Assembly (NCBI GenBank): GCA_027449865.1
Contig: DAIDKV010000270.1
Coordinates: 1 to 49,632, forward strand
DNA length: 49,632 nt
Direction of reading: 5' to 3'
Source of the DNA: Planctomycetales bacterium
GTDB taxonomy: Bacteria > Planctomycetota > Planctomycetia > Isosphaerales > Isosphaeraceae
Position 1 is the stretch's first letter. Each line of letters starts with the position of its first letter. The notes beneath the pieces are model-generated. The model saw nothing but the letters and a program-made list of their open reading frames with translations, searched no databases and was not told the origin of the DNA. This document shows, piece after piece, positions 1-49,632 of the stretch. A program made the position numbers and the translations under genes.

Positions 1-87
1 CGCAAGACTCGCTTCCGGCTGCTGGCCCGGCTTTGCCGGACGGGATTGGTTACCCGCAGGGTTCCGGTAAAAGGTTTCTCGTTGTGA
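1..87 (+). CDS. Possible 3' end of a gene cut by the window edge
   Basis: Reading from base 1 gives 28 codons ending in TGA at 85-87. The peptide is basic and contains KTRFRLLARLCRTGLVTRR, which has the look of a transposase or other DNA-binding tail, but the stretch is too short to assign. No start is visible because the window begins inside it. The reading could be chance; composition alone does not settle it. Confidence 0.25.
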   Translation, partial: RKTRFRLLARLCRTGLVTRRVPVKGFSL

Positions 88-433
88 GCGATCCTCCTTT
101 TCCGAGCTTCTTGGCGCAAGGACGCAGCTAGTTCTTGACGGACGGGAAACGGGGATAAAGGGACAGGAGCCGAATCGACATCTGTCATTGGCCCCGCCGA
201 CGGGCCGGTCGCCGGATCCCCCGGCCTCGTCGCTCCCGGATGACCCGGGACGAAGTCGTCCCGCCCGCCGCCCGCGAGCCCGAGCGTTCCCTTCTCCCCG
301 AGGCGGGCGCCGCTCCGTTCCGGCCGTCCCCGCGGCCACCCGGCCCGATCTGGCCATCTGGCGCCCGGCATCCCGCCGGACCGGACCCACCGATCGGCTT
401 GGAGGGAAATTGGTGTTGGAGGGAAATTGGTGT
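88..433. other. GC-rich non-coding stretch upstream of the IS110 remnant
   Basis: I see no convincing gene here. The several open frames in 188-644 are rich in Pro, Arg and Ala and look like chance frames in GC-rich DNA. Bases near 151-175 contain GGGGATAAAGGGACAGGAGCC-type sequence (quoted only in part as GGGGATAAAGGGACAGG), which resembles the GGGACAGG-type ends of REP or small transposon repeats. That resemblance is an impression only. A short tandem duplication closes the stretch and is listed separately. Confidence 0.4.
400..433 (+). repeat. Perfect 17-bp tandem duplication
   Basis: TGGAGGGAAATTGGTGT occurs twice in direct tandem, at 400-416 and 417-433, with no mismatch. It sits about 265 bases upstream of the IS110 transposase start and could mark the outer edge of the element or an insertion scar. 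Confidence 0.85.
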
Positions 434-697
434 CAGCCGTCACGCCGCCCTTCGGGCGGCACCCGAACCGATGAAAACCGATTCGTCTCTGGGTAGTCTG
501 GGAGGATGCCTCGCACGGGTCTTACGCCGGAATTCACTTGGTGCTTCGAGCCCGCGTGTCAGCCTGGCGAAGTGGCTTCGTGCGTACCCGAACTTGTCGC
601 CCGCTTGCCTCACCGAGGCCGGCGGAGCACGTAGAGCAGAGTGACGCTCTCCCGCGATGTCCCCGCCCGTGCGAGGCCCCTTTGGGGAGGCTCGCCG
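434..697 (+). ncRNA. IS110 left non-coding end, candidate bridge-RNA region
   Basis: IS110-group elements carry a structured RNA, the bridge RNA, in the non-coding end upstream of the recombinase gene. This region occupies that position and contains clear stem-loops, for example a CGAAG-TGG-CTTCG type hairpin near 568-580 and GAGGCCCC-TTT-GGGGAGGCTC at 673-693. The last hairpin buries the GGGGAGG ribosome binding site just before the ATG at 698. The RNA assignment is inferred from position, and its true ends are unknown. Confidence 0.25.
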
Positions 698-1678
698 ATG
701 GATGTGCTTCACACCTGCTGCGCCGGACTCGGCGTCCACAAGCGGACCGTGGTCGCCACCGTCCGGAGGGTCGACCCCGCTGGCAAGGTCTCGAGAACGA
801 CGAAGACCTTCGCCACCATGACCTGCGACCTGCTGGATCTGTCCGACTGGCTCGCCGGCCAGGGGGTCACGATCCTCGCGATGGAATCGACCGGCTCGTA
901 CTGGAAGCCCGTGTTCAACATCCTGGAGCTAAGCTTCCCGGTCGTCCTGGTCAGTGCTCATCACATCAAGCAGCTCCCCGGCCGCAAGACCGACGTCAAG
1001 GACAGCGAGTGGATCGCCCAACTGCTGCAACACGGCCTGCTACGGCCCAGCTTCGTCCCACCGCGAGCGACCCGCGACCTACGGGACCTGACCCGGCAAC
1101 GGACCCAATTGATCCGCGAGAAGACCGGCGTGGCCAACCGGATTCAGAAGGTCCTGGAGGATGCCAACGTCAAGTTGGCGTCGGTCGCATCGAATGTTCT
1201 GGGCGTCTCCGGTCGAGAGATGATCGAGGCGATCATCCGCGGCGAATACGACCTGATGAAGGTCGCCGAGCTGGCACGGCGACGGCTGCGATCGAAGATC
1301 CCGCAGCTCCGGCAGGCGTTGCGGGGTGCCGTGACCGACCATCATCGCTTCCTGCTGCGCTCGCATATGGACCACCTGGCGCACCTGGAGCGACTGATCG
1401 GCCGTTATGACGATCGGATCGACGAGGCGCTGCACCCCTTTGGCGAGGAGGTCCGGAGGCTGCTGACGATCCCGGGGGTCGCCCAGCGAGTCGCTGAGGT
1501 GGTCCTGGCAGAGATCGGCCTGGACATGTCGAGATTCCCGACGGCCGCCATCTGGCGGCGGCCACCGGCGACAGTACGGCCGGCCTCTGGGATGCCGTCA
1601 CAGGTCGTCCAATCCGCCGGCTCGCACCAGGCATGGCCGTCCTCAACGCCATTGCCTTCTCACCCGACGGCCGCCTGA
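698..1678 (+). pseudogene. IS110-family transposase, truncated and probably dead
   Basis: The N-terminal part is a good DEDD (RuvC-like) transposase of the IS110 group: GLxVHKRTVVATV near residue 10, AMESTGSYWKPV near 66, KTDVKDSEW near 98, then the helical linker and the start of the C-terminal Transposase_20 domain (LLTIPGVAQRVAEVVLAEIG). Two lesions are visible. The first catalytic Asp of the usual GLDVHK motif is Gly here (codon 731-733, GGC where the family has GAC). The similarity also stops at about base 1540 after LDMSRFP, so the serine-bearing C-terminal region is gone. The remaining 43 or so codons are out-of-frame WD40 sequence. ATG 698 is chosen because the family N-terminus starts there; the frame stays open back to 641. 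The regulator hairpin upstream is described under 434-697. Confidence 0.85.
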
Positions 1679-1758
1679 TCGCCCTGGGCGGGAACGACGG
1701 CGTCCTCCGACTCTGGAACGTCGCGGCCCTCCTCAACACGCCCGAAGATCCCGATTAA
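1537..1758 (+). pseudogene. C-terminal remnant of a WD40-repeat protein
   Basis: In the frame that ends at TAA 1756-1758 the sequence reads PDGRHLAAATGDSTAGLWD, then AFSPDGRLIALGGNDGVLRLWN. These are two classic WD40 blades (SPDGxxLA...GxDGxxRLWD/N), followed by a short tail. The fragment has no start and is joined at about 1537-1540 to the truncated IS110 transposase, in a different frame. Planctomycetes carry many large WD40/kinase proteins, and this is the end of one destroyed by the element. The matching N-terminal half is not found in bases 1-640, so the event involved a deletion or rearrangement and was not a simple insertion. Confidence 0.8.
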
Positions 1759-1987
1759 GGTCCGCCGCCTGCCGACGACCCCCCCGACGCTGCTCGCTTT
1801 TCCATCCGCCCGAGATCCCTTAAGATGCAGGAACCCGCCCCACGGTCCGGGTCCCGCCTCACGAGCCCGGCGCGCCGGGTTCGCGCCGGTTCCCCACGAT
1901 CGCATCGAGTCGCGGACGGACGCCGGACGGGGCGCGGAGCCCGGGTCCATCGACCCGGGCCCATCGGCCAGCGCGAGGGCAAGAGTC

Positions 1988-5158
<3,171 letters not shown>

Positions 5159-5163
5159 GTCCG

Positions 5164-5984
5164 ATGCGACCGCTCTTCCCCGGTATGGACCCGTGGCTGG
5201 AGGATCCCGACCTCTGGCCCGACGTCCATAACAGCCTGATCGTCTCGATCCGCGATGCGGTGGCGCCCAAGGTTCGCCCTCGATATTTCGTGGGGATCGA
5301 GTCTCGCTCGACGATTCTCAGCGGCCTCGATCACGATGAGTTGTACAGGCCGGATGTGGCGATTCACACAACGGATTCCACGCTGTCAGAGCGCGAGGGC
5401 AGCATCGCTGTCCTGGAGCGCGTTGATGCGGAGACATTCCATGTGGTGATCCCGATGCCTCTCGATGAAATCGAGGAGACCTTTCTGACGATCCAGGAAT
5501 TGCCTGGTCGTCGGCTCGTCACCGTCGTCGAGATCCTATCCCCCACCAACAAGAAGACGAAGAAGGCTCGCGAGGAGTATCTCGAGAAGCGTCAGGAGCA
5601 CCTGGCGGCCGGCGTGAATTTCGTCGAGATCGACCTCCTCCGATCGGGTAGCCCGATGCCCCCGGAAGGGCCTCGGCATCCGAGCGATTACCGCATTTTG
5701 ATCTTCCGTCCGAGGACGGAACAGAATGCCCATCTTTACGGGTTTTCGTACAGGGCCGAAATCCCTCGCATACCCATCCCGTTACTCCCCGGGGATTCGG
5801 AACCAACCCTGGAATTGAACCGGCTCCTGCACGAACTCTACGATCGGGCCGGGTACGACCTGACGATCGACTACCGCCATCCACCCAGGCCCCGACTCCG
5901 CAAGGCCGATCAGACCTGGGCCGACGCCATCATCGCCCAGTCCCTCGGCACGTCCCCCGCAACTCCCAACGGAGGAACCACGCC

Positions 5985-5988
<4 letters not shown>
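5164..5988 (+). CDS. DUF4058 family protein
   Basis: A 274-residue protein beginning MRPLFPGMDPWLEDPDLWPD, the hallmark N-terminus of DUF4058. It contains the usual VVEILSPTNKK motif (about residue 120) followed by a helical KKAREEYLEKRQ stretch and FVEIDLLRSG, an arrangement that recalls PD-(D/E)XK-like folds (E-I-L-S-P then E-I-D-L-L). The family is known in cyanobacteria and planctomycetes, and its function is unknown. The start at 5164 is supported by AAGGAG at the end of the preceding gene, and its stop overlaps the next start (ATGA, 5985-5988). It is the middle gene of a tightly coupled three-gene unit, an unusual place because the flanking pair normally sits side by side. Confidence 0.9.
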
Positions 5989-7421
<1,433 letters not shown>

Positions 7422-7721
7422 GTGGCGTCCCATCTTTTGTGACACAGGCTGATCGTGAGAAAATCAGGAGCGTTGGCCGACGCCTTTGGCCTTCGGGGAG
7501 GCGTCGACTGCGATATTCTCGAGATCGCGGCCGATCACCACCGGATCGTCTCCGGCGAGATCCTGCCGACAAAACCTGATGGCAAATCGGTCATCTACAA
7601 CCCTTGACAGCTCCGAAAGCATTGATGACGATCCATTCACTGGATCTCGGAATGTTCTCCCGGGCCCGAATATAACGAACTTCGACCGGCCCCGGCCGGT
7701 AGGAAAGGTAAGGGGATCGAC
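7422..7721. other. Intergenic stretch with a possible gene remnant
   Basis: About 300 bases separate the DUF1501 stop from the next firm start. No clear promoter or RNA was recognised. Two opposite short readings look protein-like: a plus-strand GTG frame 7455-7607 and the end of a minus-strand frame reaching in from 8060. They cannot both be real. The plus frame is listed separately at low confidence. Confidence 0.4.
7455..7607 (+). pseudogene. Possible small ORF or gene remnant
   Basis: A GTG frame of 50 codons ends at TGA 7605-7607 and contains DAFGLRGGVDCDILEIAADH and later SGEILPTKPDGKSVIYNP. It has the amino-acid balance of a true protein but no recognised family and no strong ribosome binding site. 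It may be the tail of a decayed gene. The opposite strand is also open over the same bases. Confidence 0.25.
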
Positions 7722-8258
7722 ATGCAACGTCCGATCCGTGTGGTCCGTCCGATCCTCGAGGGCATGGAAGACCGCATGTCGCTTTCGGCGGCCATCCAAT
7801 CGCTTAAGGAGACTCACTCTTTGGTCCGCCGATCGAGCAGTCTGGCCGGGCTCCATGGGACACTCCAGGGAGAGTACCAGATCCTGATACCCAACCCGGA
7901 CGTAGGGGCCATCTACCAGCTTTCGGGCCAGGGAAATGTGAACAGACTCGGCCCAACGACGGTTTCGGCGACCTTTGACGGTCTCGGCTTCATCGCTCGG
8001 GGCCAGGTGCAGGGCGACCTTACACTTGACGGGCGCCCTGGTGTTTCCATCAATCTTCACCTCATGGCGAGAGGGGAGCAGGTTGGTTTCTCGGCCCTGC
8101 CGTCCACGTACTCGTATCGGATTATGGGTAGCACAGGCACTCGGGGCATTCTCCGCGGGACCGGCCTCGTCACTCTAAGGCTCACTCCGGGTCTTCCCGG
8201 CGGCCCAGGGCATTTCTCGATCGTCCTGACTCGCGCGCTTCGTGGGCATCACGCCTGA
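7722..8258 (+). CDS. Exported protein with LExxEDR-type N-terminus
   Basis: 178 residues. The start reads RPIRVVRPILEGMEDRMSLSA, a variant of the LEPLEDR (LEPR-XLL) segment found at the N-terminus of many planctomycete surface or exported proteins. The rest is predicted beta-rich with alternating polar/apolar residues (GTLQGEYQILIP, GQGNVNRLGPTTVSATFDG, RGQVQGDLTLDG) and no known catalytic motif. The ATG at 7722 lies directly before the motif, which supports the start. It stands alone, with 166 bases before queF. Likely cell-envelope protein of unknown role. Confidence 0.75.
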   Translation: MQRPIRVVRPILEGMEDRMSLSAAIQSLKETHSLVRRSSSLAGLHGTLQGEYQILIPNPDVGAIYQLSGQGNVNRLGPTTVSATFDGLGFIARGQVQGDLTLDGRPGVSINLHLMARGEQVGFSALPSTYSYRIMGSTGTRGILRGTGLVTLRLTPGLPGGPGHFSIVLTRALRGHHA

Positions 8259-8291
8259 GCGTCGCCTGCATCTCGCACGAGATTCGAAACG

Positions 8292-8328
8292 CCGGAACTT
8301 CCGGGACGCCGACCGATTGTATTAGAAT
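8292..8328 (+). promoter_or_regulatory. Palindrome overlapping a weak promoter upstream of queF
   Basis: CCGGAA-C-TTCCGG (8292-8304) is a perfect 6-1-6 palindrome. Eighteen bases after TTCCGG (8299-8304, weak -35) comes TAGAAT (8323-8328, good -10). The geometry suits a sigma-70-type promoter with an operator over the -35. No preQ1 riboswitch pattern (A-rich tail pairing with a short hairpin loop) was found between here and queF. Confidence 0.3.
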
Positions 8329-8424
8329 AAACGTTGATGGTCGTCGCGACGGCCCCTCAAAACAGAGACGGAGCCGGTCGATGACCTGCTGCGCCTGGCT
8401 CGAGAGTACTCCTGAGGAATCGAC

Positions 8425-8775
8425 ATGCCGGCCCCGGTCGAAACGTTCGCGAACCAGTTCCCCGATCGCGATTACGAGATCGAGATCTCCTACCCGGAAT
8501 TCACGGCCGTTTGCCCCAAGACCGGCCAGCCTGACTTCGGGACGATCGTCATCACGTACGTCCCGGACGCGACCTGCCTGGAGCTAAAGAGCTTGAAGCT
8601 CTACTTCTGCGATTACCGGAATCGCGGGATCTATTACGAGCACTCGATCAATACGATCCTCGACGAGTTGGTGGCCTCGTGCCGACCGAGACGGATGAAA
8701 ATCGTCGGCCATTTCAACCCACGGGGCGGGATGACCTCGCGGATCACGGCAGTTTACGAGGTGGGCCGGGTCTGA
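8425..8775 (+). CDS. queF: NADPH-dependent preQ0 reductase QueF
   Basis: 116 residues, the usual size of the single-domain (type I, YkvM-like) enzyme. It reduces 7-cyano-7-deazaguanine to 7-aminomethyl-7-deazaguanine in queuosine synthesis. The active-site block is EFTAVCPKTGQPDFGTI, with Cys30 as the nucleophile and Asp37 as the acid. SLKLYFCDYRNRGIYYEHSIN is the typical family segment that carries the substrate-binding Glu, and GHFNPRGG is the conserved C-terminal motif. GAGGA lies about eight bases before the ATG. No queC, queD or queE is in the window, so the rest of the pathway must be elsewhere. Confidence 0.97.
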   Translation: MPAPVETFANQFPDRDYEIEISYPEFTAVCPKTGQPDFGTIVITYVPDATCLELKSLKLYFCDYRNRGIYYEHSINTILDELVASCRPRRMKIVGHFNPRGGMTSRITAVYEVGRV

Positions 8776-8802
8776 CGGGTTTGATCGACATCCGGAGACA
8801 TT

Positions 8803-9594
8803 ATGAGACCCGGGATCATCACCCTCACAACCGACTTCGGACTGCACGGCCCCTACGTCGCGGCGGTCAAGGGGGTCTTGCTTGAGCGGGCCCCCGACGT
8901 AACGATCGTCGATGTGAGTCACACAATCGCGCCTCAGAACGTACTGGAAGGCGGGTTTGTACTGGCGAATATTGTCGACGCATTCCCAGCCGGGACGGTT
9001 CACCTGGCCGTTGTCGACCCGGGTGTCGGGACGGATCGACGTCTGATCGCCGTAGCATCAGCAGGCCATTGGTTTGTCCTACCCGACAACGGATTGATTA
9101 CTGGAGTGATCCGGTGCCGGCCCCCTGACGAGGTTCGAGCGATCACTAGCCCAACCATCCGCCGCGCCCTGGTCTCTTCGACCTTCCACGGACGCGACCT
9201 TCTGGCGCCGGCTGCCGCCCACCTGGCGATGGGTCAGTCTCCGGAAGAGCTCGGCCCGAAGCTGGAACGGTTCATCACTCTCCGGAACTTCGAGCCGACC
9301 CGCGAGGATCGGAGTGCGGTGGGCGAAGTGATCTTCAAGGACACATTCGGCAACCTGATTACCAACATCCATACCGACCACCTGGGCCTCACACCAGCGG
9401 AGTGCTGGGAGATCGAGATCGCCGGCGAGCGAATCGTCGGGATCGTGGGTACGTACGGAGAGCGGTCACCTGGCCAACTCATCGCCCTGACTGGCAGCTC
9501 GGGATGGCTGGAGGTCGCCGTGGTTAATGGCGACGCTGCCAGACTTCTCTCCGCTGGAGCGGGGACCACGGTCCGAATAAGGATGACGAACTGA
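8803..9594 (+). CDS. SAM hydrolase / DUF62 family (adenosine-forming)
   Basis: 263 residues. The N-terminal ITLTTDFGLHGPYVAAVKG and VDVSHTIAPQNVLEGGFVL, then VHLAVVDPGVGTDRRLIAV and the STFHGRDLLAPAAAHLA block, are diagnostic of the SAM hydroxide adenosyltransferase family related to chlorinase/fluorinase. Members without the halide-specific loops split S-adenosylmethionine with water to adenosine and methionine. The Asp-Arg-His set of the family can be placed in TDFG, PGVGTDRR and FHGRD. GGAG precedes the ATG. It follows queF by 27 bases and is probably cotranscribed with it. A link through SAM-dependent queuosine steps is only a guess. Confidence 0.92.
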   Translation: MRPGIITLTTDFGLHGPYVAAVKGVLLERAPDVTIVDVSHTIAPQNVLEGGFVLANIVDAFPAGTVHLAVVDPGVGTDRRLIAVASAGHWFVLPDNGLITGVIRCRPPDEVRAITSPTIRRALVSSTFHGRDLLAPAAAHLAMGQSPEELGPKLERFITLRNFEPTREDRSAVGEVIFKDTFGNLITNIHTDHLGLTPAECWEIEIAGERIVGIVGTYGERSPGQLIALTGSSGWLEVAVVNGDAARLLSAGAGTTVRIRMTN

Positions 9595-9633
9595 GATCCC
9601 CGGGATCCCTCCCATCGCGTGAGGAACGCCGCC

Positions 9634-10848
9634 ATGAGCCGCAAGATCCCGAACCAGCCCCATCCAACCCCGGATCCCGAGAAGCCCCACGGTCTGCCCC
9701 GAAGCGACGGGTCAGGCCATTCGTCCCGAGGACCGAGCTCCCTATCTCGAAACGATCCGTCTGATTTTCCAGCACCCAGCGACGACGCACCGGTTTACGA
9801 CTCCGTCCTCGACGATTTGAGCCGTGTCCTCTCCGAATCGATCGAGTCCCCGGAGCCCGACCCAAATCTCGAACCCTCCAGCGACCGGCCGGCTGCCGCA
9901 GCGGATCCCGAGATCGGTGTCCCGATCCACCAATCGGTCAAGGTCCCGAGAACCTCGGAGATCTTTCGCTCCGTGATCGGCCAGCCGGTAGAAGCGGGCA
10001 CCTCGACCCTTGCCACCTCGCCGATCCAGAGCGATCGTGAAGGCGTCGATCTTTCCTTCCGGCCTGAGTCCTCGCCGCCTGGAATCCAGCCAATCACATC
10101 TGATTCCGCCGATGGCGATCGCCCGGAGGAAACCCCGATCCCCTGGGGCCAGATCGCGTTGCTCACCTATGCGAGCGCACTGACGTTCGCCCTGATCTGG
10201 CTGATTGGGACAGGGCGAATCCTGAAGCCGAATCCGCCAGACCCGCACCTGACGGCTACCCGGTCGTCTGCGCCCGAACCGCTCCGCCCCCCGGCCGACG
10301 CCCTCGACTCGACTCCTTCCCCGCCGATTCCGCCTGAGAACCTCACCCGACTCGGCCGTTCGCTCCGGATCGGCGAGATTGAGGTCACCCCCCTGGAGAT
10401 CGAGGCCGGTCCTGTGGCTCTGATCCACGCAATCCATCCAGGGACCAGCCGTCGCGAGGATCATTGTCTGATCCTTCGGCTTCGACTGTCGAACCGATCC
10501 GAAGATCGGACGTTCTCGCCGCTGGATCGCAATTTCGTCCGGGATCGGGATCTTCGGATGTACGATCCATACATCGCTGCGGCCGGTGGGCAGAGCATCC
10601 GTCTCTTCCCACTCGCGATCGATAGCGAATGGAAGATTCGCGGACAGACATTTCCCGAGCTAGGACCAGGCGAATCCGCCGAAACACTGGTCGTCGCCGA
10701 GTCAGGTTCGGCCGAGCAGATGGCTGGAGAGATGACCTGGCGCATCCGGGTCCGAACCGGCGTTTACCGAAGCGACATGATCGGCGTCGAGTTCAACCAG
10801 GACCAGGTTCAACACCGCGAAACGCTCTCGCCGATCGATGGGGAATAA
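9634..10848 (+). CDS. Single-pass membrane protein with Ig-like outer domain, unknown
   Basis: 404 residues from ATG 9634 (GAGGA eight bases upstream; an in-frame GTG at 9619 is less likely). Residues 1-170 are Pro/Ser/Asp-rich and probably disordered. One transmembrane helix follows (LLTYASALTFALIWLIGTG, about 180-198). The C-terminal 190 residues form a beta-rich domain with VALIHAIHPGTSRREDHCLILRLRLSNRS, a pattern similar to DUF4352-like extracellular Ig folds. No catalytic motif. The long cytoplasmic low-complexity arm and small outer domain suggest a sensor or scaffold; function is not assigned. Confidence 0.75.
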   Translation: MSRKIPNQPHPTPDPEKPHGLPRSDGSGHSSRGPSSLSRNDPSDFPAPSDDAPVYDSVLDDLSRVLSESIESPEPDPNLEPSSDRPAAAADPEIGVPIHQSVKVPRTSEIFRSVIGQPVEAGTSTLATSPIQSDREGVDLSFRPESSPPGIQPITSDSADGDRPEETPIPWGQIALLTYASALTFALIWLIGTGRILKPNPPDPHLTATRSSAPEPLRPPADALDSTPSPPIPPENLTRLGRSLRIGEIEVTPLEIEAGPVALIHAIHPGTSRREDHCLILRLRLSNRSEDRTFSPLDRNFVRDRDLRMYDPYIAAAGGQSIRLFPLAIDSEWKIRGQTFPELGPGESAETLVVAESGSAEQMAGEMTWRIRVRTGVYRSDMIGVEFNQDQVQHRETLSPIDGE

Positions 10849-10881
10849 TTATCCGCCGGTCCGCGAGAATCACGCAGCCCC

Positions 10882-11403
10882 CTAAACCCGCGATCGGCGC
10901 CGAGGTTGCGATCGAACATATCGGATGATCGTCGCCAGGGTCGGTTCCCAGACCGAAAGCGCGTGCGCCAATTCCACGCTGCCGTCCTCGCCACGGTCAG
11001 GCGCGAACTTGATCCGGTCGACCAGGTCGAGAAACTGCAAAAATTGACGAAACCGCTCCTCGCCCAGCAGCGCGGAAACCCGATTGTCTACCGCAATCTC
11101 CTCAGTGGTCCGGGCTCGGAATGAGGCGCCCAGGTGGCCTGACAGTGCATCGCGAAGACCAACAGAGAGCGCCAGCAATCTCCCACGCGCGCCCGAATCG
11201 ATCGAAGCGAGAGAACTCACCGACCCGTTCTCATGTCTTCGGCGCACCCGACGACGCCAACCCCACCCGCCGGCCAGAAGGATGGCCGCCGCCAGGAACA
11301 AGCAAGCCCCAATCATCCGCCAATCAAGCAAGGGGTCGCGCCAGGGCTCGGGGCCGAGGTTCGGTCGAGGTGGGATCAGTCCCACCGCTTTCTCTCCTAT
11401 CAC
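10882..11403 (-). CDS. Small membrane protein of a DUF58 (Bat-like) operon
   Basis: 173 residues with GTG start at 11403 overlapping the DUF58 stop (GTGA). One transmembrane helix (MIGACLFLAAAILLAGGWGW, about 29-48) is followed by a very basic stretch and a helical cytoplasmic domain ending in RRRSRV. Layout and position match the DUF4381-type protein that follows DUF58 genes in MoxR/Bat aerotolerance-type operons, but the sequence match is loose. It ends 33 bases from the stop of the convergent plus-strand gene. The MoxR ATPase normally found in such operons is absent from the window. Confidence 0.65.
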   Translation of the reverse strand: MIGEKAVGLIPPRPNLGPEPWRDPLLDWRMIGACLFLAAAILLAGGWGWRRRVRRRHENGSVSSLASIDSGARGRLLALSVGLRDALSGHLGASFRARTTEEIAVDNRVSALLGEERFRQFLQFLDLVDRIKFAPDRGEDGSVELAHALSVWEPTLATIIRYVRSQPRRRSRV

Positions 11404-12329
11404 GACGGCCCCCTCCGGGCGGCACGTCGGGAGAACAGCTCAATCAGCGGAACGATGGGGTCAAGTTCGGTCCGCATGGTGAAGCCCTGGATGCCCGCGT
11501 TGGTACACCAATGCCGGAATGCCGCCGAGCGGCGCATGCCTGAGTCAGCATGCACCGCCCCCACTCGACGTGAGCTCGTGTCAACGGTTCGGACCATCCC
11601 GGTCTCTGCATCCTCTAGCACGAGCAAGCCCACCTCGGGAAGTTCCAGCTCGCGTGGGTCGACAACCTGGAGAGCAATCGTATCGTGCCGGCGCGACGCG
11701 CGTCGCCAGGTAACCAGCGGCTCCTCGGTGATAAAGTCACTGATCACCACGATCATCGCTCGTCTGGCCGTCTGACGAACGCGGGCGAGACCGACACTCA
11801 GCTTTGTCTTTGAGGAGGTCGTTGGAGTCGCGACCAGCGCCCGAACCAACTGCGAGAGATGGCGAACACCTCCAGCCGGCGGAAGCTCGAGCTCGATGCG
11901 GTCGCTGACCAGGATCAGCCCGGCGCGGTCGCCGTTTTGAATGGCGGCGGTCGCCAGCAGAGCCGCCGACTGCGCAGCTCGGTCGGCCTTGGTCTTTCGC
12001 TCAGCCCCAAACCGCATGCTCGCCGAAACATCCACCACCAGCCAGAGAGTCAGCGACCGCTCCTCCACGAACCGACGGACAAATGGCCGCCCTTGCCGCG
12101 CGGTCACGTTCCAGTCAAGGTGCCGAACATCGTCGCCGGGCTCGTACGCTCGAAGCTCGGCAAATGTCAACCCAATTCCCGGCCGCGCCCCATGGTACGC
12201 TCCCGCAAGTTGCGAGACCGCATCGGGAGGCACCCGGAACCGCAGCCGACGCGCTCGACGTACAATGGCCGCCGCATCCACAGCGGGCGGCCCCGCACTG
12301 TTCTTTCTTCGTTGAAACGGCCAGATCAT
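11400..12329 (-). CDS. DUF58 protein with von Willebrand A-like fold
   Basis: 309 residues from ATG 12329 (MIWPFQRRKN). The frame is open to 12512 but the family N-terminus (RRARRLRFRVPPDAVSQLAGAYHGARPG) fits this start. It has the DUF58 core GLTFAELRAYEPGDDVRHLDWNVTAR, then LWLVVDVSASMRFG, whose DxSxS is the metal-adhesion (MIDAS) motif, and MIVVISDFITEE in place of the second metal loop. DUF58 proteins work with MoxR AAA+ ATPases in chaperone or metal-insertion-like tasks and are soluble. Divergent from the topoisomerase A gene, coupled to the membrane gene downstream. Confidence 0.92.
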   Translation of the reverse strand: MIWPFQRRKNSAGPPAVDAAAIVRRARRLRFRVPPDAVSQLAGAYHGARPGIGLTFAELRAYEPGDDVRHLDWNVTARQGRPFVRRFVEERSLTLWLVVDVSASMRFGAERKTKADRAAQSAALLATAAIQNGDRAGLILVSDRIELELPPAGGVRHLSQLVRALVATPTTSSKTKLSVGLARVRQTARRAMIVVISDFITEEPLVTWRRASRRHDTIALQVVDPRELELPEVGLLVLEDAETGMVRTVDTSSRRVGAVHADSGMRRSAAFRHWCTNAGIQGFTMRTELDPIVPLIELFSRRAARRGPS

Positions 12330-12512
12330 CTCGATCTCAATCCCCCCAGCAACCCACGACGGTGGAACCGTGTTGCCGTTTCCTCCGGAATTCGACAGAC
12401 TGCATTCTAATGGCGAACAGGGACTTGCAGCCAGGGAGCGGGCTTCCGTCCCCCGAGTGACCCGTCCTCCCCGGCGATCCAGACCCGGGAGACGCCGCAT
12501 TGATCGGCCCAC

Positions 12513-12664
12513 GACCTTGTGGTATAGTATACGCAGTTACAGCAACCCCCAGGGAAACTGGGATTGCGGGCCGGGGCGGTTGAAGGTCTGTTGAGAGGGG
12601 GGCCCGGCGATCGATCGGGGCGATCGGGTTTTGGGTGGGGTCGATTGCGATCGGGGCGCGAGTG
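12513..12664 (+). promoter_or_regulatory. Promoter-leader region of the topoisomerase A gene
   Basis: A good -10 (TATAGT, 12533-12538) lies inside GGTATAGTATAC, but no matching -35 at 16-18 bases was found. The leader then forms a hairpin, GCAA-CC-CCCAG (12542-12552), loop GGAAA, CTGGG-A-TTGC (12558-12567). Upstream bases also serve the divergent DUF58 gene. Promoter assignment is tentative. Confidence 0.35.
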
Positions 12665-15193
<2,529 letters not shown>

Positions 15194-15198
15194 CCGCC

Positions 15199-15441
15199 AT
15201 GCGCAATATCGAAGAGCTGAAGAAGGTCAAGGACCGGCGGCCGTTCGAGCCGTTCCATATCCACATGGCGGACGGTCGGGACCTGCGGATCACCCATCCG
15301 GACAACGTCGCCTGGAATCCGGGCGATCTCACCCGGGTTGTCTTCGTTGGTCATACGGATCGATGGGAGGTACGCGATCTGACTCTGATTACCTCCATCC
15401 GGGTCCCTCACCACGAAGGCGCGCGGGATACGGAGATCTGA
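15199..15441 (+). CDS. Small conserved-looking protein, unknown
   Basis: 80 residues starting six bases after the topoisomerase A stop with GAGGG before the ATG. The sequence KDRRPFEPFHIHMADGRDLRITHPDNVAWNPGD (quoted in part: RPFEPFHIHMADGRDLRI) resembles a small family common in planctomycetes, with predicted beta strands and no catalytic motif. Probably cotranscribed with the preceding gene. No function assigned. Confidence 0.75.
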   Translation: MRNIEELKKVKDRRPFEPFHIHMADGRDLRITHPDNVAWNPGDLTRVVFVGHTDRWEVRDLTLITSIRVPHHEGARDTEI

Positions 15442-15496
15442 GGGGCCTTGGCACGGGCGACGCTCGGGACTCAGGGGATACGAAATAGGAATAACG

Positions 15497-15757
15497 ATGA
15501 GCGAGATGTTCGACATCGCCCTTTCCAGGGCGCTGACTCCGGATGAACTCGCCACGGCCCTTGCTGAGATTTTGCCTCGCAATCTACGAGTAGATGTAGC
15601 CGAAGATTTATCCGTCCTGCCCGACGAACCGGGTGCCATCTGGGCTTTGGTCGGTCGCACCGACGATCCGCGGTGGCCTTGCGTCCTCAATTGTCTGGTG
15701 TGCAGAGAGGAGGCCGGACTCGGGCCATTCCCCGACCTACGCGTTGCCGAGCAATGA
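15497..15757 (+). CDS. Small acidic hypothetical protein
   Basis: 86 residues, AGGA upstream of ATG 15497. An N-terminal amphipathic helix (FDIALSRALTPDELATALAEIL) is followed by a compact segment with two cysteines in NCLVCREEAGLGPFPDL. The pattern suggests a small stand-alone or immunity-like protein, but no family is recognised. It shares the strand and spacing of its neighbours and may be part of the same transcript. Confidence 0.55.
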   Translation: MSEMFDIALSRALTPDELATALAEILPRNLRVDVAEDLSVLPDEPGAIWALVGRTDDPRWPCVLNCLVCREEAGLGPFPDLRVAEQ

Positions 15758-15772
15758 TGGCATCGGTTCGCC

Positions 15773-15970
15773 GTGAGTTCGCTTTGCTACGTCTATCCGT
15801 TCGTCGGCGATCTCGACCCTCACGACCCTTATTGGTCTCTCGCCTGCATCGAGGGCCGATGGTATCTGTCCAGCACCTGTAGCACCCGCCTCATGGGGGA
15901 GGACATGGACCGTGCGGACGAGATCCGGGTCATCCGGCCGGTGACGATTCCGGCGATGCAGGCCAGTTGA
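15773..15970 (+). CDS. Small hypothetical protein
   Basis: 65 residues from GTG 15773, 15 bases after the previous stop, with no clear ribosome binding site. It contains YVYPFVGDLDPHDPYWSLAC and EGRWYLSSTCSTRL. The rich Tyr/Trp content and close spacing argue that it is real and coupled to the preceding small gene. No family recognised. Confidence 0.45.
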   Translation: MSSLCYVYPFVGDLDPHDPYWSLACIEGRWYLSSTCSTRLMGEDMDRADEIRVIRPVTIPAMQAS

Positions 15971-15972
15971 AC

Positions 15973-17969
<1,997 letters not shown>

Positions 17970-18097
17970 AATTTTGCTTTCATGTTCTGAAGCTGGATTC
18001 GTCCCGCTCAACACGGGGTCGCCCCACAAAAACCTGACAAGTAACCTTCTCAGAGATCCTCCGCGCCTGAAAACCGAGAACGAAAACTGGTGGCCCA

Positions 18098-20002
18098 ATG
18101 CCTCGACCCCACCGCCGTACTGTCATCGTGATGCTCGCGACGTTCGCCGTTGGAGCCATCGCGTGGACGCTCTGGCGTGGAACGCATCCGGACAGAGCGA
18201 CACTCGCTCGCCGAGCCTACGACCGAGGAGAGTGGTCCCAAGCCGAGGACTTACTACGGATCGACCTGCGTCCAGATCGAATCTGGTCGGCCGACCGGAA
18301 CGAGGTGCGACTCTACGCGCGGACGCTCACCCGCCTGGGCCGTGATGCTGCCGCGAAAAACCTGTATGATGGAAAACTCGCGTCGGTGACGATGGAAGCT
18401 GAGGACTTCTTCTTGAAAGGTCTCACCCTCACCCGCGAGGGGAAACTGGAAGCCGCCTTCAAACTTTGGGGCCGCTCGATGGCACCGGAGGTCGTCCACC
18501 CCGAAATGCTCGACCACTACGCAAGACTCGGCGCCCGGCTTCAGCAGTTCGGCCCAGCGCTGGAAGCCTCGCGCCGACTCTCCAGAATGCCAGGCTGGGA
18601 GGCCCGCGGCCTTTACATCCTTGGTTCGATCTCGGAGATCCTCGACGACCCGCCCGGGGTGGTCGAGGATCTCACCGACGCCTTGCACCGCGATTCCGAG
18701 GCCCGAGGCGCCCCGTTCGACCCGACACACTATCGCAAGCTGCTCGCACGCAACCTGCTCCGGCTCGAGCGCGGAGCCAAGGCCGAGGAGGTGCTTCACG
18801 CGATCGCAAAGGCGGACCCCGAGGCCGAATGGCTCCGGAGCCGGGCCTATTTGCAACAGGGAGAGATGATCAAAGCGACGTCGGCACTTACCCGCTCAGG
18901 ATCGTATGGGGCCGACCACAGAATTACGCCCGAGCCAGCCGCATATGTCGGCGAATCGTCCTGCGTACCCTGCCATCGCGAGGTGGCCCGACACTACCAA
19001 ACGACCCGGCACGCCCGTACGTTCGCACGCGGGACTGGCTTGCTGGATCTGCCCCGGACTGATCAACCCGTCCCCGATCCCGACGATCCAAAGGTTTATC
19101 ACGAGGTGGTCCGCGAAGGCGATCGAGTCGAGGTGAAAACCAACCTCGGCTACGACGTGACGCGAATGGTCGTCGAGTATGCCTTCGGCTCGCCCGACCA
19201 TTACCTGACGATGACCACACGCGATGACCGCCGGGCCTACCGGGCACTTCGGATCTCGCATTACCGAGATCCGAACACTTCAGGCTGGACTCCGACGGCC
19301 GGCGATGTCGGACACTCCAAGGAGCCGGACGACAGGATCGGCCAGAAGATCGACGTCCGCGACGGCGTGATGCGCTGCCTCTACTGTCACGTGACCCGCC
19401 CGCGCGACTTTCGTGATCCTCCGCCAACCGGTGGCCGGAGTGCCTCGGCATCCGACAGGGCGATCGGCTGCGAGCGATGCCACGGACCAGGCGGCAACCA
19501 CATGCACGCGGTTGAACGCGACTTCCAGGACGAGAGAGGTTCGTCGGACTTCGCAATCTCCAGCGTCCCCGCCTCTGCCGGGGCAGCAGCAAACGGGCAT
19601 TGCGTCGAATGTCATACGGTCGGCCTGCCGCACGAGATCGCTCGAAATCCCGAAGATCCCCGCTTCGTCCGTTCGCCGGGCGCGACGTTCGGCGCCAGCC
19701 GATGCGTCACCGAGAGCAACGGCGAGATGAGTTGCCTGACCTGCCACGACCCTCATCGCGAGGCCAATCATTCCCCCGCATTCTACGAGGCAAAATGTCT
19801 CGGCTGCCACGCTTCGTCGGCCCGGCCATCGGCACCGAAAGCCGTGAGCTGCCCCATTAACCCATCAAAGGATTGCCTCAACTGCCACATGCCAAAAATT
19901 GCGAGACCAGCACTCCACTCAAAACTAACGGACCACTACATAAGAATACACCGCAAAAAAACCGCCACGAGACGAAGCGACGGTTCGGATTCTCAACCTT
20001 AA
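18098..20002 (+). CDS. Membrane-anchored TPR-heptahaem cytochrome c
   Basis: 634 residues. A signal anchor (about 8-26) precedes a helical TPR-like region (30-270, e.g. AYDRGEWSQAEDLL and KLWGRS-type repeats), then a multihaem domain. Seven CxxCH motifs start at Cys 289, 427, 458, 502, 546, 567 and 593 (CVPCH, CLYCH, CERCH, CVECH, CLTCH, CLGCH, CLNCH). The spacing and CERCHGPGG context resemble cytochrome c554 and related redox proteins with TPR partners. It should sit on the outer face of the cytoplasmic membrane and carry electrons; partner unknown. The last 35 or so codons are A-rich, unlike the rest. An ABC exporter starts 39 bases downstream. Haem proteins need an export and ligation system that is not seen here. 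Confidence 0.9.
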   Translation: MPRPHRRTVIVMLATFAVGAIAWTLWRGTHPDRATLARRAYDRGEWSQAEDLLRIDLRPDRIWSADRNEVRLYARTLTRLGRDAAAKNLYDGKLASVTMEAEDFFLKGLTLTREGKLEAAFKLWGRSMAPEVVHPEMLDHYARLGARLQQFGPALEASRRLSRMPGWEARGLYILGSISEILDDPPGVVEDLTDALHRDSEARGAPFDPTHYRKLLARNLLRLERGAKAEEVLHAIAKADPEAEWLRSRAYLQQGEMIKATSALTRSGSYGADHRITPEPAAYVGESSCVPCHREVARHYQTTRHARTFARGTGLLDLPRTDQPVPDPDDPKVYHEVVREGDRVEVKTNLGYDVTRMVVEYAFGSPDHYLTMTTRDDRRAYRALRISHYRDPNTSGWTPTAGDVGHSKEPDDRIGQKIDVRDGVMRCLYCHVTRPRDFRDPPPTGGRSASASDRAIGCERCHGPGGNHMHAVERDFQDERGSSDFAISSVPASAGAAANGHCVECHTVGLPHEIARNPEDPRFVRSPGATFGASRCVTESNGEMSCLTCHDPHREANHSPAFYEAKCLGCHASSARPSAPKAVSCPINPSKDCLNCHMPKIARPALHSKLTDHYIRIHRKKTATRRSDGSDSQP

Positions 20003-20041
20003 AGTTAAACAATAAACTACCGAGAGACCCATAGGAAAATC

Positions 20042-21034
20042 ATGAGCATTATTGAGGTCGATGGCCTGACCAAGACCTACCAGGTCGCCCAGAAGAAGGA
20101 GGGCGTCCTCGGCGCTCTGCGCGGCCTGTACCGTCGCGAGTACCGCGAGGTGCACGCCGTCGAACGGATTCACTTCCGGATTGAGCCGGGAGAAATGGTC
20201 GCGTTTCTGGGCCCCAACGGCGCAGGAAAGACCACGACGTTGAAGATGCTCTCGGGTCTGATCTACCCGACGGCCGGCCAGGCCAGGGTGCTGGGCTACG
20301 TTCCCTGGGAGCGAGCCGACGTCTTCCGCCGCCAGTTCGCACTGGTGATGGGCCAGAAGAACCAGCTCTGGTGGGACCTGCCGGCGGCCGATAGCTTCCA
20401 ACTTCTCCGCGAGATTTACGCCATTCCGCCGGCCGAGTTCAAGTCGACCCTTGACGAACTGACGGGCCTGCTCGGCGTCGAGAAGCTGACCCGACAGGCC
20501 GTGCGCGAGCTTTCGCTGGGCGAGCGGATGAAGATGGAACTCATCGCTGCCCTCCTTCACCGGCCGAGGCTCCTGCTGCTCGACGAGCCGACGATCGGCC
20601 TCGATGTCGTCGCGCAAGGGATGATCCAGAAATGCCTGCGCGACTATCACGCCCGGCGCGGGGTGACGACGCTCCTCACGAGCCACTACATGCGCGACGT
20701 CGAAGCGCTCTGCGACCGGGTGATCGTGATCAATCACGGCCACCTGGTCTACGACGGGCCGCTCTCCCGGATCGTCGAGCGATTCAGCGAGACGAAGCTG
20801 ATCCGGCTCCAGTTCGAGGCCGAGGCGCCCGACGACCTCGGCCGGTTCGGCGAGGTGGTCCGCCGCGATGGCCCGTTCGCCGAGGTAAAGGTCGGGCGGA
20901 GCCAGGTGGCCGCGGTCCTCGCGGCGGTCCTCGACCGGCACTCGGTCGCGGATGTGAGCGTCGAGGAGCCTCCGCTTGAGGAAGTTATCGCCCGTGTCTT
21001 CGAGGAGGCCCGCGCCAGTCATGACGCCGCTTGA
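20042..21034 (+). CDS. ABC transporter ATP-binding protein (ABC-2 exporter)
   Basis: 330 residues with Walker A GPNGAGKTTTLKML, a LSLGERMKMEL signature, Walker B RLLLLDEPTIGLD and the switch His in LTSHYMRDVEAL. The long N-terminal VAQKKEGVLGALRGLYRREYREVHAV insert and the final accessory domain match exporters paired with DUF990-type permeases. AGGA lies before ATG 20042. The reading frame overlaps the next gene by 14 bases, so the subunits are made together. Substrate unknown. Confidence 0.95.
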   Translation: MSIIEVDGLTKTYQVAQKKEGVLGALRGLYRREYREVHAVERIHFRIEPGEMVAFLGPNGAGKTTTLKMLSGLIYPTAGQARVLGYVPWERADVFRRQFALVMGQKNQLWWDLPAADSFQLLREIYAIPPAEFKSTLDELTGLLGVEKLTRQAVRELSLGERMKMELIAALLHRPRLLLLDEPTIGLDVVAQGMIQKCLRDYHARRGVTTLLTSHYMRDVEALCDRVIVINHGHLVYDGPLSRIVERFSETKLIRLQFEAEAPDDLGRFGEVVRRDGPFAEVKVGRSQVAAVLAAVLDRHSVADVSVEEPPLEEVIARVFEEARASHDAA

Positions 21035-21905
21035 GACCCTCGAATCCCCGCTCGAAGCCGAGGTCGCCCCGTCCGCGCCCGTGCCGCGGCACCGCTATGC
21101 CAAGTACCTGGCGATCTTTCGCGTCTCGCTCGCCGAGCGGATGACCTACCGCGGCGATTTCTTCCTGGCGACCGTCTTCCGGTTCCTGCCGATGGTCACG
21201 ACCATCCTCCTCTGGCAGGCGATCTACGAGGGCGCGGGGAAGATGCAGTCGGAGATGGCCGGATTCCGATATCGCGACATGATCGCCTACCTCCTGCTGA
21301 CCCACATCAGCCGAATGTTCTCCAGCATGCCGAACCTCGCCGGCGGGATCGCCCGCGACGTTCGCGAGGGAACACTGAAGCGCTACCTGCTCCAGCCGAT
21401 GGACATGATTGGCTACCTCCTCGCCTATCGAGTGGCGCACAAGGTCGCTTATATCGTCACGTCGTTCATCCCGTATGCTCTGCTGTTCTTCGTCTGCCGA
21501 GGATTCTTCGACGGCCTGCCCGACCCCGCGACGCTCGCCGCCTACGCGCTCTCGCTGGTCCTGGCGTTCCTGGTCGGGTTCTTCTTCGAGGTGAGCGTCG
21601 GCATGGTGGGCTTCTGGTTCCTCGAGGTGACCTCGCTGCTTTATATCGTGATGACGGTGAACTTCTTCATCTCGGGGCAGATGCTCCCGCTCGATCTACT
21701 GCCCGAACCGTGGGCCGGGTTGCTGAAGCTTTTGCCGTTCCAGTACATGGCGTACTTCCCGGCTGCGGTCTTCCTGGGCAAGATCCAGGGGACCAGCCTC
21801 TGGCTCTACCTTCTGGGCGAGCTGCTCTGGGCAGTCTTCTTCATGATACTGGCCCGGGTGCTCTACCGCCTGGGCCTCCGGCGCTACAGCGCCTTCGGAG
21901 GGTGA
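21021..21905 (+). CDS. ABC-2 permease, DUF990-like, subunit 1
   Basis: 294 residues from ATG 21021, which lies inside the end of the ATPase gene (frame open from 20976). Six hydrophobic segments are visible, including FFLATVFRFLPMVTTILLWQAIY and LAAYALSLVLAFLVGFFFEV. RYRDMIAYLLLTHISRMF and REGTLKRYLLQPMDMIGYLLAYR are the family blocks around the coupling helices. It would form a heterodimeric channel with the next gene product. Confidence 0.92.
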   Translation: MTPLETLESPLEAEVAPSAPVPRHRYAKYLAIFRVSLAERMTYRGDFFLATVFRFLPMVTTILLWQAIYEGAGKMQSEMAGFRYRDMIAYLLLTHISRMFSSMPNLAGGIARDVREGTLKRYLLQPMDMIGYLLAYRVAHKVAYIVTSFIPYALLFFVCRGFFDGLPDPATLAAYALSLVLAFLVGFFFEVSVGMVGFWFLEVTSLLYIVMTVNFFISGQMLPLDLLPEPWAGLLKLLPFQYMAYFPAAVFLGKIQGTSLWLYLLGELLWAVFFMILARVLYRLGLRRYSAFGG

Positions 21906-21909
21906 GGCC

Positions 21910-22728
21910 ATGGGGATTCTCAGCGGGATCGCGCGTTATCTGCGTCTGCTCGGCGGGCTGGCAGTCTACACCCTCAACCGAGAACTGGCATTCCGCGGCA
22001 ACTTTCTGGTGAAGGTCTCGGTCGAGGTGATCTGGCTCGCCATTCTGATCGCCTTCTACCGGGTCGTCTTCGCCCGAACCAGCACCGTGGCCGGCTGGGA
22101 CGAGCCGCAGTACCTCTTCTTCGTCGGCTGCTTCTTCGCGCTCAACGGCCTGATCGAGATGCTTTTCCTCGAGAATTGCAACGAGTTTGCCGAACTGGTC
22201 CGCACCGGCGATCTCGACGGGTTGCTGCTCAAGCCGATCGACGAGCAATTCCTCATCACTTGCCGGCGGATCGACTGGGGCACAGCGCCCAACGTCCTGA
22301 TGGGCTCAGCCGTGATGGGGATTGCGCTGGCGAATGCCGGCTGGCAACCTGATCTCCTCCGGATCGCGACGTTCCTGGTGACGTTCGTCTGCGGGACGGC
22401 CATCGCCTATGGCTTCATGCTCATGCTGACCTCGATCTCGGTCTGGATGGTCCGCAACCAGAGCCTGATGGAGATGTGGTGGTTGTTTTCCAGCCTGGCC
22501 CGGTATCCCAAGGAAATCTTCTCGGGACCCTGGGCCGAGCCGCTCGGCGCCTTCTTCACCTACTGTGTACCGATCCTCGTGGTGGTGAACGTGCCGGCGA
22601 ACGCAATGGTCCGAGTTCTCGATGGCCCGATGGTCGCCTTGACGATCGCGGCGACCGTCCTGCTGCTCTGGGCCAGCCGGCGGTTCTTCCACTATGCGCT
22701 TCGATCTTACCGCAGCGCGAGCAGTTAG
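21910..22728 (+). CDS. ABC-2 permease, DUF990-like, subunit 2
   Basis: 272 residues starting four bases after subunit 1. It has six hydrophobic segments and a RTGDLDGLLLKPIDEQFLI block equivalent to the REGTLKRYLLQP motif of subunit 1, showing that the two permeases are paralogues. It ends nine bases before the stop of the convergent sensor kinase gene. Confidence 0.92.
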   Translation: MGILSGIARYLRLLGGLAVYTLNRELAFRGNFLVKVSVEVIWLAILIAFYRVVFARTSTVAGWDEPQYLFFVGCFFALNGLIEMLFLENCNEFAELVRTGDLDGLLLKPIDEQFLITCRRIDWGTAPNVLMGSAVMGIALANAGWQPDLLRIATFLVTFVCGTAIAYGFMLMLTSISVWMVRNQSLMEMWWLFSSLARYPKEIFSGPWAEPLGAFFTYCVPILVVVNVPANAMVRVLDGPMVALTIAATVLLLWASRRFFHYALRSYRSASS

Positions 22729-22737
22729 AGAGTTTGC

Positions 22738-25700
22738 TCAACCGCCTCCCGTTCGGCCAACGAGGCTGGCGACAACAGCGACCAACTCGTCAGGATCTAC
22801 CGGCTTCGAAACATGAACTTGAAATCCCGCGAGCAGGGCGCGGCGGCGATCCTCCGATCGAGCGAAGGCCGTCAACGCGGCGGCCGGCAGATCCCGGGCC
22901 GGAATTCCCCGGGCGCGAACCTGGCGGATCAGGTCGTAGCCATCCGTCTCGGGCAGACCGATATCACTGACAAGGAGGTCGAACTGCCCTTCCTCGATCT
23001 GATCAAGCGCTTCGGACGCCGATCCGGCGACGACCACCCTCGCCCCACTTCCGGCGAGAACTCGGCGAATCAACTCGCGAGCGTCGGGCTCGTCGTCGAC
23101 CACGAGTACGCTCACACCATCAAGGAGGAGATCGGTGCAATCTAGCTCGCCGGCCGCTGGCTCCTTAGGATGAACGCGCCGTCCGTCCTTTTCGTCGTGG
23201 ACGATCAGGAGCGGCAACGAAACCACGAACGAACTGCCGAGACCTTCCCCGGGGCTCTTCGCCCGGACGGAACCGCCGTGCATCTCGACCAGTTGCTTGA
23301 CGATCGCGAGCCCGAGACCGAGCCCGCCGTGCCGTCGGGTCGTCGTCCCGTCAGCTTGGCGGAATCGGTCGAAGACGTAAGGCAGAAACTCCGGCCGGAT
23401 GCCGATCCCCGTATCGATCACGGCGATCTCGACGTGTGAGTTGACTCGCTCAAGCAGGACCTGAATCCGGCCACCCTTCGGTGTGAACTTCACGGCGTTG
23501 GAGAGCAGGTTCCAGACAACTTGCTGCAACCGGGCCGGGTCTCCGGCGACCGGACCGGCAAGTGAGTCGAGAACCTTGACCACGCGCACACCCTTCGCCT
23601 CAGCCGCAGGCTGGACCGTCGCTAGCGCAGCATCGATGACCTCGGGGAGCCCCACCCTTTGGATGTCCAGCCGGAGAGTCCCGGCGATGATTCGTGAGAG
23701 GTCTAGCAAATCCTCGATAAGCTGAGCCTGAATCCGGGCGTTCCGGTCAATCGCGTCAAGCCCCTGCTCGACATCGTCGGCCCCAAGCTTCCCTGATCGC
23801 AATAGACGTGACCATCCGACGATGGCACTCAGAGGCGTCCGCAGTTCGTGAGAGAGCGTGGCGAGGAACTCGTCCTTCATCCGACTGGCCGACTCAGCCT
23901 CAGCGCGGGCGTCCTGTGCACTCTGATACAACGTCGCATTCTCGATGGCTAGCCCTACGCGGCGGGCCAGCTCCTCGGCGACCCGGCGATCCAACTCGTC
24001 ATGGCACCGTCCCGAATGATCGTGGTCGAGCAGCGTCAGAGCTCCCAGCACCTTGCCTCCAGCCGCGATCGGCGCCACAATCGCTGATCGAATACCCAGG
24101 CTGCGCATCGCCTCAAGCTGGGCCCCATCAAGAGCCATCGAACAGATCCAACTCTCAGATATCGGGACGATCAGCTCGGTCTGCCCGCTGGCCATCGCTT
24201 GCACAATCGGGTGATCCTGCTGGGAATAGGTCGGGACGCAGCGCTCAATCTCGCGGACGTGTCCCTCCGCCCCAGCGCCGGTGTAGGCCCAGGCAATCCG
24301 CTGCAACGTTCCATCGCGGCTGGCCACATCGATGGCGCAGAGGTCGGCCAGGTCGAGGACGATACGCCCGGCCACGGTTCGGAGTGTCTCCCGATAGTTG
24401 AGCGAGGAGGCAAATGCCGCACTGGCCTCGGCTAGCAACTGCTCGTGGAGCCGGGCACGCTTCGCCTCGGTAATGTCGCGGAAGTAGACCGCCAGGCCGC
24501 CATCACGCGACGGATAGGCCCTCACGTCGAACCACCGCCCCCACGGCTCGTAACGGTTTTCGAAAGCGACGCTGACCTGCTCGGCAACCGCCCGGCGAAG
24601 CTCACGATCGACGATCGAACCACTCGCAGCCGGGAATTCGTCCCAGTGGTTGCGACCGAGGAGTTCCTCGCGGGGGCGGCCGTTGATCCGCTCGGCCTCG
24701 GCGTTGAGGTAAGTGATCCGCCAGTCGCGATCGAGGGCCAGAAAGCCGTCCGTAATACTCTCCAGAATCGCCTCTGCCTCGGCTCTCAGCTCGCGTTCAC
24801 GGCGCGCCGCGGCTCGACGCACCCGCGAGAGCTCGATATGGCCCGAAACCCTGGCCAGCAGTTCCCGGGCGCCGAACGGTTTGGTCAGATAATCGTCGGC
24901 GCCACTCCGAAGTCCCTCGACTCGTGCCTCCTCGCCGGCCCGGGCCGAGAGGAGCAGGATAGGGATGGGGGCAGTCGATGGCTCCGCTCGCAGCTCACGT
25001 ACCAGCCCGAAACCGTCGAGCCTCGGCATCATGACATCCGTAATAATCAGCTCGGGTGGCCGCTGTCGGATCGCCTGAAGAGCCCGCTCGCCATCAGCGA
25101 CCGACTCAACCTCGTACCGTTCGCCGAGCAGACGGGCGAGGTACTCACGCATGTCGGCGTTGTCGTCGGCCAGGAGGATTCTCGGCCGGTCGGCTCCAGG
25201 CGAGGCAGACCGCGTCGCCTCACTTCGAAGTAGGCCCGCTCGATCCTCAGGGCCGCTCGGCCCAGGTGCCCGGTCGGGAAGCCATCGCATTGCCTCCTCC
25301 ACATAGGGCATGGCGCCCATCGCTGTCGAGGCAAGCGACCGCGTCCCGCCAATCCGGTCGGCCGGAAGGTGCTCGCGGCCCGCCGGGATGGTTACCAAAA
25401 ACGTCGAGCCCGTTCCCGGCTCGCTTGCGACCTCCACCCGCCCGCCGTGCAACCGAGCGAGTTCCTGCACCAGCGCCAGACCGATCCCAGTCCCCTCGTG
25501 GGTCCGGCCCCGGGCGCCCTCAACCCGGTGGAACCGCTCGAAGAGGCGGGGCAGTTCTTCGGCCGGTATCCCCGTTCCGGTGTCCGAGACCTCCAGCCGG
25601 ATCTCACCCCTGTTCGCCCGTAACGAAACGCAGATACGACCTTCCATCGTGAACTTAAAGGCATTGGAAACCAGGTTCAGAACGATCTTCTCCCACATGT

Positions 25701-27105
25701 CCCGGTCGACAAACGCCGGCTCGGTCATCGGCGGGCAGTCGACGACCAACTCCATCCCGGCCCGCTCGACGGCCGACCGGAAAACGCTCGCCAGGTCCTC
25801 CGTCAGCGAAGGAAGGTCAGTCGGCTCGTAGACGGCCTGCACCCTCCCCGCCTCGATCCGGGAAAAGTCCAGTAGCGTGTTCACCAGCTTCAAGAGCCGA
25901 AGTGCATTACGGTGGACAATCTCGATCCGGTCGCGATGAGCGAGCGGCAACGGCGCGTTCGCGTCGGCCAGCGTGTCCTCAACTGGGCCGATCATCAGTG
26001 TCAGCGGAGTTCGAAACTCATGGCTCACGTTCGAGAAGAAGGTGGTCTTGGCACGGTCCAACTCGGCGAGCGACTCGGCGCGACGGCGCTCATCTTCGTA
26101 GGCCTGGGCGTGTGCGATTGCGGCGCCAATCTGTCCGGCGACCAGGCCGATGAATCCTCGATAGTCGTCGTCGAAAAGTCGAAAAGGATTGAGCCCAGCA
26201 ATCAACACGCCGGGGCGCCCGGCTGGGGTCGAGGCCGCGATGGGCGCGACCACCGCTCTCAAAGGCGGCCGGTCCCAGGCCCCGGTCGGCAGGACGCCGA
26301 AGACCGCCTCCAGGTCATCGACCACCACTGCCCGGTTCGTCCGGATCGCCTCCGCGATCGGCCAACCGCCCAGGACCTCCAGGTCGATCGACTCGGGGGC
26401 CGCTGCTTCGCCCCGCGCGATTCCCGACGCGCAGGCGAGTTCCGCCCGACGCATCTCGGCGTCCGCCAGGTAGACCATTGCAATGGGTAGATCGCGCGGC
26501 TGCTCGAGCATCGCCGAGGCCGCCCGCTCACAGACCTCCTCCGGAGACCGCGCATCAGCCGTCCGCGCCGCCAGGTCTCGCATGAGGGCAAGCTGCCGCT
26601 CGCCAACGATCCGCCGCGTATCCTCGGTGTTGGCGCAGATGATCCCGCCGGCGCCCCCGCTGTCTTCCGGCACCGGGCTGTACGAGAACGTGTAATACGT
26701 CTCCTCGGGATACCCGTTCCGCTCCATGATCAGCAGGAGCGATTCGTCGTACGTCCCCTCATCCCCGGTCATTGCTGAGGCGGCACGCGGACCAACCTGG
26801 TCCCAGATCTCCCGCCAGACCTCCGACGCCGGACGCCCCAGCGCCCACGGGTGCTTCCCGCCCAGGATCGACCGATAGGCGTCGTTGTAGAGGTTAATCA
26901 GTTCCTCGCCCCACCAGACGAACATCGGCTGACGCGACGTCAGCATGATCCGAACGGCCGTCTTGAGGCTCCGCGGCCACCCATCCGATGACCCCAGCGG
27001 CGACGCCCCCCAGTCGATCGCCCTGAGCAACTGCCCCGTCTCTCCGCCGCCCGAAAGGCAACCCACTTCCCACCAATCATTGGCAGTATCCATAAATTCT
27101 CGCAT
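22738..27105 (-). CDS. Hybrid sensor with two histidine-kinase cores and two receivers
   Basis: 1455 residues from ATG 27105 (MREFMDTANDWW; the frame is open to 27258). Domain order: PAS (25-165), GAF (175-340), HisKA 1 with SNVSHEFRTPL (His362), HATPase 1 (470-575, DTGTGIP and GTGIGLAL), receiver 1 (642-755, Asp690, Lys742), PAS (775-885), GAF (890-1055), HisKA 2 with LATLSHELRTPL (His1086), HATPase 2 (1185-1297, DTGIGI and GLGLGLAI), receiver 2 (1332-1450, Asp1381, Lys1434). No transmembrane segment is seen, so it is probably cytoplasmic. All phosphorylation residues are intact, which allows an internal relay His-Asp-His-Asp. An output regulator or Hpt protein is not adjacent. The promoter region is next to an IS1380 element. 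Confidence 0.95.
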   Translation of the reverse strand: MREFMDTANDWWEVGCLSGGGETGQLLRAIDWGASPLGSSDGWPRSLKTAVRIMLTSRQPMFVWWGEELINLYNDAYRSILGGKHPWALGRPASEVWREIWDQVGPRAASAMTGDEGTYDESLLLIMERNGYPEETYYTFSYSPVPEDSGGAGGIICANTEDTRRIVGERQLALMRDLAARTADARSPEEVCERAASAMLEQPRDLPIAMVYLADAEMRRAELACASGIARGEAAAPESIDLEVLGGWPIAEAIRTNRAVVVDDLEAVFGVLPTGAWDRPPLRAVVAPIAASTPAGRPGVLIAGLNPFRLFDDDYRGFIGLVAGQIGAAIAHAQAYEDERRRAESLAELDRAKTTFFSNVSHEFRTPLTLMIGPVEDTLADANAPLPLAHRDRIEIVHRNALRLLKLVNTLLDFSRIEAGRVQAVYEPTDLPSLTEDLASVFRSAVERAGMELVVDCPPMTEPAFVDRDMWEKIVLNLVSNAFKFTMEGRICVSLRANRGEIRLEVSDTGTGIPAEELPRLFERFHRVEGARGRTHEGTGIGLALVQELARLHGGRVEVASEPGTGSTFLVTIPAGREHLPADRIGGTRSLASTAMGAMPYVEEAMRWLPDRAPGPSGPEDRAGLLRSEATRSASPGADRPRILLADDNADMREYLARLLGERYEVESVADGERALQAIRQRPPELIITDVMMPRLDGFGLVRELRAEPSTAPIPILLLSARAGEEARVEGLRSGADDYLTKPFGARELLARVSGHIELSRVRRAAARRERELRAEAEAILESITDGFLALDRDWRITYLNAEAERINGRPREELLGRNHWDEFPAASGSIVDRELRRAVAEQVSVAFENRYEPWGRWFDVRAYPSRDGGLAVYFRDITEAKRARLHEQLLAEASAAFASSLNYRETLRTVAGRIVLDLADLCAIDVASRDGTLQRIAWAYTGAGAEGHVREIERCVPTYSQQDHPIVQAMASGQTELIVPISESWICSMALDGAQLEAMRSLGIRSAIVAPIAAGGKVLGALTLLDHDHSGRCHDELDRRVAEELARRVGLAIENATLYQSAQDARAEAESASRMKDEFLATLSHELRTPLSAIVGWSRLLRSGKLGADDVEQGLDAIDRNARIQAQLIEDLLDLSRIIAGTLRLDIQRVGLPEVIDAALATVQPAAEAKGVRVVKVLDSLAGPVAGDPARLQQVVWNLLSNAVKFTPKGGRIQVLLERVNSHVEIAVIDTGIGIRPEFLPYVFDRFRQADGTTTRRHGGLGLGLAIVKQLVEMHGGSVRAKSPGEGLGSSFVVSLPLLIVHDEKDGRRVHPKEPAAGELDCTDLLLDGVSVLVVDDEPDARELIRRVLAGSGARVVVAGSASEALDQIEEGQFDLLVSDIGLPETDGYDLIRQVRARGIPARDLPAAALTAFARSEDRRRALLAGFQVHVSKPVDPDELVAVVASLVGRTGGG

Positions 27106-27415
27106 AATATTCGTTGAATATATAACTCTGAACGGGGACCAGCGGGCACGTAGAGCGACACGTGGCCTCGATGCGTTCAGGCGGGCGCAAAGTCGACCGT
27201 TCCCGCCGGTTCGAGAGGCGACTTCACCGTATGGCACCTGTCCCGATGGGGATGTCATCCGTCGCGGACAACGGTGGGCCTCTTAGACTCATGACGGGCA
27301 ACAATTTACGCGATCGCCCACAAGAGAATCGTGGAAACCGAACGCAATCGGCCGCGGTGACACCAACCAACGCACGGCGCGGAAGGCGTGCAAATGCCGC
27401 GCCGGACACGAGCAG
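27106..27415 (-). promoter_or_regulatory. Upstream region of the hybrid sensor gene
   Basis: About 310 bases lie between the kinase start and the IS1380 target duplication. ATATTC-GTT-GAATAT (27107-27121), a perfect 6-3-6 inverted repeat, touches the ATG and is AT-rich in GC-rich surroundings, so it may be a -10 or operator. No gene is convincing here. The kinase frame remains open to 27258 but without a family match. Confidence 0.35.
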
Positions 27416-27665
27416 CTAGCCCGGATTTCTCACCGTAAGGAATTCGGAGTTATGCGGTCTGTCCAACGGGGGCTCGGCGGGGGTAGGCAGCACCTCCGGG
27501 CCGGTCCGCGGCGTCGGGCTGATGCCCGGATCGGCCCGCCGGTCCCGGCTCGCCCCGACTCGGCCGCCGAGATCGTCTCCGCAGCCCGCCGCGGCGCAGA
27601 CCCCGAGCGCCGGCTCCCATCTCAGGGACCTTCCCGATACACCCGGAGCCGCGACCCCCGGCCGC

Positions 27666-29180
27666 TCAGGCCATCGCCGTCGGCGGCGGGCTCAGCCCGG
27701 AGAGCCGCTCGTGCACCCGCCGGAACAGCGACGCATACGGGCAGCTGCTCGCCAGGCTCACCCACACCTTCCGCACCGTCACCCGCACCAGCGCACCGAT
27801 CTTCAACAGCTTCAGCCGAATCGTCTGGCATTGCGCGTCGGCCATCTCTGTACCCGACAGTCCCAGCCGCCGCAGCGCCTCCAGGAGCACATACGCCACC
27901 GACGAGAAGAACAAGCGGATCTGGTTCGCTCGCATCGTCGCACAGCTCGTCCGGTCGGCGAAGAGATGGAGCTGCTGCTCCTTGATCCGATTCTCCATCT
28001 CGCCCCGGGCGCAGTAGTCCTCCTCGTACAGCGCCCGCGCCTCGCGGCGATCGACCGACAGCGATGTCACCACGAACCGCGGGTTGGCCCCCTTGGGCAG
28101 GTGCTCCGCCTTGGCGATCACCCGCCGCAGTCGGCCCCAACTGGTCAGCGTCCGGTAGCCGAACTCGGCGAAGACCCGCGCCGGCTCCTCGGTGCGCCGG
28201 TACTCCTGCCGGGCCCGTTCCGATGGCTCGGTGATCAGCTCGAGCAGCCGCTTGTTCTGGGCCAGCCCGAAGAGGAAGTCCACGCCGTTGGCCTCGCACC
28301 AGGTCATGATCGGCTCGCGGCAGAACCCGCTGTCGCCGCGGATCAGGATCTTGACCTCCGGCCAGGCGCGGCGGATCGCCGCGATGATCCGCTGCAAGTG
28401 CTTCAGCGCCCCGGCCGCACCGTCGATGTCCGAGGGCCGCAGCTTGGCGCAGAGCAGCTGATCGCCGCAGAAGATGTACAGCGGGAGATAGCAATATCCC
28501 TTGTAGTAACCGTGGAAGAAGCGGCCGAGTTGCTGACCGTGGGTCGGATCGTCGGTGGCGTCGAGGTCCAGCACGATCGACTCCGGTGGCCGCGCATGCG
28601 ACCGGAGGAATAACTCCACGAAGAGGTCGTCGACGCGCTTGGTCGAGCAGGTGACCTTCTTGTAGCGGTCGGTCCGATCGGCGCCGACGGGGGTCAACTC
28701 GATGCGGTTGAGCGTGCTCTTGCCGGCCAGGGCCTTGCCGCGATCGGACCGGCGACGTCGGCCGATACCCTTGGGATCGGTCTTGCCGACGACGGTGGCC
28801 AGCAGCGGGTCGAGTCGGAGGTCGTCGTGGTCGTTGAGGTCCTCGTAGCCCAAGGCCAGGGCATAGACCCGCTGGGCGACGAGGTGCTCCAGCGGGTGCT
28901 CGATCAGCTCAGGATCGCGGTGGTCGGTGAAGCAGGCGGCGAACTGTCGGAGGATGCCGGTGGCCTGCTCGACCTGGCGGAGGAGCAGGGCGCCGCCGTC
29001 GGAGGAGATGTCGCCGCCGTCGAAGGCGGCCTTGACCTCGCGGGGCCCGAGGGCGGGGAAGTCGAGGTAGATGGAATCCTGGGCCGCGTCGGGGAGGACG
29101 ATCGAGTCCGGACGGGTGGCCCGGCGGGATCGGGAGCGGGTGGATTTGCGGGCGGCGCCGGGGTTACACTGTGTCGGCAT
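27666..29180 (-). CDS. IS1380 transposase (DDE, IS4-like YREK motif)
   Basis: 504 residues from ATG 29180, with AAAGGA about eight bases upstream; a GTG at 29219 in the same frame is less likely. The DDE catalytic set can be placed: Asp207 in IVLDLDATDDPTHG, Asp283 in IRGDSGFCREP, and Glu396 in YCARGEMENRIKEQQ, the latter a Y-x2-R-x3-E signature. The N-terminus begins with a basic, Arg-rich region. No frameshift or stop was seen. It cuts and pastes the element; its translation start lies in a strong hairpin, described separately. Confidence 0.95.
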   Translation of the reverse strand: MPTQCNPGAARKSTRSRSRRATRPDSIVLPDAAQDSIYLDFPALGPREVKAAFDGGDISSDGGALLLRQVEQATGILRQFAACFTDHRDPELIEHPLEHLVAQRVYALALGYEDLNDHDDLRLDPLLATVVGKTDPKGIGRRRRSDRGKALAGKSTLNRIELTPVGADRTDRYKKVTCSTKRVDDLFVELFLRSHARPPESIVLDLDATDDPTHGQQLGRFFHGYYKGYCYLPLYIFCGDQLLCAKLRPSDIDGAAGALKHLQRIIAAIRRAWPEVKILIRGDSGFCREPIMTWCEANGVDFLFGLAQNKRLLELITEPSERARQEYRRTEEPARVFAEFGYRTLTSWGRLRRVIAKAEHLPKGANPRFVVTSLSVDRREARALYEEDYCARGEMENRIKEQQLHLFADRTSCATMRANQIRLFFSSVAYVLLEALRRLGLSGTEMADAQCQTIRLKLLKIGALVRVTVRKVWVSLASSCPYASLFRRVHERLSGLSPPPTAMA

Positions 29181-29250
29181 CGGGTGTCCTTTCGCGAGGG
29201 ACGTAGGTGGTTGCGACACAAGTATCTACGTCTCGAAAGGCACCCGATGC
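29177..29250 (-). promoter_or_regulatory. Hairpin hiding the IS1380 transposase ribosome binding site
   Basis: In the transposase mRNA the 5' arm 29250-29234 (GCATCGGGTGCCTTTCG) pairs with 29194-29177 (CGAAAGGACACCCGATGC) with a single bulge. A further 7-bp stem (GACGTAG/CTACGTC, 29200-29206 with 29226-29232) lies inside. The AAAGGA and AUG are both in the 3' arm. Transcripts entering from outside would fold and not be translated, a known self-protection of insertion sequences. Confidence 0.7.
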
Positions 29251-29506
29251 TAATCTATCGGTGAGAAATCCGGGCTAGGTGAAAAAGGAAAACGGGCAGC
29301 GAGCCCACCGCAAGGAAGCTGAACCCGCAATCCAATCGGAGGAACAGCGAGGGATCCGCCGAACCCGCCACCGAGACCCGGCGGTCGTCCATGGCCAGAA
29401 TCAGGCGACGAACGACATAGAACAGCGGCCCGCCGCCAGGCGGGTCCGCTGGCTCGCCATGTCAGACAATGGCTCCCGGGCGGCGACATGACCGCAGAAG
29501 GAAAAA

Positions 29507-29965
29507 CTAGAAACGAGGTATCACCCCTGGCCGCCCAGGACGTTCCTTGCCTTTGCGAATCGCCTCCATCTCCGCCGAAAGGCGATCGATCTCCGCCATG
29601 AGATTGTCGTCGACCAGTCCACTCCGGATGAAGCCGATCGGACCGTTGTGGTAATCGTGGCCGATCTCCCAGTCGACTTGGTGTTCGCGAGAGATCTGAC
29701 ACAGGGCGTCTATCAGGTCGCGGCTCCTGACGATGCGCGTTTCTACCCCGGGGATCGAGTATTCCTGGCGTGTCTTCAGGCTTAGCTTGCTTCTACCAGA
29801 CAGGTGACCTTCCGCATATGCGTCAAAGCACTCGTCGAAGCAGATTTCCTCACACCCAACACCCCAGTGGGGGTCATCACACAAGCAAGTGGCGGCCTGG
29901 TCGATCGCCTCGGCCTCAGCCGCCGTAACGGCGCCCGTGGAGCGGTAGGTGACGGAGAACCCCAC
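29507..29965 (-). CDS. Small cysteine-containing protein, unknown
   Basis: 152 residues from GTG 29965, with GAGG about eight bases before it; the frame continues to 30025. The first part has a cysteine cluster CLCDDPHWGVGCEEICFDEC (five Cys, one His), which could bind a metal. The remainder is helical with EIGHDYHNGPIGFIRSGLVDD and a charged tail. No family recognised. Between its stop and the IS1380 end, 230 bases carry no gene. Confidence 0.6.
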   Translation of the reverse strand: MGFSVTYRSTGAVTAAEAEAIDQAATCLCDDPHWGVGCEEICFDECFDAYAEGHLSGRSKLSLKTRQEYSIPGVETRIVRSRDLIDALCQISREHQVDWEIGHDYHNGPIGFIRSGLVDDNLMAEIDRLSAEMEAIRKGKERPGRPGVIPRF

Positions 29966-30052
29966 GTTCGCACCTCTTCTTCGTGGACTCGAAAACGAGG
30001 GGAAGTAGAACTCAGTCCGCTTCAATTCCGTCGAACGCGCGATCGACCGGGC

Positions 30053-30394
30053 TCAGGCGGACGTCGGGCTGGCGATCACCTGGACGGAACCGCCCGCGGT
30101 CGGGCCGGCGACGGCCTGGACCGACGCAACTGAGTCGGTCACGACCGATATTTCGGTCGCGGCGTCGAGGGCGACCTCGGTGATCTCGCCGTTGTCGCGA
30201 CGAAGCCTCAAGGTGGGCTGCTGGAGGTAGGCCGCCTTGCCACCCATCTCCGTCCCGCCGACCGGGCGACGGCCCTCGATCTCGACGACGCCCTCGACCT
30301 GCGTCAGCCATCGTCGGTGGCCCACCCGCACATACTGCGTGACCCGGACGCGGGTCCCCGGCTGATACGTCGGCTTCGGTGCTGTCGGAAGCAT
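30053..30394 (-). CDS. Small beta-rich protein, unknown
   Basis: 113 residues from ATG 30394 (the frame stays open further upstream). PGTRVRVTQYVRVGHRRWLT and VEGVVEIEGRRPVGGTEMGGKAAY suggest an SH3-like or KOW-like barrel with YLQQPTLRLRRDNGEIT; this protein family seems shared among planctomycetes but no function is known to me. It precedes no obvious partner; the upstream gene on the same strand is 97 bases away. Confidence 0.65.
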   Translation of the reverse strand: MLPTAPKPTYQPGTRVRVTQYVRVGHRRWLTQVEGVVEIEGRRPVGGTEMGGKAAYLQQPTLRLRRDNGEITEVALDAATEISVVTDSVASVQAVAGPTAGGSVQVIASPTSA

Positions 30395-30491
30395 GGGGTC
30401 CTCTTTGCACTCCAGGGCGGCCCCGACGCCGGGACCGCGGGTCGTTGGTGGATCGGATCGAGCGGAGACAGACCGCCGCTCCGAACCGGTT

Positions 30492-31148
30492 TCAGACGAT
30501 TGTTCCACGATTGGCCCCGGCCTGCAATCCGGCGCCACCGGCCGCCAGGGCATCACCCACGCAATGAAGGAGAATGGCGAGGATCCTCCCGATCGGCTCG
30601 ATCGGATACTCTCGACGGTCCACCAGGAGATGGTTCGACTCCAGACGGAGGAATCTCCAGAGCGTCCCCGTGGTGACGGCGCCGTGGATGGCCGGCGACC
30701 TTCCCTCCTCGCGCTCGTTGAAGATCCGGGCCGCGGCCATCTCGGCCGCGCACTGGCCCAGCCCGGCCTTGATGTCTTCTCTTTTGGCCTCCACGACGGC
30801 CAGGATCGGAGCCCGCAGGATCAGGTGGAGGGGCGATCGGGAGACGAGGAAGTCGCAGACCCCGTTCAATCCCTGAGCCTCCGAGACGTTGAACTCGATC
30901 CCCGAGAACAGACCAATTCGGCCCCCAGCGAGGCGCCGAAGCTCCATCAGCACGGGCGCGATGATGAATTCCGAGCGCATCTTCTCGGTATTCACATCGA
31001 TGGCGAGCGTGACGTTCTCGTCCAGGATCGACCGAAGCCGCTCGCTGACCGCGACCTCCGGCATCGGCCCGAAGAGGTTGTCCTTCTCCTCAAGCGTCAG
31101 GGAGAGCGTCCGACACGCCCGGTCCAGGTCGAACTGGACGTAGGACAT
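30492..31148 (-). CDS. PD-(D/E)XK-like protein, putative nuclease fold
   Basis: 218 residues from ATG 31148 (GGGGAGGG about six bases before). The core reads SGIEFNVSEAQGLNGVCDFLVSR (quoted: EAQGLNGVCDFLVSR), LRAPILAVVEAKREDIKAGLGQCAAEM and IHGAVTTGTLWRFLRL. D-F-L-V then V-V-E-A-K is the D...ExK motif of the restriction-endonuclease fold, and the Q in GLGQCAAEM matches the following helix in such proteins. Known relatives are hypothetical proteins, often from cyanobacteria or planctomycetes. No methylase, helicase or specificity gene lies beside it, so it is not a normal restriction system. Confidence 0.75.
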   Translation of the reverse strand: MSYVQFDLDRACRTLSLTLEEKDNLFGPMPEVAVSERLRSILDENVTLAIDVNTEKMRSEFIIAPVLMELRRLAGGRIGLFSGIEFNVSEAQGLNGVCDFLVSRSPLHLILRAPILAVVEAKREDIKAGLGQCAAEMAAARIFNEREEGRSPAIHGAVTTGTLWRFLRLESNHLLVDRREYPIEPIGRILAILLHCVGDALAAGGAGLQAGANRGTIV

Positions 31149-31188
31149 AACAACCCTCCCCAATCCGAGATCGATTCCCTCACCGACC

Positions 31189-33150
31189 TTATCGTATAGC
31201 GGAATCCCCGCGGTCCACCAGGGCAATTCCGGAGCGGACCGGCCCCGCATCGAGATGAGAGATATCCGCTGGCGGGTCTGGGCTTACGTCAACGGGCGCA
31301 CCCTCCGATTCGGCCCGAAACGGACGACCGACCAGCCGATCGAAATGGGCGACCGCGTATCGCCTGGCCCACATCCCGATCGCCAGCGGACCGACGATTG
31401 CAGCGACCCAGGCCGTGAACACAACCAGGGGCATCTGACCCTCGGCGAAACCGCCCCAGGGATAGCGAGTGTCGAGTAGATGCGAGGTCGCCCCCGCCAT
31501 CTCGCTCCAGGAGACGAGCGACGTCCAGGCGATCAGCGGGAGCGAGGTGAAGCCGATCAGGACGGGATTAAGCCCGGCCGGCAGGAAAATCACGATCAGG
31601 CCCGTGCAGGTGAGGAAGAGGGTGGGAGCGACCCCAAAATCGGGCGCGGTCTCATCCCGAGGGGCCCGGATCGATCCCAGAACGGCCATCGTCGCCATCA
31701 TCCACGACGCCGAGGCCAGTTCGACGATCGAGACGACGAATCCAATCGGATGGACCGCACCGGCGGCCAGGCCGAGCGTCCAGAGGCTCACCGGCGCAAC
31801 CAGGCCAAACCGCGACCGCCAGAAGCCCGCCCGCATCGCCGATCGGATCAGATCCCGGGCGGTCAGCGGGGTAGACAGGAGGCCGATCCAGGTCCCGCGC
31901 GACCGTTCCACGCCCAGCGCCTCCGAAGAGAAGCCTGCCAGCACGAAGCAAAGGATTAGCGTCATCGGGACCGTCGTATAGCGGATGAAGAGGTTGAACT
32001 CGACCCGTGACCGGTCGGACGGGCCGACCGCGTTCCCCCTGATCCCGAATAGCCGGATCAGCACCGGGGGCGATTCCGACATCGCATCGACGGTCGCCGA
32101 GGCATACCCGTTCTGCCAGACCTCCGCGAACGCCGGCCGGGCGTAGACGAACGTTCCAACCGCCAGCAGGATCGAGAGGCCAACGAAAGTGCCCTGGGTC
32201 ACCATTCGGACGAACGGGGCGTCTCGCGCGGTGTACCGTTCTCGCCAGAAGATCGGGTCGTCGCCGACCGGCGGCCGGGGCAGCCATCGCCACGAAAGCC
32301 GACGACGCGCCCGACGGGCCGCCTTCCGGTCGAAACCGGCGAGCGACCGATGCACCGGCCGGAGCCGGGCGATCGCGGCGAGCGTTAAGACCAACGCCGC
32401 CCCGAGCTGGATCGCGATCATCCAGCCGATCTCCCGGGTCAGTTGGGCCCGAGAACTTACTCCCGTGATGATGTGCAGGGCGACCGGCAGCGGACTCGTC
32501 GAGGCCAGCCACCAGTTCGCCGCGAGCAGCCACGACGGAAGCCGGAACGCCAGTTTGGGGGCGCTCGTCGCCAGGAGGAACGGCCCGATCATCCAGGCCG
32601 ACATCGCGAGCGTGAACAGCATCGCCGAGGAACGCCGGTCGGGCGACTCGACCGAGATCCACACCGCCAGGGCTCCGAGGAACACGACGATCGACAACAG
32701 CTCGGCGTACGACAGCCCGATCCAAAGGAGGTCGATGCCGCCCAGCGAATGGACCAGCAGGACGATCGGGAGCCCGGCGGCGAGCGTCGTTAGTGCCCCC
32801 AGTATCCCGGACGCCAGCTTACCCAGCACGAACCCGGCGCTCGACATCCGAGTCACGAGCAGGTGGTCGAGCGTCCGACGCTCGCGCTCGCCGACAATCG
32901 AGAGCGCCACCCGGAACAAAACCGGGAAACCGAGCCCAAGCTGTCCGAAAGCCGTGAACCACATCGCCATGCCGGCGACCTGGATCATCTGTCGGCCTTC
33001 CAGACGGCCGCCGAACCAGTACAACCACCCCGCGAACGACCCGCCCACCGCCAGGAACACCAGGATCGCCAGCCCGGCGCGCTCGCCCTGCTGCCGACCC
33101 TGCCGGGACATCGCCACCATCTCGCGACGGAAGATCGTTATGATGTCCAT
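31189..33150 (-). CDS. Large ABC-2-type membrane protein, orphan permease
   Basis: 653 residues from ATG 33150 (the frame reaches 33309). At least twelve hydrophobic segments in two halves, each starting with a short N-in segment and a RTLDHLLVT or RSRGTWIGLLSTPLTARDLI block, which are the ABC-2 permease coupling motifs (VGERERRTLDHLLVTRMS and GVERSRGTWIGLLSTPL). The two halves look like an internal duplication. No ATP-binding gene is adjacent, so the partner is elsewhere. Its ribosome binding site lies in a hairpin (33157-33186) in the shared divergent promoter region. Confidence 0.85.
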   Translation of the reverse strand: MDIITIFRREMVAMSRQGRQQGERAGLAILVFLAVGGSFAGWLYWFGGRLEGRQMIQVAGMAMWFTAFGQLGLGFPVLFRVALSIVGERERRTLDHLLVTRMSSAGFVLGKLASGILGALTTLAAGLPIVLLVHSLGGIDLLWIGLSYAELLSIVVFLGALAVWISVESPDRRSSAMLFTLAMSAWMIGPFLLATSAPKLAFRLPSWLLAANWWLASTSPLPVALHIITGVSSRAQLTREIGWMIAIQLGAALVLTLAAIARLRPVHRSLAGFDRKAARRARRRLSWRWLPRPPVGDDPIFWRERYTARDAPFVRMVTQGTFVGLSILLAVGTFVYARPAFAEVWQNGYASATVDAMSESPPVLIRLFGIRGNAVGPSDRSRVEFNLFIRYTTVPMTLILCFVLAGFSSEALGVERSRGTWIGLLSTPLTARDLIRSAMRAGFWRSRFGLVAPVSLWTLGLAAGAVHPIGFVVSIVELASASWMMATMAVLGSIRAPRDETAPDFGVAPTLFLTCTGLIVIFLPAGLNPVLIGFTSLPLIAWTSLVSWSEMAGATSHLLDTRYPWGGFAEGQMPLVVFTAWVAAIVGPLAIGMWARRYAVAHFDRLVGRPFRAESEGAPVDVSPDPPADISHLDAGPVRSGIALVDRGDSAIR

Positions 33151-33235
33151 GGGCGGGATCTCCTCGGTCGGCCTCGACCGGAGATCGAGCCTATCACAAC
33201 TGTCAGACAGACACAAGGAATCAAGGCGGCGGGAC
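33151..33235. promoter_or_regulatory. Divergent promoter region with a 12-bp hairpin
   Basis: GATCTCC-(TC)-GGTCG (33157-33170) pairs with CGACC-GGAGATC (33175-33186). On the minus strand the GGAG just before the permease ATG falls inside this stem. On DNA it could be an operator for both directions. The rsmG fusion starts at 33236 with AAGG ten bases upstream. Confidence 0.45.
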
Positions 33236-34732
33236 GTGACGCGACCGGGACCCGATTCGTTGGCGGCGATTTTGAAGCGGTGCGGGATCGCGATGGAGAC
33301 CGGGGCCATCGATCGGCTCTGGCGGTATCACCGGATGCTGCGAGAGGCGAACCTTCGGCTGAACCTGACGCGCATCCACAACTTCGAGAACATGGTGCTG
33401 AAGCACTATGTCGACAGCCTACTGGTCCTCCGGTTCGCCGAGCTTCCCTCGCCGATCATCGACATGGGCTCAGGACCGGGCTTGCCAGGAATCCCTCTGA
33501 AGATCGCCCGGCCGGGCGTTCGGATGATCCTGGCCGAGCCGCGCGGGGCGCGAGCCGAGTTTCTCCGCGAGGTCATCGGCGAGCTGGGGCTCGAAGGGGT
33601 CGAGGTCTACGCGCACAAGGTCGGGGCCGACTATCCCGAACAGGTCGCCAGCGTGATCACCCGGGCGGTCGCGACGATCCCCGAGACGCTCGACCGCGTC
33701 GCCGGATGCCTCTCGCCCGGCGGGAAAATGCTCTTCATGAAAGGACCCGGCTGCGACGACGAGATCGCCGAGGCCAACCGCACCCACGCCGAGGCCTTCC
33801 GCCTCCTTAACGACCACGCCTACGCGATCCCCGGCACCGACCACCTTCGCCGGCTGGTCGTCTACGAGCGGCTGGAAGGGGATGTCCTGCCGACCCGGGG
33901 AGGTCGGTCGACCGCGGTCCCGGCCGAATCATTCGCCGGCGAGGTCCGCGAGATCGCGAGCCCGTCGAACCCGACCTTCCGCGTTTTGAAATCGGTGCTG
34001 GGCGGCCCAGGCATCCGCGAACACGGCGAGGCGATCCTGGCCGGATCCCGCATCCGAGACGAGGTCGTCGACCGCTACTCCGACCGCGTCGCCGGGTGGA
34101 TCACCGACGCCGATGGCCCACCGCCGCCGAACGCGTCGATCCCCTGGCTCCGCCTCTCGGCCCCACTCTTCAAGGAGGTCGATGTCTCGGGAACGCATTC
34201 GCCGCTGCTGCTGGTGAAGGTCCCCGCGATGGAGACCTGGGACGACGCCGCGCCCTGGCCGGACGGCTGCACGCTCTTCGTCCCGTTCCAGGACCCAGAG
34301 AACGTCGGCGCGGTGATCCGGTCGGCGGCGGCCTTCGGCGCGGCGAGAGTGGTGCTGCTGAAGGAGGCGGCGCACCCGTTCCATCCCCGGAGCAGCCGAG
34401 CCGCCGGCCCTGCGCTCTTCCAGGTTGCGATCCAGAGGGGACCGCGCCTTGCCGACCTGAGATCGGCCGCCGTCCCACTGATTGCGATGGACACGACCGG
34501 CACCGAGCTCTCCGAGGCCCCGTTCCCAGACCGCTTCGGCCTGGTCGTCGGCGTCGAGGGTCCAGGCCTGCCCCCCCACCTGCGGGCGGGCAACCGACGA
34601 AGGATCGCGATGCAGCCTGGCGTCGAATCCCTCAATGCCGCCGCCGCCGCCGCGGTGGCGCTCTATGTCTGGTCACGATCCGCCCGACCGGGCGAACACC
34701 AGATTACTTCTTCTCCCGCTTCAGCTCCGTGA
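33236..34732 (+). CDS. rsmG: RsmG-SpoU fusion, putative double rRNA methyltransferase
   Basis: 498 residues from GTG 33236. Residues 1-215 are RsmG (16S rRNA m7G527 methyltransferase): LRLNLTRIHNFENMVLKHYVDSL, SAM loop IIDMGSGPGLPGIPLK, and EPRGARAEFL. A linker (216-240) leads to a SpoU-type 2'-O-methyltransferase: substrate-binding-like part 245-335, then the knotted SPOUT core with motif 1 DPENVGAVIRSAAAFGAARV, motif 2 GLVVGVEGPGLP and motif 3 IAMQPGVESLNAAAAAAVALY. Both catalytic domains look complete and in one frame. RsmG is normally a stand-alone protein. The end overlaps the convergent TIGR03067 gene by 29 bases. Confidence 0.95.
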   Translation: MTRPGPDSLAAILKRCGIAMETGAIDRLWRYHRMLREANLRLNLTRIHNFENMVLKHYVDSLLVLRFAELPSPIIDMGSGPGLPGIPLKIARPGVRMILAEPRGARAEFLREVIGELGLEGVEVYAHKVGADYPEQVASVITRAVATIPETLDRVAGCLSPGGKMLFMKGPGCDDEIAEANRTHAEAFRLLNDHAYAIPGTDHLRRLVVYERLEGDVLPTRGGRSTAVPAESFAGEVREIASPSNPTFRVLKSVLGGPGIREHGEAILAGSRIRDEVVDRYSDRVAGWITDADGPPPPNASIPWLRLSAPLFKEVDVSGTHSPLLLVKVPAMETWDDAAPWPDGCTLFVPFQDPENVGAVIRSAAAFGAARVVLLKEAAHPFHPRSSRAAGPALFQVAIQRGPRLADLRSAAVPLIAMDTTGTELSEAPFPDRFGLVVGVEGPGLPPHLRAGNRRRIAMQPGVESLNAAAAAAVALYVWSRSARPGEHQITSSPASAP

Positions 34733-35138
34733 CAATCTGCTCGAAGCCGATCTGCTCATACTTCTCGGGACGCTCGCCAATGGCCCGGAAGCAGAAGATA
34801 AACTGGTCGTCGCCGTTGAACTTGTAAATCCCCTTGCAGGTCTTCCCCTTCGCATCGTCGGGGCCCTCATTGATCTTCAGATCAATCGACTTCTCCGGCT
34901 TCGCCGAGGCATCGAGAACCACGGTCATCTCGTAGCTTCGGCTCGGAGCCTCAACCTTCACCTTGTCGCCCTGAAAGGTGTAAACCACCTTCTCACCGGG
35001 TGCACCTGATGGGGCGATCCACTTCCCTTCCAGCTTTTTCAGATCGCCTCCGTCCTTCGCCTCAGCACCACCCGCCAGCCGACCGGCCACGAAGAAAACA
35101 GCCAGCCCCAGACCCATCCAATGACGTCGCGTCAACAT
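34704..35138 (-). CDS. TIGR03067-like small exported protein
   Basis: 144 residues from ATG 35138 (the frame starts at 35180). The start has RRHWMGLGLAVFFVAGRLAGGAEA, a signal segment with an Arg pair. DLKKLEGKWIAPSGAPGEKVVYTFQGDKVKV resembles the lipocalin-like TIGR03067 repeat common in planctomycetes (LxGxW...GxK...F...). Function unknown. The last 29 bases overlap the end of the rsmG fusion on the other strand, so convergent transcripts form antisense RNA there. Confidence 0.8.
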   Translation of the reverse strand: MLTRRHWMGLGLAVFFVAGRLAGGAEAKDGGDLKKLEGKWIAPSGAPGEKVVYTFQGDKVKVEAPSRSYEMTVVLDASAKPEKSIDLKINEGPDDAKGKTCKGIYKFNGDDQFIFCFRAIGERPEKYEQIGFEQIVTELKREKK

Positions 35139-35423
35139 CGTCTCTCCCTCGTTCTCACGAGTCCTCCCGGGCCTTCTCAAATCCTCCGGACGCTCCAGCG
35201 GAATCGTTATAGCCCGTCATCCTAAGCGGCGACAATCCAGAAGTTCGGGAGTCCCAGCAAGAGCCTCAGACCGGGACGACCCTCTTGAAGCGATAGGCCA
35301 CCTAAGGTTAACTTTGGATCGTCAAGCTTTGTCGAATCATCGTCGGACGGGACGTGGCGCACCTGGACAGAATGCGTGCCGACGCGAGGATTCGGACGGC
35401 CGATCAGCGAGGGAGGAAGATTC

Positions 35424-36257
35424 ATGGCGAACAATCTGGACGCCTTGCTGGCTCGGGCCCGGTCGATCCGGGAAGACATCGTCAGGATGACGACCGAGGC
35501 CGGATCGGGGCATCCCAGTAGCTCGATGTCGGCCGCCGAGGTGGTCACCGCGCTTTATTTCGGCGGGTTCCTCAAACACGATCCCAAGAATCCCACCTGG
35601 CCGGATCGCGACCGGTTCATCCTCTCGAAGGGCCACGCCGCGCCGGTGCTTTATGCGGCACTGGCGCAGGCGGGATATTTCCCCCACGACGAAATCATGA
35701 CCCTCCGCAAAATTGACAGTCCGGTCGAGGGTCACCCGAACATGAAGCGACTGCCGGGCGTTGAAGCTTCAACCGGCTCGCTGGGCCAGGGGCTCTCGAT
35801 CGGCGTGGGCCATGCGCTGGCGGCCCGGGTCGACGGCAAGGGTTACCACACCTACGTGATGACCGGCGACGGCGAGATCGAGGAGGGACAGATCTGGGAG
35901 GCCGCGGCTTCGGCGTCAAAGTACCAGCTCGACAACCTCACCCTGATCGTCGACCGCAACCACTACCAGCAGACCGGCCCGGCTGAGGAGGTCCTGAACA
36001 TGGACCCGATCGATGGCAAGTTCGCCGCCTTCGGCTGGAAGACCCAGGTCATCAACGGCAACGACATGCGCGAGGTCTTGCAGGCCCTTGAACGGGCTAG
36101 TGAGATCAAAGGAATGCCGACCTGCATCGTTTCTCTGACCCACAAGGGCCAGGGGATGCTCAACCTCCTCCGCAAGCTGGGCGACACCAACTTCCACGGC
36201 AAGCCCCTGCCCGCCCAGAACCTCAACGAGGCCCTCGCCGAGATCGCCGCAAGCTGA
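35424..36257 (+). CDS. Transketolase, N-terminal subunit
   Basis: 277 residues from ATG 35424 (GGGAGGAAGA upstream). It carries the thiamine-diphosphate half of transketolase: EAGSGHPSSSMSAAEVVTALYF, SKGHAAPVLYAALA, GSLGQGLSIGVGHALA and the GDGEIEEGQIWEAAASAS motif. The C-terminal half is coded separately downstream. The enzyme moves two-carbon ketol units in the non-oxidative pentose-phosphate and related pathways. Split transketolases are known in archaea and several bacteria. A 126-base gap separates the two parts. Confidence 0.95.
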   Translation: MANNLDALLARARSIREDIVRMTTEAGSGHPSSSMSAAEVVTALYFGGFLKHDPKNPTWPDRDRFILSKGHAAPVLYAALAQAGYFPHDEIMTLRKIDSPVEGHPNMKRLPGVEASTGSLGQGLSIGVGHALAARVDGKGYHTYVMTGDGEIEEGQIWEAAASASKYQLDNLTLIVDRNHYQQTGPAEEVLNMDPIDGKFAAFGWKTQVINGNDMREVLQALERASEIKGMPTCIVSLTHKGQGMLNLLRKLGDTNFHGKPLPAQNLNEALAEIAAS

Positions 36258-36383
36258 GGTGCAAAGTCCCGCGATTGGAGAGCCGGCGGCCATCCTCGAC
36301 GGTCGCCCCGATCCCTTCCATCCTTCGATCGCCACGCGGCGCCCGGTCGATCCCACAATCTTACCCAGAAAGGTGATTCCCCG

Positions 36384-37364
36384 ATGGCCGGTGCTTCCTC
36401 CGGGCTACAGTCGAATCGAGAGCTGGGCAAGGCCACCCGCGACGCGTTCGGCCGGGCGCTCGAGGCGCTCGGGGCCGATCACCCCGAGGTCGTTGTCGTG
36501 GACGGCGACGTCGGCAACTCGACCCGGACCGAGTGGTTCGGCAAGAAACATTCCGACCGCTTCTTCAACGTCGGGATCGCTGAGAGCAACCTCGTCGGCG
36601 TCGCCGCCGGGCTCGCCTCGTCGAACAAGACCGCCGTGATCGCCAGCTTCGCCGCCTTCATCACCTGCAACGCGTATGACCAGCTTCGGATGTCGGTCGC
36701 CTATCCCGGGCTAAACGTCAAGGTGGTCGGCAGCCACGCCGGGATCTCGATCGGCGAGGACGGTGCCTCGCAGATGGGAATCGAGGACGTCGCGCTGATG
36801 TGTGCACTCCCCGGCTTCGTCGTCATCGTCCCGGCCGACGAGGAATCGGCGAAGGCGGCGACGAAGGCGATGCTCGAATACAAGGGGCCCGTGTATCTCC
36901 GATGCGGACGACCCGAGGTTCCGAAGATTTACTCCGCGGATCAGGTCTCGTTCCAGATCGGCAAGGCGAACAGGCTACGCGACGGCCGGGATCTGACGAT
37001 CGCGGCGAACGGGATCATGGTGGCGATGGCCCTCGACGCCGCCGAGGCGCTGGCCGCCGAGGGGATCGAGGCCCGCGTGCTGGACATGCACACGGTCAAG
37101 CCCATCGATCGCGACGCCCTTCTGACTGCGGCGAAGGAGACTGGTGCGGTGGTCGTCGCGGAGGAGCACCTTGCGCACGGCGGACTGGGGAGCGTGGTCG
37201 CCTATACCCTGGCTGAGACGCACCCGGTGCCGATCCGGTTCGTCAACCTGCTCGACACCTTCGCCGAGAGCGGCGCCCCCGAGGCCCTGCTCAAGAAGTA
37301 TGGCCTGACCGCCGAGAAGATCGTCGAGGCCGGCCGCTCGGCCGCCGGGGCGAAGAAGCGGTAA
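36384..37364 (+). CDS. Transketolase, C-terminal subunit
   Basis: 326 residues. Pyrimidine-binding half with ELGKATRDAFGRALEAL, FFNVGIAESNLVGVAAGLAS (Glu that activates the cofactor), HAGISIGEDGASQMGIEDVALM and a C-terminal transketolase domain (LTIAANGIMVAMALDAAEAL, VLDMHTVKPIDRDALL). It pairs with the preceding N-terminal subunit. The stop is nine bases from that of the convergent DUF4058 gene. Confidence 0.95.
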   Translation: MAGASSGLQSNRELGKATRDAFGRALEALGADHPEVVVVDGDVGNSTRTEWFGKKHSDRFFNVGIAESNLVGVAAGLASSNKTAVIASFAAFITCNAYDQLRMSVAYPGLNVKVVGSHAGISIGEDGASQMGIEDVALMCALPGFVVIVPADEESAKAATKAMLEYKGPVYLRCGRPEVPKIYSADQVSFQIGKANRLRDGRDLTIAANGIMVAMALDAAEALAAEGIEARVLDMHTVKPIDRDALLTAAKETGAVVVAEEHLAHGGLGSVVAYTLAETHPVPIRFVNLLDTFAESGAPEALLKKYGLTAEKIVEAGRSAAGAKKR

Positions 37365-37373
37365 GCGGGGTAA

Positions 37374-38147
37374 TCAGGCCCCGTCCGTTCGATCGCCGGG
37401 TCCATTCTCCGGCGCCGGAGTCTCAAGCATCCGACGGAAGGGTTCGGGGAAAAACTCGTTCCAAACCCGCTGATAGGACGACTCCAGCGGGGCCGGGACG
37501 TAATAGCCCGGCTTGAGGAAGATGGGCATATCCGGCAGGACGTCACCCACCCCGACCGTCTCGACATAGGCCGTCGGATCCGGCTGCGCCTCATAGGAAG
37601 CGAGGGTCAGGGGCTGGTCGGGCGGGAGCTGGAAATCCTCCTCGATGAAGCGGTCCCAGATAGCCTTGTGGATGCCTTGCGGGTCTCGCTTGCTGGGAGG
37701 AAACAGGTCAATCACCAGGAGGTGGACGCCTTCACCAATCAGCTCCGCCGATTTCTCGACGAACGAGGACAGGGCATGGACGCTCGCCTTGTTGCCGGGT
37801 GAAACGATTTCGACGACCGCAACGATATCGCCATGGCGGTGCCGGACCACAATGTGATCGGCCTTCCGCACATAGATCGATTCGTCGGCATGTCGCGTGA
37901 CTCGTGTGCGCGGCGGAACCTCCGCGACGGCCAGTCCAGTCGGGCCTCGCGACAATCCGCCTCCCTCGAACGGCATTTTTAGGGCCAGGACGTCGGGGAT
38001 CGGCCCGCCGATCGGCTGCTCGGGTAGGGCGAAATACCCGGGCGGCAGGATACCCGCGTTCAGCGCTTGCGACAGGAAAATAATCCAGCTTTGATGAAAT
38101 GCATGAAACAGGCCCGCGTCGACGCGGGTCCAGTCGTGGATCGGCAT
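37374..38147 (-). CDS. DUF4058-like protein, second copy
   Basis: 257 residues from ATG 38147 with GGAGG about eight bases upstream. Begins MPIHDWTRVDAGLFHAFHQSW, a planctomycete variant of the DUF4058 N-terminus. It shows the same core pattern as the copy at 5164: VAVVEIVSPGNKASVHAL then LLVIDLFPPSKRDP. It is distant in sequence from that copy. Function unknown, but the E-I-V-S-P ... I-D-L core resembles nuclease-type folds. No operon partner is clear. Confidence 0.85.
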   Translation of the reverse strand: MPIHDWTRVDAGLFHAFHQSWIIFLSQALNAGILPPGYFALPEQPIGGPIPDVLALKMPFEGGGLSRGPTGLAVAEVPPRTRVTRHADESIYVRKADHIVVRHRHGDIVAVVEIVSPGNKASVHALSSFVEKSAELIGEGVHLLVIDLFPPSKRDPQGIHKAIWDRFIEEDFQLPPDQPLTLASYEAQPDPTAYVETVGVGDVLPDMPIFLKPGYYVPAPLESSYQRVWNEFFPEPFRRMLETPAPENGPGDRTDGA

Positions 38148-38232
38148 GGCGAGATCCTCCACAATCCGAGATCAGGGCTTCCCGCTGGTTTTTCTCCTCC
38201 GGCCGGTCGCCCGTTCGAGACCGGAACCCTCA

Positions 38233-39165
38233 TCACTCCGACGCCCCCCGTTTCCGCCCTGGGATCGCCAGGCCCATCTCCTTCATCAGGAGTTGCAGGT
38301 CTTCCCAGGCGTCCTTCTTGGCGGCGGGGTTGCGGAGCAGATACGACGGGTGATAGGTCACCAGCGTCTTGATACCGCTGTGGCGATGCCAGCGGCCCCG
38401 GAGCCGTCCCAGCGACGACATCGGATCGACGCCCAGGATGCCCATTGCGGCCGTCTTGCCCAGCAGGCAGAGGAACTCGGGCCGGACGACGGCAATCTGG
38501 CGCTCCAGGTACGACGAGCAGTTGGCGGCCTCCTCGGGCGTGGGGGTCCGGTTATCGGGAGGGCGGCACTTGAGGATATTGGCGATGTAGACATCCTCAC
38601 GGCGGAGGCCCATCCCCTTGGTGATCATGTCGGTGAGAAGCTGGCCGGCGCGGCCGACAAACGGCTGGCCGAGTCGGTCCTCGTCGGCGCCCGGGGCCTC
38701 GCCGATGAACATCAGCCGGGCGTTCGGCGAGCCCGTCCCGTAGACGGTCTGGGTCCGGGTCACGGCGAGATGCGGACACCGCTTGCACCGCGCGACCTCG
38801 GCGGCGGCCGTCTCCAGAACCCCTAGCCGCTCGGAGGCTGGAACGGGCGGGGTCTCGAAGCCGGGCTCGTCGAAGAGCGAGCCGACCGCAGACACCGGAA
38901 CCGGAACCACCACCGATGCCTCCGACACCGACTCGGGCACCAGCACAGGAGGCTCCGGAACCGGCAAGGCCACAGGCTCAGGCTCCATCACAGGCAACGG
39001 CGACGGTTCCGGAACGGGCGCCGGCGGCGGGGCGATCGGCGGCCGAACCGTCACGACGGCCGCCGCGCGGACACTCGGCCGCGGCATCGCCTCCACGCCG
39101 GCTCTCCGAAGCGATTCCAGTCGTTGCCGGACCTGCCGAATCAGCTCGTGCCCGTCGTCTGTCAC
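38233..39165 (-). CDS. Family-4 uracil-DNA glycosylase with extended N-terminus
   Basis: 310 residues from GTG 39165, which has GAGG with 8-base spacing; ATG 39186 in the same frame is possible. Residues about 1-130 are a Pro/Val/Glu-rich, probably disordered arm (e.g. PPPAPVPEPSPLPVMEPEP). The catalytic part has RCKRCPHLAVTRTQ, GEAPGADEDRLGQPFVGRAG (motif 1), ILKCRPPDNRTPTPEE and YHPSYLLR (C-terminal motif). The four Cys (two in CKRC, one in KCRPP, one in NCSSYL) are the usual ligands of the 4Fe-4S cluster. It removes uracil from DNA and starts base-excision repair. The long arm is unusual and could bind partners. Confidence 0.93.
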   Translation of the reverse strand: MTDDGHELIRQVRQRLESLRRAGVEAMPRPSVRAAAVVTVRPPIAPPPAPVPEPSPLPVMEPEPVALPVPEPPVLVPESVSEASVVVPVPVSAVGSLFDEPGFETPPVPASERLGVLETAAAEVARCKRCPHLAVTRTQTVYGTGSPNARLMFIGEAPGADEDRLGQPFVGRAGQLLTDMITKGMGLRREDVYIANILKCRPPDNRTPTPEEAANCSSYLERQIAVVRPEFLCLLGKTAAMGILGVDPMSSLGRLRGRWHRHSGIKTLVTYHPSYLLRNPAAKKDAWEDLQLLMKEMGLAIPGRKRGASE

Positions 39166-39200
39166 GCCACCACCCTCACAAGCCATCGGATCAAAGACAG

Positions 39201-39328
39201 GAACCACGAAAGACACGGAGTACACGAAAAAAGACAGATCGATTTCTCTCTGAGATTCACTGTGACGACCGTCGATCGGCCATCCGAGAATCCGGGGCTT
39301 TTTCGTGTCTTCCGTGTTTTTCGTGGTT
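39201..39328. repeat. Inverted repeat of CACGAAAGACACGGA type
   Basis: GAACCACGAAAGACACGGAGTACACGAAAA-type sequence (39201-39230, given in part as GAACCACGAAAGACACGG) is found inverted at 39299-39328 (ends in TTTTTCGTGGTT). The pair frames 70 bases, making a hairpin element of about 130 bases between two minus-strand genes. The CACGAAAGACACGAA word is a common dispersed repeat in many bacteria, which suggests a small mobile repeat (MITE-like). Confidence 0.7.
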
Positions 39329-39348
39329 GCTCCCCGATTTTTCCCGGA

Positions 39349-40731
39349 TTAGGGCTGTGGAACACGACGGCGGGGGATCGGATGGGGATTGAACGATCGG
39401 GTGATCCATGCGCGCCAGGCCTCGATATCGTAGCCGAAATCCTGGCCGGTGAGCTTTTGGAGCGCGTTGAGGACCTCCACGTTGCGATACGTGAACGTCT
39501 CTACGTGGGCATCCTGGGGTGGCTTGCTCGGCATCGCGCCCACGCCGCCTGGGACCGCGCCTGGCGACAAACCATAGTAGGGAACGACTCCAATCCCGTA
39601 GGCGACCACGCCCGGCCCAACCACCGGCGGACCCGAGGCGATGACGCCGAAATTGCTGTACGCTCGAGGCGTGAGGCCGGGTGTCACGGGAATTGTGGGG
39701 CCCGGCAGACCACCGCCGCCGGCGGAGAGGTCGGGAACGACAATCTGATCCTCGGACGTGACCAGCACGCCGACTAGGCTCGGAACCGAATCCACCGCGT
39801 TGAGGTTCCCCAGCGCCCAGGCCGCGCGATTGATCACCTGCACGTTCTCGGTCCCGAGCGCCCGGACCAGTCGGGCCGACGCCTTCGAGTCGTTCCTCCG
39901 CTTGAGATGGTCCAATGTGATTGACCGCACCTCGGCATCGGGTTCGTCGAGAACTCGCTGCACCAGCGCGGCTGTCGCCTCGGAACCCTTGATCGTAGCG
40001 AGGACCATCGCCAGGAGAATCCGACGCGGGGCCTCGTCGCGAGCGAAAACCCGCATGAGCGGAACCACTGCGTCCACATCGCGGATGGCCATCAACTGAG
40101 ACTCTGCCTCTCGCTTGCGCTCCGCGCTGCCGGTGACGATCGCCTGGCGGAGAATCCGGAGCCGGCGTAGCCAGGACCCCTGCGCCGCCGTGATCTTATC
40201 AGCGTCCTCTCGCTTGGTCTTCTCCTCGGCCGTCACCCACCGCCCCTTGTACTTGACCAACCCCTGCGCCGCCGATAGCTCGTCGCGGTTTAGCCACGAG
40301 CCTTCAACCTTGGTATGCCCAAGCTTCAGGTGGGCTTCTTCAAAATCGGGATCGTAAACGAGCGCCTGCTGGAAGTGTTGCTTCGCCAGGTCGGTCAGTC
40401 GGTTCTGCTCGCACCAGTAGCCCAGCTGGTACTGCGACTCGGCCGTCGCCGCCACCTTCGCCCGCTTCACGACGTAATCATCGAGCGGACTCGCCTTCGG
40501 AACCACTCGCGCGATCCGATCCTTCTGAAACGTGAGCGGATGACGACCCTGCATCAACAAAATCTGCACTTTCCCCTTATCCTTCGGGTCCGGCACCACC
40601 TTTCCCTGGATCTGCCCACCGCCCCGAAGCTCGATCACGTCCCCTCTCGCCGATGTCGCCAGATAGGCCCCGTAGAGGAATCCCAACACTCCGAGACCCC
40701 CAACGACCCACCGACCCTTTCCGGCGGACAT
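39349..40731 (-). CDS. Membrane-anchored HEAT-like repeat protein
   Basis: 460 residues from ATG 40731 (GGAGAG six bases before). A signal anchor (RWVVGGLGVLGFLYGAYLATSARG, about 6-28) precedes a beta-rich part with ELRGGGQIQGKVVPDPKDKGK and a TPR-like stretch (YQLGYWCEQNRLTDLAKQHFQQAL). Residues about 195-320 form HEAT-like helical repeats (VVPLMRVFARDE, AALVQRVLDEPDAEVRSITLDHLKRR, ALGNLNAVDSVPSLVGVL). A Gly/Pro-rich low-complexity segment leads to the C-terminus. Probably a scaffold in the periplasm. Function unknown. Confidence 0.75.
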   Translation of the reverse strand: MSAGKGRWVVGGLGVLGFLYGAYLATSARGDVIELRGGGQIQGKVVPDPKDKGKVQILLMQGRHPLTFQKDRIARVVPKASPLDDYVVKRAKVAATAESQYQLGYWCEQNRLTDLAKQHFQQALVYDPDFEEAHLKLGHTKVEGSWLNRDELSAAQGLVKYKGRWVTAEEKTKREDADKITAAQGSWLRRLRILRQAIVTGSAERKREAESQLMAIRDVDAVVPLMRVFARDEAPRRILLAMVLATIKGSEATAALVQRVLDEPDAEVRSITLDHLKRRNDSKASARLVRALGTENVQVINRAAWALGNLNAVDSVPSLVGVLVTSEDQIVVPDLSAGGGGLPGPTIPVTPGLTPRAYSNFGVIASGPPVVGPGVVAYGIGVVPYYGLSPGAVPGGVGAMPSKPPQDAHVETFTYRNVEVLNALQKLTGQDFGYDIEAWRAWITRSFNPHPIPRRRVPQP

Positions 40732-40892
40732 GATGATCTCTCCCATACCAAGGGAATCAGGCCCCAGACTTCCCACCCCCACATCCCACTATTGTAGAGT
40801 GACCACAAGACCCACCGCAATCGGAGCCAATCCCAGACGCACACTTATTAAAACAGACAAACAAAACCGTTTACGCAAAATGGGGGATTCCC

Positions 40893-41402
40893 GTGAGCCA
40901 TGCCGTGAATGAACATCGGGCGGAAGCGCCAACCACCTTGAACCTCGCCGTGCTGACCGTCTCCGACACGCGAACGGTCGAGACAGACACCTCGGGCGCC
41001 CTGATCGTGACGATGGCCGAGGCAGTTGGCCACCGGGTGGTCGATCGGGCGATCGTCCCTGACGAGCCGGAACTGATGACGCCGTTGATCCGAGATTTCG
41101 CCGATCGAGGCGACGTCCACGCGATCCTGATTACGGGAGGAACCGGGATCAGTCGGCGGGATCAGACCTTTGAAACGGTCTCGGCGCTCCTGACGAAGCC
41201 GCTGCCCGGCTACGGCGAGCTGTTCCGGATGCTGAGCTACGCGGAGATCGGTCCGGCCTGCATCCTGAGCCGGGCGGTGGGCGGATTGTTTGGCGAGGTC
41301 GTGGTTCTCGTGATGCCGGGCTCCCGGGCGGCCGTCGAATTGGCGATGGGGAAGATCATCCTCCCGGAGCTTCCCCACCTGGTACGCGAGGCCCGACGAT
41401 GA
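40893..41402 (+). CDS. moaB: Molybdenum cofactor protein MoaB/Mog family
   Basis: 169 residues from GTG 40893. Typical blocks: LNLAVLTVSDTRTVETDTSGALI, ILITGGTGISRRDQTFETV, PGYGELFRMLSYAEIG and VVLVMPGSRAAVELAM. These form the molybdopterin-binding fold that adenylates molybdopterin in cofactor synthesis. No other moa or moe gene lies in the window. The stop lies nine bases from the convergent ATP-grasp gene stop. Upstream 160 bases are shared with the divergent HEAT-like gene and are AT-rich near the start. Confidence 0.95.
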   Translation: MSHAVNEHRAEAPTTLNLAVLTVSDTRTVETDTSGALIVTMAEAVGHRVVDRAIVPDEPELMTPLIRDFADRGDVHAILITGGTGISRRDQTFETVSALLTKPLPGYGELFRMLSYAEIGPACILSRAVGGLFGEVVVLVMPGSRAAVELAMGKIILPELPHLVREARR

Positions 41403-41411
41403 TCCCGACGA

Positions 41412-42668
41412 TCAGCGATCGAGCCAGGGATCCCAGAGCGGATCACCGGTCGAGCGGGCCGCCTCCGCTTTCGCCGGGACGCGTTTGGGATCGAGAATCG
41501 GCGGTCGCGCGGCGGTCGACTGGCGGAAGAGGTGCGGAACGAACCGGCTGGTGTTCCGAGTGATGAGGCCGTCGTCCTCGCGAAGGCCGACGCCGCAGGC
41601 GTATCCGTTGACGATCCAGCTCCCGACGACCGGATGTCGCCCGTTGAACTCCGGGAGCGGTCGGAACGCCTGGTAGACGCGCGGGCCCTCGTCGTCGCCG
41701 GGGGTCTCGGCGAGGATCTGACCGTCGCGGACGATCGTCACGTCGGCTCCCTCACGTGAGTAAAACGGCTTCGAAACGTAGGTCGACCCGATCGGCTCGA
41801 AGCCGCAACGGAGCAGGTACGGGCTTTCGGGAAACAGCTCCCAGAGAATCGGCAGAATCGCCTTGTTGCTGAGGATCATCTTCCAGGGCGGTTCGAGCCA
41901 GTGCGTCCGGCCCAGGGGTAGATGCCGGCCGAACGGCTCGTGAAGCATCCATTCCCACGGATAAAGCTTGAAGAGAATCTCGATCGATCGCTCTTGCAGA
42001 TCGGTGAAGGTGCCGCGTCCGGCATGCCAGCCGATCTGTTCCATGTCGAGAAACTGTGTCTTGAGCCCGGCCTGGATCGCGGTGTCACGCAGGTAGCTGA
42101 CTGTCATCACATCTTCGAGCGCGCCTCCCGGCGCAGCGAAGGCGGCCCGCCCGCCGAGGTCGTGACGGACGCGCTTCCACGCCTCAATCAGCCGCTCGTG
42201 AATGCTATTGAACTGGTCGAAAGGACCGTCGGCCGGGTCGATACCGGCCGAGGCGAGCAGATCGCGCGACCAGAACCACTGGATCACGGCCGCTTCGAGC
42301 AGGGCGGTCGGTGTATCGGCGTTATACTCCAGCAGCTTCGCCGGGCCGGAGCCGTCGAATTGCAGGTCGAACCGACCATAGATCGTGTGTTCGTCTCGCT
42401 CCCAGCTCCAGGCGACCCAGCCGTGATATGCCTCGGGGATACCCAGTTCGCCGAGCCGGCGATCCTTCACAACGTGCTCGACGGCCTCCAAACACATCTC
42501 GTTGAGACGATACGTGGCCTTCTCGATTGCGTCGACCTCGGCCGACTCGAAGAGGTAATACGCCCCTTCATCCCAGTAGGGAACGCCGTCGATCGAGTGA
42601 AACAGCAGGCCCTGCGACTCGACGATCTTCGGCCAGTCGGTACGAGCGGGGGTCTCGATCCGGAGCAT
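41412..42668 (-). CDS. ATP-grasp peptide ligase, glutathionylspermidine synthase-like
   Basis: 418 residues from ATG 42668, 22 bases after the lipoprotein gene. Family blocks: WDEGAYYLFESAEVDAIEKAT, LLEYNADTPTALLEAAVIQWFW, MILSNKAILPILWELFPESPYLL (with the ATP-grasp Lys) and GSWIVNGYACGVGLREDDGLITRNTSRFVPH. These are the YgiC/YjfC-type homologues of the synthetase half of glutathionylspermidine synthase and lack the amidase half. Such proteins usually sit next to a small lipoprotein, as here. The true substrate is unknown; the neighbour is a good candidate. Confidence 0.9.
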   Translation of the reverse strand: MLRIETPARTDWPKIVESQGLLFHSIDGVPYWDEGAYYLFESAEVDAIEKATYRLNEMCLEAVEHVVKDRRLGELGIPEAYHGWVAWSWERDEHTIYGRFDLQFDGSGPAKLLEYNADTPTALLEAAVIQWFWSRDLLASAGIDPADGPFDQFNSIHERLIEAWKRVRHDLGGRAAFAAPGGALEDVMTVSYLRDTAIQAGLKTQFLDMEQIGWHAGRGTFTDLQERSIEILFKLYPWEWMLHEPFGRHLPLGRTHWLEPPWKMILSNKAILPILWELFPESPYLLRCGFEPIGSTYVSKPFYSREGADVTIVRDGQILAETPGDDEGPRVYQAFRPLPEFNGRHPVVGSWIVNGYACGVGLREDDGLITRNTSRFVPHLFRQSTAARPPILDPKRVPAKAEAARSTGDPLWDPWLDR

Positions 42669-42690
42669 GGGGGTACTCCCGTAGGCCGGG

Positions 42691-42936
42691 TTAGAAACCG
42701 AATCCGCCCCGGCCGAATCCGCCGAACCCGCCGCGTGCCGACGGTGCGGCCGACGTTCCGCTTCCCCCGACCCCGCGCGAGCCGGAGAAGACACCGGTCC
42801 CCACAACGCCGCCACCGTGGCCGCCCGTCGCGGGCTGGTCCTTTTTTTCCTCGTCCCGGGCCCGTGACTGGCACCCGACCACGGTCATCGCCGTCCCAAG
42901 GAGTACCAGGGAGATTGTCGCCGTCGATTTTTTCAT
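42691..42936 (-). CDS. Small lipoprotein with GGFG-rich C-terminus
   Basis: 81 residues from ATG 42936 (AAGG before it; ATG 42951 also in frame). The signal peptide ends TAMTVVGC, with Cys20 a lipid-attachment site, and is followed by SRARDEEKKDQ. The C-terminus is Gly/Phe/Arg-rich, ending SARGGFGGFGRGGFGF. The cotranscribed ATP-grasp enzyme follows directly. In enterobacteria the analogous pair is the YgiB lipoprotein and YgiC; as I recall it, YgiB also has a RGGFG motif in its C-terminal part. This suggests a modifiable tail recognised by the ligase. Confidence 0.8.
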   Translation of the reverse strand: MKKSTATISLVLLGTAMTVVGCQSRARDEEKKDQPATGGHGGGVVGTGVFSGSRGVGGSGTSAAPSARGGFGGFGRGGFGF

Positions 42937-43149
42937 CGGAGCCTTCGCCATTCGGAAGAAGCCGACCGATCGCCCGTCGGGATCGGCCGGGATTTCCTGA
43001 GGATTCGTCGAGGAGGTATCGGCATTCCGAGAAATCCGGCCAGGGTCCGTCGAATTCTGTCCGGTCGGGGCTCGACAGGACAATCCGGCTTGGTCATCCT
43101 CGGTCAGATCGGTTCTCCAGGACGACCCTCCACGTTCGAGGATTGGACC

Positions 43150-43437
43150 ATGTCGCCGCGACTCCGTTCGTTTTCGCTCGGACTCCTCCTGATCTTCGGT
43201 CCCCTCGCCATCGGCCAGGCCGTCGCCAGACCGGGACCCGACGCCCCTATTATCGAGCGCCGGGACCAGTACGGCGACCTAATCCCCGAGGGCGCCCTCG
43301 TCCGGCTGGGGACCGTCCGATACCGCCAGGACTCGCCGATCTACCGGATCGCCTGGCTGCCCGACGGCACCCGCCTCGTCACCGGGATGGCCGACGGCTC
43401 AGCCCTCGTCTGGGATTTCCTCCAACCAGTGCGCTGA
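43150..43437 (+). pseudogene. WD40 protein stub, single blade
   Basis: 95 residues from ATG 43150 with a signal peptide (LRSFSLGLLLIFGPLAIGQAVA), then DQYGDLIPEGALVRLGTVRY and one WD40 blade (IAWLPDGTRLVTGMADGSALVWD) before a TGA. The block EGALVRLGTVRYRQ is the usual entry to planctomycete WD40 propellers of several hundred residues, so this is the 5' end of a truncated gene. It does not pair in frame with the WD40 tail at 1537-1758, 41 kb away. The stop lies 13 bases from the convergent fusion gene. Confidence 0.65.
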
Positions 43438-43450
43438 CCATCGGCCCGAT

Positions 43451-46108
43451 TCAGTGGGCAGCCTCGGTTTTCAACTCGCCCAGCGAGTTGTTCAGCAACA
43501 CCTCGGCGTTTCCGGCAAATTCCATCCACTCGACGCAGGCCGAGCGAAAAGCTTCCAGGAAGCGGTCGAGCTGGTCGGGTCGGATTGTCAGCGGGGGCTG
43601 CAAGCGGAGGACCCTCGGGTTTGACCGGGCCGTCTGGGTGTGGATGCCGTGGACGTGCAACAGAATCGTCTGTACGTAAAGGGACGGGATGTTCCGCAGC
43701 AGGTCGTCGTGGTCGGGGACAAGCATCCAGCTCGCGCCGCCGCCATCGTTCTTCTTGAAGTGTGTCAGCAGAATCTCGGGCAAGGGCTGGAACTCGACGC
43801 CGAGCATCAGACCTCGCCCCCGGACTTCGCGGAGGATCGGGCAGTCGCGGACAATCGCTTCCAGCCCGCGGCGGAGCTGATCACCGCGTCGGGCCGCCTC
43901 GCCGAGGAACCCGGGCTCCGTCAGCACCCGGAGCGTCGCCAGCCCGGAGGCACAGGCCAGGCTGCCGCCGGAGAACGTGCTGGTGTGCAGCGCAAAGCCC
44001 TGGAACGAACCATAAGCCTTCTGCCAGAGCGACCGCCGGGCCAGCATCGCCCCGATCGGCATCAGGCCGCCGCCCAGCGACTTCGCGAGCGTCATCACGT
44101 CGGGTGCCACCCTCTCAGACTCGACGGCGAACAGCGGCCCAGTCCGGCCAAGGCCCGTTTGAACCTCGTCGGCGATCAGGAGCGTCCCAGACGCCCGGCA
44201 AAGCTCCCTCGCCCCGACCAGGTAGCCCGGCGGCGGCTCGATCATCCCGCCCTCGCCCTGCACCGGCTCGACCACGAACGCTGCAAACTGTCGCGTCGCC
44301 AGCGCCCGTTCGAGCGCGGGCAGATCGCCATAGGGGACCGTCTCGCAGCCTGGAACCATCGGCCCGAAAGGCGCCTGATAGGCACGCCGGGCCGTCACCG
44401 CGAGAGCACCCAGTGTCTTGCCGTGATACGATCCCTCGCAAGACAGCAGACCGGCCCGGCCGGTCGCCGCTCTCGCCAGCTTCAACGATGCCTCGACCGC
44501 CTCGGCGCCGCTGTTGGCGAAGAAGACCATGTCGAGGCCTTCCGGCGCGACAGCAACCAGCCGTTCCGCCAGCGCCGCGGCCAGCGGGTTGATCGACCCT
44601 GGCGCGAATCCCGGCGATTGCTGCTCGATCGCCGCGGTCAATGCCGAGACAACAGTCGGATGGTTATGCCCCAGGTTCAACGAGCCAAACCCGGCAACGA
44701 AATCCAGGTAGGCTCGCCCCGACTCGTCGAAGAGCTCGTTCTCCTCGCCGCGGACGAAGGTCCGAAGCGTCGCCGTTAGCTTGCCGACCCCGACCAGTAC
44801 CGGGTTAATGTGACGGGCGAACCGGTCGGCGGCAAGCTTCGCCATCTTGGTAAAATCGATCGACTCGCCTTCACACTCGCGACAGGCTGGCGTCTCCGAC
44901 TCTCGACAGCCGCACGCCGGCCCCTCCATCGCGTGGACGGTCCGCTCCCGTGTGATGACCTTGAGGAATCGAGAGTGTTGCTCGGGCGTCATCGGCGAGC
45001 CGGAGACGATCGCGTCGGCGAACGTGAACCCATGCGCCTCGGCCAGCCTCCCGATTTCGCGCACCCGGCGCAGGTCGAGTTCGCGCCCGATCGAAAACGA
45101 CTCGGCCCGCCCCTCGAACGAGAGAACCATCGTCTCGCCCAGGCACGACGGCACGATCCCCTGGAAGAATTGCAGGAAGAATGAGTTCCGAGGTACGGTG
45201 TCGGGAACCCGGGAATAGCCGGCCGCCAACACCAATACGTCCGAACGCGGCGGCCCATCTCGCCGGACGTCTGTCGGCACGCCGACGTCCAGCACCAGCG
45301 TCCCCGGCCGAAGGTGCGCAGGGTCAATGCAATCGCCCGACGATGTCGCCGCGATCACGATCGTCGCCTTGGCAAGAGCCTCGGGGAGGTCGAGCACCAG
45401 CGATGCGCCCAACTTCTTCGAGAGCTCGACAGCCTGCGGTGACCGCCGACGCCCAACCAGCACCATCCCCAGACACCGAGGCGCCAGCAGTTCGGCCATC
45501 GCCGAGGCGATGCTCCCCGGAATGCCGACCACCGCAACGACCTGCCGCGTGAGGTCGATTTCGAACAGGTCGCAGAAGTGGTCGAGGTTGGCGGCCGTTG
45601 CATGCACCGTCAGACTATTGCCGGTCGTCACCGCAATCGGGTGCCGCTCCGCCAGGTCAGCCCCTCTCCGACCGATCACTCCGGTCATCGAGCCGAGCCC
45701 GACCAGCCCAGCCCCCCAGACCATCGCCTCCTCGACCGCCCGGTCCATGAAGTCCATCGCCCGACCCGGATCGTTCAGGATCGAGCGCGGGTCCATTGGG
45801 ATCTCGTAAATCCGCCCCTCCGCCGATGCCCCCGCCGCCGACCTCAGCCCGTCCAGCCTGTCGAAAAGCCGCACCTCTTCCGTGTCGCCTCCACCTCGCT
45901 CCGCACGCCGACGCGCCGCCTCGCTCGCCCGCAGGCAAAAATCCCCCAGTTCGACACGACCCCAGCGATGATGCAGGCTCCCGTCCTGATTCAACTCCAT
46001 CAGGTGCCGACTTTCCCGCGAAATGGGATGCAGCAAAAACCCAAACCGGAATTTCCCCTCTCCACCTCCAACAGCACGCGACTCACTCTCGCCCCGTACC
46101 TCGATCAT
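43451..46108 (-). CDS. Acyl-ACP reductase-class III aminotransferase fusion
   Basis: 885 residues. Residues 20-390 resemble cyanobacterial long-chain acyl-ACP reductase (AAR): FRFGFLLHPISRES start, VGLGSMTGVIGRRG, TTGNSLTVHA, NAD(P)H loop VVAVVGIPGSIASAMAELL (192-208) and SCLGETMVLSFEG, whose Cys322 matches the catalytic Cys of AAR. A Cys cluster C-x-C-x7-C-x2-C (399, 401, 409, 412) follows. Residues 430-860 are a class III PLP aminotransferase (HNHPTVVSALTAAIEQQ, NSGAEAVEASLKLAR, YHGKTLGAL, ADEVQTGLGRTG with Asp647, LAKSLGGGLMPIGA with Lys676). The likely chemistry is reduction of an acyl thioester to an aldehyde and transamination to an amine, as in the TamH and PigE precedents. No thioesterase or acyltransferase is adjacent. 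Divergent from the histidine kinase gene. Confidence 0.9.
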   Translation of the reverse strand: MIEVRGESESRAVGGGEGKFRFGFLLHPISRESRHLMELNQDGSLHHRWGRVELGDFCLRASEAARRRAERGGGDTEEVRLFDRLDGLRSAAGASAEGRIYEIPMDPRSILNDPGRAMDFMDRAVEEAMVWGAGLVGLGSMTGVIGRRGADLAERHPIAVTTGNSLTVHATAANLDHFCDLFEIDLTRQVVAVVGIPGSIASAMAELLAPRCLGMVLVGRRRSPQAVELSKKLGASLVLDLPEALAKATIVIAATSSGDCIDPAHLRPGTLVLDVGVPTDVRRDGPPRSDVLVLAAGYSRVPDTVPRNSFFLQFFQGIVPSCLGETMVLSFEGRAESFSIGRELDLRRVREIGRLAEAHGFTFADAIVSGSPMTPEQHSRFLKVITRERTVHAMEGPACGCRESETPACRECEGESIDFTKMAKLAADRFARHINPVLVGVGKLTATLRTFVRGEENELFDESGRAYLDFVAGFGSLNLGHNHPTVVSALTAAIEQQSPGFAPGSINPLAAALAERLVAVAPEGLDMVFFANSGAEAVEASLKLARAATGRAGLLSCEGSYHGKTLGALAVTARRAYQAPFGPMVPGCETVPYGDLPALERALATRQFAAFVVEPVQGEGGMIEPPPGYLVGARELCRASGTLLIADEVQTGLGRTGPLFAVESERVAPDVMTLAKSLGGGLMPIGAMLARRSLWQKAYGSFQGFALHTSTFSGGSLACASGLATLRVLTEPGFLGEAARRGDQLRRGLEAIVRDCPILREVRGRGLMLGVEFQPLPEILLTHFKKNDGGGASWMLVPDHDDLLRNIPSLYVQTILLHVHGIHTQTARSNPRVLRLQPPLTIRPDQLDRFLEAFRSACVEWMEFAGNAEVLLNNSLGELKTEAAH

Positions 46109-46483
46109 TCGTCAATCAACTCCCTCAGGAGTTCCTCCGGTCGACAATCTTCATCGATTGGATCAAATAGCTAACGGAGCGAGAGTAGAAAAGATAGGCA
46201 GATTAAATTGTTCTCGTTCCTTGTAGACGAGGTAACATCGCGCGTCAAGACGTCGAGGCGCGCGATAAAAATTACGGAAGACGCAAAGTTTTTCAACAGG
46301 AATTGATCCCGCCTCGGATTTGCCAGGAGGGCTCCCGTTTGTCGGGGATCGAGAGTGGGCTGAGTTGCCTGCTGCCGGTTCGGGGTTCAATGGCGTACAA
46401 TGTTCGTGCGACGGCGTGTTGCGGGCGGAACGACGGCGAGGGTCGCTGTCGCAGGTCGTCGGCCGGTCGATCGGGGGCCATCG
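46109..46483. promoter_or_regulatory. Divergent promoter region between fusion gene and kinase
   Basis: 375 bases without a gene. The first 130 or so are locally AT-rich (AGATAGGCAGATTAAATTG), suitable for promoters of the leftward fusion gene. TCGCGCG (46238-46244) and CGCGCGA (46259-46265) form a 7-bp GC stem with a 14-base loop. TACAAT (46396-46401) is a possible -10 for the kinase, but no good -35 was found at standard spacing. Confidence 0.4.
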
Positions 46484-47878
46484 ATGGCGGTGGAGACGAA
46501 ACGGTCGCGGTGGGAGCTGGCGGCCGAGTCGACCGTGGTGAAGCTCCGATGGTTCGGCGTGGTAATGGGTTACATCCTGGTCCAGACTCGGACCGGACTG
46601 CACGACCCCTGGGCCGTCCGCGCCTTCCTGGCGCTCGGTGCCGCCTACGCAGCGCTCGACTTCGCGTTCTGGCGCACCGGACGGGTCATTCTGAAAAGCT
46701 GGCCCTTGCTGGTCTCGTTCATGGAGTCGGTCTTCATCGCCCTCCTCTGTTACCACGATACCGGTATTGAGAGCCCATTCCGCTGGTATTACGTCCTCTC
46801 ACTGATCTGCGGCTCAATCCAGAATCGATCGTCGGTCGCCTGGTGGACACTGGGGTTCCACGGCGTCAGCCTGCTGAGCCTCGCCGGTGTTCTCGACGAA
46901 CTGAGCCGACCCGGACCGCTCCCACTGCTCACTCTCACCATGATGGCCTGGGTGACCTGGGCCAGTTCGTCTCTCGCTGGGTCGATCCGCGCCGCCGGCG
47001 AGGAGCACGCCCGGCTGAACGCCGAACTCGCCGAGGCCCACAAGGAACTCGAACGCAGGGTCGAGGAGCGGACTGTCGCTCTCCGGGCGGCACAGGCGCG
47101 CGAGATCCAGCAGGAAAAGATGGCTGCTTTCGGACTGCTCGCCGCCGGGATCGCACACGAGGTCGGCAACCCGCTCGCGGCCCTCAGCTCCCTCGTCCAG
47201 ATGCTCCAGCGGCGGGGGCCCGACCCCTACACCGCCGAAAAGCTTGACCTCGCCGGCCGGCAGTTGCAGCGCATCCAGCGCACCATCCGGGAACTGGTCG
47301 ACTTCTCCCGCCCCGCCTCCACCCGCGTAAGCCGTGTCCGCGTCCCTGAGGTCGTCGAGGAGGCCCTCGGAATCGCCAAGTACTACCAGCGGACCAAGCA
47401 ACGGTCGATCACCACCGACTTCCCCGACGACCTGGCCCCAGTCGTCGCGATGCGAGATTACCTGATCCAGGTGGTCCTGAACCTGGTCCTCAACGCGATC
47501 GACGCGACCGAGGACCAGGGGCGGATCCACGTCCAGGCGCGTGAGGAAGGCGCCTCGCTGGTCCTCTCGGTCGAGGACGACGGCCGGGGGATCGCCCCCG
47601 AGGACCGGCCCCGATTGTTCCAGCCGTTCTTCACCACCAAGCCGCACGGGACCGGCCTGGGGCTTTTCGTCTGCCGCCAGATCCTGGAAGATATGTCCGG
47701 AGATCTGACCTACCGATCGGAGCCGGGAGTCGGGTCGACGTTCATCGTCCGGATTCCGAGGGAGCCGTCGGCCCTGGCCCGGGTCGACGGCGCGCCCGCC
47801 GCGCCGATGGCGCTGCCGACGCGGATGACCACGACGCCCGCCCGGGCCAATCGCGAAGAGGAGCCCGTCGCGCGATGA
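46484..47878 (+). CDS. Membrane sensor histidine kinase (NtrB-like pair)
   Basis: 464 residues from ATG 46484 (the frame opens at 46400). The N-terminal 170 residues contain about five transmembrane segments (VVKLRWFGVVMGYILVQ, VRAFLALGAAYAALDFAF, LLVSFMESVFIALLC and others), then a coiled coil (EEHARLNAELAEAHKELERRVEERTVAL). HisKA has AAGIAHEVGNPLAALSSLV (His of the H-box) and HATPase has DYLIQVVLNLVLNAIDA, DDGRGI and GTGLGLFV. It is a complete NtrB/AtoS-type kinase that senses through the membrane part. Its stop overlaps the regulator start (ATGA), so the two form one translational unit. Confidence 0.95.
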   Translation: MAVETKRSRWELAAESTVVKLRWFGVVMGYILVQTRTGLHDPWAVRAFLALGAAYAALDFAFWRTGRVILKSWPLLVSFMESVFIALLCYHDTGIESPFRWYYVLSLICGSIQNRSSVAWWTLGFHGVSLLSLAGVLDELSRPGPLPLLTLTMMAWVTWASSSLAGSIRAAGEEHARLNAELAEAHKELERRVEERTVALRAAQAREIQQEKMAAFGLLAAGIAHEVGNPLAALSSLVQMLQRRGPDPYTAEKLDLAGRQLQRIQRTIRELVDFSRPASTRVSRVRVPEVVEEALGIAKYYQRTKQRSITTDFPDDLAPVVAMRDYLIQVVLNLVLNAIDATEDQGRIHVQAREEGASLVLSVEDDGRGIAPEDRPRLFQPFFTTKPHGTGLGLFVCRQILEDMSGDLTYRSEPGVGSTFIVRIPREPSALARVDGAPAAPMALPTRMTTTPARANREEEPVAR

Positions 47879-49290
47879 AGATGATGGTCGCGGAGAAGGA
47901 GAAGCCGAACGGGATCACCACGCCCCCGGCGCCGACGGCCGCCCGCGGCCGTATCCTCATCGTCGACGACGAGGAGGTCATCTCGGGAACCCTCCACGAG
48001 TTCCTCCAGGAGGAAGGCTTCGAGGTCGCCACCGCCGCCGAGATGCCGGGCGCGCTGGCGCTGGTCGAATCGTTCGGGCCGGACGTTGTTCTCTGTGACG
48101 TTCAGTTGCCCGGTGGCGACGGCCTGACGGTCCTCGAGCGCTCGCTCCGCATCCGCCCCGAAACGCTCTTCATCATGATCACGGCGTATGCGACGGTCGA
48201 GAACGCCGTCTCGGCCTTCCAGCGCGGGGCGCAGGACTACCTGATGAAGCCGGTCCTGTTCGAGGACCTGCTCGCGAAGCTCGACCGCCTGATCGCGTAT
48301 CGCCGGCTCCTGATGGAAAACCAGGCGCTCCGGCGACAGCTCCACCGCCCGGCCGACCTCGACGCCCTGATCGGCTCGACGCCGACGATGCAGGCGGTCA
48401 AGACGATGATCCGGAAGGTCGGCCCGACCCGATGCACGGTCCTTCTCACGGGCGAGTCGGGCACAGGCAAGGAGCTGGTCGCCCGCGCCCTGCACGCGAC
48501 CGGTCCCGATCCGGAGGGTCTTTTCCTGGCGATTAACTCGGCGGCGATCCCGCCCGACCGCCTGGAGGCGCAGCTCTTTGGCCACGTCCGCGGCTCGCTC
48601 GCCGTGGCCGACCGCGACCACACCGGCCTTTTTGTCGCAGCCGGCTCGGGCACGGTCTTTCTCGACGAGATCGGCGAATTGCCCTCGTCGACGCAGGCGA
48701 AGCTGCTCCGGGCGATCGAGAACAAGGAGGTCTTGCCGGTCGGCGCTACACGCCCGGTTTCGTTCCAGGCCCGGCTGATCACGGCGAGCAACAAGGACCT
48801 CCCGGCCGAGGTCGCCGCCGGCCGCTTCCGCGCCGACCTGTATTACCGGCTGAACGTGGTCACGATCCACCTTCCCCCGCTCCGCGACCGTCGCGACGAC
48901 ATCCCTGACCTGGTCGCCGCCCTCCTTAATCGACACGCTCGGCGCCTGGGCAAGCGGGTCGACGGCGTGGACAACGCGACCATCCGCGGCCTGATGGCGG
49001 CGTCGTGGGTTGGCAACGTCCGCGAGCTAAGCAACGCGCTGGAGCGTGCGGTAATCCTCGCCGAGGGCCCGATCCTCACCCCCGACGCCTTCCCGCCTGG
49101 ATTGATCGTCGAGAGCGAGGCCGAGGCCGACGGCGACAACCTGCGAGCCGCCGTCCGCGACTACGAACGCCGACACATCGCAAGGGTCCTCCGCGATTGC
49201 GACGACGACAAGCGCGAGGCCGCCCGCCGCCTCGGCATGGGCCTCTCGTCGCTCTATCGGAAGCTCGAAGAGCTGGGCATCCGATTGTGA
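47875..49290 (+). CDS. NtrC-type response regulator with altered GAFTGA loop
   Basis: 471 residues. Receiver 26-138 (IVDDEE, phospho-acceptor Asp75 in LCDVQLPGGDG, Lys125 in YLMKP). AAA+ domain 165-390 with Walker A LLTGESGTGKE, Walker B TVFLDEIGELP and a FRADLYYRLNVVTIHLPPLRDRRDDI block. The C-terminal helix-turn-helix is REAARRLGMGLSSLYRKLEEL. The sigma-54 contact loop, normally GHEKGAFTGA, reads GHVRGSLAVA (residues 236-245), so only the first Gly and last Ala of GAFTGA remain. The protein probably cannot activate sigma-54 promoters and may work with another sigma factor or as a repressor. Its kinase is encoded directly upstream. Confidence 0.95.
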   Translation: MKMMVAEKEKPNGITTPPAPTAARGRILIVDDEEVISGTLHEFLQEEGFEVATAAEMPGALALVESFGPDVVLCDVQLPGGDGLTVLERSLRIRPETLFIMITAYATVENAVSAFQRGAQDYLMKPVLFEDLLAKLDRLIAYRRLLMENQALRRQLHRPADLDALIGSTPTMQAVKTMIRKVGPTRCTVLLTGESGTGKELVARALHATGPDPEGLFLAINSAAIPPDRLEAQLFGHVRGSLAVADRDHTGLFVAAGSGTVFLDEIGELPSSTQAKLLRAIENKEVLPVGATRPVSFQARLITASNKDLPAEVAAGRFRADLYYRLNVVTIHLPPLRDRRDDIPDLVAALLNRHARRLGKRVDGVDNATIRGLMAASWVGNVRELSNALERAVILAEGPILTPDAFPPGLIVESEAEADGDNLRAAVRDYERRHIARVLRDCDDDKREAARRLGMGLSSLYRKLEELGIRL

Positions 49291-49350
49291 TGGGCGTCGA
49301 GGCGACGGGCGCTTGCCGTCCATCAGATGGCTCGTGCAACGCCGCGTCGG

Positions 49351-49497
49351 GAGCTTTGATAGGGTGGGCTCGGCCCACCGAGGGAAGCGAATCGAAAGCG
49401 GGATTCCACCACAGACCATCGCGAATGCCTGTCGAGAGCGGGATTCCACCACGGGTGATCGCTCCCCTCGGTGGGCGGTGCCCACCCTACAAAGCTC
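49351..49497. repeat. MITE-like palindromic element with internal direct repeats
   Basis: Left arm 49351-49393 (GAGCTTTGATAGGGTGGGC...) and right arm 49457-49497 (...GCCCACCCTACAAAGCTC) are inverted repeats of about 42 bases with few differences. The loop contains two direct copies of AAGCGGGATTCCACCAC-type sequence (49392-49412 and 49432-49452). The arm shares GTAGGGTGGGCACCGCCC with the palindrome at 15973-16031. No gene is in the 283 bases around it. Confidence 0.85.
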
Positions 49498-49573
49498 GTG
49501 TCCTTCCGGTAAGCCTGCCTGAATCGTCGCGGGGGATTTGCTACGGTGGCGGTCCTCATTCGGGAGGATCGCG

Positions 49574-49632
49574 ATGGATACGACTCCGCACCGCCAACGG
49601 CCTGCCGATCTGGTCCGGGCTCAGCAACGCTT
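49574..49632 (+). CDS. Start of a gene cut by the window edge
   Basis: ATG 49574 with GGGAGG seven to nine bases before it opens a frame of 19 codons (MDTTPHRQRPADLVRAQQR) to the window end. The strong ribosome binding site suggests a true start. Too short to assign a function. Confidence 0.6.
   Translation, partial: MDTTPHRQRPADLVRAQQR

What the first reader, a model, noticed from the sequence alone, without database searches (positions are those of the whole stretch)
33236..34732. RsmG fused to a SpoU-type RNA methyltransferase
A single 498-residue frame carries RsmG (m7G of 16S G527, Rossmann fold) followed by a full SPOUT 2'-O-methyltransferase with motifs 1-3. Two unrelated methyltransferase folds on one chain suggests that two rRNA (or rRNA and tRNA) marks are coupled. 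I know RsmG only as a stand-alone enzyme.
Basis: partly seen in the sequence, partly recalled or inferred. Interest (0 to 1): 0.62.

Follow-up and report, generated by a model that had tools for sequence, protein, structure and literature searches.

The report
Fused RsmG-like and SPOUT RNA methyltransferase
One protein carries two different RNA-methylating enzymes; it is not a local oddity but an old two-in-one enzyme found in three bacterial phyla, and its first half is a relative of the ribosome enzyme RsmG rather than RsmG itself, so the two marks it writes are unknown and worth mapping.

Summary
Window 33236-34732 (+) encodes 498 aa: a GidB/RsmG-type Rossmann methyltransferase (res 27-183) followed by an L30e-like domain and a SpoU/SPOUT 2'-O-methyltransferase (res 350-477). 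Two near relatives (91-92%) have the same open frame, so it is not an assembly error. About 45 species carry both halves in one frame. In Isosphaeraceae all 45 genomes searched have one real GidB, in a fusion-sized frame in 44; full-length fusions also occur in 29 of 395 Desulfobacterota and about 59 of 247 Spirochaetota genomes. The interpretation needs correction. The N-half is a separate clade (100/100 support), 'GidB2', apart from canonical RsmG, and most Desulfobacterota and Spirochaetota carriers keep a canonical RsmG as well; m7G527 cannot be read off the homology. The C-half resembles RlmP/RlmR/MRM3-type 23S enzymes, not RlmB or TrmH. Both active sites are conserved. Each half also exists alone; in two genomes both halves are separate genes. 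A divergent RluA-family pseudouridine synthase gene is the usual neighbour in Desulfobacterota. Best reading: a dual rRNA methyltransferase working like E. coli RlmKL, targets unknown. New variant of a known kind; no description found in the held literature.

The parts
33236..34732 (+). fusion gene, GTG start, 498 aa, GidB2-SpoU2
   Evidence: orthologues L005-L021 and others
33236..33877 (+). N-terminal Rossmann methyltransferase half, RsmG-like ('GidB2'), residues 1-214
   Evidence: Pfam GidB; VIA-align Z 24.9 (rmsd 2.7, 217 aligned) to B. subtilis GidB and 24.6 (rmsd 2.3, 218 aligned) to Thermus RsmG; tree
33461..33490 (+). AdoMet-binding motif DMGSGPGLPG (residues 76-85)
   Evidence: D76, G78, G80, G82 invariant in both GidB2 and canonical rows
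33878..33940 (+). linker, low model confidence (residues 215-235)
   Evidence: pLDDT below 50 at 219-229; variable in alignment
33941..34225 (+). L30e-like RNA-binding domain of the SpoU half (about residues 236-330)
   Evidence: structure alignments from residue 235-243 onward to RlmP, RlmR, AviRb; no Pfam domain called here
34259..34687 (+). SPOUT 2'-O-methyltransferase catalytic domain (residues 342-484)
   Evidence: Pfam SpoU_methylase at 34283-34666
34301..34321 (+). SPOUT motif 1, N356 to R362
   Evidence: invariant
34550..34567 (+). SPOUT motif 2, G439, E441, G444
   Evidence: invariant
34625..34636 (+). SPOUT motif 3, ESLN, residues 464-467
   Evidence: S465 and N467 invariant (one deviating row at N467)

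Best explanation
It is an old dual RNA methyltransferase. The N-half (GidB2) is a Rossmann enzyme derived from the RsmG family, expected to methylate N7 of a guanosine. The C-half (SpoU2) is an L30e-SPOUT enzyme expected to methylate a ribose 2'-OH in rRNA, most probably 23S, and, as SPOUT enzymes dimerise, to bring two GidB2 domains into one complex. The two marks are probably placed in one early assembly step on one rRNA region, as E. coli RlmKL does in helix 74. The GidB2 target was probably not 16S G527 in the ancestor, because carriers usually keep a separate RsmG; in Isosphaeraceae, where canonical RsmG is missing, GidB2 may have taken G527 over or G527 may be unmethylated. Shown here: fusion, conservation, intact motifs, separate clades, coexistence with RsmG, split forms. 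Inferred: activity, targets, dimer, coupling.
For: Domains and motifs. Model with pLDDT 88.9 whose halves match RsmG and RlmP/RlmR/AviRb. Distribution in three phyla. GidB2 clade 100/100 apart from RsmG. Coexistence with canonical RsmG. SpoU2 clade 100/100 outside RlmB, with RlmP and 2i6d nearer. The distances of the two halves correlate at rho 0.86, 0 of 1000 permutations as high, so they were inherited together. An RluA-family pseudouridine synthase is the divergent neighbour in nearly all Desulfobacterota fusions with enough flank, which fits an rRNA-modification locus. RlmKL precedent: PMC11194073.
Against: No activity or target data. In Isosphaeraceae and family f36 GidB2 is the only GidB, which fits replacement of RsmG at G527. 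Stand-alone and split forms show that physical coupling is not required. The interdomain arrangement is poorly defined (pTM 0.60).
Confidence: 0.5

Rival explanations
1. GidB2 is a functional RsmG: it makes m7G527 of 16S rRNA, and the fusion ties a decoding-site mark on the 30S to a 2'-O mark on 23S rRNA. Canonical RsmG was displaced in Isosphaeraceae; elsewhere the two are redundant or used at different times.
For: Sole GidB in 45 of 45 Isosphaeraceae, in f87 and in f36 genomes. TIGR00138 score above the equivalog cut-off. E. coli R139, K165, R197 equivalents fully kept. His57 (E. coli H53) is kept in Isosphaeraceae, f36 and f87 but is Leu in the main Desulfobacterota clade.
Against: Coexists with canonical RsmG in most Desulfobacterota and Spirochaetota carriers. 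Separate clade with a long stem. E. coli K100, 91% K in canonical RsmG, is Ala in Isosphaeraceae.
Confidence: 0.33
2. The GidB2 half no longer methylates and serves as an RNA-binding or assembly module for the SPOUT half.
For: Some changes at canonical positions (W34, K100, R123 of E. coli). RNA modification enzymes can have methylation-independent roles in assembly (RlmB, RlmKL; PMC11194073).
Against: The AdoMet motif and R139, K165, R197 equivalents are invariant. GidB2 survives alone as the sole GidB in f36 planctomycetes.
Confidence: 0.08
3. The fusion is an assembly or gene-calling artefact, or a chance read-through.
For: Two relatives are frameshifted.
Against: About 45 species with both halves in one frame, at 39-92% identity, several in finished genomes.
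Confidence: 0.01

Closest known systems
RsmG/GidB, 16S rRNA m7G527 methyltransferase (E. coli 1jsx, Thermus 3g88, B. subtilis 1xdz)
   Same: Fold, AdoMet motif, R139, K165 and R197 equivalents, over the TIGR00138 cut-off
   Different: Separate clade, long stem, K100 not kept, fused to a SPOUT enzyme, and usually beside a canonical RsmG outside the planctomycetes
RlmP (YsgA, Gm2553), RlmR (Um2552), AviRb (Um2479), MRM3: L30e-SPOUT 23S rRNA methyltransferases
   Same: L30e-like N-domain plus SPOUT domain, the same five catalytic residues, best structural matches
   Different: Only about 20-27% identical, own clade (100/100), carries GidB2 at its N-terminus; target unknown
RlmKL (YcbY), E. coli m7G2069 + m2G2445
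   Same: Two methyltransferases on one chain, one of them m7G; halves are separate genes in other bacteria
   Different: RlmKL joins two Rossmann enzymes; here a Rossmann and a knotted SPOUT enzyme, from other families
TrmD-Tm1570 fusion (PMC11187310)
   Same: A fusion of two RNA methyltransferases, SPOUT included
   Different: Both halves are SPOUT; tRNA target

Membership tests
RsmG (16S m7G527) | Scores above the NCBIfam equivalog cut-off TIGR00138 | tested here: met
   120.3 vs 99.5 bits
RsmG (16S m7G527) | AdoMet motif and conserved R139, K165, R197 (E. coli numbering) | tested here: met
RsmG (16S m7G527) | K at E. coli position 100 | tested here: not met
   Ala105 in the window; 91% K in canonical rows
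RsmG (16S m7G527) | Groups with canonical RsmG in a tree (orthology) | tested here: not met
   GidB2 clade 100/100; coexists with RsmG
RsmG (16S m7G527) | Methylates G527 | not testable with these tools
   needs m7G mapping
L30e-SPOUT 2'-O-methyltransferase (RlmP/RlmR/MRM3/AviRb type) | L30e-like domain followed by SPOUT domain | tested here: met
L30e-SPOUT 2'-O-methyltransferase (RlmP/RlmR/MRM3/AviRb type) | Catalytic N, R, E, S, N of motifs 1-3 | tested here: met
L30e-SPOUT 2'-O-methyltransferase (RlmP/RlmR/MRM3/AviRb type) | Specific 23S target (G2553 or U2552) | not testable with these tools
   needs RiboMethSeq or mass spectrometry
RlmB (Gm2251) | TIGR00186 cut-off and grouping with E. 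coli RlmB | tested here: not met
   46.7 vs 160.15 bits; outside the RlmB clade (100/96)
SPOUT enzymes | Trefoil knot and homodimer | not tested
   fold match only

The most novel reading that the evidence does not exclude
GidB2-SpoU2 writes an undescribed pair of rRNA marks: an m7G at a site other than G527 and a nearby 2'-O-methyl, in a modification locus with an RluA-type pseudouridine synthase, in three phyla; and a whole family, Isosphaeraceae, has lost canonical RsmG, one of the most conserved rRNA methyltransferases, and lives with this enzyme instead.
Probability: 0.4. Interest if true: 0.65.

Novelty: new variant of a known kind. Interest (0 to 1): 0.5.

Why it matters
RsmG is reported among the most conserved 16S rRNA methyltransferases (PMC4119055), and its loss gives low-level streptomycin resistance (Okamoto et al. 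2007, cited there). Automatic annotation by TIGR00138 or Pfam would name this protein RsmG and predict m7G527. The evidence here says that call is unsafe in three phyla. The natural set (fused, split in one genome, GidB2 alone, SpoU2 alone, with and without canonical RsmG) makes the question 'why are two rRNA methyltransferases joined, and which marks do they write' directly testable by mapping rRNA of a few cultured strains.

Tried and rejected
Artefact: rejected by about 45 relatives with both halves. SpoU half as RlmB or TrmH: rejected by tree and cut-offs. First neighbourhood run was swamped by antisense ORFs in high-GC DNA and was redone with non-overlapping ORFs. Single origin of the fusion: on the GidB tree fused rows as one clade is not rejected (p-AU 0.49); on the SpoU2 tree it is borderline rejected (p-AU 0.046), so stand-alone SpoU2 genes are more likely losses or fissions, but this is not firm. 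FtsJ/RlmE search: no strong RlmE in the Isosphaeraceae or other Planctomycetia tested, present in Desulfobacterota carriers and f36; suggestive about A-loop marks, not decisive. The 'Kiritimatiellae' fusion (L022, 1 of 240 genomes of its phylum) nests among Desulfobacterota: transfer or misbinned contig, not counted as a fourth phylum. Literature: searches for RsmG or GidB with SpoU/TrmH and fusion found no description of this architecture; subscription papers are mostly not held. A search on streptomycin and Isosphaeraceae gave nothing I followed.

Full report
Observation. The reading frame at 33236-34732 (+) is open for 498 codons from a GTG. Pfam finds GidB at residues 27-183 (2.4e-35) and SpoU_methylase at 350-477 (1e-23), both above curated cut-offs. 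PDB sequence matches are RsmG/GidB for the N-half and TrmH-family enzymes for the C-half. The predicted structure (pLDDT 88.9, pTM 0.60) has two confident halves and a disordered linker around 219-229. By VIA-align the N-half matches B. subtilis GidB (Z 24.9) and Thermus RsmG (Z 24.6); the C-half, from residue about 235, matches S. meliloti 5kzk, RlmP/YsgA, RlmR and AviRb (Z 22.7-23.9; these Z values are close to ties), so it includes the L30e-like RNA-binding domain and not only the SPOUT core.

It is not an artefact. A scan of genome contigs returned 47 relatives, about 45 of which carry both halves; two near relatives at 92 and 91% identity have the same frame. Two are frameshifted (L042, L047) and one is cut by a contig end (L045).

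Distribution. In Isosphaeraceae, 45 of 45 genomes from 21 genera have exactly one GidB match above the cut-off, in a frame of at least 481 aa in 44 (the exception, 377 aa, is the frameshifted Singulisphaera GP187); 20 planctomycete species were confirmed as carrying both halves by tblastn, one of them the frameshifted one. In the wider Planctomycetota sample of 392 genomes, full-length matches were found in 4: two Isosphaeraceae and two of another family, f87. In Desulfobacterota 29 of 395, in Spirochaetota about 59 of 247 by my count of the rows, in the phylum of the 'Kiritimatiellae' MAG 1 of 240.

The N-half is not canonical RsmG. On a tree of 95 GidB domains the fused halves and their stand-alone relatives form one clade at 100/100 with a stem of 1.44 changes per column; all canonical RsmG, including those from the same Desulfobacterota genomes and E. 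coli, Thermus and M. tuberculosis, lie outside. By my count of the tables, 24 of 32 fusion-bearing Desulfobacterota genomes and about 30 of 42 Spirochaetota have a second, normal-size GidB; the rest may be incomplete MAGs. Two enzymes with the same target are unlikely to be kept side by side across two phyla (inference), so GidB2 probably has another target there. In Isosphaeraceae, f87 and f36 it is the only GidB. Residues: AdoMet motif, R139, K165 and R197 of E. coli RsmG are conserved in GidB2; K100 is not.

The C-half. The five SPOUT catalytic positions N356, R362, E441, S465, N467 are invariant in practically all of 73 rows. In the tree SpoU2 is a clade (100/100) outside the RlmB clade, on the side of RlmP and P. 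gingivalis 2i6d; its sister L194/L195 carries Pfam MRM3-like_sub_bind. The own genome has two other SpoU genes, a TrmL type and an L30e-TrmH type. Desulfobacterota carriers have RlmB-type genes and RlmE-type FtsJ genes as well, so there SpoU2 is probably not the Gm2251 or Um2552 enzyme; Gm2553 or another 23S site is the best guess (inference).

Fused, split and reduced forms. In G782 and G687 both halves exist as separate genes on interior stretches of different contigs. Ten further Desulfobacterota genomes have SpoU2 alone, without GidB2 but with canonical RsmG. Planctomycete family f36 has GidB2 alone. An RluA-family pseudouridine synthase gene lies divergently next to the fusion in 35 of 36 Desulfobacterota-type loci with enough flank by my count, next to GidB2 alone in several f36 and f97 genomes and in the split genomes (L161, L163), and next to four SpoU2-alone genes (L164, L168, L170, L172). 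So reduced forms sit at what looks like the ancestral locus. It is absent next to the window gene and in most Spirochaetota examined. The SpoU2 tree needs 5 fused/alone changes; fused rows as one clade are borderline rejected (p 0.046), while the GidB tree does not reject it. The two halves' distances correlate at 0.86.

Mechanism. The most likely picture is a dual rRNA methyltransferase like E. coli RlmKL, whose two domains act in one helix, occur as separate proteins in other bacteria, and where one half stimulates the other (PMC11194073). SPOUT enzymes of this type act as dimers on early, protein-poor rRNA (RlmR, PMC12123411). Activity, targets and coupling are inferred, not shown.

Verdict. 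New variant of a known kind, interest 0.5.

Noticed in passing
window 35376-37364 (+): Transketolase is split into two consecutive genes (Transketolase_N at 35376-36257; Transket_pyr plus C-terminal domain at 36384-37364).
   Followed up: no
window 27666-29219 (-): IS-type DDE transposase (DDE_Tnp_1_4, 1.6e-161) about 4 kb from the fusion gene.
   Followed up: no
window 34704-35180 (-): TIGR03067-domain protein, convergent with and overlapping the 3' end of the fusion gene by 29 bases.
   Followed up: no
L044 3202-3993 (-) and equivalents: RluA-family pseudouridine synthase, below every equivalog cut-off, divergent neighbour of the fusion in nearly all Desulfobacterota and of GidB2 in f36 planctomycetes; target unknown.
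   Followed up: partly
L042 (Singulisphaera sp. GP187), L047 (Desulfosarcina cetonica): Frameshifts within the SpoU half and at the domain junction; sequencing error or real decay not decided.
   Followed up: no
L022 / G004: 'Kiritimatiellae' MAG contig whose fusion nests among Desulfobacterota; transfer or misbinning.
   Followed up: partly
G000, G844, G847, G812, G820, G834, G838, G333, G407, G193: No strong RlmE (FtsJ) match in the Isosphaeraceae and other Planctomycetia genomes tested, while f36 and Desulfobacterota have one.
   Followed up: partly
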